From: Idiomarina aquatica
GTDB lineage: Bacteria > Pseudomonadota > Gammaproteobacteria > Enterobacterales > Alteromonadaceae
Reading direction: 5' to 3'
DNA: 64,000 nt
Assembly (NCBI RefSeq): GCF_003987185.1
Contig: NZ_PIPS01000002.1
Coordinates: 248,001 to 312,000, forward strand
Shown here piece by piece: positions 1-64,000 of this stretch (positions within the stretch are counted from its first letter, which is position 1; each line of letters opens with the position of its first letter). A model generated the notes under the pieces. That model saw nothing but the letters and a program-made list of their open reading frames with translations, had not been told where the DNA came from and searched no databases. The position numbers were made by a program, and so were the translations under genes.

Positions 1-768
1 TCACGTACGTTTGCACACGTTGACCCAGTGAAAGAACCGATTCCGGTTATTCCAACCTGTCACTACATGATGGGTGGTATTCCAACAGATATCCACGGTC
101 AGGTACTGACGGTGGATGATAACGGCCAGACCTCACACGTGAAAGGTTTGTTTGCCTGTGGTGAAATCGCCTGTGTATCAGTACACGGCGCTAACCGTCT
201 TGGCGGTAACTCGTTGCTGGACCTGGTGGTATTCGGTCGTTCTACCGGTATGCACCTGGGTGAAAACCTGGCGGCGAATGTTGAAGCCCGCGAAGCCAGT
301 GCCGACGATGTCGATGCAGCACTCGCACGTTTCAACCGTTGGGAAAACACGCAGAAAGGTGAAGACCCGGCACAAATCAAGAAAGATTTGCAGCAGTGCA
401 TGCAGATGAACTTCTCGGTATTCCGTGAAGGCGAAGCGATGAAAGAGGGCTTAACCGAGCTACGTGAAATCCGTGAGCGTCTGAAAAATGCACGTCTGGA
501 TGACACGTCGAAAGAATTCAACACGCAACGCGTTGAGTGCTTAGAGCTGGATAACCTGATGGAAACGGCTTACTCAACCGCCGTGGCTGCAAGCTTCCGT
601 ACTGAAAGTCGTGGCGCACACAGCCGTGCTGATTATCCGGATCGTGATGATGAGAACTGGTTGGTTCACACCATTTATCGTCCGGAAAAAGAAGACATGG
701 TGACTCGCGAAGTCAATATGGCACCGAAGTTGCGTGAGGCTTTCCCTCCGAAAGCTCGTACCTACTAA
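1..768 (+). CDS. sdhA: Succinate dehydrogenase flavoprotein subunit, C-terminal part (5' cut by window)
   Basis: The frame is open from base 1, so only the last 255 residues are present. SdhA is the FAD subunit of complex II and oxidises succinate to fumarate at the inner membrane. Visible family signatures are [12 protein letters not shown] near the fumarate-binding region, the FAD-contacting stretch [17 protein letters not shown], and the C-terminal [14 protein letters not shown], which carries conserved catalytic-domain histidine and arginine residues. The protein ends in [13 protein letters not shown], typical of the family. sdhB follows after 13 bases with a good ribosome site, so the two are one operon; sdhC and sdhD would be expected just left of the window. 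Confidence 0.97.
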
Positions 769-781
769 GTTGGAGGGTGAT

Positions 782-1495
782 ATGAAAACGTATACATTTT
801 CAATTTATCGCTACAACCCTGACGTCGATAACGCTCCTCATATGAAGGAGTACACGTTGGAAGTTGAAGATAATCAGGATTTGATGGTGCTTGAAGCACT
901 GATCAAATTAAAAGAGCAAGATCCGACGTTAGCCTTCCGTCGTTCTTGCCGTGAGGGCGTATGCGGCTCTGACGGTATGAACATTAACGGTAAAAATGGC
1001 CTGGCTTGTATTACGCATCTGTCCGAGTTGAAATCGAATAAGATCGTTATCCGTCCATTACCAGGGTTACCGGTTATTCGTGACCTAATCGTGGACATGA
1101 GCCAGTTCTACAAGCAGTACGAGAAGATTAAGCCGTATTTGATCAACGATGACAAAACGCCACCTGCGCGTGAGCGTCTGCAGTCACCGGAAGACCGTGC
1201 TAAGCTTGATGGACTGTATGAATGTATCCTGTGTGCATGTTGTTCAACCTCATGCCCATCGTTCTGGTGGAATCCGGATAAATTCGTAGGTCCGGCCGGC
1301 CTATTACACGCTTATCGATTCTTGATCGACAGTCGTGATACGGCTACTGAAGAGCGCCTCGATGAATTGGACGATGCCTTTAGCGTCTTCCGTTGTCACG
1401 GTATCATGAACTGTGTCAATGTTTGTCCTAAAGGTCTTAACCCAACCAAGGCGATCGGTCACATCAAATCGATGTTGCTGAGCCGAGCGGTTTAA
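782..1495 (+). CDS. sdhB: Succinate dehydrogenase iron-sulfur subunit
   Basis: A 237-residue protein, the usual SdhB length. It carries electrons from FAD to quinone through three Fe-S clusters. The [2Fe-2S] site is C56, C61, D64 and C76 (SCREGVCGSDG), with Asp in place of one Cys as in E. coli. The [4Fe-4S] and [3Fe-4S] ligands lie in CILCACCSTSCPSFWW and CHGIMNCVNVCPKGLNP. The ATG at 782 is chosen over the upstream TTG at 734 because it matches the family N terminus and follows GGAGG at the right distance. It directly follows sdhA and is separated from sucA by a hairpin. Confidence 0.97.
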   Translation: MKTYTFSIYRYNPDVDNAPHMKEYTLEVEDNQDLMVLEALIKLKEQDPTLAFRRSCREGVCGSDGMNINGKNGLACITHLSELKSNKIVIRPLPGLPVIRDLIVDMSQFYKQYEKIKPYLINDDKTPPARERLQSPEDRAKLDGLYECILCACCSTSCPSFWWNPDKFVGPAGLLHAYRFLIDSRDTATEERLDELDDAFSVFRCHGIMNCVNVCPKGLNPTKAIGHIKSMLLSRAV

Positions 1496-1518
1496 CAGGA
1501 ACAAACGATTGATGTTGT

Positions 1519-1551
1519 GAATAGCCATCCCAAGTCGGGTGGCTATTCTTT
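1519..1551 (+). terminator. Hairpin between sdhB and sucA, possible attenuator
   Basis: Arms GAATAGCCATCCC (1519-1531) and GGGTGGCTATTC (1537-1548) pair over 12 base pairs with one bulged T and a 5-base loop, followed by only TTTC. The short U tract suggests partial termination or a processing/stability element rather than a full stop between sdh and suc genes. Confidence 0.6.
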
Positions 1552-1586
1552 CATAGTTTGAGCAGAATGAGTGGAAAGGAAACGCA

Positions 1587-4391
1587 ATGCAAGAGGGTGT
1601 AATGCGTGAATGGCTAGAATCTTCGCATCTAGCCGGAGGCAACGTCGCTTATATCGAACAACTGTTCGAGGCGTACCTCGATGATCCAACTGCAGTGAGT
1701 GATGAGTGGCGTAAACTGTTTGATTCGTTACCAAAAACTGACAGTGCAGTTGATGTTAAGCTGAGTGATGTTCGTGATGAGTTTCGAACACTTGCGAAAA
1801 ACAAGCTTAAGCAAACAGGCACTGGCAGTGCTTCAGCCGATCAAAAACAAGTCAAAGTCCTGCAGCTGATAAACGCGTATCGTTTCCGCGGTCATCAACA
1901 CGCAAATCTCGACCCGCTTGGATTGTGGAAGCAAGACAATGTTCCTGATTTGTCGCTTGATTTTCATGGTTTGACCAAAGACGATCTGGAACGCGAATTT
2001 AACGTGGGTTCGTTGGCCGTTGGCAGCGAAACCATGAAGTTGAAAGACATCCACAGCGCGCTGGAGTCAATCTACTGTGGTTCTGTCGGTGCCGAATACA
2101 TGCACATTGTATCGACCGAAGAGAAGCGCTGGATTCAACAACGCCTAGAAGGTGTGCGTGGACAGCCTAAATTCAGCAAAGATCAACAGGTAAAAATTCT
2201 TCGCGAACTGATTTCTGCCGATGGTCTGGAAAAATACCTCGGTTCTAAATTCCCGGGCGCGAAACGTTTTTCACTGGAAGGTGGCGATAGCCTGGTGCCG
2301 TTGCTTAAAGCTCTGATTACCCGTTCGGGCGAGCAGGGCGCCAAGGAAGTTGTCATTGGTATGGCACACCGTGGTCGCCTCAACGTATTGGTTAACGTGC
2401 TGGGTAAAAAGCCACAGGATCTGTTTGACGAATTTGCCGGTAAACACAGCAATAACAAAGGCTCGGGTGATGTTAAGTATCACATGGGCTTCTCGTCTGA
2501 CTTTGAAACGCCGGGCGGCGATGTCCACTTGGCTCTTGCTTTTAACCCGTCGCATCTGGAAATTGTTAACCCGGTAGTAATGGGTTCGGTGCGAGCGCGT
2601 ATGGATCGGTTACAGGATCCAGAGGGCAAGAAAGTCCTGCCGATTACCATCCACGGCGATTCCGCCATTGCCGGACAGGGTGTGGTGCAGGAAACCTTTA
2701 ACATGTCACAGACCCGTGCGTATCAGGTCGGTGGCTCGGTTCGAATCGTCATCAATAACCAGGTTGGTTTCACCACCTCGAAACGCGAAGATGCGCGTTC
2801 GACGCAGTATTGTACGGATATTGCGAAAATGGTGCAGGCGCCAATTTTCCACGTTAATGCTGATGACCCCGAAGCGGTTGTGTTTGTTACGCAATTGGCT
2901 TTGGATTATCGCAACACCTTCAAACGTGACGTTGTGATTGACTTGGTCTGTTACCGCCGTCATGGTCACAACGAGGCTGATGAGCCAAGCGCAACACAGC
3001 CATTGATGTACGCCAAAGTTAAGAAACACCCGGTTGCGCGCGAATTGTACGCGGAAAAACTGGCGTCGAGTAACGCTGTTTCTCAAGACGATGCTAAGCA
3101 GTGGGTTCAGGATTACCGTGATGCCTTAGATAAAGGCGAAGTGGTGGTTGACGAGCATCGCCCAATGCGTCAGCACTCGGTTGATTGGACGCCATACATC
3201 GGCAATGACTGGGATGTTGAGTACGACTACAAAGTTGATAGCGATACGCTCAAGCAATTAGGCGAGAAAATCGCGTCGTACCCGCAGGAACACAAGCTGA
3301 ACTCGCGCGTGGCGAAGGTTTATCAGGAACGCCAAAAAATGGCCAAAGGCGAAAAGCCAATGGACTGGGGCTTTGCTGAGAGTCTTGCCTACGCGACACT
3401 GGTGAATGACAACATTCATATTCGTTTGACGGGTCAGGACTCGGGGCGTGGTACGTTCTTCCATCGTCACGCGGTGTTGCACAACCAAGACGATGCCAGT
3501 ACTTATATGCCGCTGAATCACATCAAAGACGATCAGGGCAAAATTGAAATTTACGATTCAGTACTGTCAGAAGCGGCGGTATTGGCGTTTGAATACGGAT
3601 ATGCAACCGCGGAACCGAAATCACTGATCATGTGGGAAGCACAGTTTGGTGACTTCGCCAATGGCGCCCAGGTGGTTATCGACCAATTCCTGAGCTCCGG
3701 TGAGCAAAAGTGGGGACGTTTGTGTGGTTTAACGTTATTGTTGCCACATGGCTATGAAGGTCAAGGACCTGAGCACTCGTCCGCGCGGTTGGAGCGATTC
3801 CTGCAGTTGTCTGCGGATCATAACTGGTCTGTTTGTGTGCCGACAACGCCGGCACAGGTATTCCACATGATTCGTCGTCAGCAGTTACGGCCGGTACGTC
3901 GTCCGTTGGTTGTGATGACACCGAAATCCTTGTTGCGTCATCCATTAGCGATTTCTGAAATGGATGATTTGGCAAATACCGGTTTCCAGAACGCCATCGC
4001 CGAGATCGACGATTTAGATCCGAAGAAGGTAAAACGCGTTGTGATGTGTGCAGGTAAGGTGTACTACGATCTGTTGCAAGAGCGTCGTAATCGCGAACAG
4101 GATGATGTTGCCATTATCCGTATTGAACAACTGTATCCGTTCCCGGCTGAAGAAGTGGCCGAGATCATGAAAGATTATCAGCACGTCAAAGATTTTGTTT
4201 GGTGTCAGGAAGAGCCTCAGAACCAGGGTGCCTGGTATAGCAGCCAGCATCATTTCTGGGCGGCCATTCCGTCTGGTGCTCAATTAACTTACCGAGGTCG
4301 TGAAGCATCTGCGGCACCGGCTGTCGGTTACTTATCCGAGCACAACAAGCAACAACAAAAACTCGTTGACGAAGCGCTAACCATTAAATAG
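1587..4391 (+). CDS. sucA: 2-oxoglutarate dehydrogenase E1 component
   Basis: A 934-residue thiamine-diphosphate enzyme, full length for E1o (E. coli about 933). It decarboxylates 2-oxoglutarate and passes the succinyl group to lipoyl-SucB. The N terminus (REWLESSHLAGGN) matches the E2-binding leader of SucA. The MAHRGRLNVL and HGDSAIAGQGVVQETFNMS stretches belong to the ThDP/Mg site, and NNQVGFTTS follows as expected. The transketolase-like C-terminal half is intact to the end. The start ATG at 1587 follows GGAAAGGAA. sucB begins 13 bases after the stop, so sucAB are cotranscribed. Confidence 0.97.
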   Translation: MQEGVMREWLESSHLAGGNVAYIEQLFEAYLDDPTAVSDEWRKLFDSLPKTDSAVDVKLSDVRDEFRTLAKNKLKQTGTGSASADQKQVKVLQLINAYRFRGHQHANLDPLGLWKQDNVPDLSLDFHGLTKDDLEREFNVGSLAVGSETMKLKDIHSALESIYCGSVGAEYMHIVSTEEKRWIQQRLEGVRGQPKFSKDQQVKILRELISADGLEKYLGSKFPGAKRFSLEGGDSLVPLLKALITRSGEQGAKEVVIGMAHRGRLNVLVNVLGKKPQDLFDEFAGKHSNNKGSGDVKYHMGFSSDFETPGGDVHLALAFNPSHLEIVNPVVMGSVRARMDRLQDPEGKKVLPITIHGDSAIAGQGVVQETFNMSQTRAYQVGGSVRIVINNQVGFTTSKREDARSTQYCTDIAKMVQAPIFHVNADDPEAVVFVTQLALDYRNTFKRDVVIDLVCYRRHGHNEADEPSATQPLMYAKVKKHPVARELYAEKLASSNAVSQDDAKQWVQDYRDALDKGEVVVDEHRPMRQHSVDWTPYIGNDWDVEYDYKVDSDTLKQLGEKIASYPQEHKLNSRVAKVYQERQKMAKGEKPMDWGFAESLAYATLVNDNIHIRLTGQDSGRGTFFHRHAVLHNQDDASTYMPLNHIKDDQGKIEIYDSVLSEAAVLAFEYGYATAEPKSLIMWEAQFGDFANGAQVVIDQFLSSGEQKWGRLCGLTLLLPHGYEGQGPEHSSARLERFLQLSADHNWSVCVPTTPAQVFHMIRRQQLRPVRRPLVVMTPKSLLRHPLAISEMDDLANTGFQNAIAEIDDLDPKKVKRVVMCAGKVYYDLLQERRNREQDDVAIIRIEQLYPFPAEEVAEIMKDYQHVKDFVWCQEEPQNQGAWYSSQHHFWAAIPSGAQLTYRGREASAAPAVGYLSEHNKQQQKLVDEALTIK

Positions 4392-4404
4392 GTGAAGATG
4401 AACC

Positions 4405-5949
4405 ATGGCGATTGATATTAAAGTTCCTCAATTACCCGAATCTGTTGCCGATGCCACCATCGCAACATGGCACGTAAAACCTGGCGATAAAGTGTCGCGT
4501 GACCAGAATCTGGTTGACATCGAAACCGACAAGGTAGTGCTGGAAGTTGTTGCAGAAGCTGACGGTGTGTTAGGCGAAATTATTGCCGACGAAGGCACCA
4601 CGGTGACGGCAGAGGAAGTGATTGGTAAAATTGAAGAAGGCGACGCAGCTGCTGCCGACGAGTCTAAGTCTGACGCTAAATCAGACGAAAAATCGGCACA
4701 GCAAGACAGCAAAGCTGACAGCGGCTCCGACAACAAAGGCAGTGGCGAGAAGCTGAACGTAACCGTACCTCAGTTGCCGGAATCGGTTTCCGACGCGACC
4801 ATCTCTGCATGGCATGTGAAAGAAGGCGATGCGGTTAAACGTGATCAGAATCTGGTTGATATTGAAACCGATAAAGTGGTGCTGGAAGTGGTTGCACCCG
4901 CTGACGGCGTATTGGTCGAAATCAAACACGATGAAGGCGCAACCGTTGGCGCTGATGATGTTATTGGTATCGTTGAAGCGGGAGCCAGCGCTGGCAGTTC
5001 CGACAGCAAAGCGGACGCGAAAGCGGACACATCAGCGGACAATAAAGACGCTGACGAAGGCGACAGCGAAGTTGCCGGTCCGGCGGTACGCCGTTTATTG
5101 GGTGAGCACGGACTTAAGCCAAGTGACGTTAAGGGCACGGGCAAAGGTGGTCGTGTGACCAAAGAAGATGTTGAAAAACACATCAAAGGTCAGTCGGCGA
5201 AATCAGAGCAAAGCAGCAAGCCACAGGCACAGCCTGCGACAGCCGGTGATCGTGATCAAAAACGTGTACCAATGACGCGTTTGCGTAAGCGGATTGCTGA
5301 GCGATTATTGCAAGCTAAGAACGACACCGCCATGTTGACGACCTTTAACGAGATCAACATGAAGCCGATCATGGACTTACGTAAAAAGTACAAAGACGTG
5401 TTTGAAGAAACACACGGTACGCGTCTTGGCTTTATGGGCTTTTACGTGAAAGCGGTAACCGAAGCACTGAAACGCTTCCCTGACGTTAACGCATCCATCG
5501 ACGGTGACGACATCGTATACCACAACTACTTTGACGTCAGTATTGCGGTATCAACGCCACGTGGCCTGGTAACGCCGGTATTGCGCGACACCGACAAAAT
5601 GTCCATTGCGGACATGGAAAACGGTATTCGCGATCTGGCCATTAAAGGCCGTGACGGTAAGTTGACGCTGGAAGAAATGCAAGGCGGTAACTTCACCATC
5701 ACTAACGGTGGTGTGTTTGGCTCATTGTTGTCGACACCTATTCTTAACCCACCACAAAGCGCGATTCTGGGTATGCATAAAATCCAGGAGCGTCCAATGG
5801 TGGTGGACGGTAAGATCGAAATCTTGCCAATGATGTACTTAGCTCTGTCTTATGACCATCGTATTATCGACGGTAAAGAATCGGTAGGCTTCCTGGTCAC
5901 CGTTAAAGAGCTACTAGAAGATCCTCAACGTCTTATCCTGGATATCTAA
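4405..5949 (+). CDS. sucB: Dihydrolipoyl succinyltransferase E2 with two lipoyl domains
   Basis: The core of the 2-oxoglutarate dehydrogenase complex. Domain order: lipoyl domain 1 (about 1-78, lipoyl-Lys K43), an Asp/Ser/Ala/Lys-rich linker, a near-identical lipoyl domain 2 (about 116-192, K157), a second linker, a peripheral subunit-binding domain (about 222-262, [21 protein letters not shown]), and the catalytic domain (about 285-514) with SYDHRIIDG containing H485 and D489. At 514 residues it is about 110 longer than the E. coli protein because SucB usually has one lipoyl domain. The catalytic domain is of E2o rather than pyruvate E2 type, and the gene lies between sucA and sucC. Confidence 0.95.
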
Positions 5950-5962
5950 AGACGCTGAGCCG

Positions 5963-6001
5963 CAGCCGCAACGTCAATTTTGACTTGCGGCTGTTATTTT
6001 T
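5963..6001 (+). terminator. Rho-independent terminator after sucB
   Basis: CAGCCGCAA (5963-5971) pairs with TTGCGGCTG (5985-5993); an inner GTCAA/TTGAC pair extends the stem. It is followed by TTATTTTTG. This should end the sdh-sucAB transcript at least partly, implying a separate promoter for sucCD in 6002-6087. Confidence 0.8.
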
Positions 6002-6038
6002 GTGCCGTTTTCGTTAAAATTCGGCGCGGTATTCGGGT

Positions 6039-6066
6039 AAGCAGCAGGTAAGCTGCTTTTGTTGTT
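6039..6066 (+). promoter_or_regulatory. Leader hairpin before sucC
   Basis: AAGCAGC (6039-6045) and GCTGCTT (6052-6058) form a perfect 7-bp stem with a 6-base loop, followed by TTGTTGTTT. It sits about 25 bases before the sucC start, beyond the sucB terminator. It could be a weak attenuator or a stability hairpin in the sucCD leader; no ligand-binding architecture is visible. Confidence 0.4.
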
Positions 6067-6087
6067 TCAACGAATCGGAAGAGCATC

Positions 6088-7254
6088 ATGAATTTGCATG
6101 AGTATCAGGGTAAGCAACTCTTTAAAGAGTTTGGTTTGCCAGTATCTGAAGGTTTTGCCTGTGACACAGCTGATGAAGCTGTCGAAGCAGCAAAGCGTAT
6201 TGGCGGTGACACTTGGGTTGTAAAATGTCAGGTTCACGCAGGTGGCCGTGGTAAAGCGGGCGGCGTGAAGTTGGTTAAGAGCCTGGATGACGTACGTGCG
6301 TTTGCAGAGCAGTGGTTAGGTAAAAACTTAGTAACTTTCCAGACCGACGAAAAAGGTCAGCCGGTTGCTAAGATTTTAGTTGAAAGCTGCACCGACATCG
6401 CTGACGAACTGTACCTGGGTGCAGTGGTTGACCGTGGTTCACGTAAAATCGTGTTCATGGCGTCAACAGAAGGCGGCGTAGAAATCGAGAAAGTTGCAGA
6501 AGAAACGCCGGAAAAAATTCTTAAAGCGGAAATCGACCCAACCGTAGGCGCACAGCCTTACCAAGGTCGTGAACTGGGCTTTAAATTGGGCCTGACCCCG
6601 GATCAAGTGAAGCAGTTCACGAAGATCTTCCTGGGTCTTGCTGAAATGTTCGAAAAATACGACCTGGCGTTGTTAGAAATCAACCCATTGGTTATCACGG
6701 ACGAAGGCAACCTGCACTGTCTGGACGCGAAAGTCGGAATCGACAGCAACGCGCTGTATCGTCAGCCTAAGATCCGCGAAATGCACGATCCTTCACAGGA
6801 CGACGCGCGTGAAGCTGAAGCGGCGAAATGGGAACTGAACTACGTAGCACTTGATGGCAACATCGGCTGTATGGTTAACGGTGCCGGCCTGGCAATGGGT
6901 ACCATGGACATCGTTAAACTGAGCGGTGGCGAGCCTGCTAACTTCCTTGACGTTGGTGGCGGTGCGACCAAAGAACGTGTTTCTGAAGCGTTCAAAATCA
7001 TCCTGTCTGACAGCTCTGTGAAAGCCGTATTGGTTAACATCTTCGGTGGTATCGTACGTTGCGATATGATCGCAGAAGGTATCATCGGCGCGGTTGAAGA
7101 AGTCGGCGTTAAAGTACCAGTAGTTGTTCGCCTTGAAGGTAACAACGCGGAACTGGGTACACAGAAATTGAACGAAAGTGGCCTTAACATTATCGCGGCA
7201 GAAAGCTTGTCTGACGCTGCTGATAAAGTGGTTGCTGCGGCAGGAGGTCAATAA
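6088..7254 (+). CDS. sucC: Succinyl-CoA ligase, beta subunit (ADP-forming)
   Basis: 388 residues, the same length as E. coli SucC. With SucD it converts succinyl-CoA to succinate with substrate-level phosphorylation. The N terminus [22 protein letters not shown] is that of the family's ATP-grasp domain; [17 protein letters not shown] holds nucleotide-binding residues, and the C-terminal Rossmann-like ligase domain includes [16 protein letters not shown]. The stop codon and the sucD start share one base (TAATG), so the two subunits are translationally coupled. Confidence 0.97.
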
Positions 7255-8126
7255 TGAGCATTTTGATCGATAAAAACACCAAAGTAATCTGCCAGGGTTT
7301 CACTGGCGGTCAGGGTACGTTCCACTCTGAGCAAGCAATTGCTTACGGTACGCAAATGGTTGGCGGTGTAACACCGGGTAAAGGCGGTCAAGAGCACTTA
7401 GGCCTGCCTGTATTCAACACCGTAAAAGAAGCGGTAGCAGCAACTGGCGCAACGGCATCAGTTATCTACGTACCGGCACCGTTCTGTAAAGATTCAATCA
7501 TCGAAGCCGCCGACGCTGGTATCGAATTGATTGTTTGTATTACCGAAGGTATCCCTACGTTGGATATGCTGTACGTTAAAGAATACCTGACGCACAAAGG
7601 CGTGCGCATGATCGGTCCAAACTGTCCGGGTGTTATCACGCCGGACGAGTGCAAAATCGGCATCATGCCTGGCCACATCCACAAGAAAGGTAAAGTGGGT
7701 ATCGTGTCACGTTCAGGTACATTGACGTACGAAGCGGTTAAGCAGACGACTGACGCTGGTTTTGGCCAGTCTACCTGTGTTGGTATCGGTGGTGACCCGA
7801 TCCCTGGTTCAAACTTCATCGATATTCTGGAACTGTTCGAAAAAGATCCAGAAACTGAAGCTATCGTGATGATCGGTGAGATCGGCGGTACTGCGGAAGA
7901 AGAAGCGGCTGAGTACATCAAAAACCACGTTACTAAGCCGGTTGTGTCTTACATCGCTGGTGTTACTGCACCTCCGGGCAAACGTATGGGCCACGCTGGT
8001 GCCATCATTGCTGGCGGTAAAGGTACGGCAGACGAGAAGTTTGCTGCGCTTGAAGCGGCAGGCGTTAAAACGGTACGTAGCCTTGCCGATATCGGTAAAG
8101 CGGTTGCAGAAAAAACCGGTTGGTAA
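7254..8126 (+). CDS. sucD: Succinyl-CoA ligase, alpha subunit
   Basis: 290 residues, one longer than E. coli SucD. The CoA-binding N-terminal domain has [20 protein letters not shown]; the phosphorylated active-site histidine is H247 in [18 protein letters not shown], with [11 protein letters not shown]-type residues in the second domain. It acts as an alpha/beta pair or tetramer with SucC in the TCA cycle. The start overlaps the sucC stop by one base, and a strong terminator follows within 20 bases, closing the TCA block. Confidence 0.97.
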
Positions 8127-8144
8127 GCACTCATTCAGAGTACT

Positions 8145-8174
8145 AAAAACCCGGCGTTTACGCCGGGTTTTTTA
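8145..8174 (+). terminator. Strong rho-independent terminator after sucD
   Basis: AAAACCCGGCG (8146-8156) and CGCCGGGTTTT (8161-8171) form an 11-bp perfect stem with a TTTA loop, followed by more T residues. It ends the suc transcript. Confidence 0.93.
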
Positions 8175-8307
8175 TTGGCTGCTCATCAGGATGCTGCGAG
8201 AGTTCCTCAAGAAGATCAAAATTCATGCAACGTAAAAGTGTTAAGATGCTGTAAATAATGCTATTTTAGCCACCCCAAGATGCTCATTTTTAAAACAAAG
8301 AACGGTC

Positions 8308-9303
8308 ATGAAACTCGTTATATGTGATGACTCCAAGTTAGCACGCAAAAGCCTCGAGCGGGCGCTGCCGGATTACTGGGATGTGGATATTCGCTTTGCT
8401 GAGAACGGAGCTGAGGCGCTGCAACTGATCGAGCAGGGTCTGTGCGAATTATTATTGTTGGATTTAACCATGCCGGTGATGGACGGCTTCGCCGTGCTTG
8501 AAGCCATTCGTGATAACGATTTTAATTGTTTAACCATTGTGGTGTCAGGCGATGTGCAGGCTAGTTCACGTCAACGAGTGAGACAATTGGGGGCGCTGGG
8601 ATTCATCAAAAAGCCCATTAATGCCAGTGAATTGACCGCGCTACTGACGGAATATGGCCTCATTCAGGAGTTACTTGGCGAGGGCCACGCCCGCGAATTA
8701 AAAGCTACGCAGCGATTGGATGCGCTTGATGTTATCAGTGAAGTGTCTAACGTGGCGTTAGGCGAAGCCGGTAGCCTGTTGTCAGAAATGCTTGGTACTG
8801 AAGTCGAACTGCCGGTGCCCAAGGTGGCGTTCAGTGACTACAGCGAACTGTTGCAAAATTTAGGCATGAACGCGCAAGCCCGGGTCAATGCGGTATCCGA
8901 AGGCTTTGTTGGCAATGCCATCGCCGGCGAAGCGATACTGTTCGTTAATAACCGCACCTACCATCAGTTACCGGAAAAGTTGGCTGACTATCATCAACAC
9001 CGTTTTAGCGACGAATACCAGAGTTTACTGCTTGATGCAGCCTCGTTAATGATCGCCGGTTTTTTACAACGCTTCTCGTTGCAGTTGGATCTCGAACTGA
9101 ATACCAGTCAGCCGGCGATTGTCGCACTGAATTGCCCACTTTATGACGTGTTTAAGGCGTCCGTCAAAGATAAACGGGTGCTGTTCATCGATATCGACTA
9201 TCACATCCCGGCCTATGAATTCAGTTGCGACTTGCTGGTTATCTTTAGTGAGGCTTCGGGGGCTGTACTTGAAGAGCGAGCGGGGTATTTAATTGATGCG
9301 TAA
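8308..9303 (+). CDS. Response regulator: receiver domain fused to a CheC-type phosphatase domain
   Basis: 331 residues. The N-terminal receiver (about 1-120) has the acidic pair D7/D8, phosphoacceptor D52 (LLLLDLTMP) and the FIKKPI lysine. Residues about 140-325 match the CheC/FliY/CheX fold: D141, E145, N148 and P171 give the full D-x3-E-x2-N-x22-P phosphatase signature. The second symmetry-related site (LLLDAASLMIAGFLQ) lacks the E-x2-N residues, so only one active site is likely. CheC proteins dephosphorylate CheY-P, so this may be a self-resetting or phosphate-sink regulator. No chemotaxis genes are nearby. It overlaps the next gene, a diguanylate cyclase, by 8 bases, suggesting a shared signalling task. 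Confidence 0.85.
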   Translation: MKLVICDDSKLARKSLERALPDYWDVDIRFAENGAEALQLIEQGLCELLLLDLTMPVMDGFAVLEAIRDNDFNCLTIVVSGDVQASSRQRVRQLGALGFIKKPINASELTALLTEYGLIQELLGEGHARELKATQRLDALDVISEVSNVALGEAGSLLSEMLGTEVELPVPKVAFSDYSELLQNLGMNAQARVNAVSEGFVGNAIAGEAILFVNNRTYHQLPEKLADYHQHRFSDEYQSLLLDAASLMIAGFLQRFSLQLDLELNTSQPAIVALNCPLYDVFKASVKDKRVLFIDIDYHIPAYEFSCDLLVIFSEASGAVLEERAGYLIDA

Positions 9304-10261
9304 AACCGAGCTGTCCGTCAACAGTTTACACTGGATCTTACAGATTCTGCAGAACATCGAAGTTGGTTTGGTGGTGTTCGACCGTGACTACCGCGTCGAA
9401 GTCTGGAATGGCTTTATGGAAAACCATAGTGGTATCAGCAGCAGTAAAGCCAAAGGCGTAACGCTGTTTGAGCTACTTCCGGCGTTACCCAGAACCTGGT
9501 TTAGCTATAAAACCGAATCGGTTTTCAAGCTGGGCGTGCAGGCACACTGCAATTGGCAGCAGGAGCCGCATAGTATGAGGTTCGAGCATATTCGCCCATT
9601 CACGTCGCAGTCAGAATTGATGTTCCAGAACATCACCCTGTTTCCGCTGTTTTCCTCCGATAAAGAGGTCGAGCGGGTATGTGCGGTGATTTATGACGTG
9701 AGCGAAGAAGCAACCAATATGTTGCAGTTACAGTCATTAAGCCGTACCGATGCGTTAACGGAACTGTTTAATCGTGGCCACTGGCAAAGCTTGTTCGAGC
9801 AGGAGTACGCTCGCTGTCGTCGTTATAACGACAAGGCAGCCATTATTCTATTGGACATCGACCACTTTAAGGCGGTGAATGATAACTATGGGCACCCGGT
9901 TGGCGATAAGGCAATTCAGCTGATTGCCCAGCAGATTCGTGAAACCTACCGTGAAACAGATTTGTGTGGACGATATGGGGGTGAGGAGTTTGCCATCTTG
10001 TTACCGCATACAACGATTGATGATGCCTGCTCGGTTGCCGAACGGTTACGCCAACGGGTAGAGCAAACCACCTTTGAGTACGAGGTGGACGGTGAGCAGG
10101 GAAGTCTGTCCGTGACCATTAGCCTTGGGGTTGCTGAATTCAGCCGTGCATACAAAGATCCTGAACAATGGCTGGAGGCGGCCGACAAGGCACTCTACGA
10201 GGCTAAGGAAAGTGGCAGAAACCAGGTGCGCAAAGCGGTCGCCCCTGATCATGGTCAGTAA
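9296..10261 (+). CDS. PAS-GGDEF diguanylate cyclase
   Basis: 321 residues from ATG 9296; a TTG at 9293 is also in frame but the ATG is better spaced from GCGGGG. An N-terminal PAS domain (about 10-130; GLVVFDRDYRVEVWNGFME) precedes a GGDEF domain (about 155-318). The active site is GGEEF, so it should make cyclic di-GMP; the inhibitory site RETD lies five residues before it and is intact. There are no membrane segments, so it is cytoplasmic. The 8-base overlap with the REC-CheC gene means the two are translated together. Confidence 0.9.
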   Translation: MRKTELSVNSLHWILQILQNIEVGLVVFDRDYRVEVWNGFMENHSGISSSKAKGVTLFELLPALPRTWFSYKTESVFKLGVQAHCNWQQEPHSMRFEHIRPFTSQSELMFQNITLFPLFSSDKEVERVCAVIYDVSEEATNMLQLQSLSRTDALTELFNRGHWQSLFEQEYARCRRYNDKAAIILLDIDHFKAVNDNYGHPVGDKAIQLIAQQIRETYRETDLCGRYGGEEFAILLPHTTIDDACSVAERLRQRVEQTTFEYEVDGEQGSLSVTISLGVAEFSRAYKDPEQWLEAADKALYEAKESGRNQVRKAVAPDHGQ

Positions 10262-10297
10262 CAGACGACGAATGGTGGGGGAAAGCCGATTAAACAC

Positions 10298-10327
10298 TTG
10301 TTTGAAATCCAATTAGCTGTCTAGAAT
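10298..10327 (+). promoter_or_regulatory. Possible sigma-70 promoter for the acyl-CoA dehydrogenase operon
   Basis: TTGTTT at 10298-10303 and TAGAAT at 10322-10327 are spaced by 18 bases and lie 30 bases before the start at 10358. The match is fair, not strong. Confidence 0.4.
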
Positions 10328-10357
10328 GGGTTATCGTTACTCATTGGGATCAGCATC

Positions 10358-11596
10358 ATGGACTTTTCCTACAGTCAGAAAACCAAAGATTATCTGCAAC
10401 GACTCGACCGCTTCATGCGCGAGTTTGTAGAGCCTTATGAAAGTCAGTATCAAAAAGAAAACTACCGCTTAAATGCCTCGCCAAACTGGCGCGATTGGCA
10501 AGTTCCCCCACGGGTTGAAGAACTCAAACAAATGGCCCGCGAGCAAGGGCTCTGGAATTTGTTTCTGCCGGACGAAGAACTGGGTGCCGGGCTGTCAACC
10601 TTGGAATACGCGCCGCTGGCAGAACGCATGGGCGGCAGCCTGCTGGCACCTGAAATTTTTAACTGTAATGCACCCGATACCGGCAATATGGAAGTGCTTT
10701 ATCACTTTGGCAATAAAGCGCAGCAAAAACGCTGGTTACAACCTCTACTTGACGGCGAAATACGGTCAGTATTTTGTATGACCGAGCCGGATGTGGCGTC
10801 GTCGGATGCCACCAATATGCAGACCACCATCGTCGCTGATGGTGACGAGTGGGTGATTAACGGGCGTAAGTGGTGGAGCACCGGCCTGGGGCATCCTAAC
10901 GCAGAGATCGCCATCGTCATGGGATTAACCGACGAAGAGGCGGATAAGCACCAGCGTCATTCTATGATTTTGGTACCGCTCAACAGCAGCGGCGTCACCA
11001 TTGAACGTATGTTACCGGCATTGGGCGAATACGATGCCCCCTATGGTCATGGTGAGGTGGTATTTGATCAGGTCAGAGTACCAAAAGATAACATCATTGT
11101 TGGCCCCGGCGCTGGTTTCAAAATTGCTCAAGGGCGCCTTGGTCCGGGTCGCATCCACCATTGCATGCGAGCGCTTGGCGCCGCCGAACGGGCATTGCAA
11201 TTGTTTATTGAGCGGGGCGTGTCACGCATCGCCTTTGGTCAACCGCTGTTAAAACTGGGCGGCAACACGGAGCGTTTGGCCGATTTACGGGTAGCTATCG
11301 ATCAGGCTCGTTTAATGACACTTTATGCCGCCTGGCAAATCGACAATATCGGCGCACTAAAAGCGATTAAGGAGATTTCGGCGATTAAATTGATTGCACC
11401 TTCGGTACTGCAAAAGGTGGTGGATGAAACCATGCAACTGTATGGCGGTGCGTCGATGTGCCACGATACGCCATTACCCGGACTGCTGGCGGTGGCGAAA
11501 TCGTTGCGTATTGCCGACGGCCCGGATGCGGTGCATCGGGCAACCATCGCCAAAGCCGAACTGAAACAATGGCAGGGACGACAACATGACAGTTGA
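10358..11596 (+). CDS. Acyl-CoA dehydrogenase, ACAD10/11-like
   Basis: 412-residue FAD enzyme. The FAD/substrate stretch FCMTEPDVASSDATNMQ, the INGRKWWSTG segment and APYGHGEVVFDQVRVP closely resemble the dehydrogenase part of human ACAD11 from memory, rather than ordinary chain-length-specific enzymes. C-terminal VDETMQLYGGASMCHDTPL is typical of the fold. In ACAD10/11 and in bacterial LvaC this subfamily works on 4-hydroxyacyl-CoA after phosphorylation by an APH-like kinase. Such a kinase follows here with an 11-base overlap, which supports the same chemistry, though the true substrate is unknown. Confidence 0.88.
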   Translation: MDFSYSQKTKDYLQRLDRFMREFVEPYESQYQKENYRLNASPNWRDWQVPPRVEELKQMAREQGLWNLFLPDEELGAGLSTLEYAPLAERMGGSLLAPEIFNCNAPDTGNMEVLYHFGNKAQQKRWLQPLLDGEIRSVFCMTEPDVASSDATNMQTTIVADGDEWVINGRKWWSTGLGHPNAEIAIVMGLTDEEADKHQRHSMILVPLNSSGVTIERMLPALGEYDAPYGHGEVVFDQVRVPKDNIIVGPGAGFKIAQGRLGPGRIHHCMRALGAAERALQLFIERGVSRIAFGQPLLKLGGNTERLADLRVAIDQARLMTLYAAWQIDNIGALKAIKEISAIKLIAPSVLQKVVDETMQLYGGASMCHDTPLPGLLAVAKSLRIADGPDAVHRATIAKAELKQWQGRQHDS

Positions 11597-12668
11597 TGTA
11601 TTGGACAAAGCCAGCGAAGTCAGAGACGAGGAAACACTGCCGGTGGCGGCACTGGATGCCTGGCTGGTAGAACATATCAAGGACGAGTTGCCGCAACCGC
11701 GCGGTGAGCTGAAGGTTACTCAATACACAGGCGGTGCATCGAACTGGACCTACCGGCTTGACTATGATGGACTGGCGTTGGTGTTACGACGCCCGCCGGC
11801 CGGTACCAAGGCAAAATCAGCCCATGACATGGGGCGCGAATATCGATTGCAGAAAAAATTGCGTCCGGCCTTTCCTTATGTGCCGAACATGTTGGCGCAT
11901 TGTACCGATGAGTCGGTGATTGGAGCCGAATTCTACGTGATGGAACACGTCAGTGGCATTATCCCGCGCCGGCGCTTCCCAAAGGGTCTTGAGTTGTCGC
12001 CGGAGCAGGCCAGACAGTTAAATCTGAACGCGCTGGATAAGCTGATTGAACTGCATCAGGTTGACTTAGACAGCACCGGATTGCGTAGTATTGCGAAAGG
12101 GGCTGGATACACCGAACGACAAATTAATGGCTGGTGCGGACGCTATCAAAAAGCGAAAACCTGGAATGTGTTTGGCGCCGAGCCGGTTATGCGCTGGTTG
12201 CAGGACAACAAGCCGGCGACGGAGACCATTTGTCTGACTCACAATGATTTTCGTTTAGACAACCTGATTTTGGATCCACAGCAGCCCACTGCCATCATCG
12301 GTATTCTCGACTGGGAGCTGGCAACTCTGGGCAACCCCTTGATGGATCTTGGTAATGCGCTTGCGTACTGGATTGAGGCCGGTGACGATCGTATCGCACG
12401 GGCGACAAAACGTCAGCCAAGTGATTATCCCGGCATGCTGACTCGTCAGCAAATCATTGAATACTATTGCGAGAAAACCGGGGTTAACGTTGATGATTTC
12501 GCGTTTTATGAAGTCTTCGGACTGTTTCGTTTAGCGGTCATTGCACAGCAGATCTATTACCGTTACCACCACAAACAGACTCGCAACAAAACCTTTAAAA
12601 ACTTTTGGTTTTTAGTGAATTACTTGCTGTGGCGGTGTCGTCGACGGATTGCACAACAGCCAAAATAA
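11586..12668 (+). CDS. APH-family phosphotransferase, ACAD10/11 kinase-like
   Basis: 360 residues with an aminoglycoside-phosphotransferase fold. The nucleotide-binding N lobe contains YTGGASNWTYRL and VLRRPPAG; EFYVMEHVSG is the hinge; the catalytic loop is THNDFRLDN and the metal site is ILDWELATLG. This arrangement resembles the N-terminal kinase part of human ACAD11 and LvaA of the Pseudomonas levulinate pathway. It is therefore more likely a hydroxyacyl-CoA kinase than an antibiotic-resistance enzyme. It overlaps the acyl-CoA dehydrogenase by 11 bases and is followed after 27 bases by an SDR. Confidence 0.85.
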   Translation: MTVDVLDKASEVRDEETLPVAALDAWLVEHIKDELPQPRGELKVTQYTGGASNWTYRLDYDGLALVLRRPPAGTKAKSAHDMGREYRLQKKLRPAFPYVPNMLAHCTDESVIGAEFYVMEHVSGIIPRRRFPKGLELSPEQARQLNLNALDKLIELHQVDLDSTGLRSIAKGAGYTERQINGWCGRYQKAKTWNVFGAEPVMRWLQDNKPATETICLTHNDFRLDNLILDPQQPTAIIGILDWELATLGNPLMDLGNALAYWIEAGDDRIARATKRQPSDYPGMLTRQQIIEYYCEKTGVNVDDFAFYEVFGLFRLAVIAQQIYYRYHHKQTRNKTFKNFWFLVNYLLWRCRRRIAQQPK

Positions 12669-12695
12669 TAACAATTAAAAGAGACATGGACTGAT

Positions 12696-13466
12696 ATGGA
12701 ACAACAGCGTAACACCATTTTGATTACTGGAGCCAGTTCGGGGTTGGGCGAGGGCATGGCGCGGGAATTCGCCAAACAGGGAAAAAATCTGTGCCTGTGC
12801 GCCCGCCGCATTGACCGTCTGCAACAACTGCAAACTGAACTGCAGCAGAGCTATCCTGCCATCAAGGTCGGGATAAAGGTGCTGGATGTGAATCAACACG
12901 ACGACGTGTTTCGTGTGTTTGATGAATTTAAACAGGAATTTGGTCAAATTGACCGTTTTATCATCAATGCCGGAATGGGCAAGGGGGCGGCGCTCGGAAC
13001 CGGTTACTTTCAGGCCAATAAGGCAACCGCAGAAACCAATTTTGTTGCCGCCTTGGCACAATGCGAAGCTGCTATGACCATACTGCGGGACCAGCAGCAG
13101 GGGCACTTAGTCACCATTTCTTCGATGAGCGCGTTTCGAGGTATGCCGCGGGCTATGACCGTTTATGCCGCGACCAAAGCCGGACTGGCGTCACTGACCG
13201 AAGGCATTCGGGCAGACTTGATGAAAAGTTATGGCAGTAACAGCCCAATCAAAGTGAGTACCATTTATCCGGGCTACATTCGTTCGGAAATCAATGAAAA
13301 GGTGAAAAACACACCCTTCATGGTCGACACCGAAACCGGTTGCCGACTGCTGGCTGCGGCCATTAATAAGGAACCGGTTAAAGCCTATGTGCCGCGCTGG
13401 CCATGGGCGTTGATGGCCTTTTTAATGAAGCGGCTGCCGCTTAAGTGGGTGCTAAAACTGACTTAA
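12696..13466 (+). CDS. SDR family oxidoreductase
   Basis: 256-residue classical short-chain dehydrogenase. TGASSGLGEG (residues about 11-20) is the glycine-rich NAD(P) motif, ARRIDRL follows the second strand with arginines that suggest NADP preference, NAGMG replaces NNAG, and the catalytic triad is S in TISSMSA with YAATK. It ends with a hydrophobic, basic tail that may touch the membrane. As the third gene after the ACAD11-like dehydrogenase and kinase, it may interconvert keto- and hydroxyacyl-CoA, as LvaD does; this is inferred from context. Its stop overlaps the convergent gene's stop by four bases. Confidence 0.85.
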   Translation: MEQQRNTILITGASSGLGEGMAREFAKQGKNLCLCARRIDRLQQLQTELQQSYPAIKVGIKVLDVNQHDDVFRVFDEFKQEFGQIDRFIINAGMGKGAALGTGYFQANKATAETNFVAALAQCEAAMTILRDQQQGHLVTISSMSAFRGMPRAMTVYAATKAGLASLTEGIRADLMKSYGSNSPIKVSTIYPGYIRSEINEKVKNTPFMVDTETGCRLLAAAINKEPVKAYVPRWPWALMAFLMKRLPLKWVLKLT

Positions 13467-13921
13467 TCGCTGCGGCAGCTGGCGCTGGGTTGGTTGTCAA
13501 TATCGACCGCCAGTGTCTGGCTTTGGCCATTCAGGTCTTTGTAAATAAAGACCGGCTCGGCCAAATTCATTTCGCCCTTATCACCATCGTGTGCCACATG
13601 CAGTGTCTGCCGCTCTAACGTCAGTTGCAGGCACTGCGGTGAGGTGGTGGTCAGCATTCGTTGCCAGCGATCCGACGCCGGTTCAACCAGCCAAAGCTCA
13701 TGTCCCTGCCAGCTTTTGTTGCTGCCTCGCTGACAATAATAGTGATGAATTTCGGCCGCGTTTTCCTCGGTTTGCAGCAAGCGTTGCATACTGCAGTCGG
13801 TGTCGTTGGGCAGCGGCGGTTCCATCGCCGTGTACTGGTATACGATGACGCTGGTCACGATAAGTGCAAAGGTTGCACCGGCAGCGAGCAAAATTAGGGC
13901 AACTTTTTTTATCAGGCTCAT
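13463..13921 (-). CDS. Hypothetical membrane-anchored protein
   Basis: 152 residues, not recognised. One N-terminal hydrophobic helix (about 7-30) follows a KK pair and probably anchors an exported domain. That domain has four cysteines (in NDTDCSMQ, HYYCQRG, SPQCLQ and SASCRSD), enough for two disulfides if periplasmic. No catalytic motif is visible. It is transcribed towards the SDR gene, with the two stop codons overlapping by four bases. Confidence 0.7.
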   Translation of the reverse strand: MSLIKKVALILLAAGATFALIVTSVIVYQYTAMEPPLPNDTDCSMQRLLQTEENAAEIHHYYCQRGSNKSWQGHELWLVEPASDRWQRMLTTTSPQCLQLTLERQTLHVAHDGDKGEMNLAEPVFIYKDLNGQSQTLAVDIDNQPSASCRSD

Positions 13922-14001
13922 GTGTTGTAAAACTTTTATGGTAATGGAAAAGACGCTATCGTAATGCTACGACCAAAGAACAATAACAACAAGGAGTCTT
14001 T

Positions 14002-14262
14002 ATGTGGCAACGTGTATCCGCCATCTTAATTACCATCATTGGCTTACTGATGGCCGTATTGGGCGTAGTCAGTGAAAACGACTCGAGCATCCGAATTATC
14101 GGTGCGGTGATTATGTTGGCAGGTGTTATCTGGTTATATCGACAACCACTGCCTTCCAAACAGCATTCGGGGGATATCCCGCCGCTGCGTTGGTATCAAT
14201 CACCGTTATTGTGGCTCCCGATCATCGCTATTGTTTTATTTTTAATCAGCTTGGCACTGTAG
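14002..14262 (+). CDS. Small membrane protein, unknown function
   Basis: 86 residues with a clear AAGGAG ribosome site seven bases before the ATG. Three predicted membrane helices: about 4-25, 32-47 and 67-86, joined by a short polar loop containing KQHSGDIPPLRWY. I do not recognise a family. It lies 13 bases before another small membrane protein and, with it, upstream of pxpABC, so it may belong to the same transcript. Confidence 0.7.
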   Translation: MWQRVSAILITIIGLLMAVLGVVSENDSSIRIIGAVIMLAGVIWLYRQPLPSKQHSGDIPPLRWYQSPLLWLPIIAIVLFLISLAL

Positions 14263-14275
14263 GACCCAGCTTACA

Positions 14276-14671
14276 ATGAATCTATCGAAACGTATTGTGA
14301 TATTAGCCGGCGCTGTCGGCCTGTTTTTTTACACCGCCACACAGGATCAGTTGGTGGCCTCTATCGCCGATTATCAACTGGGTTGGTATAAGCTTGGCGT
14401 ACCCATCGCCTGGGGATTGGTGTTGGGGGGCTTATTTGCCTTATTAAAGTTGCAGCGGCTGGAATCCTGGCTTGGACCCATAACCTTGGTTGCGCAGGGC
14501 ATTACGACGATGGGACTGACCGGTGCGGCAGCCATTTTCGCCAAGCACCAGTTGTTGGTGTTGATGCTACCATCGTTGCAAATTGCCACCATCGGTATCG
14601 GTCTGTACCTGTTTTGTGTCAGTTTTACGCGCCTGCTCGGCGATGTCGAAGCGCGTAAAAAAGGCTCTTGA
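14276..14671 (+). CDS. Small membrane protein, unknown function
   Basis: 131 residues with about four hydrophobic segments (roughly 8-24, 35-60, 68-90, 97-120) and a basic tail ending EARKKGS. No family is recognised. It follows the 86-residue membrane protein after 13 bases and ends 20 bases before pxpA. The arrangement suggests an operon, so a role in membrane association or transport linked to 5-oxoproline use is possible but unproven. Confidence 0.7.
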   Translation: MNLSKRIVILAGAVGLFFYTATQDQLVASIADYQLGWYKLGVPIAWGLVLGGLFALLKLQRLESWLGPITLVAQGITTMGLTGAAAIFAKHQLLVLMLPSLQIATIGIGLYLFCVSFTRLLGDVEARKKGS

Positions 14672-14691
14672 TTTGTGCTAGACTGGCTGAC

Positions 14692-15471
14692 ATGAATACG
14701 ACAAAGATTGCGTTAAACGCCGACATTGGTGAAAGTTTCGGCGCCTGGCAAATGGGCGCTGATGATTTACTCATGCCACACATTGACTGGGCCAATATCG
14801 CCTGTGGTTTTCACGCGTCCGATCCGCTGACCATGCTCAATACGGTTAAGCTGGCGAAACAGCACGAGGTGGTCATTGGCGCGCACCCGGCGTATCCGGA
14901 TTTGGTCGGCTTCGGACGGCGGCATATGGCCTGCAAGCCCGATGAAATTACCGCCATGGTGCAATACCAGGTAGGCGCGTTGCAAGCGATAGCGGCCGGT
15001 CAGGGGACCACGGTTGACTACGTCAAACCCCACGGTGCGCTGTATAACGACATGCTGAGTGACGGACAGACTTTTGATGCCGTCTGCGCCGCCGTTGCAG
15101 CCTTACAACAACAGCGCAGCGAACCGCTGCCACTGATGATCATGGCAACACCGGAGAATCATGCGTGGCAACAACGGGCAGAGACTCAGGGAATTACGCT
15201 GATTTTTGAGGGCTTTGCGGATCGCGCTTATGACGATAACGGACGCTTGCGTTCACGCCAGTTCAGTGATGCCGTGTATCAAAATGATGAGCAAATTTTG
15301 GAGCAGGGACGGCGTTTTAGCCAAGGTGAAGCTATCGTCAGCATCACCGGTAAACCCCTCAACATCCGCATCGATTCGTTGTGCGTGCATGGGGATAATC
15401 CGAGCGCCATTAACACCATCGAAAAACTTCGCACACTGATTCACGGAGACGAGTCACAGGAGCGCGGTTGA
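14692..15471 (+). CDS. pxpA: 5-oxoprolinase subunit A
   Basis: 259 residues, LamB/YcsF family. With PxpB and PxpC it opens 5-oxoproline (pyroglutamate) to glutamate using ATP. Family signatures are ALNADIGESFG at the N terminus, IACGFHASDP, VIGAHPAYPDLVGFGRR and VKPHGALYND. The ATG at 14692 is preferred to the TTG at 14668 because the family starts about here, though no strong ribosome site is visible. pxpB follows after one base. Confidence 0.93.
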   Translation: MNTTKIALNADIGESFGAWQMGADDLLMPHIDWANIACGFHASDPLTMLNTVKLAKQHEVVIGAHPAYPDLVGFGRRHMACKPDEITAMVQYQVGALQAIAAGQGTTVDYVKPHGALYNDMLSDGQTFDAVCAAVAALQQQRSEPLPLMIMATPENHAWQQRAETQGITLIFEGFADRAYDDNGRLRSRQFSDAVYQNDEQILEQGRRFSQGEAIVSITGKPLNIRIDSLCVHGDNPSAINTIEKLRTLIHGDESQERG

Positions 15472-15472
15472 C

Positions 15473-16180
15473 ATGACTGAGTCGTCTTACCCTAAGGTAT
15501 TGAACGCCGGTGCTGACGCGGTAATGGTTTGCTTCAGTGATCGTATTGAAGAGGCCGCGAATGAGCGGGTAACGGCATTGCAGCAACAATTACTGCACAG
15601 TGCGTTACCGCTAACCGATATGGTGCCGGCTTACTCGACCCTGATGCTGTACTATGATGTGACACAGCTGTCAGAAGCGGCGCTACGCCAAGCGCTCGAA
15701 CCCATGTTGCAGGATGTCAACGACGCGCCAAGCGCGGAGGGCAGCCTGCACACTCTGGACGTTTATTATGGGGATGACGTTGGTCCGGACTGGCAGCGGG
15801 TGATGGATTCACATCATCTTAGCAAACAGGAATTGATCGAAAAACACACCGCTCAGCCGTTCCGGGTGTTTGCACTCGGGTTCGCGCCGGGGTTCGGTTA
15901 CATGGGCATTCTTCCTGAGGCTTTGGTGACTCCGAGGTTGCAACGTCCACGTGAAAAAATACCGGCGGGCAGCGTCGCTGTGGCCGAGCAGCAAACCGCC
16001 GTTTATCCGGTCGACTCGCCCGGTGGCTGGAACATCATCGGCCGCACAGCAACCCCCTTGTATCAACCGGAACAAGGTATTTTGAGTGCCTTCGAGGTTG
16101 GTGACTACGTGCAGTTTCGAGCGATATCCCGACAGCAGTTTATTGAGCAGGGGGGAAATCCGGAGGCGCTGCATGATTGA
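15473..16180 (+). CDS. pxpB: 5-oxoprolinase subunit B
   Basis: 235 residues, KipI/carboxyltransferase domain 1 family. The hallmark FALGFAPGFGYMGILP and the C-terminal SPGGWNIIGRT stretch, which ends in a PLYQP-type segment, are present. It pairs with PxpC to form the ATP-dependent part of 5-oxoprolinase; the Bacillus homologue KipI also inhibits a sporulation kinase, which is not relevant here. It starts one base after pxpA and its last eight bases overlap pxpC, so the subunits are translationally coupled. Confidence 0.93.
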   Translation: MTESSYPKVLNAGADAVMVCFSDRIEEAANERVTALQQQLLHSALPLTDMVPAYSTLMLYYDVTQLSEAALRQALEPMLQDVNDAPSAEGSLHTLDVYYGDDVGPDWQRVMDSHHLSKQELIEKHTAQPFRVFALGFAPGFGYMGILPEALVTPRLQRPREKIPAGSVAVAEQQTAVYPVDSPGGWNIIGRTATPLYQPEQGILSAFEVGDYVQFRAISRQQFIEQGGNPEALHD

Positions 16181-17111
16181 AGTGATTGAACCCGGTCTGT
16201 ACATGACGCTGCAGGATTTTGGTCGCTTCGGGTATCTCAGCAAAGGCTTGACCCGTGGCGGGCCGGCCGATGAACACGCGTTTTTATGGGCCAACAAATT
16301 GGTGGGTAACCGCTTTGACGCGGCACAACTGGAGATCACCCTGGGTGGCGCCCGCATACGCTTTACTGAGCCAACGCATTTTTCGGTTTGCGGTGCCGAT
16401 GCCAAACTAAGCCTGGACGAACAACCGCTTAATAGTTGGCAAAGTCACAGCGCAACCGCTGGTCAAACTCTGCACATCGGGCAGGCACAGGCGGGGTTGC
16501 GGATTTATCTGGCGGTTGCCGGCGGGTTTCAGGCGGAACCGCAGTGGGGCAGTGTCGCAACCGTGGTACGGGAGAAAATCGGCGGCATTCATCAAAATGG
16601 CCAGCCACTTGGATCCGGCGCAACCTTGAACACCGAAAAGAGCACGGCGGATATTGATCGGCGGGTGCCTTGGCAGTATCGTCCCGACTATTCGAAAACA
16701 CCAACGTTGGGACTGATTCCCGGCAATCAGTATGAGCAGTTTCCGGATACCGTTCGCGAGGCGTTTTGTTATAACGATTTTACCGTAGACAGCAGCAGTA
16801 ATCGCATGGGCGTGCGACTGAAAGGCCATAGCTTAAGCTATCAGGGCAAAGGCATTGTGTCCGAGGGCATTAACATCGGCTCTGTGCAAGTACCGCCCAA
16901 CGGCGAACCGATCATTATGTTATGTGATCGTCAGACGCTCGGCGGCTATCCCAAGCTTGGTACCATCAGTCCACTGGATGTCAGCCGGTTGGCGCAATGT
17001 CGGCCCGGCGATCAGGTGCGCTTCACCCGCGTGACGATAGAGCAGGTGCAACAACAATTAGCGCGTTACTACCGCTTTTTTGATGTGCAGCTAGCTTGTC
17101 AGAACGCCTAG
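16173..17111 (+). CDS. pxpC: 5-oxoprolinase subunit C
   Basis: 312 residues, KipA/carboxyltransferase domain 2 family. The N terminus MIEVIEPGLYMTLQDFGR and GLTRGGPADEHAF are characteristic, as are NRMGVRLKG, EGINIGSVQVPPNG and LGGYPKLGTI. The ATG at 16173 overlaps the pxpB stop by eight bases and fits the family start; an upstream in-frame start at 16086 would intrude far into pxpB. It ends the pxp operon; no clear terminator is seen before glnS. Confidence 0.93.
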   Translation: MIEVIEPGLYMTLQDFGRFGYLSKGLTRGGPADEHAFLWANKLVGNRFDAAQLEITLGGARIRFTEPTHFSVCGADAKLSLDEQPLNSWQSHSATAGQTLHIGQAQAGLRIYLAVAGGFQAEPQWGSVATVVREKIGGIHQNGQPLGSGATLNTEKSTADIDRRVPWQYRPDYSKTPTLGLIPGNQYEQFPDTVREAFCYNDFTVDSSSNRMGVRLKGHSLSYQGKGIVSEGINIGSVQVPPNGEPIIMLCDRQTLGGYPKLGTISPLDVSRLAQCRPGDQVRFTRVTIEQVQQQLARYYRFFDVQLACQNA

Positions 17112-17176
17112 AAACTGCGATCATAGCGCGATACTTATCATTCTGAATGTAGCTTGTAGTTGGAGATTCTAATCTA

Positions 17177-18868
17177 ATGGCAGATACCGAACACCGGCCG
17201 AGTAATTTTATTCGTCAAATTATTGATAAAGATTTGGCTTCGGGTAAGCATGACTCGGTGAAAACACGTTTTCCCCCTGAGCCGAACGGCTTTTTGCATA
17301 TAGGTCATGCGAAGTCGATTGTCCTGAATTTCGGTATTGCTGAAGACTATAACGGTACCTGTAATTTACGGTTTGATGATACCAACCCGCTGAAAGAGAA
17401 GGTCGACTATGTCGAGTCGATTAAAAAGGACGTTGCCTGGTTAGGTTATGAGTGGGATGGTGAGCCTAAGTACTCATCCAATTACTTTGACCAGTTGCAC
17501 GCCTATGCGGTTGAGTTGATTGAGAAAGGCCTAGCCTACGTTGACTTCTCTGATCAAGAAACCATGCGCGAAATGCGTGGCACACTGAAAGAGCCGGGCA
17601 AAAACAGCCCTTATCGGGACACGCCTGCGGCGGAGAACCTGGCATTGTTCCAGCGCATGACCGCCGGTGAATTTAAAGAAGGCGAATGTTCGTTACGGGC
17701 AAAAATTGATATGAGCTCGCCGTTCATGTGTATGCGCGATCCGGTGATTTACCGTGTGCGCTTTGCTCATCATCACCAAACCGGTGATAAATGGTGTGTT
17801 TATCCGATGTATGACTTTACTCATTGTATCTCGGATGCGCTGGAAGGTATTACCCACTCACTGTGCACGTTGGAGTTCCAGGATAACCGCCGTTTGTACG
17901 ACTGGGTGTTGGATAACATCAGCATTGACTGTCATCCACAGCAAATTGAGTTTTCGCGTCTGAATCTGCAGTATGCGGTGATGAGTAAACGCATCATCAA
18001 TACGCTGGTGGAAGAGCACAAAGTCAGTGGCTGGGATGATCCGCGCGTACCGAGCATTGCTGGTTTACGTCGCCGTGGTTATACACCGGCTTCCATTCGT
18101 GAGTTTTGTCGCCGTATCGGTGTCACCAAGATGGATAACCAGGTCGAAATGAGTATGCTCGAGGCCTGTATCCGTGATGACTTAAACGAGAATGCACCGC
18201 GGGCAATGGCGGTAATGGATCCGATTAAGCTGGTGATTGAAAACTACCCGGATGATGCAACAGAATCGTTAGAAGCGCCAAATCACCCGAACAAACCCGA
18301 GATGGGAACTCGTCAGGTGACCTTCAGTAAAACGTTGTACATTGAACGTGAGGACTTCCGTGAATCGGCTAATAAAAAGTTCAAGCGTTTGGTGTTGGAT
18401 AAAGAAGTCCGGTTGCGTAACGCTTACGTGGTCCGTGCGGATCGTGTTGAAAAAGATGCGGACGGCAACATCACCACCGTGTACTGCAGTTATGATGCGG
18501 ATACCTTGGGTAAAGATCCTGCCGATGGCCGTAAAGTCAAAGGTGTGATTCACTGGGTTTCAGCAGCAACCGCTGTGCCTGCTGAGTTCCGTGTCTACGA
18601 CCGGTTGTTCCAGGTGCCTAACCCGGCTGCGGAAGAGGATCTGTTTGCCGCTCTTAATCCGGAGTCATTGGTTATCAAAAATGGCTTTGTCGAAGCGAAC
18701 CTGGCACAGGCAAAGGTGCAACAAGCCTATCAGTTTGAACGTTTAGGCTATTACTGTCTGGATCAGGACGCCGAGCAAGAAGGGCGTTTGATCTTTAACC
18801 AGACGGTTGGTCTGCGCGACAGTTGGGCTAAAATCGAACAACAACAAGACGACAAAGCGGCCAGTTAG
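17177..18868 (+). CDS. glnS: Glutaminyl-tRNA synthetase
   Basis: 563 residues, class I synthetase charging tRNA-Gln. The HIGH motif is in [13 protein letters not shown] and the KMSKS-equivalent is VMSKR. IRFDDTNP-like [11 protein letters not shown] and the C-terminal anticodon-binding beta-barrel ([29 protein letters not shown]) are complete. Length is close to E. coli GlnS (554). It has its own 65-base leader; the stop codon lies inside the loop of a hairpin at 18852-18878 that probably terminates both this gene and the convergent one. Confidence 0.96.
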
Positions 18869-18878
18869 GCCGCTTTGT
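18852..18878. terminator. Bidirectional hairpin at the glnS 3' end
   Basis: ACAAAGCGGCC (18852-18862) and GGCCGCTTTGT (18868-18878) form a perfect 11-bp inverted repeat with loop AGTTA. The glnS TAG stop begins in the loop. The T-rich flanks are modest on both sides. It lies between convergent genes. Confidence 0.7.
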
Positions 18879-19918
18879 TATGATTTGATGATGTATTTGT
18901 CGAGTAGCTTCGCGCCGTAAAGGCGCGAAGGTGTATAAAAGCCGCCGGGGTGCGGATGCTCCAGCGTATAAACAGCCAGTTCTACCGCGCCTTCGGCGGT
19001 CAGTGAATATCCATTCTTCACTTTTACCCGCATCTCTCGATGTTCGCCACGCGCATTGCGAATTTCTCCCCAAACATAGGTTGGATTGCGATCGCGCTCC
19101 TTGCTGTCCGGGCCTTCGCTGTTGGCCTCAATTTTTGCTTTCAGTTTGCGTTGTACCCACTGCCAGTTAAACACGCGTCGAAATGGGTTAAGTCGCCGTA
19201 AGCGTTTTACCAAGCGTGGACTGGCCGGGATATAGACTTCGATATTCGGTATTTCTGTGGTGTAGTAGGCCGTCGCAACATCGCCCCAGGGAATGGTCAT
19301 GGCCATTTTTTTTCCCGCTCCAAAGTCGATTTCGCGAGCTTTCCAGGCCAATGGCACCGTTTCTATGGTACCGTTAATGCGCGCTGCGCCACCCTGACCC
19401 AGACGTTCTACGCTGGTCTTGGCAGTGCCGCGGCTCATTCGTGAGGCCGAATCAAAACCCAGTGCAAGGTGTGTTGCATCGGGCATTTGCGCGTTTAATC
19501 GCGCAGCCACACAGTCAGTCGGAATAACGTCAAAGCCAGCTCCGGGACACAAAACGATGCCCGCCTCAGCCGCTTTGGCAGAGAGACTGTGAGCGTATTC
19601 AAACACATCAATTTCGCCGGTAATGTCCAGGTAATGGGTTTTACTGGCAATGCAGGCATGCATGAGGGGGGCTGCGGTGTGGCTGAAAGGGCCGGCGCAA
19701 TTGACCACCAGGTCGACATCCGCTAATTGTTGCTTAATGCTGTTGACGTCCTGCAACGAAAACTCGCGAAAAGGCAATTCCAGATGTCGGGCAAACTCGG
19801 CCAGAGTAACGCCGTTTCGGCCGGCCAGAATAGGAGAATAACCACGCTTTTTGGCTTGTCGGGCAATTAACTTGCCCGAGTACCCGTATGCGCCGTATAT
19901 CATCCAGCGCAATGCCAT
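18878..19918 (-). CDS. Saccharopine dehydrogenase-like oxidoreductase / trans-acting enoyl reductase family
   Basis: 346 residues. The N terminus IYGAYGYSGKLIARQAKKRG is a GxxGxxG Rossmann motif, followed by LAGRN, NCAGPF, HYLDITGE and CPGAGFDVIPTDC, all typical of the saccharopine-dehydrogenase-like group that includes mycobacterial trans-acting enoyl reductase. The substrate is unknown; true lysine metabolism is unlikely. The ATG at 19918 lies one base after the fur stop, so it is coupled to fur; a longer frame from 19975 would overlap fur by 56 bases and is rejected. A perfect 9-bp inverted repeat (18908-18930) lies within its last codons. Confidence 0.85.
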   Translation of the reverse strand: MALRWMIYGAYGYSGKLIARQAKKRGYSPILAGRNGVTLAEFARHLELPFREFSLQDVNSIKQQLADVDLVVNCAGPFSHTAAPLMHACIASKTHYLDITGEIDVFEYAHSLSAKAAEAGIVLCPGAGFDVIPTDCVAARLNAQMPDATHLALGFDSASRMSRGTAKTSVERLGQGGAARINGTIETVPLAWKAREIDFGAGKKMAMTIPWGDVATAYYTTEIPNIEVYIPASPRLVKRLRRLNPFRRVFNWQWVQRKLKAKIEANSEGPDSKERDRNPTYVWGEIRNARGEHREMRVKVKNGYSLTAEGAVELAVYTLEHPHPGGFYTPSRLYGAKLLDKYIIKS

Positions 19919-19919
19919 G

Positions 19920-20366
19920 CTAATCGGCCTCAGCAGCGAGCTTATACTCGCAGTTGTCACCGCGCTGACATTCACCGTAAAGGTATAGGCTGTGGTTGGT
20001 CAGTTTGATTTTGTTCTGTTCTGCGATGCGAACTTGACGCTCTTCGATGATGTCATCTTCAAACTCAAACACATGCCCACAGGTTAAGCACACCAGATGG
20101 TCATGATGTTCTTTTGCACTCAGCTCAAATACCGAACGGCCGCCTTCAAAATGATGGCGAGTGATGATACCGGCGTCATCAAACTGATTAAGAACCCGAT
20201 AAACGGTTGCTAAACCAATTTCGTCTTTCTGCTCAAGCAGGATCTTGTAGACATCTTCCGCGCTGATATGCTGATTTTCCGGTTTTTTCAGAATTTCCAG
20301 AATCTTCATGCGCGGAGAAGTGACTTTTAAGCCCGCTTTTTTTAACTGCTCGTCGTTTGTTGCCAT
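19920..20366 (-). CDS. fur: Ferric uptake regulator
   Basis: 148 residues, same as E. coli Fur. It represses iron uptake genes when bound to Fe(II). The N-terminal winged helix has LKKAGLKVTSPRMKILEIL and AEDVYKILLEQKDEIGLATVYRVL; the metal sites include HHFEGGRSVFE, HHDHLVCLTCGHVFEF and a C-terminal C-x5-C (ECQRGDNCE). The ATG at 20366 is chosen over an in-frame TTG at 20381 by length and N-terminal match. It lies downstream of ybfE and fldA, the same order as in E. coli. Confidence 0.96.
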   Translation of the reverse strand: MATNDEQLKKAGLKVTSPRMKILEILKKPENQHISAEDVYKILLEQKDEIGLATVYRVLNQFDDAGIITRHHFEGGRSVFELSAKEHHDHLVCLTCGHVFEFEDDIIEERQVRIAEQNKIKLTNHSLYLYGECQRGDNCEYKLAAEAD

Positions 20367-20398
20367 AATATCAGTCGCCAATCAGTTATCGTAATTAA

Positions 20399-20424
20399 GT
20401 TCAAGGGTTCAGCATACCCTGAAC
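20399..20424 (-). terminator. Stem-loop between fldA and fur
   Basis: GTTCAAGGGT and ACCCTGAAC pair with one bulge around a 7-base loop. There is no U tract, so it is more likely an mRNA stability or processing hairpin than a full terminator, leaving fur partly read from the fldA promoter. Confidence 0.45.
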
Positions 20425-20426
20425 TA

Positions 20427-20957
20427 CTAGTCGTTTGCCAGCTCCGCCAGGCACATTTCCTGGTAAACTTGCTGACACCACTTAGTCACACGTTCTTTGG
20501 TCAGTTCAGGTTGACGATCTTCATCAATACCCAGCCCGACAAAGTGGTTTTCATCAACCAATCCTTTCGAGGCTTCGAAATGATAGCCCTCGGTCGGCCA
20601 GTGACCCACAATCACAGCACCGCGTGCTTCAACAATGTCACGCACCATACCCATCGCATCCAAGAAGTACTCGGCGTAATCTTCCTGATCACCGCAGCCA
20701 AAAATAGCGACCAATTTATCGGTGAAGTCGATTTCTTCAAGTTCTGGGAAAAAGTCATCCCAATCGCATTGCGCTTCGCCGTAGTACCAGGTTGGAATAC
20801 CGAAAAGCAACAAATCATAGCCGGCAATATCTTCTTTACTGGACTTCGCGATGTCTTTAACATCGACTAACTTTTTACCCAGTTCTTTCTGGATCATTTG
20901 TGCGACAGCTTCGGTATTGCCTGTATCACTACCAAAGAAAATTCCTACGGTTGCCAT
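20427..20957 (-). CDS. fldA: Flavodoxin
   Basis: 176 residues, matching long-chain flavodoxin FldA. The FMN phosphate loop is GSDTGNTEAVA (residues about 9-19); the isoalloxazine loops are PTWYYGEAQCDWDD and GCGDQEDYAEYF. It is an acidic one-electron carrier that replaces ferredoxin under iron limitation and serves enzymes such as MetH and IspG. It starts three bases after the ybfE stop and precedes fur, so the trio is one operon. Confidence 0.96.
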   Translation of the reverse strand: MATVGIFFGSDTGNTEAVAQMIQKELGKKLVDVKDIAKSSKEDIAGYDLLLFGIPTWYYGEAQCDWDDFFPELEEIDFTDKLVAIFGCGDQEDYAEYFLDAMGMVRDIVEARGAVIVGHWPTEGYHFEASKGLVDENHFVGLGIDEDRQPELTKERVTKWCQQVYQEMCLAELAND

Positions 20958-20960
20958 AAA

Positions 20961-21284
20961 TCAATTTTCACCTGATTTGATAAGGTTAATGACTGCTGGC
21001 AGGAAGGTGTCTTCTCGTGCCAACGCGACTTTAACAACAGCTTCGACCAATTCCCCTCGGCTACAGTTCAAAGACTCCGCCAAATCGGTTAATTGTTGGT
21101 GTAGCTGCCGATCGGTTTTTAACTCAATACGTTTTTTGCCCTGCTGTTTGTCACGCAGCAATTGTTTACGTTTATTGATGCGCAACTGTTCACTGCGCGG
21201 CAACGGGTTCGTGCGGGGACGTCCGCGCCGGGGCTGATCGACAAATAAGTCGATGGTTACTTTATCGTTGTTTGCTTTTGCCAT
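20961..21284 (-). CDS. ybfE: YbfE family protein (LexA-regulated in E. coli)
   Basis: 107 residues. TIDLFVDQPRRGRPRTNPLPRSEQ, then QLRINKRKQLLRDKQQG, align well with E. coli YbfE as I recall it; the RGRPRTNP is an AT-hook-like motif. The C-terminal part (LKTDRQLHQQLTDLAESLNCSRGELVEAVV) resembles a ribbon-helix-helix domain, so it is probably DNA-binding. E. coli YbfE belongs to the LexA regulon, but no CTG-N10-CAG box is visible upstream here. It leads the fldA-fur transcript. Confidence 0.88.
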   Translation of the reverse strand: MAKANNDKVTIDLFVDQPRRGRPRTNPLPRSEQLRINKRKQLLRDKQQGKKRIELKTDRQLHQQLTDLAESLNCSRGELVEAVVKVALAREDTFLPAVINLIKSGEN

Positions 21285-21316
21285 GTGTGTTGTGAATTGC
21301 TATGCAGGTGCTTTTA

Positions 21317-21532
21317 TCAAAGTCCCGATTCCCAATACACCTGGATAATGCCCTTGGCGATAAATCCAAAACAGCCAAGAAACAACACCAGCCAGACGAT
21401 GAAACGGCCGAATTTGGGCACTGCCGATCGCTTTAACACATCGCGAATAGCAAGGCCTATTAATAAAAATAAGATGCCAAGCGTAATGTTGGTCGCCAGT
21501 ATCTCGATTTGTTCGTAGTATTCAGCCAACAT
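21317..21532 (-). CDS. DUF2788 family small membrane protein
   Basis: 71 residues with two membrane helices (about 13-31 and 43-64) separated by a basic loop RDVLKRSAVPKFGR. It resembles the DUF2788 proteins found between ybfF and ybfE in related marine gammaproteobacteria; function unknown. The ATG is at 21532, and the stop lies 32 bases before the ybfE start. It may be cotranscribed with ybfE-fldA-fur. Confidence 0.75.
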   Translation of the reverse strand: MLAEYYEQIEILATNITLGILFLLIGLAIRDVLKRSAVPKFGRFIVWLVLFLGCFGFIAKGIIQVYWESGL

Positions 21533-21609
21533 GAATTATGTACACCTCAGGCTGGTTAATATCGCGCATAGTCTACCATAGCGCGCTTCGGCTGACGACC
21601 CTGTGTCGC

Positions 21610-22386
21610 TCAAGGGTTTAAGAATTCGCGCACCAAGCGGTTAAAAATACGCGGCTTTTCTGCATGTAACCAATGCCCTGTGCCTTCGATAACTTTAACC
21701 TCGACGTCATCAAAACGCTGATTTATTTGGTCGCGATGCGCCTCGGTTAAATAATTGGAATCACCGCCCTTGATAAACAGCACCGGACCTGCGTAATGGC
21801 CCTCACTGACGTTACCGGCCAGCGTCGTGTAGTTGGCAATTAAGGCATCAATATTGAGCCGCCAACTGTAACCGTCGTCGCTCTTCCGCAGATTCTTCAG
21901 CAAAAACTGGCGCACGCCCTTATTTTTGACGGTGTTTGCCAGTTCGCTGTCGGCATCACTGCGGCTATTGACCTGACTGAGATCGAGGTTTTTCAATGCC
22001 GTTAAAATGTCGTCATGAGTGCCGTCATACTGAGCAGGCGCGATATCAGCAAACACGGCACGAGTGACCCGCTGCGGGTAATCCATTGCCAGTTGCATCG
22101 CAATTTTGCCGCCCATCGAGTGTCCGACGACTGCAAAGTCGTCGATGCCCAGACTGTCGCAGGTGGCGATGACGTCGGCGGCCATTTCACCGTAACTCAT
22201 GTGCTCGCAGTGCGGCGAATCGCCGTGGTTGCGGGCGTCAATCATGACACAGTAATACGCGTCTTCCAGCGCTCTGGCGAGGCTTTTTAAGTTGTCTTTG
22301 TCACCAAACAAACCATGGATGAGCACCACCGTCGGGTGTTGCTGTTGGCCAAGGGTTTGATATTCCAATGTTACTGACTCTGCCAT
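21610..22386 (-). CDS. ybfF: Alpha/beta hydrolase (YbfF-like esterase)
   Basis: 258 residues. Strand-loop VVLIHGLFGDKDNLKSLA carries the oxyanion HG motif, VVGHSMGGKIA holds the nucleophile serine, and GTGHWLHAEKP holds the catalytic histidine. E. coli YbfF is an esterase with activity on acyl-CoA and small esters. The start at 22386 (MAESVTLEYQ) is chosen because upstream residues do not look like the family. It is divergent from seqA, as in E. coli. Confidence 0.9.
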   Translation of the reverse strand: MAESVTLEYQTLGQQQHPTVVLIHGLFGDKDNLKSLARALEDAYYCVMIDARNHGDSPHCEHMSYGEMAADVIATCDSLGIDDFAVVGHSMGGKIAMQLAMDYPQRVTRAVFADIAPAQYDGTHDDILTALKNLDLSQVNSRSDADSELANTVKNKGVRQFLLKNLRKSDDGYSWRLNIDALIANYTTLAGNVSEGHYAGPVLFIKGGDSNYLTEAHRDQINQRFDDVEVKVIEGTGHWLHAEKPRIFNRLVREFLNP

Positions 22387-22499
22387 CTGGATGCCTTTAA
22401 TGGTAAACTTTGCCATCATTTTCGGGAGTTTATGCCTGCCTTGCAAGCGAATTAGGCAAACCATTGGTCAAAACCAGGGGCGATGAGGTAATACCATTC

Positions 22500-22985
22500 A
22501 TGAAACGAATTGAAGTAGAAGACGATTTGTACGCATACATAGCAAGTCACACCCAGCAAATAGGCGAGAGCGCATCGGATATTTTGCGCCGTCTGCTCGG
22601 GCTGGACGCTGCCACCGAAACCGCTGAACAGAGTCCGGAAAAAGCGACCGAAAGTGTCTTTAACCGCCTCAACCAGCAGGATGTTAATGTGCAAAAAAGC
22701 GTGGTCGCACGGTTTCTGTACATTCTCAGCATGTTGCATCGATCGCATCCGCAACAATTTGAGCAAGTACTGACCATTCGCGGGCGTGATCGCCAGTATT
22801 TTGCCCGCTCCGAGGAGGCACTGCTCACCAGCGGTAATAGCACTAACCCGAAAGCCATCCCGGGTTCGCCTTACTGGGTAGTAACCAACAACAATACGAC
22901 CAAGAAAAAATCCATGCTGACGCAAGTTGCTGAGCAATTGGGGTACAGTGCTGCCGAAGCGGAAAAAATAAGGGACTTTTTATAA
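22500..22985 (+). CDS. seqA: Negative regulator of replication initiation SeqA
   Basis: 161 residues (E. coli 181). SeqA binds hemimethylated GATC sites and delays re-initiation at oriC. The N-terminal multimerisation domain is MKRIEVEDDLYAYIASHTQQ with SASDILRRLLGL; after a short linker the C-terminal DNA-binding domain contains RFLYILSMLHR, IRGRDRQYFA and KAIPGSPYWVVTNNNT. The ATG at 22500 fits the family start. Its stop overlaps the pgm start by one base (TAATG), the same coupling as seqA-pgm in enterobacteria. Its presence implies Dam methylation. Confidence 0.95.
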   Translation: MKRIEVEDDLYAYIASHTQQIGESASDILRRLLGLDAATETAEQSPEKATESVFNRLNQQDVNVQKSVVARFLYILSMLHRSHPQQFEQVLTIRGRDRQYFARSEEALLTSGNSTNPKAIPGSPYWVVTNNNTTKKKSMLTQVAEQLGYSAAEAEKIRDFL

Positions 22986-24625
22986 TGGCCATGCATGAAC
23001 GTGCCGGGCAGGAGGCGACACCTGCGGATTTGATCAATATTGCGCAACTGACCAGTGCTTACTATGTTTATGAGCCGGATCCGCGCAATCCGGCCCAGAA
23101 AGTGAGTTTTGGTACCTCGGGTCATCGCGGCAGCGCGCTCAAGCGTAGCTTTAACGAAGCGCATATTCTGGCGATCGCGCAAGCGATTTGTGCCTACCGC
23201 GAAGAGCAGGGTATCCGCGGACCGATCCTGGTTGGCAAGGATACTCACGCGTTATCCGAATCGGCGTATCTGAGTGCGCTGGATGTGTTCTTAGGTAATG
23301 GGTTGGAAGTGCGGGTGCAAACGGAGCACGATTACACCCCGACACCGGCGATATCACACGCCATTTTAACCTACAACAAGGAGCATGAGGATGTTTGCGA
23401 TGGGGTCGTGATTACGCCGTCGCATAACCCTCCCCAGGACGGCGGCTTTAAATACAACCCGCCACACGGTGGGCCGGCCGACAGCGACGCCACCAAAACC
23501 ATTGAAAAATACGCTAATGCGCTGCTTTCCTCCGGTTTGCAGGGGGTTAACACCTGTGAATCAGAAGACGTCCTGGAGCATCCAGCGTTAGTCTTTTGCG
23601 ACTGGCGTCGCGACTACATCGAGAGCCTCACTCGAGTGATCGATATGGACGCGATTGCCTCCGCCAAGCTCAAACTTGGTATCGATGCGATGGGTGGTTC
23701 TGGTGCAAAATACTGGCGGCAGATTGCCGAGCACTACCGGTTGGACATCACCGTGCACAACGCACACGTGGATCCTGCTTTTGGCTTTATGACGCTGGAC
23801 AAAGACGGTCAGATCCGCATGGACTGTTCGTCACCGGCAGCGATGGCCGGTCTGCTGCAATACAAAGACCAGTATGATTTGGCCGGTGGCAATGATCCGG
23901 ATTACGACCGCCACGGCATTGTCACGCCAACGCACGGTCTACTTAACCCCAATCATTACTTAGCGGTTGCCATTGACTATCTGTGCCAGACGCGTCAGTG
24001 GAACGAGCAAGTGGCGATTGGTAAAACAGTGGTGTCCAGTGCCATGATCGACCGTGTTGTTGCTCATAACGGACGACCGTTACTGGAAGTTCCGGTTGGC
24101 TTCAAATGGTTTGCTCCGGGCCTCGCCGCGCAGACTATCGGCTTTGCCGGCGAGGAAAGCGCTGGTGCAACCTTGCTGGATCGTAACGGCGAGGTCTGGA
24201 CGACCGATAAAGACGGGATTGTGATGGTACTGCTGGCGGCAGAAATACTTGCCAAGACGGGTAAAAACCCGGGTCAATACTACGACCAACTGTGTCAGCA
24301 ACATGGCACGTCGTATTATCGCCGAGTGGATACAGCGTCTTCTACCGAGCAGAACAAAGCCTTTGCCGGTATCCGCGCTTATAAGGTGAAATTGCCACAA
24401 TTGGCTGGCGAAGCGGTAACCTCAATCGCGACGAAAGCGCCAGGTAATGACGCTCAGTTTGGTGGTATTAAAGTGACCACCGCTAATGGCTGGTTTGCTG
24501 CGCGACCGTCAGGCACCGAACCCGTTTATAAAATATACGCCGAAAGCTTTAACAGTGATGAGCATCTTACCGCCATCATTGAAGAAGCCCAGCAATGGGT
24601 TTCCGGGCTTCTCAGCAACGAGTAA
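22985..24625 (+). CDS. pgm: Phosphoglucomutase (alpha-D-glucose specific)
   Basis: 546 residues, the length of E. coli Pgm. It interconverts glucose-1-phosphate and glucose-6-phosphate for cell-surface sugar and glycogen chemistry. SFGTSGHRGSALKRSFNE is the N-terminal signature; the phosphoserine loop is VITPSHNPPQDGGFKYN; GGNDPDYDRHGIV binds metal; GFAGEESAGATLL and RPSGTEPVYKIY bind sugar and phosphate. It is coupled to seqA by a one-base overlap. Confidence 0.96.
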   Translation: MAMHERAGQEATPADLINIAQLTSAYYVYEPDPRNPAQKVSFGTSGHRGSALKRSFNEAHILAIAQAICAYREEQGIRGPILVGKDTHALSESAYLSALDVFLGNGLEVRVQTEHDYTPTPAISHAILTYNKEHEDVCDGVVITPSHNPPQDGGFKYNPPHGGPADSDATKTIEKYANALLSSGLQGVNTCESEDVLEHPALVFCDWRRDYIESLTRVIDMDAIASAKLKLGIDAMGGSGAKYWRQIAEHYRLDITVHNAHVDPAFGFMTLDKDGQIRMDCSSPAAMAGLLQYKDQYDLAGGNDPDYDRHGIVTPTHGLLNPNHYLAVAIDYLCQTRQWNEQVAIGKTVVSSAMIDRVVAHNGRPLLEVPVGFKWFAPGLAAQTIGFAGEESAGATLLDRNGEVWTTDKDGIVMVLLAAEILAKTGKNPGQYYDQLCQQHGTSYYRRVDTASSTEQNKAFAGIRAYKVKLPQLAGEAVTSIATKAPGNDAQFGGIKVTTANGWFAARPSGTEPVYKIYAESFNSDEHLTAIIEEAQQWVSGLLSNE

Positions 24626-24626
24626 A

Positions 24627-25916
24627 TTAACGTTTGAGGACGGCGTTGCCATCAACGTCGTCGCTCTGTTGCTCTTCATCTTCCGGCAATTCTTCCGCCA
24701 TTGATGTCAGTAGTTCATCCGATGTCTGTGATGGTGCCAATACCGCAAAGCTGCTGTGCAACTGGTCTTCGGCCTTGGCACGACGAGTAATACGGTACAG
24801 GGAATAAAGCCCCACAAACGCCGTCAGTCCGCCCAACAGTAAGAAGAAAAAGTTAATCGCGCCAAATTGCATCAGCGCCGCAACCGCTGGCGCACCGATG
24901 ATGGAGCCCGCACCACCAATTTTAATGATGGCACCGGTTGCGCCGACCATCTGATCACGTTCCAGATAATCGTTGGTGTGAGCCATGCCCAGTGAATACA
25001 GTGGCAGAATAAAAGCACCCAATACCGCGACCGCCAGATAAATCAACAAGGCATTACCGGCACCGAGTTGTGACAGGATGATGGCACTGACGGCGCCGCC
25101 ACCGGCACAAATGGTGATCACAAAACGACGGTCGATGCGGTCAGACAGCAAGCCAAACGGTGCCTGAGACAGAAGCCCGCCAACGATAAACGCCGACATA
25201 AAGAAGGTGATCTGTACCACACTCAAACCGATGTATGACGCGTACATTGGACCAATGCCATAGAACATCGCATAGCACGCTTGCATGATAAAGGCATTCA
25301 CCACGCCTAACGGCACGGTTTTGAACAACATTTTAATCGGTACTTTTTTGTTTTCGTGGGTGGTTGGCTCGACCGTAACACTGACCAAAATAGGGATCAG
25401 TGACAGGTTGATTAATAACGCGACAATGGCAAAGCCAATAAAGCCAGCCGGGTCGGCAACCCCCAAAATCAGCTGGCCGGCGATCAGGCCGGTATAAATA
25501 ATAACCAGATAGACGGACAGCAGCGTGCCGCGGCTGCGGTTATCGGCCATGGTATTAAGCCAGCTCTCGGCGATCACGAAGATGCCGGAAATCGCAAAAC
25601 CGGTAATAAAGCGCATCACAAACCAGACAATGGGATCAACCCAGATGGCTTGCACCAACACACTGAATGCGGCCAATGCCGCGAGGCCGCCGAAGGATCG
25701 GATGTAGCCGACTCGGCGAATGTCTTTGGGCGCGCGGGTTGAACCGAACAGGTAGCCAATAAAATAGGCTGACATGATAAAACCGGTGACCAGGGTACCG
25801 AAATCTTCGATGGTTGCGCGTAAACTGAGTAGGGTACTGGTCATGCCCACACAAACACCAATCAAACTGATGCTGGATAAAAGTGAACTGATCCCTCGAA
25901 GTTGCTTTTTAAGCAT
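24627..25916 (-). CDS. MFS transporter, YcaD-like
   Basis: 429 residues with about 12 hydrophobic helices and a polar, acidic C-terminal tail (EELPEDEEQQSDD). LFGSTRAPKDIRRVGYIR resembles the loop 2-3 motif of the major facilitator family, and FVIAESWLNTMADNRSRGTLLSVY matches the YcaD-type subgroup. The substrate is unknown. It is convergent with pgm (one base apart) and divergent from the DUF2066-hda operon; a palindrome lies just upstream of its start. Confidence 0.85.
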   Translation of the reverse strand: MLKKQLRGISSLLSSISLIGVCVGMTSTLLSLRATIEDFGTLVTGFIMSAYFIGYLFGSTRAPKDIRRVGYIRSFGGLAALAAFSVLVQAIWVDPIVWFVMRFITGFAISGIFVIAESWLNTMADNRSRGTLLSVYLVIIYTGLIAGQLILGVADPAGFIGFAIVALLINLSLIPILVSVTVEPTTHENKKVPIKMLFKTVPLGVVNAFIMQACYAMFYGIGPMYASYIGLSVVQITFFMSAFIVGGLLSQAPFGLLSDRIDRRFVITICAGGGAVSAIILSQLGAGNALLIYLAVAVLGAFILPLYSLGMAHTNDYLERDQMVGATGAIIKIGGAGSIIGAPAVAALMQFGAINFFFLLLGGLTAFVGLYSLYRITRRAKAEDQLHSSFAVLAPSQTSDELLTSMAEELPEDEEQQSDDVDGNAVLKR

Positions 25917-25930
25917 GGCCGACCCTGATT

Positions 25931-25956
25931 GCTAGAATTTTCCGCTATTCTAGCGG
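25931..25956. promoter_or_regulatory. Palindrome upstream of the MFS gene, possible operator
   Basis: GCTAGAAT (25931-25938) and ATTCTAGC (25947-25954) form a perfect 8-bp inverted repeat spaced by 8 bases; a nested CCGCTA/TAGCGG repeat (25942-25956) overlaps it. It lies 15 bases before the MFS start, in the shared upstream region, where a repressor could sit. Confidence 0.4.
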
Positions 25957-26000
25957 TCATAAGTCGGTTTGACTAGCAGGCTTTTACGATTCCCACAGGC

Positions 26001-26009
26001 TTATCCACA
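26001..26009 (+). promoter_or_regulatory. Perfect DnaA box upstream of DUF2066-hda
   Basis: TTATCCACA matches the strong DnaA-box consensus exactly. It lies about 70 bases before the DUF2066 start. Since the next gene, hda, controls DnaA-ATP hydrolysis, a regulatory role is plausible but one 9-base match can occur by chance. Confidence 0.5.
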
Positions 26010-26078
26010 AGTTGTCACTTGCTGTTACGAATACGGCTGTTTAAGATGCACACAACACCTTAAAAACGAAGCAGCAGC

Positions 26079-27167
26079 ATGAATTGTAAAACTCGTTTAG
26101 TTGCACTGATGATCATCTGCATGGTTGCATTGCCGTGGAGCGGTTCGACGGCGGCTAAATTGATCGAGGATCTTTACAGCGCGCGAGTCGATGTAAGTTC
26201 TCAGGCCAGTCAGCAACGTCAGCAGGCAATCCGTGCCGCGTTTGATCAGGTGATCATTAAGGTCACCGGTCAGTCGGCTCTGTTGGAACACCAGGCGGTG
26301 CAATCAGCGCGTCGGAATGTTAACGATTATTTGCTGCAATATGGTTACCAGCGGCAGGGTTCGCAACAACAACTGGAAGCGACCTTTGACGGGCGTAAAC
26401 TGAGGCAGTTGTTGGCGGATAATGAATTGCCTTACTGGGGAAGCCGCCGACCGGAATTGTTATTGTGGATTGCCCATGAACAGGATAACAACCGCCGTCA
26501 GTTGATTGGCAGCGGCGATGAGTCGATCTTTACTCAACAATTACGAACCTTTGCCCGTGCTGCCGGTATTCCTATTCAGTTACCGTTATTGGACTTAACC
26601 GATGCGATGACCGTTAGCCCCACCGATGTCTGGGGGCGCTTCACGCAACCCGTTGCCAAGGCGAGCCGTCGCTATGCGTCCGATGGGTACCTGATGGCAC
26701 GTATTACCCGCCTTGAAAATCCTGAGAACCCGGATCAGACCTACCGTCTTGACTGGTCTGTTGATGTCGAGTCTCGACGCCTGAATGGCGTGGTGTACGC
26801 ACAAAGTGAGGATTGGTTAGCAGAACCTTTTGTTAATGATTTACTGCAACAGTTGGCGAAAACTTACAGCGTGGTGAGCTCGGATCAGCAGGAGTTAATC
26901 GAGGTAGCGCTGGAAGTGCAGCAGTTGCAACGTTGGCAGGATGTGCTGGCGCTGGAGCAGTTTCTCAGTTCAGTGGCATCGGTAGAGTCGGTGCGACTAC
27001 AACAATACAGCACCGAACGCGCGCAGTTTACTGTGGTGGTGCGTGGTAGTGAGGATCATTTATTGCAAACCATTCAGCTAGACGGTCGCCTGGTTTCTCA
27101 GGACGTCAGCCCGTTTATTGAACCTAAGCGTCAGCAACAAAGCGTTTATCGTTGGGTAGCCAATTAA
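26079..27167 (+). CDS. DUF2066 domain exported protein
   Basis: 362 residues. A signal peptide (about 1-26, LVALMIICMVALPWSGSTAA) precedes a periplasmic protein of the DUF2066 family, recognised from LYSARVDVSSQASQQRQQAIRAAFDQVIIKVTGQS and PELLLWIAHE. Function unknown. Such genes commonly precede hda in marine gammaproteobacteria. The stop overlaps the hda start by one base (TAATG), so translation of hda depends on it. A DnaA box lies upstream. Confidence 0.82.
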   Translation: MNCKTRLVALMIICMVALPWSGSTAAKLIEDLYSARVDVSSQASQQRQQAIRAAFDQVIIKVTGQSALLEHQAVQSARRNVNDYLLQYGYQRQGSQQQLEATFDGRKLRQLLADNELPYWGSRRPELLLWIAHEQDNNRRQLIGSGDESIFTQQLRTFARAAGIPIQLPLLDLTDAMTVSPTDVWGRFTQPVAKASRRYASDGYLMARITRLENPENPDQTYRLDWSVDVESRRLNGVVYAQSEDWLAEPFVNDLLQQLAKTYSVVSSDQQELIEVALEVQQLQRWQDVLALEQFLSSVASVESVRLQQYSTERAQFTVVVRGSEDHLLQTIQLDGRLVSQDVSPFIEPKRQQQSVYRWVAN

Positions 27168-27901
27168 TGCCACAGCAACAACCGATGCCTCAGCAACTGC
27201 CCTTACAGGTACAATTACCGGATGACGAACTGTTTGCGACGTTTTATCGCGGACAGAACAGTGAAGCCGTTGATTGGCTGACGCAAATGGCGCAACGTCA
27301 TGCGGGGCCGGGCAAAACCGACCGCTTTACCTGGATTTCCGGGCCTGCCGCCAGCGGCAAAAGCCACTTGTTGCATGCAACCTTAGCAGCGGCCAATCAC
27401 GCCAATAAAAAGGTGATGTATCTGCCGTTTAATGAACTGCAACGCATCGAAGATGCGGCTGCTGTGCTTGAGGGAATGCATCACTTTGATCTGTTGTGTA
27501 TTGACGATGTGGATGCGGTATTAGATCGCGCGGACTGGTGTTTTGAGCTGTTTGCGCTGATAAACCGGATAACCGATGAAAAGACCGTGCGCATGGTGAT
27601 GACCGCGTCCCAGGCGGCAGCGCAAACCGAGGTTACGCTGCCTGACTTAAAGTCGCGCCTGCAATGGTCAACGGCTTACCAGTTAACGCCGCTGGATGAC
27701 GCTGATAAAGCCAAGGCGCTGTCGTTGCGAGCGGGTTGGCGAGGTCTGCAACTGCCGGCTGATGTCGCACAATTTATGTTGCACCGGCTGGGGCGCGATA
27801 TGCGCGAGCTATTACGTTATTTAAATGAACTTGATACGGCGTCGATGGCGCAACAGCGTCGTTTAACCATTCCCTTTGTTAAACAAACGCTGTCGATTTA
27901 A
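27167..27901 (+). CDS. hda: DnaA regulatory inactivator Hda
   Basis: 244 residues, an AAA+ protein homologous to DnaA domain III. Bound to the DNA-loaded sliding clamp, it triggers DnaA-ATP hydrolysis (RIDA). The clamp-binding motif is QLPL at residues 10-13, followed by LPDDELFATFYRGQN. Walker A is GPAASGKSHLLHA, Walker B is LLCIDDVDAV, and the sensor-II arginine region is LGRDMRELLRYLN. The ATG at 27167 overlaps the upstream stop; the GTG at 27152 is rejected because it lies inside DUF2066. Confidence 0.93.
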   Translation: MPQQQPMPQQLPLQVQLPDDELFATFYRGQNSEAVDWLTQMAQRHAGPGKTDRFTWISGPAASGKSHLLHATLAAANHANKKVMYLPFNELQRIEDAAAVLEGMHHFDLLCIDDVDAVLDRADWCFELFALINRITDEKTVRMVMTASQAAAQTEVTLPDLKSRLQWSTAYQLTPLDDADKAKALSLRAGWRGLQLPADVAQFMLHRLGRDMRELLRYLNELDTASMAQQRRLTIPFVKQTLSI

Positions 27902-28290
27902 TCCTGCCGTTGTTTCTTTAAGCCAAGTCCTTGAGCGCGTCCCTGATAACGGGCATAGCCGGTCGCGCCGACAAACGCACCGCTGGTTAACAGTAATTCC
28001 ACCAGCGCCAACCAGAATTCGCTCGGATGGGTATACAGTGTGGTCAGTGCGTGCAAAAAGTAAAACATGAGAATAAAGTTGAACCAGGCGTGGGTATAGG
28101 CTTTACCTTTTACCAGACCCGGTAACGGGAATAACAGCGGCAGTACCCAAAACAGTAACGCTAGAGGTAAGGGTAAGCTGACACTGTCGGGATCCTGCAA
28201 AAGTGTGTGCCAAAGCACCACAAAAAGCAGTAAAGGCCAGTAGCAAAGCTGGGTTAAAACGCGATAGAAACGCGGTTGTCTGGGCATCAT
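27898..28290 (-). CDS. DUF2069 membrane protein
   Basis: 130 residues with four hydrophobic helices and a basic end (YQGRAQGLGLKKQRQD). It fits the DUF2069 family; PLPGLVKGKAYTHAW is its typical central motif. The function is unknown. It follows wrbA after six bases and its last four bases overlap the hda stop from the other strand. The start may be either of two consecutive ATGs. Confidence 0.8.
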   Translation of the reverse strand: MMPRQPRFYRVLTQLCYWPLLLFVVLWHTLLQDPDSVSLPLPLALLFWVLPLLFPLPGLVKGKAYTHAWFNFILMFYFLHALTTLYTHPSEFWLALVELLLTSGAFVGATGYARYQGRAQGLGLKKQRQD

Positions 28291-28296
28291 GACGGT

Positions 28297-28881
28297 TCAG
28301 TCCTCAATGGTTGCGTGACGGCAGGCGGTTGCAATTTGACAGACCCGGCGACCGAGCGCAAAAGCGGTTTGTTGTTCGCTGCTGGTCAGGCTGGTGCGAT
28401 CATTCAAAAAACTGGCACCATAAGGAGAGCCTCCACCATCGCGACCATGCACACTGGGCTGTGAGTAAGGCACACCGGTTAACAACATACCGTGGTGAAG
28501 CAGTGGCAGTGCCAGGGACAGTAGGGTGGTTTCCTGACCGCCATGCAATGATGAGGTCGAGGTAAACACCGCGCCGGGCTTGTTGATCAAGACACCTTTA
28601 AGCCAGTCGTTACTGGTGCTTTCCCAAAACTTTTGCAACGCCGACGCCATGTGACCAAAGCGGGTTGGGCTACCCAACAACAGCGCATCGCATCGCGTCA
28701 GTTCGTCGCGTTCAATCACCATATCGCGGGCGCTGGCTGCGTCAGCATCGCTGTTAACCGTGCGCAACAGCGCTTCCCCCCCGGCGGCGGTTACACCTTC
28801 AGCAATGGCATCAGCGAGCCGTTGAGTGGCGCCGCCACGGCTAAAATACAAAATAATGACCTGAGTAGAGGACGTTGTCAT
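28297..28881 (-). CDS. wrbA: NAD(P)H:quinone oxidoreductase, WrbA family
   Basis: 194 residues, flavodoxin-like. The FMN loop is YFSRGGATQRLADAIAEG; GSPTRFGHMASALQKFWE and FTSTSSLHGGQETTLLSL are the other FMN-contacting loops that separate WrbA from ordinary flavodoxins. It reduces quinones by two electrons and limits redox cycling. It overlaps arsC by four bases and precedes DUF2069, an order common in this group. Confidence 0.9.
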   Translation of the reverse strand: MTTSSTQVIILYFSRGGATQRLADAIAEGVTAAGGEALLRTVNSDADAASARDMVIERDELTRCDALLLGSPTRFGHMASALQKFWESTSNDWLKGVLINKPGAVFTSTSSLHGGQETTLLSLALPLLHHGMLLTGVPYSQPSVHGRDGGGSPYGASFLNDRTSLTSSEQQTAFALGRRVCQIATACRHATIED

Positions 28882-29225
28882 AGGATATCGAGTACGTTTT
28901 CCGGAGGACGGCCAATCACTGCTTTATCGCCGTTAATCACGATCGGTCGTTCAATCAGTTTGGGATTATTAACCATGGCGGTAATCAAGGTATCGTTATC
29001 ATCGACGTCCGCCAGACCCAGTTCTTTATACAGGTCTTCTTTGGTGCGCATCAGTTGTTTTGGCTGTAATTGTAATAATTCCAGAATGCGCGTTAATTCA
29101 GCGGCGTTCGGTGGCGTTTTTAAGTATTCAACCACAGTAGGCTGAGCGTCACGTTCTTCGATAAGCGCCAGTGTTTGGCGAGATTTTGAACAGCGGGGGT
29201 TATGATAGATGGTTAATTCACTCAT
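28878..29225 (-). CDS. arsC: ArsC-family arsenate reductase (glutaredoxin type), YfgD-like
   Basis: 115 residues with a thioredoxin-like fold. The catalytic cysteine lies in YHNPRCSKSRQTLALIEE, and the RPIVINGDKAVIGRPPE stretch holds the conserved C-terminal basic residue of ArsC/YfgD. No ars operon is nearby, so a general thiol-redox role with WrbA is at least as likely as arsenate detoxification. It is the first gene of the arsC-wrbA-DUF2069 operon, divergent from the thioredoxin lipoprotein. Confidence 0.88.
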   Translation of the reverse strand: MSELTIYHNPRCSKSRQTLALIEERDAQPTVVEYLKTPPNAAELTRILELLQLQPKQLMRTKEDLYKELGLADVDDNDTLITAMVNNPKLIERPIVINGDKAVIGRPPENVLDIL

Positions 29226-29322
29226 GCGATTGACTCTTGCGTGATATTCGATAAAGGTAGCTTCATGTTACCGCAAAGCGTTAAATGAAGGCAAAAATCT
29301 CGATAAAAACAGGACAATAAAA

Positions 29323-29778
29323 ATGAAACATAGATATTTGTCATGGCTAGCCGTGCTGCTGCTCGGCGCGTGCTCGCCACAACCTGACATTGCCACAACC
29401 GCCGATGACAACGTCAGTTGGCAACAGCAAGACGCCACCGTCGTAATTAATTATTTCGCTGAATGGTGTGCCCCTTGCCTTCGCGAATTGCCTGAGTTGA
29501 ATGAGTTTTATCATCAGGATGTGGCCAACAACCCCGAGCTTAAGTTGATAGGGGTGAGTTTTGATCCGCTTGATAATGAGCAAATAAGGGCTCTGGCCCA
29601 ACGGCATGGCATCGACTACCCATTAGCGTTGGCACAACCGCCGGCAAATTATCCGTTCGAACGTCCGAAAATGTTGCCGGCAACTTATGTCGTGTTCCCT
29701 GACGGCCGGGTGAAAGGGCCGATGATGGGAGAGCAGACGCTGACTTCACTGCGCGCAGCGGTGTCGGAGTCACATTAG
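29323..29778 (+). CDS. TlpA-like thioredoxin-fold lipoprotein
   Basis: 151 residues. The signal peptide ends in the lipobox LGAC with lipid-modified Cys17; the redox motif WCAPC has C49 and C52, and the cis-proline segment is KMLPATYVVFPDG. It is probably tethered in the periplasm and reduces or isomerises disulfides. It is convergent with bepA, and the two coding ends overlap by nine bases, so an oxidative-folding role together with the BepA quality-control protease is tempting but inferred. Confidence 0.85.
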   Translation: MKHRYLSWLAVLLLGACSPQPDIATTADDNVSWQQQDATVVINYFAEWCAPCLRELPELNEFYHQDVANNPELKLIGVSFDPLDNEQIRALAQRHGIDYPLALAQPPANYPFERPKMLPATYVVFPDGRVKGPMMGEQTLTSLRAAVSESH

Positions 29779-31218
29779 GTTTTGTGCCTGTTCCAGTTGC
29801 GCCCTTAATTGGTCGATACGGGCGTTCAGGCGCTTTAAGGTTACGTCGTTATTGGTGTGATTGTGTGCGGTATGCAACTGGTCAATGGCCAGTTTGAAGT
29901 TACCGCGCAACGCTAATGCCTCAGCGCGTGTTTCGTACATCGCGGCACGGTTAGCACTGCGTTCATAGGCGTTGGTGAGCAGGTCCAGCGCCAATATATG
30001 ATGGTTATTTTCCAGTAAGAAGTGGCGCAACAAGTCGATGGCAAGTGAAATCTCACCGGCTTCGATGGCTGCGTTGGCAAAGTTAAGGGTTACCACCGGC
30101 TCATTGGGTGAGCGTTGGTAGGCATCTCTCAGCAGGTTGAGTGCTTCGTCGTAGCGTTGTTGCTGCAGCAAAATATCCGTTTGCACGTCGAGATAAAAAC
30201 GGTTGCGTGGAGTCTGGGCTAACAACGGCGCCAGATGTTCAGCGGCGCGCTCGGCATTGCCATCGTCCAAAGCCCTTATAGCTAGGGCGTACAAGCCATA
30301 TTGACGCGCGAACGGGTCAGTGCTGTTGCTGAGCGCCTGCAGTTCAGATTCGGTGCTGGACCGTGTATAACGGGCATCCACTCGCGCCTTGGCTAAATGA
30401 AAATCGAGGCTGGGCGCGACGTTGCGGCGTTGCATACTTTCTGCCCGAGCGCGGGTATCGGCGATACGGGATTCTGGCAGCGGGTGCGTCATTAGCATCT
30501 CCGGCGGCTTGCTGACATACCGATATTTTTCCGCCAAGCGACCAAAAAAGTTAGGCGCTCCGGCCGGATCGTAGCCCGCATTGGCCAATACGCCCATACC
30601 AATTCGGTCAGCTTCTTGTTCGTACAAACGGGTATAATTGATTTGTGATTGCTGCGACATACCCATGGTGGCATACAGCCCGGCGGCACCGGCTTCGGCA
30701 TTGGCCATGCCGAGCAAGATCGAACCCACCAGTCCGGCGATGGTCATCGGCATACTGCGTTGCTGTTCCTGCATTCGGCGCACGATATGACGCTGGGTTA
30801 CGTGAGCAATCTCGTGGCCGAGTACGGCCGCAAGTTCCGATTCGTTACGGGCTTCCTGGATCAGCCCGGTATGCACACCAACATAGCCTCCGAAAAACGC
30901 AAAGGCATTAATTTCGGGATTATTGATCCAGAAAAAATTAAACGGGTAACGAACACTGTCGGCGTGGCGCACTAAGCTGTTGCCGAGTTCGGCTAAATAA
31001 CTGTCCAGTGCCGGATCGGCAATAATGGGTGCCTGGGCTCGTACCTGACGCATATAATAATCGCCAATCAGTCGTTCCCGTTCGACACTCATAAAGCCGG
31101 CCCCGGTGGTTCCCATTTGTGGCAGACGCGAATGATCTTGCGCCACAGATACCGAACTTACCCCGGTTAGCAGGGCAACACTACAAATTGTGATTAATGT
31201 ATGACGAAAGGATGGCAT
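29770..31218 (-). CDS. bepA: Periplasmic M48 metalloprotease/chaperone with TPR repeats
   Basis: 482 residues. A signal peptide (about 1-27, ending SVSVAQ) precedes an M48 protease domain with zinc motif HEIAH in VLGHEIAHVTQRH and the third ligand in YEQEADRIGM. The C-terminal half (about 300-480) consists of TPR helices. BepA degrades or assists outer-membrane proteins such as LptD. The start at 31218 is an ATG preceded by AAGAG; a TTG at 31239 is less likely. The perM gene lies divergently beside it, as in E. coli. Confidence 0.93.
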   Translation of the reverse strand: MPSFRHTLITICSVALLTGVSSVSVAQDHSRLPQMGTTGAGFMSVERERLIGDYYMRQVRAQAPIIADPALDSYLAELGNSLVRHADSVRYPFNFFWINNPEINAFAFFGGYVGVHTGLIQEARNESELAAVLGHEIAHVTQRHIVRRMQEQQRSMPMTIAGLVGSILLGMANAEAGAAGLYATMGMSQQSQINYTRLYEQEADRIGMGVLANAGYDPAGAPNFFGRLAEKYRYVSKPPEMLMTHPLPESRIADTRARAESMQRRNVAPSLDFHLAKARVDARYTRSSTESELQALSNSTDPFARQYGLYALAIRALDDGNAERAAEHLAPLLAQTPRNRFYLDVQTDILLQQQRYDEALNLLRDAYQRSPNEPVVTLNFANAAIEAGEISLAIDLLRHFLLENNHHILALDLLTNAYERSANRAAMYETRAEALALRGNFKLAIDQLHTAHNHTNNDVTLKRLNARIDQLRAQLEQAQNLM

Positions 31219-31353
31219 GTACGGCTCTTGAGTTAACAACCTGCTGTTGCTATGAGTTAGTAATTAAAAAATAGTTCCTTTTTACTCTATGGGGTTATGG
31301 AAAGATTGCAAGGGCTGATATGATGATAGCAGTAGCTCCGAGGTATTAACGAC

Positions 31354-32424
31354 ATGCTGGATTACCTAAAACAATGGTATAACCGTAAGTTTTCTGACCC
31401 TAACGCCGTAACACTATTTTTGTTGCTGGTATTTGGGGTATCTCTGATCGTCTTTTTTGGCAATTTACTGGCGCCCATCCTTATTGCTGTCGCGCTGGCC
31501 TACTTGTTGGACTGGCCGGTTACCCGACTGATGCACCTCGGTTTATCACGGCTGTTGGCAAGTATTGTTACTTTTACGCTGTTTGTGGCGCTGGCGCTTA
31601 TCCTGGTGGTAACACTGGTGCCGGTTATCTGGCAGCAAAGCACGACACTGGTTACGGAACTGCCGGAAATGTTGACGAATGTGCAGATTTGGCTGCACAA
31701 GCTACCCGAACTGTTCCCTAACATTATCGATCAGGCACAGATCAACGAACTGATGCAAAGCCTGCGCCGTCGGGCGGTTGCCATGGGCGAACAATTGCTG
31801 ACGTTGTCATTGAGCTCGATTGCCAACGTGATGGCCATTATGGTGTATCTGATTGTGGTGCCTCTGCTGGTGTTCTTTATGTTGAAAGATCGCGATGAGC
31901 TGATGTCGCACCTGAATCGCGTGCTGCCGTCTAACCGCCAATTAATCAGTCAGGTTGGCCAGGAAATGAACCTACAAATCATGAACTACATTCGCGGTAA
32001 AGCGATTGAAGTGGTGGTGGTGGCGGTCGTCAGTTTTATCACTTTCTTTGCGTTCGACCTGCGGTACGCGGCGTTGTTGTCGATTATGGTCGGTTTTTCC
32101 GTATTAATTCCTTATATTGGTGCGGCTGTTGTGACCATCCCGGTGTTGTTGGTGGCCTTTTTTCAATTCGGTCCAACCTCAACCTTCGCCTGGATAGCGG
32201 TTGCCTACTTTATTATTCAGGCGTTGGACGGTAACTTGCTGGTGCCGATTTTGTTTTCGGAGGCGGTCAGTTTAAATCCCGTTTATATCATTGCTGCAGT
32301 GGTGGTTTTTGGTGGTATCTGGGGCTTTTGGGGGGTGTTTTTCGCAATCCCACTGGCCAGTCTGGTCAAAGCCGTATTAACCGCCTGGTCCAGTGGGGTT
32401 GAACAACAAACTAACGCCGGTTAG
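31354..32424 (+). CDS. perM: AI-2E family transporter (PerM)
   Basis: 356 residues with eight predicted membrane helices. The family is marked by FGNLLAPILIAVALAYLLDWPV, YLIVVPLLVFFMLKDRDEL and LIPYIGAAVVTIPV. Members export the quorum signal AI-2 or serve as ion antiporters; the substrate here is not known. The last four bases overlap the convergent bcp gene. Confidence 0.88.
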   Translation: MLDYLKQWYNRKFSDPNAVTLFLLLVFGVSLIVFFGNLLAPILIAVALAYLLDWPVTRLMHLGLSRLLASIVTFTLFVALALILVVTLVPVIWQQSTTLVTELPEMLTNVQIWLHKLPELFPNIIDQAQINELMQSLRRRAVAMGEQLLTLSLSSIANVMAIMVYLIVVPLLVFFMLKDRDELMSHLNRVLPSNRQLISQVGQEMNLQIMNYIRGKAIEVVVVAVVSFITFFAFDLRYAALLSIMVGFSVLIPYIGAAVVTIPVLLVAFFQFGPTSTFAWIAVAYFIIQALDGNLLVPILFSEAVSLNPVYIIAAVVVFGGIWGFWGVFFAIPLASLVKAVLTAWSSGVEQQTNAG

Positions 32425-32894
32425 TTGTTATCATTCAGAGCGTCGAGGACCACCTCATGGTGGTTCTTGGTTTTGAACTTATCAAATACCTGGCTGATGG
32501 TGCCGTCCTGCTCGATTAAAAAGCTGATGCGGTGAATGCCGTCGTATTCTTTACCCATGAATTTTTTCGGTCCCCAGACGCCAAATTGATCGGCGACCTG
32601 GTGATCCTCGTCACTCAACAGTGTGAAGTTTAATTCGTCGCGCTCGGTGAACTTAGCCAAACGCTTAGGTGCGTCCGGGCTGATGCCAACTGAGATGACG
32701 TTGTGCTCGGCCAGCTTATCTTTTTGGTCCCGCAAGTTTTGCGCCTGTACCGTACAACCCGGGGTCATTGCTTTTGGATAAAAATAGACCAGCACCCGGT
32801 GTTGCTGCAGTAACTCGGCCAGTTTAACGGTATTTTCATTGGCGTCAGCCAGTTCAAACATAGGGGCTTTATCGCCAGCTTGTAAACGTTCCAT
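32421..32894 (-). CDS. bcp: Peroxiredoxin, Bcp/PrxQ type with a single cysteine
   Basis: 157 residues. The peroxidatic cysteine C47 lies in MTPGCTVQAQNLRD. Position 52, the resolving cysteine in E. coli Bcp, is Gln, and no other Cys exists in the protein. It should thus be a 1-Cys enzyme needing an outside thiol partner. Other conserved sites (YFYPKAMTPGC, GVWGPKKFMGKEYDGIHR) are intact. The ATG at 32894 follows AGGGAG; the longer frame to 32987 is rejected. gcvR, which lies between bcp and dapA in E. coli, is absent here. Confidence 0.92.
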   Translation of the reverse strand: MERLQAGDKAPMFELADANENTVKLAELLQQHRVLVYFYPKAMTPGCTVQAQNLRDQKDKLAEHNVISVGISPDAPKRLAKFTERDELNFTLLSDEDHQVADQFGVWGPKKFMGKEYDGIHRISFLIEQDGTISQVFDKFKTKNHHEVVLDALNDNN

Positions 32895-33061
32895 TCGGAT
32901 CTCCCTTGATGATTTGATGAAAGCTAATGAGTTATAGAATACCTTAGTGCGGTTTGGATTAAAAATTGATGGAACCATTGCACGCAACTATGTTCCTAGT
33001 CTTGTCTTTATATTGGTGTGCCATTACCATTGTAAGCCGCAATTTTTTATACGGAGTAGAT

Positions 33062-33952
33062 ATGCTAAAGGGTAGTATTGTTGCGTTAGTTACGCCTTTT
33101 ACCAAATACGGCAATATCGATTATAGCGAATTAGAGTATTTGGTTAACCGTCACGTAGAGGCTGGAACTGACGCTATCGTCGCGGTAGGAACCACGGGCG
33201 AATCTACCACACTTAGCCATGAGGAGCACATTGACGTTGTCAGTGCGATGGTGGAATTGGCGGATGGCCGCATAGGTGTGATTGGTGGTAACGGTTCAAA
33301 TTCAACCAGTGAAGCGGTGCAGTTGACCGAAAAAATGAGTCACCTCGGTGTCGACGGTTTCCTCAACGTTACCCCCTACTACAACAAACCCTCGCTGGCA
33401 GGCCTTATTGCTCACTACAAAGCCTGCGCTGAAGTCAGTGACATACCTCAAATTCTTTATAACGTGCCAGGTCGCACCGCACTGGATATGACCCCGGATG
33501 TGATTGAGCAATTGGCGGCCATTGACGGAATTATTGGTATCAAAGAAGCAACCGGCGACATTAGCCGCGTCGCGGATTTGAGGCGTCGTTGCGGTGATGA
33601 TTTCATCCTGTTAAGTGGTGATGACCCGACCGCCCGGGAGTTTATGCTGGCCGGCGGTGATGGCGTGATCAGTGTTACCGCTAACGTTGTACCGGCACAG
33701 ATGAAAGCGCTCGTTGAAGCAGCTACTCAAGGTCTGCGCGCAGAAGCTGAAGCGATTGACAAGCAACTAGAGGCGTTGCACCAGGTGTTGTTTATTGAGT
33801 CAAACCCTATCCCGGTAAAATGGGCATTGGCGTTGATGGGTTGGTGCAGTGCAAATTATCGGTTACCGTTAACCCCGCCGGAACTTCATCATCAAGAAAA
33901 AATCGAAGCGGTGTTAGCCGAACTGGATTTATTAAATTCTCAGGAGTCGTAA
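33062..33952 (+). CDS. dapA: 4-hydroxy-tetrahydrodipicolinate synthase
   Basis: 296 residues. It condenses pyruvate with aspartate semialdehyde, the committed step to lysine and diaminopimelate. MLKGSIVALVTPF is the typical start; GTTGESTTLSHEEH, the catalytic tyrosine in LYNVPGRT and the Schiff-base lysine in IGIKEATGD are present. The ATG at 33062 follows GGAG; an upstream in-frame start at 32966 does not fit. It overlaps bamC by one base (TAATG). Confidence 0.96.
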   Translation: MLKGSIVALVTPFTKYGNIDYSELEYLVNRHVEAGTDAIVAVGTTGESTTLSHEEHIDVVSAMVELADGRIGVIGGNGSNSTSEAVQLTEKMSHLGVDGFLNVTPYYNKPSLAGLIAHYKACAEVSDIPQILYNVPGRTALDMTPDVIEQLAAIDGIIGIKEATGDISRVADLRRRCGDDFILLSGDDPTAREFMLAGGDGVISVTANVVPAQMKALVEAATQGLRAEAEAIDKQLEALHQVLFIESNPIPVKWALALMGWCSANYRLPLTPPELHHQEKIEAVLAELDLLNSQES

Positions 33953-35043
33953 TGAAATTAACTCGCGTTGCTACAGTGGTAGCCGCAGCCACCGCCTTGT
34001 CGGCATGTTCCAGCGGGCCGAAAGAGCAGGCCAGTGGAGATTTTGACTACGCGCAGATGAACCAACCTTCCGCATTGGTCGTGCCTTCAGAACTTGAAGC
34101 GCCGGAAACCGAAAGTGATTACGAGGTGCCAGCCAATCAGATCGCGGCCGGAAACGTTGGGGCTGACGTCAATGTCATGTCACCGCGGCTGGTACGTCCC
34201 GTTGCGCTGGGCAGTCGAGTACTGGAAAATGAACAGCAGACCACGGTTTATTTTGATGTGGTTGACGGTATGGGTGGAGCGGTTGTCGATTTTGTTTGGC
34301 GTGCGGCAGAGAATGTCCTGCAACGTCGAAACATTCAGTGGCAACAAGTTGATCAAACTACCTGGTTGAGCGAGCCGGTAACGCGTGCGATGGAACTGGA
34401 AGCTGAAGACAGCAGTTTTTGGGATTTTGGTGAAAACAGCACACGTCGCCTGGAACGCAGCTATCGTTATCAGTTAAGCCAGGACCCTGCGTCTCATGGC
34501 CGCACCACCTCGTTAACCATCGACCTTAAAGATGTAACAGAAAAGCGCGACGGCAAGGCTCAACCAATGTCGGAGTTGTTGCAAACCAACACTGAGGTGG
34601 CGTTACTCAATGCGGTGATCTCCGAAGTTAACCGTCTGCAGCAGGAGGGTGTTATTGCGGAGGGTAACCAAGTGGTACCGTTGACCCTGGCAACGAACAA
34701 CAAGCAGCAGCCTGCCTTTATTATCGGTATGTCGTTTGAGAATGCGTGGCCATTGACGGGTCTGGCGCTGGATCAAATTGGTCTGATTGTCGACGATCTT
34801 AACCGTGACGCTGGTACTTATTTTGTTGAGTACAGCAAGCCTGACAGTGGCTTCCTATTCATGGGCGGCGATGATTATGAGGCGCTTGATATTGAAGAAG
34901 GGGAATACGAAGTCCGTTTGGTCGAGTATAATGATGACACCTCAATGACCGTATTACGCGACGGCGAAGTGGTTAGTGAAGCTTGGTTAAAAGCCATCGA
35001 AAACGCTTTTGCAGACGCCTTGCAAGAGCAAAATCAACGTTAA
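33952..35043 (+). CDS. bamC: Outer-membrane assembly lipoprotein BamC
   Basis: 363 residues. The signal peptide ends in lipobox LSAC with Cys19. The unstructured region after it ([14 protein letters not shown]) contains the conserved BamD-contacting type of segment, and two helix-grip domains follow. BamC is an accessory subunit of the BAM complex that folds outer-membrane proteins. The start overlaps the dapA stop by one base, and purC follows after 19 bases, reproducing the dapA-bamC-purC order of E. coli. Confidence 0.93.
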
Positions 35044-35062
35044 TATAAGGGTTTGCCCAGTC

Positions 35063-35776
35063 ATGGAAAAACGCAGTGAGTTGTACCGCGGTAAAGCGAA
35101 AACCGTTTATCAAACCGATGATCCTAATCGGCTGATACTTGAGTTTCGTAACGATACGTCTGCCTTTGATGGTGAAAAAGTCGAGCAGTTAGATGATAAA
35201 GGTATGGTTAACAATCGTTTTAACCACTTCATCATGACACGGCTGGAAGAGGCTGGCATTCCAACTCAGTTGGATCGTTTGCTCAGTGACAACGAATCGC
35301 TGGTTAAGAAGCTCGATATGATCCCGGTAGAATGTGTGGTTCGCAACGTTGCTGCAGGCTCGCTGGTGCGCCGTCTGGGCGTTGAAGAAGGGAAAGCGTT
35401 AAATCCGCCGACCTTTGAGTTTTTCCTGAAGAATGATGCATTGCATGACCCAATGGTTAACGAATATCACATTCAAGCCTTTGGCTGGGCGACCAAAGAA
35501 CAAATTGAGCAAATGAAAACCCTGACCTTCAAGGTTAATGCCGTACTCAAGTCGTTGTTTGAGCAGGCGGGTCTGATCTTGGTTGATTACAAACTGGAGT
35601 TTGGTGTCTGCGACGGCGAATTGGTACTGGGCGATGAATTTACCCCAGATGGTTGTCGCTTATGGGACGCTAAGACCCGTGAGAAACTCGATAAGGACCG
35701 CTTCCGTCAAGGCTTAGGCGGTGTAGTTGAGGCCTATCGCGAAGTCGCACAACGCTTAGGTGTGCAGCTGTCCTGA
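35063..35776 (+). CDS. purC: SAICAR synthetase
   Basis: 237 residues, the standard bacterial length. It ligates aspartate to CAIR in purine synthesis. [16 protein letters not shown] is the N-terminal ATP loop; [33 protein letters not shown] and [23 protein letters not shown] are family motifs including metal ligands. A hairpin (35784-35803) follows. Confidence 0.96.
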
Positions 35777-35783
35777 TGAGGTT

Positions 35784-35803
35784 TCGCTCGCTACTGCGAG
35801 CGA
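35784..35803. terminator. Hairpin between purC and the DUF2897 gene
   Basis: TCGCTCGC and GCGAGCGA form a perfect 8-bp stem around TACT. No strong T run follows on the plus strand. It overlaps the 3' end of the convergent gene and may serve both directions. Confidence 0.5.
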
Positions 35804-36000
35804 TCCGACGCCGAAGGTTTGTTGTTCTCCGCACCGGATGATGTTTCATTGTCCGGTGTTTTTTTGTCTGTACTATTGTCCTCGTTGGTGTCCTTGTTGG
35901 TTGGCCATTTGAATTTGCTGGTGTATTTCAGCACCATTAAATTACTGACCACGACACCGATCACTAAAAGGATGAGTAGCCACACCAAGTGTTGGTCCAT
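35791..36000 (-). CDS. Small single-span membrane protein, DUF2897-like
   Basis: 69 residues: one membrane helix (about 6-26, [20 protein letters not shown]) then a highly polar tail rich in Asn, Asp, Lys and Ser. It resembles DUF2897 proteins, and takes the position of ypfN, another small membrane protein downstream of dapE in E. coli, although the sequence is different. Function unknown. It overlaps the M15 gene by 37 bases. Confidence 0.7.
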   Translation of the reverse strand: MDQHLVWLLILLVIGVVVSNLMVLKYTSKFKWPTNKDTNEDNSTDKKTPDNETSSGAENNKPSASDRSQ

Positions 36001-36695
36001 CCGTTATCCTCGCTTATGTTGTTGATGTACTGTTTTTGGATGTGCGGCAACTGTTCCAACACCGTCGTTTTGCCCTCTAACGGCAGTGATTGCAGTAACT
36101 CCGTGAGCACCGTTAAGCTTAACTGCTGTTGTAACTGAGTTGCCAGCGGACGATAGCTCAGGTGCCATGGTTCCTGTGCTACGCCACCTTGATAACGTGC
36201 GTAAGGAAAGAAAAAGCCAAACTCGTGTGCGTGCTCTGTAAGCCATTGCCAGACATGAAAACAAGGGCCACTGGGATCGCAGTATTCCGACGGCACCAGT
36301 TGTAACGTGTTGCTGCCATCGCGAAACGGTCGCGGGTCGAACACGTCAAAATCACTTCCCCAGTGATGACGGCTGGCGCCGGGCAGGGCGGACCAATGTA
36401 AAATGGCATGCATCAGTGCGGCGGGCTCTAAGGCCGTGACCGTCAGAGGCTGACCGTTTTTATCCAGTACGCTTTGCTGGCCTTGCCATTTACGGTTCCA
36501 GATCGACAATTGCCGTTGCAGCGAACGAAACCCCGAGGCAATTGCCAGCGAAATGCCCGCGTCTTCTGCTGCCGCGCGCATTTTCAGGTAAGCCTCAGCA
36601 GCCAGCGGGTGAAGCTTCGCCTGCTCGCCCGCCAGCGTGGTTAAGTGGCTGTCCGTTTGGCCGGTCAGTTGAGCAATACTCAGTTGCTCTGGCAT
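35964..36695 (-). CDS. M15 family D-alanyl-D-alanine carboxypeptidase (VanY-like)
   Basis: 243 residues. Zinc-site motif [12 protein letters not shown] gives H110 and D117, and E175-P-W-H178 supplies the catalytic Glu and last ligand. [15 protein letters not shown] also fits VanY/DacB. No signal peptide is visible, so it is probably cytoplasmic or uses another export route; such LD/DD-carboxypeptidases can trim recycled muropeptides. It overlaps dapE by 16 bases, linking diaminopimelate supply to cell-wall trimming. Confidence 0.85.
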
Positions 36696-37828
36696 AAACT
36701 CAGCAACTCCTCTAATGTTGCTTGGTAAACCTCAGTCAGTTGCTCCAAGTCGCTGACTCGTACGCACTCATTAACCTTATGAATGGTGGCATTGACCGGG
36801 CCGAGTTCGATCACCTGAGCGCCGGTCGGAGCAATGAAGCGTCCATCAGACGTACCACCGGCAGTGGACAACTGCGCCGGTTCACCACAGCAGCGTGTCA
36901 GGGCCGTTTGCACCGCGTCAACCAAAATATCAGGTTCGGTTAGGAAAGGCGGCCCGTTTAATGTCCAGTTTAGATGATAATCCAAGTTATGCTCGGTAAG
37001 AATGGCCTCTACTTGCTGTTTGAGTTGTTGCGCCGTAAGTTCGGTTGAGAAACGGAAGTTAAATTGCACATCGAGCCGTCCCGGAATAACGTTACCGGCG
37101 CCGGTGCCGGCATGGATATTAGAGATTTGAAAGGTGGTCGGCGGAAAATACTCATTGCCATCGTCCCAGCGCTGCTGAGCTAACTGATGCAACGCTGCGG
37201 CAGCGTCGTGGACCGGATTCTTAGCCAGGTGTGGGTAGGCAACATGCCCCTGGACACCATGCACGGCAAGGTCGCCGGTAAGGCTGCCACGGCGGCCGTT
37301 TTTCACCACATCACCCAAGCGCTCGGTACTGGACGGCTCGCCGACGATACACCAGGTGATTTTTTCGTCACGTGCCTCGAGGGTTTCGATGACGCGTTTG
37401 GTTCCGTTAATAAAAGGGCCTTCCTCGTCACTGGTGATAAGAAACGCCAGATCAAAGGGCAGTGGTTGCGGGTTGTGCTCTAAAAACGCTTCGACAGCAA
37501 CGATCATGGCCGCCAGACTGCCTTTCATATCCGCTGCGCCCCGGCCGAACAGGTAGCCATCCTTAATGGTCGGCTCAAACGGTGGTGATGACCAGTCACT
37601 GGGATCGCCCGGCGGCACCACATCGGTATGGCCAGCAAAACAGAAGACCGGTTTGCCACGGCCCAGCCGCGCCCATAAATTGGTGGTGTCCTCAAACACC
37701 AGCGTTTCCAGCTCGAAACCGAGTGCCGCCAGACGCTCACCTAATAATTGCTGGCAACCTTCGTCGGCCGGCGTAATGGACGGGCGTGAAATCAGCTGTT
37801 TGGCTAAAGATAATGTTTCGCTGCTCAT
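36680..37828 (-). CDS. dapE: Succinyl-diaminopimelate desuccinylase
   Basis: 382 residues, dizinc M20 peptidase of the lysine/DAP pathway. [12 protein letters not shown] has the first zinc histidine and bridging aspartate; [11 protein letters not shown] contains the catalytic glutamate; [13 protein letters not shown] and [15 protein letters not shown] are C-terminal family motifs. The ATG at 37828 is chosen because the extended frame to 37930 lies inside yffB. It starts one base after yffB, the same neighbour as in E. coli. Confidence 0.95.
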
Positions 37829-37829
37829 A

Positions 37830-38174
37830 TCAAAGGTACCGTTGCTGCCAGGTGCTTTCGTTAAAGCCGACATGAACGCCCTGCGTATCTTCCACCAACG
37901 GCCGTTTGAATAAGGTCGGCTGGGTAACAATCAGCTCGGCAATGGCCGCATCGTCCTGTAGCTGCTTTTGCTGCTCATCCAACTGACGCCAGCTGGTACT
38001 GCGTTTATTGATCAGCTTTTCGGCACCAAGCTGTTGCAGCCAGTGCACCACCTCGGCTTCGGTTAGCGGTTGTTTGCGCACATCGCGAAATTCAAACGCT
38101 ATATTCTGTTGCTGCAACCAGCGCAGCGCTTTTTTTACAGTATCGCAATTACTAATGCCGTGAACGGTAATCAT
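37830..38174 (-). CDS. yffB: ArsC/Spx-family protein YffB
   Basis: 114 residues, thioredoxin-like. The motif is [14 protein letters not shown] with the single conserved cysteine, and [15 protein letters not shown] and [13 protein letters not shown] are typical of YffB. E. coli YffB is a putative glutathione-dependent thiol reductase; its physiological role is unknown. It overlaps the upstream pseudo-EIIA gene by four bases and precedes dapE by one base. Confidence 0.9.
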
Positions 38175-38662
38175 GAATTTTCCTGTTTATCGTCAAAAAT
38201 AATAGAATCTAACAGACTGATGGCGCCTGATTCAGCCCAGTGAAAGCTATCCGGTAGTGTCGGCGCGGGCTCAAGCAGTACCGCTAAGCGCCGTTGTTGA
38301 GGGTCAGAGGCGCGCAACAACGATTGATTAAGGTTGAGTAATACGTCACCCTTTTGTACCTGTTGATGCCGCTTTACCTGACGCACCAGTGCGGGGTGTT
38401 GCTGAAAGCAACGACCATCACCCAATATCAACGTGAGGACACTGGCTGAGGGGTGGCGCAACCGAATATAATCGCCACTGGCGCTGATGTCGTCGACGAC
38501 AGCACTAAAGGGGGCAACAATTTGGTTACCGGCAACGTCAAGTAAGGGACCATTGCCGAAGATCCTGTTATGAACAAATGCTGGGTGTTGATCGTCTAAA
38601 CAACAGAGGCGGCCGCTTGCCGGGGCACTAATTGGGAATAAATCGGACACGACGGTTAACAC
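38171..38662 (-). CDS. PTS EIIA-like protein lacking the phosphorylated histidine
   Basis: 163 residues. PISAPASGRL, VHNRIFGNGPLLDVAGNQIVAPFSAVV and HQQVQKGDVLLNLN follow the EIIA-Glc (Crr) fold in order. The active segment VHFGIDT of Crr aligns with LILGDGR, so the phosphoacceptor His is replaced by Ile79 or Leu80, and the second His is also missing (about Asp64). It therefore cannot take phosphate as Crr does. Its fold might still bind partners. The start is GTG 38662 with a weak ribosome site; another GTG lies 12 bases inside. It leads the yffB-dapE-M15-DUF2897 operon. No other PTS gene is in the window. Confidence 0.7.
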   Translation of the reverse strand: MLTVVSDLFPISAPASGRLCCLDDQHPAFVHNRIFGNGPLLDVAGNQIVAPFSAVVDDISASGDYIRLRHPSASVLTLILGDGRCFQQHPALVRQVKRHQQVQKGDVLLNLNQSLLRASDPQQRRLAVLLEPAPTLPDSFHWAESGAISLLDSIIFDDKQENS

Positions 38663-38715
38663 TCAATGTCTGGGAATAGGTGTATCTTGGCAAACCTTGT
38701 TAACTCATGCAACTG

Positions 38716-38736
38716 TATCCACATTATCTGTGGATA
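38716..38736. repeat. Inverted pair of DnaA-box-like octamers
   Basis: TATCCACA (38716-38723) and TGTGGATA (38729-38736) are exact inverted copies spaced by TTATC. Each is one base short of a consensus DnaA box. They lie in the 199-base divergent gap between the pseudo-EIIA operon and yfbV. Confidence 0.5.
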
Positions 38737-38830
38737 TCTTTGTGCACTACACGGATGTAACTCATTATGTTATTGAAATATAATGAAAAAGTTGTTTGGA
38801 CAGTAAACGTACAACAAGCCCGTAATTGGT

Positions 38831-38836
38831 TATAAT
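38831..38836 (+). promoter_or_regulatory. Possible -10 element for yfbV
   Basis: A perfect TATAAT lies 26 bases before the yfbV start. No good -35 is seen at 17 bases, so it may need an activator. Confidence 0.4.
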
Positions 38837-38861
38837 AGCAACAGACGGAAGTGGAGATGTT

Positions 38862-39296
38862 ATGCGGCGTAATTTTTTAAAAGTCATCAGTGAGGGCAGG
38901 GAGTACGCGAAGACCTGGCCGCACCATTCGGTGACAGCAGCCTTTACCGAGTCGCGGGTCATTCCGGTCACGCGTCTGGGTGAGCGCTGGACGCCGGCTA
39001 TCGCGGTGCTTAATGCAGCATTGTTTTATCAGTTTATGCCCACCGAACAACTGGCGCAGGGGATGTTGTTGTCACTGATCATGTTGTCATTGCCGCTGCA
39101 GGGGCTCTACTGGTTGGGTTGGCGAGCCAGACAGCCACTGTCCCCGCGGTTACGGGCTTGGTATAAAGAGCTACAAGACAAACTCAAGGCGAGTGGCAAA
39201 CCCTGTTACCCACAGGGAACGTCAGGCCCTGATTATTATGATCTTGCGGTTATTGTTCGGCAGGCTCTGGATACACTGCCGCCACACCAGCACTGA
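38862..39296 (+). CDS. yfbV: UPF0208 membrane protein YfbV
   Basis: 144 residues (E. coli 151). Two adjacent membrane helices lie at about 45-85, flanked by basic cytoplasmic regions. RLGERWTPAIAVLNAALFYQF and WKELQDKL-type YKELQDKLKASGK support the family. In E. coli YfbV restricts the Ter macrodomain's reach on the chromosome. The ATG at 38862 follows GGAAGTGGAG. It is convergent with the CbiM-like gene, the stop codons being adjacent. Confidence 0.88.
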   Translation: MRRNFLKVISEGREYAKTWPHHSVTAAFTESRVIPVTRLGERWTPAIAVLNAALFYQFMPTEQLAQGMLLSLIMLSLPLQGLYWLGWRARQPLSPRLRAWYKELQDKLKASGKPCYPQGTSGPDYYDLAVIVRQALDTLPPHQH

Positions 39297-39932
39297 TTAA
39301 CTGTTATCCAGGTATACTTCATCACTGAAGGTTTTCAGCCAGTGCGGCCGGTACACCACCATTAACGTGACAGCCATGCCGTTTAACAACGCTTCAGGAA
39401 ACATCAATAGTGGCGTAATTACACCGTAGTTTTGCCAGATATTGTCCCAACTAAGATAGCCGCTGAGTAACGCCCAACTGCCGTGTGCAAGGTGTGTGAA
39501 AGCCATGGCCAGCGCGCCGATTAAAAACGCGTTGACGAAAATATAGACAAACGGATGCCGTGGCAGGCGATGATAAATAACGGCATAACTGATGAAGGTC
39601 AGTAGCGCCGGCACGACAACGTGACTTAAGTACAATGTCGACACCATGTAAGCGTCGTAGTCGTTAATGAATTGATTGAGCAACACCACCACCGCGCCGG
39701 CCAGCAAAGCCCGGCGTAAGCCGAGCATCAGTGTGAGTGTGGTAATGCCAAGAAAATGAATGCTGAGGCCATAATCAAGTTTTGCCGACAGACTCCAGAT
39801 GAAGGTCAGTACCGCGATACCGCCCAAACTTAAATGCTGGAGCAGTGTGCTTTGCCGGAACAGCTTCCAGTCTGTCTGCTGGATACACAGCAGCAACACC
39901 AACAGTGCTGCCGCATGTAACATGAGATTCAT
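39297..39932 (-). CDS. CbiM-like energy-coupling factor permease
   Basis: 211 residues with about six membrane helices. SIHFLGITTLTLMLGLRRALLAG and LLMFPEALLNGMAVTLMVVY resemble the CbiM S-component fold. Classical CbiM carries an N-terminal MHI/H motif for cobalt or nickel; the N terminus here (MNLMLHAAALLV) has His6, which differs in position. No ATPase or CbiQ genes are nearby, so it is a solitary permease of unknown substrate. The ATG at 39932 is supported by frame only. xthA follows upstream after 18 bases on the same strand. Confidence 0.75.
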   Translation of the reverse strand: MNLMLHAAALLVLLLCIQQTDWKLFRQSTLLQHLSLGGIAVLTFIWSLSAKLDYGLSIHFLGITTLTLMLGLRRALLAGAVVVLLNQFINDYDAYMVSTLYLSHVVVPALLTFISYAVIYHRLPRHPFVYIFVNAFLIGALAMAFTHLAHGSWALLSGYLSWDNIWQNYGVITPLLMFPEALLNGMAVTLMVVYRPHWLKTFSDEVYLDNS

Positions 39933-39950
39933 GAACCCACCATTGCTACC

Positions 39951-40763
39951 TTACTGTGGTTTGAACGCGCTCCAGATCGGCGCGTGATCTGACGGTTTTT
40001 CAATGCCACGCAGTTCGTAATCGATGCCACTATCAACGCAGTGGTCCGCTAATGGCTTAGTGGCCAGTATCAAATCGATGCGCAGACCGCGGTTATCATC
40101 AAAACCGCGTGAACGATAGTCAAACCAGCTGTATTCGTTGGTCGCTTCCGGATGTTGTTGTCGATAGGTGTCCAGCAGTCCCCAGTCCAATAAACGGTTT
40201 AACCAGTCCCGCTCTTCGGGCAGGAAACTGCATTTACCCGTGCGCAGCCAGCGTTTGGCATTCTGTTCGCCGATACCGATATCGATGTCCTGATGAGAAA
40301 TATTCATGTCACCCATGATGACGACCGGATCCGATGGACTCAGTTCGTTCTCAACATAGTTCATCAAGTCCTGATAAAACTTTTCCTTGGCGGGGAACTT
40401 AACCGGGTGGTCGCGACTCTCGCCCTGGGGAAAGTAACCATTCAGAACCCGCACCGTTTGCCCATTGGGCATCGGATAGTCACCCATAATCATACGGCGT
40501 TGAGCGTCTTCGTCGTCGGTTGGAAAACCAAACTGTGGGTTCGTTAATGGCACTTTGCTGAGCAGCGCCACGCCGTAATGGCCTTTTTGACCATGATAAA
40601 TGACGTGATAGCCCATCGCCTCAACGTCAGCTTTTGGAAACTGATCGTCATGCACTTTGGTTTCCTGCAACCCGATCACGTCCGGTTGATGCTTGTCAAT
40701 CAATGCTTGCAATTGATGAAGTCGTGCGCGAATACCATTTATATTGAAAGAGATAAATTTCAT
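39951..40763 (-). CDS. xthA: Exodeoxyribonuclease III
   Basis: 270 residues, EEP-family AP endonuclease and 3'-5' exonuclease for base-excision repair. [31 protein letters not shown] (catalytic Glu), [14 protein letters not shown] (Asp/Asn), [22 protein letters not shown] and SDHAPIWS (catalytic His) are all present. Its length equals E. coli Xth. It is followed by the CbiM-like gene and probably shares a transcript with it. Confidence 0.96.
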
Positions 40764-40922
40764 AGCGTTGCTGTGTTATTGAGTTAGCGTTTGATGAGCA
40801 CCATCATACCAAAGTCGACCGCACGGCGCGACAGGATAGGGGTGCGATAGCGCGTGAAAATCCGTATACTCACGGGTTATCATGGGCCTTGGCCAAAACA
40901 ATAAACATAACATAGGTGTCGA

Positions 40923-41246
40923 GTGTTGCAGTTGCTTAACGAACTTGGGCTGATGGTTCGCCCGCATATTTATCAAATCGCGACCATGATTGTGGCTACC
41001 TTGCTGGTCATATATGGTAATGAGCTCAATCAGCTCATTCGGCGACAAATCGCCGGTTTGCATTTTTTGTTGCGCGCGATCATTTTCGTATTGGTCTGTG
41101 CGTTTGGTTATGGTTATTTGTTGGTTGGTTTTACGCCCATCCTGTCATCCTGGTTGCATCAAATTCCACTGCATTTAATTGCGCCGGCAACACTGGTGAT
41201 CGTAATGGTGCTAGGTTTATTGGCGGAACGGAAAAAACAATTATAA
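40923..41246 (+). CDS. DUF3392 membrane protein
   Basis: 107 residues with about three hydrophobic helices. It fits the DUF3392 family (NELGLMVRPHIYQIATMIVATLL). It appears to start at GTG 40923, and a GTG start makes the precise N terminus uncertain. It precedes the patatin-like gene by seven bases, so the two are probably cotranscribed. Function unknown. Confidence 0.75.
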   Translation: MLQLLNELGLMVRPHIYQIATMIVATLLVIYGNELNQLIRRQIAGLHFLLRAIIFVLVCAFGYGYLLVGFTPILSSWLHQIPLHLIAPATLVIVMVLGLLAERKKQL

Positions 41247-41253
41247 GGACATT

Positions 41254-42321
41254 ATGACCACTTCGTTGCTAACTATTAAAGCGGGCGCTACTGCCTACCA
41301 ACAGGTTCGTGAGCAGGGCTTACGGGCGGACGATGTTGATTTGTTACTGGGCGCTTCAGGCGGACCTAAATGGTTTGTGTTGCAAGGCATGGATCGTTAC
41401 TTGTTTGGGGACTTCCTGAGTAGCAAGAGTCAGCCGTTGAATACCCTGGGAACTTCAGCCGGTGCGTGGCGATTTGCCGCCCTGGGACAGGACGACCCGG
41501 TTGCGGCCAGTGAATTGTTTGCGCGCCTGTACAGCACGCAAACCTACAGTGAGCATCCTGATCGGCATGAAATTACCCGCGAAGCGAAGAAACTGCTGGA
41601 GCGCTATGTGCCGGCAACCGCCATCGAGCAAATACTCACGCAGGATAGGGTGCACCATCATTTTATCGTAGCGCGCTGTCTGCGTAGCACGGCGGCAGAA
41701 AATAAACGTCAGGTGCTGGGCTTATTATCATCGGCATTTGCTAATTCATTAAACCGAGCAAACTTAGGACGCTATTATGAACGTGTGATGTTTCATCATC
41801 CGCACTCGTCGTTATCCTTTTGCCGTCATTGGCATGACTTGCCGACTCGTTTTGTAGAGCTGGACCGTTCGAACTTTGCTCCGGCGTTATTGGCAACCGG
41901 TTCAATCCCAATGGTACTGGAAGGCGTTCGCGACATTCCCGGTGCTCCGCCTGGTATGTATCGTGACGGCGGTATCACGGACTATCACTTCGACGTTGAT
42001 CTATCGAAAGTCGATGGCTTGGTACTGTACCCGCACTTTCACCAGGAAGTGATCCCCGGCTGGTTTGATAAACGCATGAAGCGTCGCCGGACAACCGGTA
42101 GTGACTGGCCCAACGTGGTGTTTGTGTCGCCGTCGGAACAGTTTGTGAAGTCATTACCCTATGGCAAAATCCCCGATCGTACTGATTTTCAGAAACTACC
42201 GGCAAAGGAACGGATTGAGTATTGGCGTAAGGCCATCGCGGCGGGTCAACGCATGGGAGATGAGTTGCGCGAAGTGATTGAGTCAGGAGCGATTCGTGAG
42301 CGGGTTAGCTTGTGGCAGTAA
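41254..42321 (+). CDS. Patatin-like phospholipase
   Basis: 355 residues. The oxyanion-hole loop GASGGPKW (33-40), nucleophile elbow GTSAG with Ser68 and catalytic Asp238 in YRDGGITDYH make the patatin Ser-Asp dyad. TGSIPMVLEGVRDIPG fits the same fold. It is probably a cytoplasmic lipid acyl hydrolase; no secretion signal is visible. It follows the DUF3392 membrane protein in the same operon, hinting at action on membrane lipid. Confidence 0.87.
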   Translation: MTTSLLTIKAGATAYQQVREQGLRADDVDLLLGASGGPKWFVLQGMDRYLFGDFLSSKSQPLNTLGTSAGAWRFAALGQDDPVAASELFARLYSTQTYSEHPDRHEITREAKKLLERYVPATAIEQILTQDRVHHHFIVARCLRSTAAENKRQVLGLLSSAFANSLNRANLGRYYERVMFHHPHSSLSFCRHWHDLPTRFVELDRSNFAPALLATGSIPMVLEGVRDIPGAPPGMYRDGGITDYHFDVDLSKVDGLVLYPHFHQEVIPGWFDKRMKRRRTTGSDWPNVVFVSPSEQFVKSLPYGKIPDRTDFQKLPAKERIEYWRKAIAAGQRMGDELREVIESGAIRERVSLWQ

Positions 42322-42326
42322 TGAGG

Positions 42327-42800
42327 TTATCGGGAGCTTTGGCTGAAACTGGCATCACAAAGTTGCTCGAAACGTTCAGCCGCCAGCCGCCGGGCAAGGT
42401 TAATTTCATGCGCAGTAAGTTGCGGCTGTAACTGTTGTAACAGTTCGGTGGCCTGCGACTGGCCGGCTTTTTCTGCCAGCGTTAACCAGCAACAGGCGTG
42501 AAAGCTACTGGCAGGTAAGTGCTTACCTTGCAAAAACATCTGGCCCAGATACAACATGGCTTTGCCATGTCCGAACAGCGCCGCGCGACGAAAATGCTTG
42601 GCTGCTTCAAATGGAGTGTGCTTAATAAGCTCGGCTGCCTTAACGTAGTGATGCTTAGCGTAGCGCTGCCAGTATTCCGGCCCGCGAATTTTAGCATCAC
42701 CCGGTTGCTCAGCTTGCAGGAGTTGTTGTTGTGCGACTGCAATGAGCTTATCGACCTGCTCAAGCAGCCGACTTTGCCACTGATTGACATCCGTCGCCAT
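42327..42800 (-). CDS. Sel1-like repeat protein
   Basis: 157 residues, largely helical and rich in Gln and Leu. Two or so Sel1-like units are visible (HFRRAALFGHGKAMLYLGQMFLQGK, HACCWLTLAEKAGQSQATELLQQL). These repeats make protein-binding scaffolds. No signal peptide or catalytic motif. It is convergent with the patatin-like gene (five bases apart) and divergent from the hybrid kinase. Confidence 0.75.
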   Translation of the reverse strand: MATDVNQWQSRLLEQVDKLIAVAQQQLLQAEQPGDAKIRGPEYWQRYAKHHYVKAAELIKHTPFEAAKHFRRAALFGHGKAMLYLGQMFLQGKHLPASSFHACCWLTLAEKAGQSQATELLQQLQPQLTAHEINLARRLAAERFEQLCDASFSQSSR

Positions 42801-42891
42801 GAAATTAAGCCGTACGCTGTATGAAAATTATTTTTATTGTTAATCTGAGTGTACCCTTAGCTCAACGGTTGAGTAAAGTAACAAATCACTT

Positions 42892-44856
42892 ATGACAACA
42901 CCCGATGTAAAGCCAGAAGCAGTAACCAACAGTAACCTCGAACAGCTGATTAATGCCGGCACCGGGCTTACCTTATTTGTCTGGGAAGATTCCGAGCTAT
43001 GGCCCGTTCGTTATGTATCCGACAATGTCGCTGCGGTTTTTGGTTTCACGAAAGAGGAATTCATTCGTCGCGAAGTGCACTACAAGTTCCTTATCCACGA
43101 GGACGATACGGCGCGCGTAAACGACGAGGTAGAGCTGCTGAAATCCGGCAAAACCGGTTATCGGCTGACGCATCAGGACTACCGGGTACGTCACAAAGAC
43201 GGTCATTACGTTTGGGTGACAGATACCACGGTCGTTAAGTACGACGAAAAAACCGGTGTGAATTTGTTGTTCGGTTATCTGATCGACATCACCGAGCGCA
43301 AAGAGCTGGAACTTAAGCTTGAAACTGAGCGCAACCGCCTGAGTCTGTTGTTAGATGCAACACGACTGGGAACCTGGGAGTGGAATCCGCAAACCAATAA
43401 AACGTCTTTTAACGAGCGTTGGGCGAGGATGTTCGGTTATGAGCCGGGCGAACTTGAAGATAATGTCGAAACCTGGTCAAGCCGTTTGCACCCTGACGAT
43501 TATGACAAGGCCTGGCAGGCGATAAAGGACCACCTCGATGGGGTAACACCTTTTTACGAGAGCGAACACCGAATTTTGCACCGTTCTGGTCGCTGGGTTT
43601 ATGTGCTGGACCGCGGACGAATCATCGAACGTGATGCTCAAGGTCGAGCAACCCGCTATGCGGGCACAGTAACGGATGTAACGGAGCAGAAACAGGCAGA
43701 ACTTGATGCTCGTCGAGCGGCACACGCTAAAAATGTGTTTTTAGCCAATATGTCCCACGAAATCCGCACACCGTTGCATGGTATTCTCGGTTTAGCGTCG
43801 GTACTCGAGAACACCGACGTCAGTGATTATCAGAAACGGCTGCTAAGAACGATCAAAAACAGCGGTGACTATCTGTTAAATACACTGAATGATCTGCTTG
43901 ATCTTACCCGTGCCGAAGAAGGTCAACTGAAAATAAAACTGGGCACGCACAGCATTGTGCATATTCTTGAGCACATCCATTCTTTGTTTGAACAACGGGC
44001 GGAAGAAAAAGGCCTGGCGTTCGAGTTTGATATTGCGGATGACCTCCCACGACAAGTCATCATGGATCATTCGCGGGTGATACAAGTCGTCAGTAACTTA
44101 GTGAGCAATGCGATAAAGTTTACCCAACACGGTAAGATTCAGGTGAAAGCCCGTTGGTTGGCAGAGAATGAACGCAAAGGCGAGCTTGAAATCAGCGTGA
44201 CTGACAGTGGTGCCGGTATCCGTGATACGCAGCGCATCTGGCAACTGTTTGAGCAGGAAGATGACGGACTGACGCGCTCGCAGCAAGGCAGTGGTTTGGG
44301 GCTTGCTATTGTCAGAAACTTGGTGCAACTGCTCAGTGGTACCATTCAGGTAGACAGTGAAATGGGCGAAGGCTCCTGTTTTACCGTTTGCTTACCGATG
44401 ACCGTGCATACCGGCAATGCCCCGAGTGATGAAGAACTGTCCGAACTGCTATTGCCGGAACTTGGTCAACACCGCGTACTGGTGGTCGACGATAACAGCA
44501 TTAACCAGATGATCGTGACAGAAATGCTGTTGAGTCTGGGCCAGCAGGTAGAGTCGGTGACCAGTGGCCAAAAGGCGTTGGAAGCGCTGCAACAATCATT
44601 ATTTGACGCTGTATTTATGGATCTGCATATGCCGGGTATGGATGGCATGGAAACCACCAAACAGATCCGCCAGGATAGTGCCATCAAGCAACCCTATATC
44701 ATTGCTCTGACCGCTAACGCGTTCCCGGAAACTCGCACGCAGGCGCTGCGTTCCGGTATGGACGATTACGTGACGAAGCCGTTTGTTAAAGAAGATTTGG
44801 CACGTGTACTTAATCGCATTAATGTGAAAACACAAAGGAAGAAACATGGCATTTAA
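42892..44856 (+). CDS. Hybrid sensor histidine kinase, PAS-PAS-HisKA-HATPase-REC
   Basis: 654 residues with no membrane helix. PAS 1 (about 15-140) and PAS 2 (about 150-275, LDATRLGTWEWNPQTNKT) precede the dimerisation domain with phosphoacceptor H289 (NMSHEIRTPLHG). The ATPase domain has VSNAIKF (N box), DSGAGI (G1) and GSGLGLAIVRNLVQ (G2). The C-terminal receiver has D577 (FMDLHMPGMDG) and a KPF lysine. No separate output regulator or Hpt lies beside it. Its last 11 bases overlap a MoxR ATPase gene, so it may control or be read with that chaperone-like module. Confidence 0.93.
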   Translation: MTTPDVKPEAVTNSNLEQLINAGTGLTLFVWEDSELWPVRYVSDNVAAVFGFTKEEFIRREVHYKFLIHEDDTARVNDEVELLKSGKTGYRLTHQDYRVRHKDGHYVWVTDTTVVKYDEKTGVNLLFGYLIDITERKELELKLETERNRLSLLLDATRLGTWEWNPQTNKTSFNERWARMFGYEPGELEDNVETWSSRLHPDDYDKAWQAIKDHLDGVTPFYESEHRILHRSGRWVYVLDRGRIIERDAQGRATRYAGTVTDVTEQKQAELDARRAAHAKNVFLANMSHEIRTPLHGILGLASVLENTDVSDYQKRLLRTIKNSGDYLLNTLNDLLDLTRAEEGQLKIKLGTHSIVHILEHIHSLFEQRAEEKGLAFEFDIADDLPRQVIMDHSRVIQVVSNLVSNAIKFTQHGKIQVKARWLAENERKGELEISVTDSGAGIRDTQRIWQLFEQEDDGLTRSQQGSGLGLAIVRNLVQLLSGTIQVDSEMGEGSCFTVCLPMTVHTGNAPSDEELSELLLPELGQHRVLVVDDNSINQMIVTEMLLSLGQQVESVTSGQKALEALQQSLFDAVFMDLHMPGMDGMETTKQIRQDSAIKQPYIIALTANAFPETRTQALRSGMDDYVTKPFVKEDLARVLNRINVKTQRKKHGI

Positions 44857-45676
44857 TAGTACTGATAGCTATATCGTATCAGAACAACTGGCAAGTGCGG
44901 TAAACGCCGCTGTAACGCTGCAAAAACCACTGCTGATAAAAGGCGAACCGGGCACCGGCAAAACACGGCTGGCGCAGGAGTTGGCAGACTCATTAAATAC
45001 CGAGCTGCTGCAGTGGTCGATAAAGTCCACCACCAAAGCTCAGCAGGGACTTTATGAGTACGATGCCGTGTCGCGTTTGCGTGACAGTCAGCTTGGCAGT
45101 GACAAAGTTCATGACATCAGTAATTACATAAAACCCGGTAAGCTGTGGCAAGCGTTTACGGCCGAAAAACGACCCGTACTGTTGATCGATGAAATCGATA
45201 AAGCCGATATTGAGTTTCCTAATGACTTGCTGCATGAACTTGATCAAATGGCGTTTCATGTCTACGAAACCGGTGAGCACATAGAGGCTCGACAACGACC
45301 CATTGTGATCATTACGTCGAATAATGAAAAAGCCTTACCGGATGCGTTTTTGCGGCGCTGTTTTTTTCATTTTATTCAGTTTCCTGATGCGGAAACGCTG
45401 GCGCAAATTGCGCAGGTACACTATCCGAATTTGCATCAGCAACTGCTGGAACAGGCATTGGAATTGTTCTTTGATTTACGCCACACGCCGGGTCTTAAGA
45501 AAAAGCCGTCAACCTCGGAGCTGTTGGACTGGATTCGCCTATTGGTGGCAGAAGACATCAGTGCCGAACAATTGCAGCAATCACGCCAACGCAACAGCGC
45601 CATTCCGCTGACCGGGGCGCTACTAAAACACGAGCAGGACATCGAGCTGGTTGAAAGGTTACGCCGTGTTAATTGA
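44846..45676 (+). CDS. MoxR-family AAA+ ATPase
   Basis: 276 residues. Walker A is GEPGTGKT (33-40), Walker B is VLLIDEIDKA (111-120, D115 and E116), with NEKALPDAFLRRCFFHFIQFPD holding the arginine-finger region. MoxR proteins pair with vWA proteins to insert cofactors or remodel complexes; this pairing is reproduced here because the next gene is a vWA protein overlapping by 11 bases. It overlaps the hybrid kinase upstream by 11 bases. Confidence 0.92.
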   Translation: MAFNSTDSYIVSEQLASAVNAAVTLQKPLLIKGEPGTGKTRLAQELADSLNTELLQWSIKSTTKAQQGLYEYDAVSRLRDSQLGSDKVHDISNYIKPGKLWQAFTAEKRPVLLIDEIDKADIEFPNDLLHELDQMAFHVYETGEHIEARQRPIVIITSNNEKALPDAFLRRCFFHFIQFPDAETLAQIAQVHYPNLHQQLLEQALELFFDLRHTPGLKKKPSTSELLDWIRLLVAEDISAEQLQQSRQRNSAIPLTGALLKHEQDIELVERLRRVN

Positions 45677-46835
45677 GTTTTTTCAGTTGCTGCGTGAGCA
45701 GGGCGTTAAGACCACCATCACTGAGTGGCTGGATTTACTGGAAGCGCTTAAGCAACGAGTGATTTTTGCCGATGTCGATGAGTTTTATTATCTCAGCCGA
45801 ATGATTCTGGTAAAAGATGAAAGCCTTTATGACCGCTTTGATCGTGCGTTTGCACAGTATGTCGAGCGTGTTGCAGCGACCGATGTCGCGGACAAAATTC
45901 CTAAAGAATGGCTGGAAAATGCGTTAAAACGCGAGCTTTCAGAGCAAGACAAAGCCCGTATCAAGCAATTGGGTAGCCTTGAAGAGCTATTGAAAACCTT
46001 TCAGGAACGCCTGCGAGAGCAGCAGGAACGCCATCAAGGGGGCTCCAAGTGGATTGGTACCGGCGGTACTTCCCCGTTTGGCGCCTACGGGTATCATCCC
46101 GGTGGTATTCGCATTGGCCAGCACGGTAATCGCAACCGCAGTGCGGCGAAAGTTTGGGATAAGCGCGAGTTTGCCGATTTGGATGATGACGCCAGGCTCG
46201 AACAGCGCGGTTTCCAGATTGCGTTGCGTAATCTCCGTCAGTTTGCGCGCACAGGAGCAGCCACTGAACTTGATATGGATGCGACGCTCACGGCAACGGC
46301 GCGTCAGGGAGGGCTGCTCGACCTACAATGGCAACCAGAGCGACACAACGCCATAAAAATCCTCTTGTTGCTGGATGTTGGTGGCTCGATGGACGATCAC
46401 ATTTATCAAGTAGAGCAGCTATTTACCGCGCTCAAAGGAGAGTTTCGGCATCTGGAGCTGTATTACTTTCACAACTGTCCTTATGAGGGGCTTTGGCGGA
46501 GTAACCGTCGCCGTCGTACTGAGCAGATCCCGACCGAACAGGTGATCCAGACCTACGGTGAGGACTACAAATTGATTTTTGTCGGTGATGCCACCATGGG
46601 GCCTTATGAGATTGCCTATCCAGGCGGCAGCGTCGAACACTGGAATCAAGAGCCGGGGCAAGTTTGGTTGCAGCGATTATTGCGTAAATTTCCGAAGGCG
46701 GTGTGGCTTAATCCGCAACCGCAGGCGCATTGGCGCTACTACCCGTCCGTTGGCATGATTCAGGAAATTCTCTCAGAGCGGATGCAGCCATTGACATTAA
46801 GCGGTCTGCAGCAAGCGATTGAGGTGATCAAATAG
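45666..46835 (+). CDS. von Willebrand A (CoxE-like) protein
   Basis: 389 residues starting at GTG 45666, preceded by GAAAGG; a TTG at 45651 would add five residues. An N-terminal helical region (about 1-200) precedes a vWA domain with MIDAS motif DVGGSMDD at 237-244. KLIFVGDATMGPYEIAYPGGS and WRYYPSVGMIQEIL fit the CoxE/VWA-MoxR partner family. It probably works with the AAA+ ATPase, whose gene overlaps its start. It shares one base with the PLD-like gene that follows. Confidence 0.9.
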   Translation: MLIEFFQLLREQGVKTTITEWLDLLEALKQRVIFADVDEFYYLSRMILVKDESLYDRFDRAFAQYVERVAATDVADKIPKEWLENALKRELSEQDKARIKQLGSLEELLKTFQERLREQQERHQGGSKWIGTGGTSPFGAYGYHPGGIRIGQHGNRNRSAAKVWDKREFADLDDDARLEQRGFQIALRNLRQFARTGAATELDMDATLTATARQGGLLDLQWQPERHNAIKILLLLDVGGSMDDHIYQVEQLFTALKGEFRHLELYYFHNCPYEGLWRSNRRRRTEQIPTEQVIQTYGEDYKLIFVGDATMGPYEIAYPGGSVEHWNQEPGQVWLQRLLRKFPKAVWLNPQPQAHWRYYPSVGMIQEILSERMQPLTLSGLQQAIEVIK

Positions 46836-48205
46836 TGAACGCAACGACGGCTAAGTTTCTGTTACTTGAAGAAGCTCACGATAGCTTACTCGAGCGCATT
46901 AAGCTTTGCCGTCAGGCGCAGCAATGCATCCATTTACAATATTATATTTGGCGTGACGACATCAGTGGTCTGACACTGATGAACGAGCTGGTCAAAGCCA
47001 GCCGTCGGGGCGTGCAGGTTAAGTTGCTGCTGGATGACTTCCAAAGTCGAAGCGTCGAGCTATTGCTCCGAGATTTACAACGGCGGGCGAACTTCTCCAT
47101 TAAGCTGTTTAACCCGCTGCGCCATCGGCGTTTACGCTGGCTTAACTACTTTCTTGATTTTAAACGCGTTAACCGGCGTATGCACAATAAAGCGATGATT
47201 GTGGATAATCGCATCGCGATTGTCGGAGGTCGTAACGTCGGTGATGAATATTTTGGCACTCATGCCGGGGAACTGTTCTCAGACCTAGACGTGGCGGTCA
47301 GTGGTGAATTGGTCAACGAAATTAACCGCGACTGGCTAAGCTACTGGAATTGTGAACTGGCGGTTGAGTTGAGCCATATTCGTGGGCGTAGCCCGACCGA
47401 AGCTTTTATTCAACGCTGGCGACGGCAGCAACAACAGGAACAGGTTCAGCAACTGCGTGATTTTGTCATCAAAGAGCCGATAAAAACGGAACATTCAGAA
47501 GAGGACTGGATAACGGCAAAAGCGGTTTGGATCAGTGATGATCCGCAAAAAGCCAGTGTTTCCCGCAAGCCTCAACGGCTTATGACACAACAGATGACTC
47601 GTATTCTGGGCCGTGCGCAGCAGCAGGTGCGTATGGTGTCGCCTTATTTTGTGCCAACGTCTAACGGTGTCCGCGAGTTGGAACAACTCACTGAAAAGGG
47701 CGTCGATGTGCAGGTACTGACCAACTCTCTGGCGGCGACTGACGTTCCGGCTGTACATGCGGGCTATCAGCGCAGCAGACGGCGTTTACTCATGGCCGGA
47801 GTGAAATTGTTCGAATTACGCCGGCTTGAGGACACCACAGAACAAAAAGCGGTTCGCCCTTATTTTCGCCGATCAGCAACCAGCTTACATGCGAAAACCA
47901 TCACTGTGGATGAGGCTCGCGTATTTGTCGGTTCGTTTAATTTCGATCCGCGCTCAGCTCAAATTAATACTGAGGCGGGGTTGATCATCGACTCACCGCA
48001 AATTGCCAAGCGCATCAATGCGATATTCGAACATGAACTGCCGCTAAAAAGCTATCAGCCAAGGCTTAATCGCTTTTACAAACTGTATTGGCTGGATAAA
48101 AGCAAAGTGCCGGCCCGTCGTCTGTACAAGGAACCAAACGCAGGTCTGGCGCGCCGGATCATTGTCTGGTTAACGGCGCGCCTGCCGGTCGAACATTTGC
48201 TGTGA
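46835..48205 (+). CDS. Phospholipase D-like protein (cardiolipin-synthase family)
   Basis: 456 residues starting at GTG 46835. Two HKD motifs are complete: H117, K119, D124 (MHNKAMIVDNRIAIVGG) and H352, K354, D359 (LHAKTITVDEARVFVGSFN). There are no obvious N-terminal membrane helices of the kind in ClsA, so it is closer to the soluble or peripheral ClsC/YmdC type. It could make or hydrolyse phospholipids. The TAGTG overlap with the vWA gene implies coupling and ends a four-gene unit. Confidence 0.9.
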   Translation: MNATTAKFLLLEEAHDSLLERIKLCRQAQQCIHLQYYIWRDDISGLTLMNELVKASRRGVQVKLLLDDFQSRSVELLLRDLQRRANFSIKLFNPLRHRRLRWLNYFLDFKRVNRRMHNKAMIVDNRIAIVGGRNVGDEYFGTHAGELFSDLDVAVSGELVNEINRDWLSYWNCELAVELSHIRGRSPTEAFIQRWRRQQQQEQVQQLRDFVIKEPIKTEHSEEDWITAKAVWISDDPQKASVSRKPQRLMTQQMTRILGRAQQQVRMVSPYFVPTSNGVRELEQLTEKGVDVQVLTNSLAATDVPAVHAGYQRSRRRLLMAGVKLFELRRLEDTTEQKAVRPYFRRSATSLHAKTITVDEARVFVGSFNFDPRSAQINTEAGLIIDSPQIAKRINAIFEHELPLKSYQPRLNRFYKLYWLDKSKVPARRLYKEPNAGLARRIIVWLTARLPVEHLL

Positions 48206-48218
48206 TTATTTGTTGTGA

Positions 48219-50045
48219 CTATGAGCGCCGCTCGATGATCCAGCGCTTCACCTTTTGCTCCAATAAAATTAATGGCACAGCGCCGTCTTCCAGTACGACC
48301 CGGTGAAACGCCTTAATATCGAATTTATCACCCAATTTCTTCTCCGCTTCGCGACGTAGCTCAGCGATTTTTAACTGACCTATTTTGTAGGCCAACGCTT
48401 GTCCCGGTAGGGCCATAAAACGTTCCGCTTCCGATACGGCGCGAGCCTCAGCAACCGGCGCATTGTCGTACATATAATCGAGCACTTGCTGGCGGCTCCA
48501 GCCTTTGCTGTGAATACCGGTGTCAGTCACCAATCGGATTGAACGCCATAATTCCGCTGCCAGTGCACCAAAATATTGATAGGGGTCGTCATACAATCCC
48601 AGATCGTGGCCTAAGGATTCTGCGTACAAGCCCCAGCCCTCGGTGTAGGCGGTTTCGCGACCAAATTTTCTAAACTCCGGTAAATCATCAAGCTCTTGCT
48701 GAATTGAAATTTGGAAATGGTGCCCGGGGGCTGCTTCATGTAAAAACAGTGCGGTTTTAGCCCAAGTCGGACGTGACGCTAAATCATACGTATTTAAGTA
48801 AAAGACAGCGGGTCGGGAATTGTCGGTCGGTGCCGCCTGATAAGACCCTGAACTGGCAGACTGCTCACGAAAGGCCTCGACTTTACGCACTTCGTAATCC
48901 GCTTGCGGAAAGACGTCAAACAACCGCGGTACCCGTTCATCAACGGTGCTGCGCAACGCCCGGTAATCGTCGAGCATGGCGTCCCGACTGGGATAAATGA
49001 ACTGCGGATCGTTGGTCATAAAATCGAAAAACTCCGCCAAGCTACCGTCAAAGTCGGTTTGTTCCATGATGTCGCGCATTTCATCATGAATACGGGCAAC
49101 CTCGGACTTGCCAATACGGTGGATCTCATCAGCCGTCAATGTGGTCGAGGTATTAGCCTCAATTCGGTATTGATACCACTCGCGACCACCCGGTAACTGG
49201 CCAATCCCGAACGAGTCGGTGCGCGTGTGTGGTAAATAATCATTGGCCAGATAATCACGTAATTGTTGGTAGGCCGGCAGTACCGTATTGCTGATAAGAT
49301 CGCGGTACTGTTCCTTTAAGGCCCGCTGTTCTGTCGCTGAAATAGCGTCGGGCATAGAACTTATTGGTCGCCAAAAAATACTGTCTTCGACGTTGTCGAC
49401 AAGGTGGGCCTCGATTTGTGGAATGGCTTTTTCAATCAAAACACGGGGCTGCACGATGCCCTGATCAACGCCTTTACGCATGTTCTCGCGAGCCTGTTGA
49501 AAGATCACTGGAATCCGCTGCATGCGGGCTGCCCAATTTTTATAATCTTCAACGGAGTTAAAGGGTTGTGCTGATGTCCCCGAACCCAACATCGCAAACT
49601 GACTGGCAATGTTGTAAAACTGGTTAATGGGTATCAAGTGCTCCGGGAAAGACAGTCCTCGTAGTGCCATTTCACGGTCACGCTTGAAGATCTTATAACT
49701 CATCAGCGCGGAGTCGGTTAACCCGGAAACGTCAATAGCATTTACCTTGTCCAGATAGCTCTGTTCAAACGCTCGCAACTGCTTCAGGTAGTCAGGGGAG
49801 AGGAAGTTGGGCAATTGGTCGTTATAGTCGTTACGGCCAATATAGGTTGCTAATAACGGGTCGAGTTGCAACTGCTGTTGAAAAAAGTCGGTATAAATCT
49901 GCTCAAGTTTTTCACTCGGTGATACTTGCGTTATGGCAACGCGTTCGCGGTCGGCCGTGTTTTGTTGACTGCCGGTTTTCGGGTTATCGCTGCAAGCTGT
50001 CAGCAACGCGGTGATCGTTAGTGCAATAAGTGTCGGTTTGATCAT
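48219..50045 (-). CDS. DUF885 family lipoprotein (putative zinc metallopeptidase)
   Basis: 608 residues. The lipobox LTAC gives Cys18. The C-terminal half contains FLHEAAPGHHFQISIQQ and YTEGWGLYAESLG, which supply the HExxH-like and Glu zinc-site pattern of DUF885 proteins. It is probably a periplasmic or outer-membrane-anchored peptidase. Its ATG overlaps the stop of the propeller-GGDEF gene by one base, so the two are translated together, an unusual pairing. Confidence 0.88.
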   Translation of the reverse strand: MIKPTLIALTITALLTACSDNPKTGSQQNTADRERVAITQVSPSEKLEQIYTDFFQQQLQLDPLLATYIGRNDYNDQLPNFLSPDYLKQLRAFEQSYLDKVNAIDVSGLTDSALMSYKIFKRDREMALRGLSFPEHLIPINQFYNIASQFAMLGSGTSAQPFNSVEDYKNWAARMQRIPVIFQQARENMRKGVDQGIVQPRVLIEKAIPQIEAHLVDNVEDSIFWRPISSMPDAISATEQRALKEQYRDLISNTVLPAYQQLRDYLANDYLPHTRTDSFGIGQLPGGREWYQYRIEANTSTTLTADEIHRIGKSEVARIHDEMRDIMEQTDFDGSLAEFFDFMTNDPQFIYPSRDAMLDDYRALRSTVDERVPRLFDVFPQADYEVRKVEAFREQSASSGSYQAAPTDNSRPAVFYLNTYDLASRPTWAKTALFLHEAAPGHHFQISIQQELDDLPEFRKFGRETAYTEGWGLYAESLGHDLGLYDDPYQYFGALAAELWRSIRLVTDTGIHSKGWSRQQVLDYMYDNAPVAEARAVSEAERFMALPGQALAYKIGQLKIAELRREAEKKLGDKFDIKAFHRVVLEDGAVPLILLEQKVKRWIIERRS

Positions 50046-52933
50046 TATTTATGCTCCGTTCGGTTACGGCCATGCTCTTTTGCCTGGTACAGTGCTTGAT
50101 CCGCAGCAACCAGCAGGCTGCTGTGGTCAGGATAGTATTGATTATTGGCAACGCCGATACTGATGGTGAGTCCGGTATCACCCAGTAAGGCTGAGAAATC
50201 ATGGTTTTCAACCGCCACCCGCATTCTTTCTGCGGCATCAATTGCCTGCTCCAGGTCGGTATCAGGTAATAAAATAGCAAATTCTTCACCCCCCCAGCGG
50301 GCGGCATAGTCGATATCTCGTAGCACCCGGCGTAACAGTTTCGACAACTCCACCAACACTTGGTCGCCCACGGTGTGGAGAAATTCGTCATTGATTTGCT
50401 TGAAAAAGTCCACATCGATAATGGCCAATGACAAATCAGCGCCGGAGCGACTGCTGCGTTTCATCTCGAGTCGGAGGCGTTCATCAAATGCTCTGCGGTT
50501 ACCCAGTCCGGTTAACGGATCCTGACGAGCGATGGTTTCCAATTCGGCGGTTTTTTCGCTGACCATTTTTTCCAGTTGCCGGCGGCTGCGGTTTAAGAAA
50601 CGAATACGTGCACGCACCAGCAAAAATGCCGTTAATGCGAGCGCGATGAGAATGAACAACCAGGTACTTGGCTGTTGCCAAAAATGCTCAGATCGACTGA
50701 AGGCAAAGTTGGCCGGCTCACTCCATTCGCCCCCCGGATAGGAGGCTCTCACCTGGAACAAGTAATCGTTAGCCGGGAGTGCTGTATACTCGGCGGTCGT
50801 AAATTTGCCTTTGTCCACCCAGTGTTCGTCAAAGCCAACGAGCCGCACTTGATATTGGATATGGTCAGACATTAAATAGCCCAACCCTGCATAATCGAAC
50901 GCAATACGTTGTGTGTCAGCGGCAACTTCCTGGCCGTACTCAAGTGCGTTGCCATCCGCGGTGACCGCCGCAATGACGGTCGGCGGAGGCGTTGCCGCCA
51001 TAGACGTCAGTGCATTGGGGTCAATCACGGAAACCCCGCTGGCGGTAGCAAACCAGACATTGCCGGCGCTGGATTGGAATAAGGCCGGTCCACCGCTGTT
51101 GACCTGTGAGTTGCTCATGCCGTCAACTTCGGTGTAGCGTTGGAAAGATAACGGCTGTTCAGGCCTTTTTAAGGCTTCGGTGATGGCATCATGCGCGATA
51201 AAAATAGCACCGCGGTTCGAACCCAGCCACAGGTTCGCTTCACCATCAAATTCGACCGATAAAAAGTTATCAAAGGGTAAACCTTGATCACGGTTAAAAA
51301 TACGCCAGCTCTTGCTCGGTAAATGATGCGCGATAAGTCCTCTGTCGCTGGCGAACCACAAATAATCGTTGTAGTGCTGGATTTGAAATATCAACTCGGC
51401 GTCATTCAGTCCGGACAGATCGATGTCGCGGATGTCATAGGAGAACCCGGACCGCGTTGACTTGACCTTAATTGCAACCAGGCCACTAACGGACGCTGCC
51501 CATAAGGTATCGTCATCATCGAATGCCAGGGCCGTGGTGTAGTTGTTTTTCAGACCGTCGGTGGCGGTTAAATAATTCGTTTCATCAGCGGCAATATGCG
51601 TGATACCGCCGGGGCCACCAAGAAATAACCCGAACGTCGGGTGTACGGCAATTTGTCTGACTTCATCACCGGATAAGCCATTGCTTTGGTTGTACTGCTT
51701 AACAATTTGCTCACCATCCCAGACGAAGGCGCCGCCCGTATAAGTGCCTATGACAAGGTTACCCTGGTATTCCGCAAACGAGAGTACCGACTGTTCCGCT
51801 AGCGGTGTGTTGGCACCGACCGTCTCGACACCGTTGATATCAATACGGGTCACGCCATTACTGGAGCCTACGTAGATTGCGCCATTCCATTGATAGACAC
51901 TGCGGACATAATTGCCGCTTAGACCATGCTCGGTGGTGTAGGTTTTAAACAGCGCATCACGGAATTGCACCAGCCCGCCGTGCGTTGATACCCAGATGCT
52001 ACCCTCATGATCGTGTTGGATATCAAGCACATGGTTGTTGGGCAGGCCTGTCGCAACCGTTAATGATTCGAAGCGGTTGCCGGTATAGCGCCAAACTCCT
52101 TGACGGAAGGTGCCCAGCCATAAATCGCCATCCGGCGTGTAGTGGATGGTGCTGATGCTGGCTTCAAGTTCTGTTAAGTAACGCTCGAACTGGCCGTCAT
52201 CGGTCTGAATATAAAGACCCTGTTGCGTGCCGATGATGAGCTTGCCGTCAGGTGTGAGTTTTAATTCACGAATGAGGTGGCCGGGCACGCTGTCAATGCG
52301 CTCAAATCGGGTATTGTCAGCGCGTTTAACCGCCAGGCCTTTATTGGTTGCTACCCACAAGTGACCGTCGTTATCGACCAGACTTTGATAGACCGCATTC
52401 GACGGTAACCCATGTTGGGTGGTAAAGGTTGCAACACGCTGATCATTTTCGTAAAACAACAACCCTTGTTCACTACTGGCCACCCAAAGATTACATTGCT
52501 TGTCGACCGACAATTGGTTAATAAACGGCGGTGCCGGTTGTAACTCGAGCCAGTGTCCGTCATCGTACCGACTGATGCCGCCTCGTGCCCCGCCGACGTA
52601 TAGGCTGCCATTGCAAGGGTTCAACGCCACCGTGTAGATGCCAATGTCTGGCAGACCCGTTACCCGGACATCGTCAAAAATTTCGAATTCGCGGCCATTG
52701 AAACGGGTGGGGCCTTGCCAGGTTCCCAGCCAAAGATACCCATTTTGATCCTGAGCCATGGCGTTGACTGAGTTATGCGGTAAACCTTCCCGGGTGGTCC
52801 AGATTTCACGGACAAAGTGGCGCAGTGAATTGGCTTGTTTTATGTTCGGCAGGGTATCTGATGCTGCAGTTGCAGCCGGGCTGAGTATCACAAACCCGAT
52901 AATTGTACAGAGATGGAGCAAAAAGCGACGCAT
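50045..52933 (-). CDS. Periplasmic beta-propeller sensor with Y_Y_Y and GGDEF domains
   Basis: 962 residues from ATG 52933 (signal peptide MRRFLLHLCTIIGFVILSPAATA). About 14 two-component propeller repeats (REIWTTREGLPHNSVNAMAQDQ type, 40-700) form two periplasmic propellers; a Y_Y_Y domain (about 710-775) precedes one membrane helix (about 785-805). The cytoplasmic GGDEF domain has GGEEF and inhibitory RDID five residues before it. It should make cyclic di-GMP when the propeller senses an outside signal, possibly a glycan or peptide. It has no histidine kinase part. It is coupled to the DUF885 lipoprotein. Confidence 0.9.
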   Translation of the reverse strand: MRRFLLHLCTIIGFVILSPAATAASDTLPNIKQANSLRHFVREIWTTREGLPHNSVNAMAQDQNGYLWLGTWQGPTRFNGREFEIFDDVRVTGLPDIGIYTVALNPCNGSLYVGGARGGISRYDDGHWLELQPAPPFINQLSVDKQCNLWVASSEQGLLFYENDQRVATFTTQHGLPSNAVYQSLVDNDGHLWVATNKGLAVKRADNTRFERIDSVPGHLIRELKLTPDGKLIIGTQQGLYIQTDDGQFERYLTELEASISTIHYTPDGDLWLGTFRQGVWRYTGNRFESLTVATGLPNNHVLDIQHDHEGSIWVSTHGGLVQFRDALFKTYTTEHGLSGNYVRSVYQWNGAIYVGSSNGVTRIDINGVETVGANTPLAEQSVLSFAEYQGNLVIGTYTGGAFVWDGEQIVKQYNQSNGLSGDEVRQIAVHPTFGLFLGGPGGITHIAADETNYLTATDGLKNNYTTALAFDDDDTLWAASVSGLVAIKVKSTRSGFSYDIRDIDLSGLNDAELIFQIQHYNDYLWFASDRGLIAHHLPSKSWRIFNRDQGLPFDNFLSVEFDGEANLWLGSNRGAIFIAHDAITEALKRPEQPLSFQRYTEVDGMSNSQVNSGGPALFQSSAGNVWFATASGVSVIDPNALTSMAATPPPTVIAAVTADGNALEYGQEVAADTQRIAFDYAGLGYLMSDHIQYQVRLVGFDEHWVDKGKFTTAEYTALPANDYLFQVRASYPGGEWSEPANFAFSRSEHFWQQPSTWLFILIALALTAFLLVRARIRFLNRSRRQLEKMVSEKTAELETIARQDPLTGLGNRRAFDERLRLEMKRSSRSGADLSLAIIDVDFFKQINDEFLHTVGDQVLVELSKLLRRVLRDIDYAARWGGEEFAILLPDTDLEQAIDAAERMRVAVENHDFSALLGDTGLTISIGVANNQYYPDHSSLLVAADQALYQAKEHGRNRTEHK

Positions 52934-53090
52934 ATAGTACAGTGCCCGTTGGGATTTTGTTATAAGTTCAATAGTATGCTGGCAAAACGGTAGATGCAAC
53001 GCTTGCTTCGGACGGATCCAAATTCGTTATTGCAGAGTAAACCTTGTTACGTTCCAAACTATCTTAATTCGTGAAACAGGAGAGCGACTA

Positions 53091-54140
53091 ATGGTTAAAG
53101 CCTACGCAGCAAAGTCAGCAACATCAGGACTGGCTGAGCATGCCATCGAACGACGCACGTTAAGGGATGATGATGTCGCCATCGATATTGAATATTGTGG
53201 CGTCTGTCATACCGACATTCATTATGTTGAGAACGATTGGGGGGGCACCGTTTATCCGGTGGTTCCAGGGCACGAAATTATTGGGCGAGTAACCGAAGTA
53301 GGCCCTAAGGTAAGCAAGTATAAGCCCGGCGATGTGGTGGGTGTTGGTTGTCTGGTTGATTCCTGCCGCAGTTGTTCTGCCTGTGATGAGGGGCTTGAAC
53401 AGTATTGCCTGAACGGCATGGTGCCAACCTACAACGGTGAGGATCGCCACGACGGCAGTATCACTTATGGTGGTTACTCAGAGCGTATTGTGGTCAGTGA
53501 CCGTTTTGTGGTCAAAGTACCGGATGCCCTCGATCCGGCCAAGGCGGCTCCGTTACTGTGCGCCGGTATCACCACTTATTCACCGCTGCGTCATTATGGT
53601 GTCAAGAAAGGCGACAAAGTGGGGGTCATCGGTATGGGTGGACTCGGTCACATGGGCGTTAAATTTGCCAAAGCGTTGGGTGCCGAAGTGACCATTTTTA
53701 CCCGTTCGGAAGCGAAAGTGAAAGAAGCGAAAAAACAAGGCGCCGACCATGTGGTGATCTCTACCGATGCCGAGCAAATGCAAGCGGTTGCTGAGACGTT
53801 TGACTTTATGCTGGATACGGTACCGGTAAAACATGACCTAAACCCTTATTTAAACTGTCTAAAATACGATGGTACGCACATTATCGTGGGCTTATTAGAA
53901 CCGGTTGAACCGGCGCTGGAAGCCGGTGCATTAGTGATGAAGCGGCGCGTGTTGGCGGGCTCATTGATTGGTGGCTTGCCGGAAACTCAGGAGATGCTCG
54001 ACTTCTGTGCCGAACATGATATTCATTGTGATGTCGAAATGCTGGACATCAAAAACATCAATGAAGCTTATGAACGGATGAAACAGGGTGATGTTAAGTA
54101 TCGGTTTGTGATTGATATGCAATCACTAAAACAGCGCTAG
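53091..54140 (+). CDS. Zinc-dependent NAD(P) alcohol/aldehyde reductase (YahK-like)
   Basis: 349 residues of the medium-chain family, cinnamyl-alcohol-type. Catalytic zinc ligands lie in CGVCHTDIHYVENDWG and GHEIIGRV; the structural zinc site is the C-x7-C-x2-C type in CLVDSCRSCSACDEGLEQYC. GMGGLGHMGVKFAKALGAEVTIFTRS is the NAD(P)-binding region; TRS suggests NADPH. It is a broad-range aldehyde reductase in E. coli YahK and relatives. It has its own 157-base leader. Confidence 0.9.
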   Translation: MVKAYAAKSATSGLAEHAIERRTLRDDDVAIDIEYCGVCHTDIHYVENDWGGTVYPVVPGHEIIGRVTEVGPKVSKYKPGDVVGVGCLVDSCRSCSACDEGLEQYCLNGMVPTYNGEDRHDGSITYGGYSERIVVSDRFVVKVPDALDPAKAAPLLCAGITTYSPLRHYGVKKGDKVGVIGMGGLGHMGVKFAKALGAEVTIFTRSEAKVKEAKKQGADHVVISTDAEQMQAVAETFDFMLDTVPVKHDLNPYLNCLKYDGTHIIVGLLEPVEPALEAGALVMKRRVLAGSLIGGLPETQEMLDFCAEHDIHCDVEMLDIKNINEAYERMKQGDVKYRFVIDMQSLKQR

Positions 54141-54174
54141 ATAGAGCGTTGACTTAATCACCAAAACAGGAAAA

Positions 54175-54205
54175 GATGTTGGTATCGCAGGCCGATGCCA
54201 ACATC
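54175..54205 (+). promoter_or_regulatory. Hairpin between Shine-Dalgarno and start codon of the GGDEF gene
   Basis: GATGTTGG and CCAACATC form an 8-bp stem, extended by ATCG/CGAT after one T.G mismatch, around CAGGC. It lies between an AGGAAAA (54168-54174) and the ATG at 54208. Folded, it would bring the two to a normal distance; unfolded they are about 35 bases apart. It could also be a terminator for the alcohol dehydrogenase. Confidence 0.5.
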
Positions 54206-54207
54206 CC

Positions 54208-55269
54208 ATGTTTAAATTTTGGTACAAAAATTTTTCCCACATTCCCGTCCATCACCCAGACTTTCATCGAGTTCAGTTAATTTATCACCTGCTGTTGTTT
54301 GTTTGTGTGCTCGCTGGTGTTGTCACGGCACTGAATGTCTTCTTATTAAATGCCGGCTTAATAGCCGTTATTGATGCGATTGGCTTTTTCCTGGCACTGG
54401 GTATCTATTTTTATTTTCGACACAGCGGTAACGTTGCGGTTGCCGGTTGGGCGGTGACATTGATATTTATTGCCGTTCTGAGTGCTTATTTAAGTGTCTG
54501 GGGCGGCAATAATTTCGGCATCATCTGGGCCACGGTGATACCGCCCATAGCGTTCTTTTTATTAGGCCGAAGCGTTGGAACATTGCTATCAATCGTGTTT
54601 TTCAGTTATGCCACTTATATTGTCTACGGCCACGTACAAGCAGGCGTGCGCTATCAGTTGTCACTGGGAGGCATTCTCAACGTGGTCGAAGTGCTGATCG
54701 CGCAAATCATGCTGTTTCGTTTTTATGATCGTACCCGAGCCGACGCCATGGCCGAACTGCAGGCGAGCAGAGCAAAGCTGCAACGGCTGGCTAGCACCGA
54801 TAAACTGACCGGCATTAATAACCGTCAGCAATTTGACCGTGAGTTAATGGCGCAGGTTAGCGATGCTCAAACGACTCGGCGGCCATTGACCTTATTACTG
54901 CTGGATGTTGATCATTTCAAACGCATTAATGACGAGCATGGGCATTTATTCGGCGACCGCGTTTTAAAAGAACTTGCCAGCTTGTTGTCGACCAACCTTC
55001 GCAGTCACGACGTTATTGCGCGTTGGGGAGGCGAAGAGTTTGCGGTTTTGATGCCAGCTACGCCGATAACGACGGCCATGACACTGGCAGAACGGCTGCG
55101 AAAGAAGGTAGCAGACGCGAATCTGTGCGGCCATTCAGTAACCATCAGTGGTGGCCTTGCCGGCTGGCGTCCCGGCTGTTCCGGAGAAGAGCTGCTGGGG
55201 ACAGCAGATCGGGTGTTGTATCGGGCAAAAACGCAGGGGCGCAATACCATCGTTCAAAGTGAAGATTGA
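54208..55269 (+). CDS. Membrane-bound GGDEF diguanylate cyclase
   Basis: 353 residues. Six or so N-terminal membrane helices (about 25-180) are followed by a short linker and a GGDEF domain (about 190-350). The active site is GGEEF in IARWGGEEFAVLM and the inhibitory site RSHD is intact. It should make cyclic di-GMP in response to a membrane or extracellular signal; the sensing part matches no named family to me. The ATG is the first start after an in-frame stop; its ribosome site is discussed with the hairpin at 54175. Confidence 0.88.
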   Translation: MFKFWYKNFSHIPVHHPDFHRVQLIYHLLLFVCVLAGVVTALNVFLLNAGLIAVIDAIGFFLALGIYFYFRHSGNVAVAGWAVTLIFIAVLSAYLSVWGGNNFGIIWATVIPPIAFFLLGRSVGTLLSIVFFSYATYIVYGHVQAGVRYQLSLGGILNVVEVLIAQIMLFRFYDRTRADAMAELQASRAKLQRLASTDKLTGINNRQQFDRELMAQVSDAQTTRRPLTLLLLDVDHFKRINDEHGHLFGDRVLKELASLLSTNLRSHDVIARWGGEEFAVLMPATPITTAMTLAERLRKKVADANLCGHSVTISGGLAGWRPGCSGEELLGTADRVLYRAKTQGRNTIVQSED

Positions 55270-55295
55270 TTTTTACGGCCAAACTGTGGTTAACT

Positions 55296-55460
55296 TCGTT
55301 CCAGGAAGAGGCGCAATACTCAGGTCGTTCAGCTAATTAAACCTACCCAGGGGCTGAATCAGGGGAGTCATTGCCGAGATAACAGTGCATGGTATGGCTG
55401 TTATCGGCCGTAGGGTTTGAACACCCGCGGCTGTCACCGTCAGGTGGAGAGCTTCTGGAG
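55296..55460 (+). ncRNA. Lysine riboswitch (L box) upstream of lysC
   Basis: The class is clear from conserved elements: GGAAGAGGCGC (55304-55314), GGGGCTGAATCAGGGGAGTC, TTGCCGAGAT, GGCCGTAGGGTTTGAACACCC, GGCTGTCACC, and GGTGGAGAGCTTCTGG (55443-55458). The 5' CCAG...AAG and 3' CTTCTGG ends pair as P1. Lysine binding should lower expression of lysC, whose start is 56 bases beyond. Confidence 0.9.
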
Positions 55461-55510
55461 TCCAATCCTATTTAAGCTCTCTGAACGTTGTAGTGTTAAG
55501 TTCAGGGGAA
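55447..55510 (+). promoter_or_regulatory. Expression platform of the lysine riboswitch
   Basis: GAGAGCTT (55447-55454) is part of P1 and is complementary to AAGCTCTC (55474-55481). CTGAAC (55481-55486) is complementary to GTTCAG (55500-55505), whose last bases are part of the ribosome site CAGGGGAA (55503-55510). Alternative pairing could bury or free the ribosome site, so control is probably translational; no U-tract terminator is seen. Confidence 0.6.
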
Positions 55511-55513
55511 TCT

Positions 55514-56866
55514 ATGACACCCATTCATGTAGCTAAATTCGGCGGCACCAGTATGGCCGACGCCGACGCCATTCAAGCCTGTGTTCAAGTCGTTGAACAG
55601 ACACAAAACCCGACTCTGGTTGTGGTGAGTGCCTGTGCCGGCGTTACCAACCTACTTATCCGTCTTGCTGATTCGCAGACGTCGGTCGAAAAACAGCGCT
55701 TGTTTACAGAAATTAAGGACAAACATAATGGCATCGCCAGAGCGACCACCGCAGCCGAGGTTTGCTTGCAACAGCTTGATGAGCTCCATCAGCAATTATG
55801 GCAAGTCGTAGACAGCGAGATCCCAAGCTCCTTAGCTGAGCGAGCTCGCCGTCGTGACCAGATCGTCAGTTTTGGTGAGCGTTGCTCAAGTCTGTTGTTC
55901 AGTTTTTTCTGGCGTCATCATCATGACGATGCCAGCGTGGTCGATGCACGTTCGTTTTTACAGACTAATGATCGATATGGTCAGGCTGAACCGGATTTCG
56001 TTCAGACCGCCAACCTTTGCAAAGCACTCGGTGAACGACTGCAGGCCGGCGAAAAATTAGTGACTCAAGGCTTTATCGGTACTTGTCCGCAAGGTTACAC
56101 AACCACTCTGGGACGGGGCGGTAGTGACTACAGTGCAGCCTTATTCGCAGCCGCGTTGCAGGCTGAGCGATTGAATATATGGACTGATGTTGCCGGTATC
56201 TACACCACCGACCCCCGGGTTTGTGATGATGCTCGACCGTTACAGGAAATCAGTTTTGCAGAAGCGGCTGAGTTAGCCACATTTGGCGCCAAAGTGTTAC
56301 ACCCCAAAAGCCTTAAGCCAGCGATTGAACATGGTATTGATGTGTTTGTCGGGCACAGCCGTAAGCCGCAACTGGGGGGCACACTGGTTTCGGCCAAACC
56401 ACAGCAGCGGCCGTCGATACGAGCCATCGCGCTGCGACGCAACCAAACGTTATTGACGGTTAACAGTGTCGACATGCTTCATGCAACAGGGTTCCTGGCG
56501 CGGCTGTTCGATATTCTTGCGCGTTACGATATCAGCGTCGATTTAGTCACCACGTCCGAGGTGAGTATTGCTCTGACGCTGGATGAGGAAGGCTCGCAGG
56601 CGAATGGTCAATCGCTGTTGCCGGCCGCTATGTTGGAAGAGTTAAGTGCCTTTGCCAAAGTTAATATCGAGCAAGGACTGACACTGGTCGCGGTGATCGG
56701 TAATGATATTGGCCATTTTGGTGATATTTCGCCCAAGGTGCTGGAATCCGCATCACCAGCAACCATTCGCATGATTTGTCAGGGTGCCAGCCGTCATAAT
56801 CTTTGTTTTCTGGTGGCGGATGACGACGCCGATAACATCGTTAAAAAACTCCATGCAAAGCTGTGA
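55514..56866 (+). CDS. lysC: Lysine-sensitive aspartokinase III
   Basis: 450 residues (E. coli LysC 449). It phosphorylates aspartate, the first step to lysine, methionine and threonine. HVAKFGGTSMADADAI is the N-terminal kinase motif; QGFIGTCPQGYTTTLGRGGSDYSA and TDVAGIYTTDPR are the active-site segments; the C-terminal ACT domains contain VDLVTTSEVSIALTLD. The ATG at 55514 follows AGGGGAA. A lysine riboswitch in its leader gives a second lysine control. No homoserine dehydrogenase domain is fused. Confidence 0.95.
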   Translation: MTPIHVAKFGGTSMADADAIQACVQVVEQTQNPTLVVVSACAGVTNLLIRLADSQTSVEKQRLFTEIKDKHNGIARATTAAEVCLQQLDELHQQLWQVVDSEIPSSLAERARRRDQIVSFGERCSSLLFSFFWRHHHDDASVVDARSFLQTNDRYGQAEPDFVQTANLCKALGERLQAGEKLVTQGFIGTCPQGYTTTLGRGGSDYSAALFAAALQAERLNIWTDVAGIYTTDPRVCDDARPLQEISFAEAAELATFGAKVLHPKSLKPAIEHGIDVFVGHSRKPQLGGTLVSAKPQQRPSIRAIALRRNQTLLTVNSVDMLHATGFLARLFDILARYDISVDLVTTSEVSIALTLDEEGSQANGQSLLPAAMLEELSAFAKVNIEQGLTLVAVIGNDIGHFGDISPKVLESASPATIRMICQGASRHNLCFLVADDDADNIVKKLHAKL

Positions 56867-56892
56867 CGCAGAGCGGTAAATCAGTCTATAAT
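56863..56892 (+). promoter_or_regulatory. Probable promoter for the uppP operon
   Basis: TATAAT at 56887-56892 is perfect; GTGACG at 56863-56868 matches TTGACA in four positions with an 18-base spacer. It lies 44 bases before the uppP start. Confidence 0.5.
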
Positions 56893-56936
56893 GCTCGGCT
56901 TATTTTAGTGGGTTAATGACATAAAAGAGTCGTGCA

Positions 56937-57734
56937 ATGGATTTATGGCAAGCGATCATTTTAGGGATAGTGCAGGGCATCACGGAATTTCTTCCCATTT
57001 CAAGTTCTGCTCACCTGATTCTGATGCCAGCGCTAACCGGTTGGAGTGACCAGGGCGTTGGCTTTGATTTATCCGTTCATGTGGGCACCCTGCTGGCGGT
57101 GATAATTTACTTCCGTAAGGATGTTGCCGGGTTGCTGATCGATGGACTTAAAAGCATTCCTGCGGGTCAGTCTGTTGGTCAGAGCAAGCTTAGCTGGTCA
57201 ATTGTGGTGGCAACGATTCCTGCCTGTATCGCTGGCGTATTATTGCTGGATTACATCGACTCGGCATTGCGCGCGGTGGGGGTGATTATCACGACGACCG
57301 TGGTATTTGCCGTACTGTTGGCCGCCGCTGACCGCTGGGGGCGGGGGCGTCGGCAACTCACGGATATCGGCATCGTCGATGCAATCATTGTCGGTATAGC
57401 TCAGGCGCTGGCACTGATCCCCGGAACCTCGCGTTCAGGAGCCACCATAACCGCTGGCTTGTTTCTCGGGCTGGATCGTGAAACGGCGTCAAAGTTCTCT
57501 TTTTACATGGCTATCCCGATTACGCTGGCTGCCGCATCGTTAAAGCTATTGAGCATATGGAATGACGGTATCAGCGTCGACTGGTTGGGTTTTGCGATTG
57601 GCGGCGTTGCGTCATTCATCACCGCGATAACCGCCATCCATCTGTTTTTAAAATGGCTTAATCAGTTTGGTATGTGGCCTTATGTTATCTACCGACTGGT
57701 GTTGGCTGTGGTGTTGTACTGGATGTTCTTTTAA
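56937..57734 (+). CDS. uppP: Undecaprenyl-diphosphate phosphatase
   Basis: 265 residues with about eight membrane helices. It regenerates the lipid carrier for peptidoglycan and O-antigen synthesis. The catalytic motifs are GITEFLPISSSAHL near the N terminus and PGTSRSGATITAGLFLGL. Bacitracin-resistance is a side effect of overexpression. It starts the uppP-channel-ygjP-hydroxyacid-ThDP gene cluster. Confidence 0.95.
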   Translation: MDLWQAIILGIVQGITEFLPISSSAHLILMPALTGWSDQGVGFDLSVHVGTLLAVIIYFRKDVAGLLIDGLKSIPAGQSVGQSKLSWSIVVATIPACIAGVLLLDYIDSALRAVGVIITTTVVFAVLLAAADRWGRGRRQLTDIGIVDAIIVGIAQALALIPGTSRSGATITAGLFLGLDRETASKFSFYMAIPITLAAASLKLLSIWNDGISVDWLGFAIGGVASFITAITAIHLFLKWLNQFGMWPYVIYRLVLAVVLYWMFF

Positions 57735-57747
57735 GGATCGCTAGGCT

Positions 57748-58578
57748 ATGTACGAAACGCTTAAACAACGTCTGTTCGCGTTAAAGAGTAATCGTATTTT
57801 CGAATTTGCGGTGATCAGTGTCATTATTATATCGGCGCTGGAAATTGGTGCGAAGACCTACGAATTGCCGGGTGTCATAAACCAGCTGTTGGTTGGCCTG
57901 GACTGGTTTATTACGTTATTTTTTGTTGTCGAAATCAGCATTCGCTACATTGCTGACGACGATAAACGTCGCTTTTTTAAGAACGGCTGGAACGTGTTCG
58001 ATACCTTGGTGGTCGTGGTCAGTCTGGTCCCAGTTAACGATTCGGAATTGGCGTTGCTGGCGCGTCTGGTCAGAATATTCCGGGTGTTGCGGATGATCTC
58101 GATCATTCCTGAGTTACGCACGTTAATTACGTCGTTGCTTAAGGCCTTGCCACAAATGGGTTATGTGGTGTTGCTGATGTTTATTATCTTCTACATCTAT
58201 GCGGCCATTGGCAGTTATTTGTTCGCTGAAATCAACCCGTTTTTATGGGATAACATCGCCACCTCCATGTTAACGCTGTTCAGGGTGATGACTTTCGAAG
58301 ACTGGACCGATATTCAGTACGAAACCATGGAAGTCTATCCGTGGAGCTGGTTGTTCTATATGACCTTTATTTTCCTGACCGCTTTTGCGTTCCTGAATAT
58401 GGTGATCGGCATTGTCGTTAATGTGATGGATAAGGAGAGCCGCAAGGAAGCTGAGCGGTTGCGCGATGAGTTAGAAGCAGAGCAGGAACCGCAACCCTCA
58501 CTGGCCGATTTGCAGCGCCAAATTGCCGAATTAAAACAGTTACTGCAGGCGTCAAATCAGCGCGACCAACGACACTAG
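57748..58578 (+). CDS. Single-domain voltage-gated cation channel (BacNav-like)
   Basis: 276 residues: six membrane helices, S4 with R106, R109, R112 and R115 spaced by three, S5-pore-S6, and a C-terminal coiled coil (about 235-275). The selectivity filter is T182 F E D W T D188. Known bacterial sodium channels mostly have TLESWSM-type filters; the extra acidic residues at filter positions 4 and 7 match those introduced in the engineered calcium-selective CavAb. Calcium permeability is therefore possible. It follows uppP by 13 bases and precedes the YgjP-like gene by eight. Confidence 0.92.
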   Translation: MYETLKQRLFALKSNRIFEFAVISVIIISALEIGAKTYELPGVINQLLVGLDWFITLFFVVEISIRYIADDDKRRFFKNGWNVFDTLVVVVSLVPVNDSELALLARLVRIFRVLRMISIIPELRTLITSLLKALPQMGYVVLLMFIIFYIYAAIGSYLFAEINPFLWDNIATSMLTLFRVMTFEDWTDIQYETMEVYPWSWLFYMTFIFLTAFAFLNMVIGIVVNVMDKESRKEAERLRDELEAEQEPQPSLADLQRQIAELKQLLQASNQRDQRH

Positions 58579-58586
58579 GAGTCGCT

Positions 58587-59264
58587 ATGCAAGTGGGTAA
58601 ACACAAGGTTGTGGTAACCCGAAAATCCATCAAGCATTTGTATTTACGGGTTAAATCTGCGCATCAGGTCGAGGTGTCCGCACCTCGACACTGGCCAGAA
58701 AACCACATTCGTAGCATCGTTGCTGAACGCAGCGACTGGATCACTGAGCAACAACAGAAACTGGCCACCAAACCACAGCCTCAACCCGCGTCATTTAAAA
58801 ACGGTACCCGCATTCCCTTCGAGGGCAGATCTTACACCGTGGTATTAACCCAGACGACAGGTCGCCGTAACGCCAGCCTGAAAGACGCCTGCATCGAACT
58901 AAAGTTGCCTCAACCCGACGACATCAATGCCGCCATTAAGCTACTGGACAGCTGGTACCGCACCCAGTTGAAACAACGCATCCAGCAGTTATTGCAGGTC
59001 TGGCAGCCGGTCATGAACGTAGCAGCCAGTGACTTTGGCGTGCGCAAAATGAAGACCCGTTGGGGCAGCTGTAATACCCGTACCGGAAAAATCTGGCTTA
59101 ATTTTGACTTAATTAAAAAGTCGCCTCAAAGCCTCGAATACGTTGTCGTCCACGAGTTAACCCATCTTTACGAGCGCTACCACAATGCGCGATTTTATGC
59201 TTTGATGGATAAATTTCTGCCAGACTGGAGAGTGCGACGCAAGCGCCTGAATCATTATGAGTAA
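58587..59264 (+). CDS. YgjP-like metallopeptidase (M48/SprT-like, DUF45)
   Basis: 225 residues. The HELTH zinc motif lies in EYVVVHELTHLYERYHNARF, with a third ligand expected from the following histidine. RWGSCNTRTGKIWLNF and the basic N-terminal domain (RKSIKHLYLRV) are typical of YgjP. The family's substrates are poorly known. It follows the channel by eight bases and overlaps the hydroxyacid dehydrogenase by eight bases. Confidence 0.88.
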   Translation: MQVGKHKVVVTRKSIKHLYLRVKSAHQVEVSAPRHWPENHIRSIVAERSDWITEQQQKLATKPQPQPASFKNGTRIPFEGRSYTVVLTQTTGRRNASLKDACIELKLPQPDDINAAIKLLDSWYRTQLKQRIQQLLQVWQPVMNVAASDFGVRKMKTRWGSCNTRTGKIWLNFDLIKKSPQSLEYVVVHELTHLYERYHNARFYALMDKFLPDWRVRRKRLNHYE

Positions 59265-60441
59265 GTTTATTGAACCGGCAACGGCCGAGGATTACCGTGA
59301 GCTCGCTCGTCGGCGCCTGCCGCGTCAAATCTTCGATTACCTTGATGGAGGCTCTTATCAGGAATTGACGCGGTTTAATAATGAGTCGGCATTTGCGGCC
59401 ATTCGGCTGCGACAGCGTGTGTTAACCGATGTTAGTTCGATTGATCTGAGTTGTCAGCGTGCCGGGCAACCCTTTGCTTTGCCCATCGCGCTCGGCCCGG
59501 TCGGGTTAGCCGGATTGATGGCTCGACGTGGCGAAGTGCAGGCTCATCGCGCTGCGGCGTCAAAAGGCATCAGTTTTTGTGCATCGACGGTATCTTTGTG
59601 CAGCGTTGAAGAAATAGCCCGGGCTCATCCGCAACGACCGCCATGGTTTCAGTTATATTTAATGAAAGATCGTGACTACGTTAAACGACTGTTGCAAAGG
59701 GCTTCTGACAGTGGTGTAGAAACGCTGGTGGTAACCGTCGATCTCGCTCGTTTAGGCAGCCGTTACCGGGATATTCGGAACGGCTTTGATGGACCACAGT
59801 CACTGGCAAAACGTTGGGCACGTATTAAAGACATTGCCAGCCATCCGGGCTGGGTTTGGGATGTTGCGGTTAAGGGTAAACCGCTGGTTTTTGGAAACCT
59901 GAGTGAAGCGGTGCCGGACGCAAGTAGCTTGCCGGACTTTAAGCAGTGGGTTGATGGTCAGTTCGATGCGTCAGTCAACTGGCAAACCCTTGGCTGGCTG
60001 CGTCAGCAGTGGCAGGGACGGTTATTTATTAAGGGCGTAATGGATGCTGACGACGCAAAGCGGGCAGTGGCCTGTGATGTCGATGGTATTATCGTTTCTA
60101 ACCACGGCGGACGGCAACTTGATAGTGTTGCGCCAAGCATCACTAAGCTCGCCGAGATTCGAAAGGTGGTTGATGAGCAGACCAAAACGCCGCCAGAAAT
60201 CTGGCTTGACGGTGGCGTTCGCAGTGGCTTAGATGTCGCCAAGGCTATGGCTCTGGGAGCGGACGGTTGTTTACTCGGCAGAGCTTGGGCGTTTGCTTTA
60301 GCGGCCCGTGGCGAGCGGGGCGTGCGTGAGTTGTTAGCGCGGCTTGAGAATGAATTGACGGTAGCGATGGCACTGATGGGGGTTACCCGGCTGAGCGAAC
60401 TGGGAACCGATAATTTGGACAGCTGGGAGCATAACCTATGA
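59257..60441 (+). CDS. lldD: FMN-dependent alpha-hydroxyacid dehydrogenase (L-lactate dehydrogenase-like)
   Basis: 394 residues. ARRRLPRQIFDYLDGGSYQE is the N-terminal motif; SNHGGRQLDSVAPS has the catalytic histidine and arginine; WLDGGVRSGLDVAKAMALGADGCLLGR binds FMN phosphate. Lactate, mandelate and other 2-hydroxyacids are possible substrates; assignment to lactate is tentative. It overlaps a thiamine-diphosphate enzyme by four bases, an arrangement like the mandelate dehydrogenase/benzoylformate decarboxylase pair. Confidence 0.88.
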   Translation: MSKFIEPATAEDYRELARRRLPRQIFDYLDGGSYQELTRFNNESAFAAIRLRQRVLTDVSSIDLSCQRAGQPFALPIALGPVGLAGLMARRGEVQAHRAAASKGISFCASTVSLCSVEEIARAHPQRPPWFQLYLMKDRDYVKRLLQRASDSGVETLVVTVDLARLGSRYRDIRNGFDGPQSLAKRWARIKDIASHPGWVWDVAVKGKPLVFGNLSEAVPDASSLPDFKQWVDGQFDASVNWQTLGWLRQQWQGRLFIKGVMDADDAKRAVACDVDGIIVSNHGGRQLDSVAPSITKLAEIRKVVDEQTKTPPEIWLDGGVRSGLDVAKAMALGADGCLLGRAWAFALAARGERGVRELLARLENELTVAMALMGVTRLSELGTDNLDSWEHNL

Positions 60442-62192
60442 AGAAAAATGCTGCTGAATTGGCCGTATATGCATTAGAACAACTGGGTATTCGTCACACG
60501 TTTGGCATTCCGGGTGTCCATAATACCGAGTTGTATGACGCGCTCAATAACAGTGAAGTCATCGAGCCTATTTTGGTTACCCATGAAGGCGGAGGCGCCT
60601 TCATGGCCGATGGGGTAAGCCGCTCGGCAAGACGACATAGTGGCGAAATTGGTGTATTGGCGATTGTTCCCGCAGCCGGCTTTACTCATGCGGCGAGTGG
60701 TATCGGTGAGGCGTTCCTTGATGGGATTCCGATGCTGATCCTGTCCGGCGGCGTCCGTACCGACACCAATAACCGTTTTCAATTGCATGGTATTGATCAG
60801 TTGGATCTTGCGAAACCTTTGACCAAAGCGGCGTACCGGGTTGGTCATCAAAATGAAGTGGTGGAAACCATTTATCGCGCTTATCAAAAAGCAACAACGG
60901 GTAAACCGGGACCGGTGTTGGTGGAGATTCCCGTCAATTTGCAATTGTTTACCGATGTGGTCCCGACACCATTACCCTATGCGGATTATCTTGAACAGCA
61001 GCCGGTCGAAGAAGATGAAGGATTAGCGCAGCTGGTGGCACAAGTGGTCGAGCTGCTGGATTCGGCGAAACGTCCCGCGTTATTCGTCGGCTGGGGAGCC
61101 CGTGCAGCGAAACCGCAATTGATCCAGCTGGCCGAAAAACTGCAAATGCCGGTGGCGACAACCTTGCAGGGCTTATCATCCTTTCCTCATCAACATCATC
61201 TGCACGCCGGTTTTGGTTTTAGTCCCTCAGCGGTACCTGCCGCACAGTACGCGTTTGACGATTGTGATGTGCTGCTGGCGATAGGCACCCGGTTTTCAGA
61301 AATTCCCACCGGCAGTTACAGTGCTGAGGTACCCGACAAGCTCATTCATGTCGACATTGACGGCAGCGTATTCAATCAAAACTATCCGGCAAAAGTTGCC
61401 ATTGCGGCGGATGCCGAAGTCTTTATGGATGAGTTGCTGGCACAATTAGAGGAGAAACCGGATCGGCCCAGACATACCAGCTTGATCAGCGGTATCGAAA
61501 AGCGCAAAGCGGACTATTTGCAGCAATGGTTGCAGCATGACAGTAAAGGCCGCGTCAATCCGGCGCGTTTTTTCAGTCATCTACGCCAGCATATGGACGA
61601 TGATGCCGTGACCGTGCTGGACGACGGTAATCACACCTTTCTGACGGCGGAACTTTATCCACTGGCCGAGCCTGCCACGCTGCTAACGCCGACGGATTTT
61701 AATGCGATGGGCTATGCCGTGCCGGCTGCGATTGGTGCGAAGTTTACGCAGCCGCACAAACAAGTGTTTGCTATCGTTGGCGATGGTTGTTTTATGATGA
61801 CCTGTATGGAAATTCTGACCGCCGCCAAACACCAGCTCGGTGTGATGTATTTTGTCTTTAACGACGGTGAGCTTTCGCAAATCGCGCAAGCACAGGCAAT
61901 GCCATACAACCGCAAACCCTGCACCACGCTCGGCAAAGCCGATTTTGAGGGTATCGCAAAGGGGGTTGGCGCTCAGTACGTCGCGATCTCGTCAGATGAG
62001 GCGCTTAATGACGGCATTGAGCAGGCGATAAAATACGCCAACAAGGGACAGCCGGTGATTGTCGACGTTGCCATTGATTACAGCAAACAAACGGCCTTTA
62101 CCTCCGGTACGGCGAAATCAACCTTCAAACGTTTTCCGTTGGGTCAGAAGCTTCGTATCGGCGCGCGTGCGGTCATGCGCAAGTTGCGTTAG
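60438..62192 (+). CDS. Thiamine-diphosphate enzyme, acetolactate synthase/benzoylformate decarboxylase-like
   Basis: 584 residues. The N-terminal PYR domain contains GIPGVHNTELYDAL and the cofactor-activating Glu in VTHEGGGAFMADG; the PP domain contains the GDG...ND motif in VGDGCFMMTCMEI and FNDGELSQIAQ. The reaction may be decarboxylation of a 2-ketoacid or formation of acetolactate; neither an ilvN-like subunit nor ACT protein is beside it. Overlap with the FMN hydroxyacid dehydrogenase suggests the enzymes act in sequence. Confidence 0.88.
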   Translation: MKKNAAELAVYALEQLGIRHTFGIPGVHNTELYDALNNSEVIEPILVTHEGGGAFMADGVSRSARRHSGEIGVLAIVPAAGFTHAASGIGEAFLDGIPMLILSGGVRTDTNNRFQLHGIDQLDLAKPLTKAAYRVGHQNEVVETIYRAYQKATTGKPGPVLVEIPVNLQLFTDVVPTPLPYADYLEQQPVEEDEGLAQLVAQVVELLDSAKRPALFVGWGARAAKPQLIQLAEKLQMPVATTLQGLSSFPHQHHLHAGFGFSPSAVPAAQYAFDDCDVLLAIGTRFSEIPTGSYSAEVPDKLIHVDIDGSVFNQNYPAKVAIAADAEVFMDELLAQLEEKPDRPRHTSLISGIEKRKADYLQQWLQHDSKGRVNPARFFSHLRQHMDDDAVTVLDDGNHTFLTAELYPLAEPATLLTPTDFNAMGYAVPAAIGAKFTQPHKQVFAIVGDGCFMMTCMEILTAAKHQLGVMYFVFNDGELSQIAQAQAMPYNRKPCTTLGKADFEGIAKGVGAQYVAISSDEALNDGIEQAIKYANKGQPVIVDVAIDYSKQTAFTSGTAKSTFKRFPLGQKLRIGARAVMRKLR

Positions 62193-62410
62193 CGCAGCTC
62201 TTGGCCCAACTGGCTTTGGGCAATTAGGCGGAATACATAAGCCACCTTAAATAAACCGGCGAGAATGACCTGCGACAAATGCAAGAAGACCAGTAGCATT
62301 AGCGGTAAATTTTGCTCTTGAAACCAGGCCAAATAAAAAACAATGATTGAAAGCAACAAAAACACCACCATTGATGTATTTGAGGCACGCAATAAGGTAT
62401 GAGGTTTCAT
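62189..62410 (-). CDS. Small hydrophobic protein, unknown
   Basis: 73 residues with two membrane helices (about 14-31 and 37-60). The ATG at 62410 has GGA ten bases upstream; the in-frame ATG at 62419 is poorly spaced. Its last four bases overlap the end of the ThDP-enzyme gene. No family is recognised. Confidence 0.6.
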   Translation of the reverse strand: MKPHTLLRASNTSMVVFLLLSIIVFYLAWFQEQNLPLMLLVFLHLSQVILAGLFKVAYVFRLIAQSQLGQELR

Positions 62411-62487
62411 AATAAACATTCCATATGTATGTTTAATAGGTTCATCTTAAATGCATTTTTAATTCAGATCAATAAAAGGCGAATAAG

Positions 62488-62964
62488 TTGAAAAACGTAT
62501 TAATGGTCTGCCTGGGTAATATTTGCCGCTCGCCGGCGGCCGAGGGCTTTTTCCGGCACTTGATAAAGGAACACCGGTTGCCGATTGATGTGGACTCGGC
62601 CGGGACGTCTGATTATCACATCGGCGAAGCACCAGATCCGCGCATGCAACAGGTAATGCTCAGTCGGGGAATTGATATCAGTGCGCTTAGGGGGCGACAG
62701 GTAAACGCCACCGACTTCGAGCGGTTTGATCACATTTATGCGATGGACGGGTCAAACTTCGCTCACTTAACGTCACTGGCAGAACAATGCGCACCTGAGC
62801 ATGCGCATAAAGTCGAATTGTTTTTACAGGCGTTACATCGCGATAATCGAAGTGAACCTGAAGAGGTGCCGGATCCGTATTTTGGCGGACAAGCGGGATT
62901 TGAGGCTTGTGTTGATCTTATTCAACGCGGAGCTGTAAAGCGAATTGAACAATTTAAGGAGTAA
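62488..62964 (+). CDS. Low-molecular-weight protein-tyrosine phosphatase
   Basis: 158 residues. The phosphate loop is VCLGNICRSPAAEG, the C-x5-R-S motif, and the general acid Asp is in VPDPYFGG. Start is TTG 62488, spaced from AAAAGGCG. No capsule or kinase (Wzc-like) genes are nearby, so the target is unknown. It precedes gloA by three bases. Confidence 0.9.
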   Translation: MKNVLMVCLGNICRSPAAEGFFRHLIKEHRLPIDVDSAGTSDYHIGEAPDPRMQQVMLSRGIDISALRGRQVNATDFERFDHIYAMDGSNFAHLTSLAEQCAPEHAHKVELFLQALHRDNRSEPEEVPDPYFGGQAGFEACVDLIQRGAVKRIEQFKE

Positions 62965-62967
62965 ACT

Positions 62968-63408
62968 GTGCGTTATTTACACACGATGGTACGCGTTCAC
63001 GACTTAGAGCAGTCGTTGCATTTTTATTGTGATCTGCTCGGTTTAAAAGAAATGTACCGTAAAGATAACGAGAAAGGCCGTTTTACTTTGGTTTTTCTGG
63101 CCGCTCCCGACGATGCAGAGCGGGCTGAGAAGACCAAGTCTCCGCTGCTCGAACTGACCTATAACTGGGATCCGGAAACCTATGATGGCGGTCGCAACTT
63201 TGGCCATTTAGCCTTTCGGGTAGAGAATATTTACGAGTTGTGTCAACGGCTGATGGACAATGGCGTGGTCATTAATCGCCCGCCGCGTGACGGTCATATG
63301 GCGTTTGTGCGCTCGCCGGATAATATCTCGATCGAGCTGCTGCAAGAAGGCGAACATCTTGCGCCACAAGAGCCTTGGGCGTCGATGGAAAATACGGGTG
63401 AATGGTAA
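62968..63408 (+). CDS. gloA: Lactoylglutathione lyase (glyoxalase I)
   Basis: 146 residues starting at GTG with AAGGAG upstream. It converts methylglyoxal-glutathione to lactoylglutathione. The metal ligands are H5 (MRYLHTMVRV), the Glu in LLELTYNW, the His in GHLAFRV and the Glu in NISIELLQ, as in E. coli GloA. It is coupled to the tyrosine phosphatase (3-base gap). Confidence 0.95.
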   Translation: MRYLHTMVRVHDLEQSLHFYCDLLGLKEMYRKDNEKGRFTLVFLAAPDDAERAEKTKSPLLELTYNWDPETYDGGRNFGHLAFRVENIYELCQRLMDNGVVINRPPRDGHMAFVRSPDNISIELLQEGEHLAPQEPWASMENTGEW

Positions 63409-63419
63409 TTAACCCTTAA

Positions 63420-64000
<581 letters not shown>

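Follow-up and report, generated by a model that had tools for sequence, protein, structure and literature searches.

Several MoxR-type ATPases are encoded beside a vWA protein. RavA-ViaA of E. coli, a two-gene MoxR-vWA operon, has been tied in print to PG, PA and cardiolipin; ViaA binds PA, and CL less, and its overproduction raises cardiolipin 6-10 fold, a rise that, the authors warn, may stem from overproduction stress (PMC9489729). CoxD-CoxE and NorQ-NorD likewise combine a MoxR ATPase with a CoxE-like vWA protein and are metal-centre maturation pairs. The PA2707 subfamily is one of seven named MoxR ATPase subfamilies (PMC3893208); the cysteine synthase PA2709 is encoded close to PA2707 (PMC12800425). 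On the lipid side, E. coli ClsC makes cardiolipin from PG and PE, and ymdB, the gene directly in front of clsC, is reported to raise ClsC levels (PMC8027125). For the widespread MoxR-vWA pair described below, no assigned client was found in the literature examined.

We describe here a locus in which such a pair is joined to a hybrid kinase and to a candidate cardiolipin synthase. It lies in a 64,000-nucleotide stretch of Idiomarina aquatica (the window; NZ_PIPS01000002.1, positions 248,001 to 312,000) and comprises four genes, listed here in window positions:

42892..44856, + strand: hybrid histidine kinase PAS-PAS-HisKA-HATPase-REC, 654 aa (ORF list, Pfam)
44846..45676, + strand: MoxR-type AAA+ ATPase, 276 aa (ORF list, Pfam)
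45666..46835, + strand: CoxE-like vWA protein, 389 aa from GTG 45666 (ORF list, Pfam, predicted structure)
46835..48205, + strand: ClsC-like cardiolipin synthase (putative), two HxKxxxxD motifs, 456 aa, GTG start (ORFs, Pfam, kinship)

The open reading frames and the sequence give overlaps of 11 (kinase/MoxR), 11 (MoxR/vWA) and 1 base (vWA/PLD), the GTG start of the PLD gene sharing one base with the vWA stop. A TTG at 45651 is an alternative vWA start, giving 394 aa; the 11-base overlap belongs to the GTG start. Promoter-like sites in the sequence numbered 2 against 5.5 expected, and terminator-like sites 7 against 7.3. The composition and operon-like layout proposed in an earlier note on this DNA are thus borne out by frames, domains and coordinates, and our literature search, within its limited reach, agrees with the note in finding no described system of this four-gene composition.

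The motifs of the individual components are intact. In Pfam the kinase has PAS_3 (two stretches), HisKA, HATPase_c and Response_reg domains and no HPt domain, and its H-box SHExR and receiver motif MDxHMP are each present in all 18 genus copies. The MoxR protein matches AAA_5 and AAA, and its motifs GEPGxGK, LLIDExDKAD and TSNNE each occur in 19/19 genus copies. The only Pfam domain of the vWA protein is VWA_CoxE (33.8 bits, cut-off 26.4). Its predicted model (mean pLDDT 72.5, pTM 0.50) has a helical N-terminal part, a low-confidence stretch at residues 119-169 and a C-terminal vWA domain. A PDB sequence search with this protein gave no match at E<=1, and a PDB fold search with the model gave none at E<=0.001, the top two being a vWA domain and then, weakly, a NorQD chain (E 0.0067).

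The two-HKD PLD-type protein recognized in the earlier note can be named more exactly. It matches PLDc_2 in two stretches, both HxKxxxxD motifs are present in 16/16 operonic copies, and over residues 11-456 it is 38.8% identical to E. coli ClsC, compared with 26.6% for ClsB and 23.2% for ClsA; on this kinship it is ClsC-like. None of the NCBIfam cardiolipin synthase models was matched over its cut-off (TIGR04265, 143.5 vs 290 bits; ClsB model, 116.5 vs 281), and no ClsC-named model is among the NCBIfam matches listed. None of the 16 operonic copies has a 19-residue window above 1.27 on the Kyte-Doolittle scale, or any strongly hydrophobic segment. The sole other PLDc_2 match in the same genome is in a 706-aa frame. 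A third putative CDP-alcohol phosphatidyltransferase gene (PF01066), found in 16/19 genus genomes and counted against our preferred explanation, was considered as a replacement for the lost synthase and rejected, as it occurs both in genomes that have the operonic ClsC and in genomes that lack it, and does not follow the pattern of loss.

Of the 19 genomes examined from the genus, probably Idiomarina, 16 carry the four genes as a contiguous block. The vWA stop overlaps the ClsC start in 16/16 blocks (by 4 bases in 14, by 1 base in 2), even where identity of the PLD protein to the window's copy falls to 59%. The kinase-MoxR spacing varies from -14 to +65, and the genes downstream of the block are variable, a DUF885 or GGDEF gene being absent from several genomes. 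Because of the 16/19 conservation and the invariable stop-start overlap, the block is a genuine inherited unit, beyond chance. Every one of the 19 genomes carries one copy of the vWA gene, with or without ClsC, and next to it a MoxR-type AAA+ gene with Walker motifs. In three of them (G002, G016 and G017) the pair has no adjacent PLD gene. The only PLDc_2 match of G002 lies in a long frame of 695 aa and that of G016 in one of 718 aa; joint action of the pair and the PLD protein is thus dispensable, because these two genomes keep the pair with no PLDc_2 match beyond the long frames.

Outside the genus the parts are found separately. A PLD gene was present at none of 80 more distant MoxR-vWA loci returned, and only one of these has a good kinase match adjoining the pair. 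Seventeen genomes from other genera have both pair and ClsC, and in none are they linked, the two lying at least 26 kb apart on one contig in 7 and on different contigs in 10. ClsC relatives also occur in genomes lacking the vWA gene (6/15 outside the genus in a family survey; 60/71 in an order survey at E<=1e-30). In G087 and G044, both from a related genus, a ClsC relative is within the same dapE-exonuclease-patatin neighbourhood, with the vWA gene 89 and 26 kb away, and in G028 the pair sits behind a patatin gene without kinase or ClsC. Since all 19 genus genomes have the vWA gene, 16 of them with an adjacent ClsC, and the distant loci and genomes show no linkage, ClsC is a late recruit to an older MoxR-vWA pair and not the general client of that pair. 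The earlier note had taken the PLD protein for the pair's obvious client, and had named free separation of the PLD gene or the kinase from the pair in related genomes as what would speak against its reading; such separation is what we found, for both genes.

Phylogenetic analysis is consistent with a single origin of the linkage. Operonic ClsC proteins form one group with moderate support (SH-aLRT 81) and with long branches near the clade, and the ClsC and MoxR+vWA trees are congruent in four shared sub-groups. Mapped on the MoxR+vWA tree, the distribution of ClsC linkage takes 2 changes to explain, in the simplest case a single gain and its loss in G002. The MoxR+vWA end branch of G002 measures 0.044, against 0.0018-0.026 in its five nearest relatives; its vWA protein is 76% identical to that of the window, against 75% in those nearest relatives.

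The described systems provide parallels of limited depth. Kinship with RavA-ViaA was rejected, as phmmer gave no match at E<=10 (best blastp E 0.67); moreover, the basic ViaA C-terminus has a net charge of +5 in its last 20 residues, compared with 0 here, and no cardiolipin synthase gene lies in the 8 kb surrounding RavA-ViaA in K-12. The RavA-ViaA parallel is therefore an analogy only. Likeness to PA2707 is a neighbour-gene hint: a PLP-dependent (PALP) gene, cysteine-synthase-like by our reading, occurs in 16/84 clustered pair loci, and the passages on PA2707 mention no ClsC. Compared with CoxD-CoxE and NorQ-NorD, a difference is the vWA metal-site motif, DxGGS and not the DxSxS of PMC9976466. 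Genes for XdhC or MobA near the pair in some Alteromonadales, and molybdopterin oxidoreductase neighbours outside the genus, hint at Mo-hydroxylase maturation as for CoxDE; for this genus we rejected it, and a Mo-hydroxylase client is unlikely, because PF02738 and PF02625 are each found in 0/19 genomes. As here, E. coli clsC (39% identity at the protein level) directly follows another gene, but its neighbour ymdB encodes a macrodomain protein rather than a MoxR-vWA pair.

How should this association be interpreted? Tentatively, and a little short of an even chance, we favour a sensor-linked co-expression, in which the remodelling machine is made together with the PLD-type cardiolipin synthase that is usual in the genus. 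The conserved pair would have become the core of an operon, most simply once within the genus, by addition of the PAS-PAS hybrid kinase in front and of the ClsC-like synthase behind, its start overlapping the vWA stop. The kinase presumably senses a signal, and the operon, probably transcribed as one unit, would set the ratio of machine to synthase. ClsC is expected to dock on the inner membrane face and to make cardiolipin from PG and PE, while the MoxR ring and its vWA adaptor would act at the same membrane on an older client other than ClsC. Gene content, the overlap, congruent inheritance, ClsC kinship and intact motifs are the observed part of this scheme. In its favour we counted the block, the overlap, the congruent trees, the ClsC identity and hydropathy and the sole other PLDc_2 frame of the same genome, together with the universal vWA gene, the PLD-free distant loci and the ViaA-cardiolipin parallel; against it, the missed NCBIfam cut-offs, the dispensability seen in G002 and G016, the moderate support of the ClsC clade with its long neighbouring branches, and the analogical nature of that parallel.

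ClsC could instead be a newly acquired true client, bound by the vWA protein and remodelled or activated by the MoxR ATPase. The retained overlap would favour equal synthesis and co-assembly, operonic ClsC, having no strongly hydrophobic segment, could come into contact with the pair in the cytosol, and the tree congruence, the longer branch of the ClsC-less G002 and the higher ClsC production of E. coli clones with ymdB (PMC8027125) all fit. However, the pair occurs without ClsC in 3/19 genus genomes and unlinked in 17 others, ClsC relatives often lack the vWA partner, and the G002 vWA protein is no more diverged from the window's than those of its nearest relatives, so that we regard this reading as unlikely. 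A sensor-controlled cardiolipin switch, in which the MoxR-vWA machine directly drives or gates the synthase, is more doubtful still. A comparably unlikely alternative to the client reading is ordinary co-transcription: ClsC, from an ancestral patatin-like neighbourhood, would have been rearranged behind the pair and would share at most a transcript, the parts working separately. The gene arrangements of G087, G044 and G028 and the drifting kinase-MoxR spacing point this way, but gene order is kept in 16/19 genomes although downstream genes are missing from several, and hitch-hiking does not need the invariable overlap.

Finally, MoxR-vWA conflict systems are known (PMC7159879), and the earlier note had alluded to them; on this reading the locus would be a conflict or anti-phage system whose MoxR-vWA switch keeps a PLD effector in check. 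The PLD protein matches DrmC models (best 68 bits, E 1.8e-19; 84.6 bits in NCBIfam), the MoxR protein IetA/IteA and TRIP13 models (about 30 bits) and bpMoxR (20.8 bits), and the vWA protein SAV_2336_NTERM (42.9 bits, cut-off 200). Yet all of these models with a curated cut-off score below it (DrmC, 84.6 vs 133; bpMoxR, 20.8 vs 27), cardiolipin synthase models (143.5 bits) surpass DrmC on the PLD protein, which is full-length kin of E. coli ClsC, and the congruent trees and single vWA copy in each of the 19 genomes speak against such a system. Beyond VWA_CoxE, Pfam finds in the vWA protein none of the third core component or effector domains of such systems (VMAP, iSTAND, FtsH, beta-propeller; VMAP and iSTAND judged by Pfam names alone). 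Little thus remains of the alluded link, and with sub-cut-off scores and no PADLOC match to the vWA protein we rejected a defence system as highly improbable.

The union of kinase, pair and ClsC is real and conserved in the genus, yet relatives keep the parts separate, so the enzyme does not invariably accompany the machine. In this genus a MoxR-vWA pair is joined as an operon to a nameable lipid enzyme; if the direct switch were true, MoxR-vWA pairs would have been turned to lipid control a second time, independently of RavA-ViaA. A small genome with one PLD-type cardiolipin synthase candidate (by Pfam) offers a setting for testing by genetics how a MoxR-vWA pair is connected to cardiolipin, a puzzling connection published for RavA-ViaA.

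The four open reading frames have the strands, lengths and overlaps described in the earlier note (ORF listing and sequence check), and each of their domains is backed by Pfam:

42892-44856, + strand, PAS-PAS hybrid kinase
44846-45676, + strand, MoxR-type ATPase
45666-46835, + strand, CoxE-like vWA protein
46835-48205, + strand, PLD/ClsC-like protein

The vWA frame is listed from a TTG at 45651; the GTG at 45666 is the better start, since it gives the 11-base overlap reported previously and the alignment of the homologues begins there. The vWA metal site reads D-x-G-G-S-M, not DxSxS, in the window and in the loci of the vWA alignment A1. All 40 aligned sequences share D237, G239, G240 and M242, and S241 is almost as constant; F268, H269 and N270 of the FHNC motif show no variation either. 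The PLD protein is 39% identical to ClsC of E. coli K-12 (alignment spanning residues 11-456), as against 27% for ClsB and 23% for ClsA. No NCBIfam cardiolipin synthase model exceeded its cut-off on it (best 143.5 bits vs 290), and for this reason we name the product ClsC-like. No 19-residue window rises above 1.27 (Kyte-Doolittle) in the 16 operonic copies of the genus, the maxima being 1.28 in E. coli ClsC, 2.55 in ClsA and 1.82, at a lipoprotein-like N-terminus, in the unlinked paralogues of genomes G015 and G010 (loci L110, L111). The PLDc_2 matches in the window's own genome are the operonic gene and a 706-aa frame which, judging by its length, is probably a polyphosphate kinase. According to the available text of PMC8027125, PE is the donor of the phosphatidyl group that E. 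coli ClsC adds to PG, and ClsC output is raised, through an unknown mechanism, in clones that carry the adjoining ymdB.

Within the genus (19 genomes, probably Idiomarina, the window's included), every genome has a single vWA gene adjoined by a MoxR gene (window and 18 others). ClsC directly follows vWA in 16 genomes, always with the overlap kept (4 bases in 14, 1 base in the window and G010). The kinase lies directly upstream of the pair in 17/19, at spacings of -14 to +65. In G016 one gene separates it from the pair, and G017 lacks it, having a 144-aa receiver-like frame instead (L108 6071-6505, 35 bits). The earlier note had put forward the PLD protein as the obvious client of the MoxR-vWA pair; as a fixed client it does not hold, since G002, G016 and G017 have no ClsC at this position. 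At another site (contig C5, L167 1094-2668) G017 encodes a ClsA-like protein that carries a PLDc_N domain, and the sole PLDc_2 matches in G002 and G016 are long frames (695 and 718 aa).

Additional unlinked ClsC copies occur in G010, G013 and G015. Those of G015 and G010 (L110 5164-6723, L111 5178-6737) are 98.8% identical despite operonic ClsC proteins of different sub-groups, which suggests recent horizontal transfer; a ClsC-like paralogue in G013 (C23:5120-6346, L168) is broken by stop codons and apparently a pseudogene. A gene for a patatin-like protein of 355 aa (41254-42321 in the window; Pfam 24.5 bits, below the cut-off of 27.7), a second possible lipid enzyme, is found upstream of the pair in 19/19 genomes.

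A quick tree of MoxR+vWA requires two changes for the ClsC linkage, the simplest account being a single gain plus a loss in G002. Because G016 and G017 sit on long branches, that of G017 among other genera, their places are unsure. The operonic ClsC proteins cluster together (SH-aLRT 81, long branches being close by), and the four sub-groups of this cluster match those of the MoxR+vWA tree. G002 has lost ClsC and the following DUF885 gene and kept kinase, MoxR and vWA; its vWA has 76% identity with that of the window (75% in its nearest relatives), and its end branch is 0.044 vs 0.0018-0.026 in those relatives.

Scanning 84,980 species' genomes for the vWA gave at least 588 confirmed candidates. 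The best 80, analysed here, do not exceed 66% identity, and near relatives of the window's vWA seem to have dropped out; as two (L012, L016) carry Idiomarina names, we only infer that these loci lie outside the genus. Their flanks (up to 8 kb, less near contig ends) hold no PLD match at any of these best 80 of at least 588 loci. MoxR is matched in 69/80, not constantly adjacent to vWA, and the kinase well in one (L016, 569 bits) and weakly in five (34-65 bits). The family survey (79 genomes) found vWA in 61, including one fragment, while 18 genomes, three of them in the genus, had a long ClsC-type match above 190 bits; the order survey (158 genomes, E 1e-30) found ClsC in 71, vWA in 25 and both in 11. 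Outside the genus, 17 genomes have both genes (nine from the family survey, eight more from the order survey) and none links them, the kind of separation that the earlier note had named as refuting its reading: seven have them at least 26 kb apart on one contig, and ten on separate contigs, a layout that could in principle hide a link running over a contig end. In G087 and G044 a ClsC relative occupies a dapE-exonuclease-patatin neighbourhood, as at the window's operon, with vWA 89 kb and 26 kb away, respectively; in G028 and L016 the pair sits in this neighbourhood without ClsC. Given these placements, the operon probably arose from neighbours that moved together.

We put first a co-functional co-expression of the pair and ClsC, because the unit has outlasted downstream turnover, yet ClsC was lost in the genus while the pair was not. 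Remodelling of ClsC by MoxR-vWA would need the pair to have switched or added a client recently, and ordinary co-transcription has the kept vWA/ClsC overlap to explain. A published parallel, in which a MoxR-vWA pair is tied to cardiolipin, is RavA-ViaA: in the available text of PMC9489729, RavA binds PG, the lipids bound by ViaA are PA and, to a lesser degree, CL, and overproducing ViaA raises cardiolipin 6-10 fold, a rise for which, the authors caution, overproduction membrane stress may account. This was the only study naming MoxR and cardiolipin synthase together in the full-text literature searched, which covers only a minority of subscription journals. Among the papers listed from this literature no operon of this composition was found described, in agreement with the earlier note, nor does one appear in the available portions of PMC9489729, PMC9976466, PMC7159879 and PMC3893208. 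The working of such pairs is treated, for NorQD, in PMC13036017 and PMC9976466 (available portions).

Neighbour clustering covered 84 loci (the best 80 of at least 588 and four from the genus; Pfam on one member per cluster). A PALP gene, which we read as cysteine-synthase-like, lies near the pair in 16/84, in line with the cysteine synthase gene reported near Pseudomonas PA2707 (PMC12800425, available text); this single neighbour gene hints that the pair's MoxR belongs to the PA2707 subfamily. Eight loci (L024-L028, L031, L032, L040) carry a MobA-like gene downstream, four of these also XdhC, and four others (L043, L047, L063, L071) carry a molybdopterin oxidoreductase gene upstream of the pair; these Mo-related neighbours recall CoxDE. 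For the genus itself, a Mo-hydroxylase client of the CoxDE kind is unlikely, PF02738 and PF02625 being matched in none of its genomes (each 0/19). In those other genera, the MobA-like, XdhC and molybdopterin oxidoreductase neighbours offer a lead to the pair's client.
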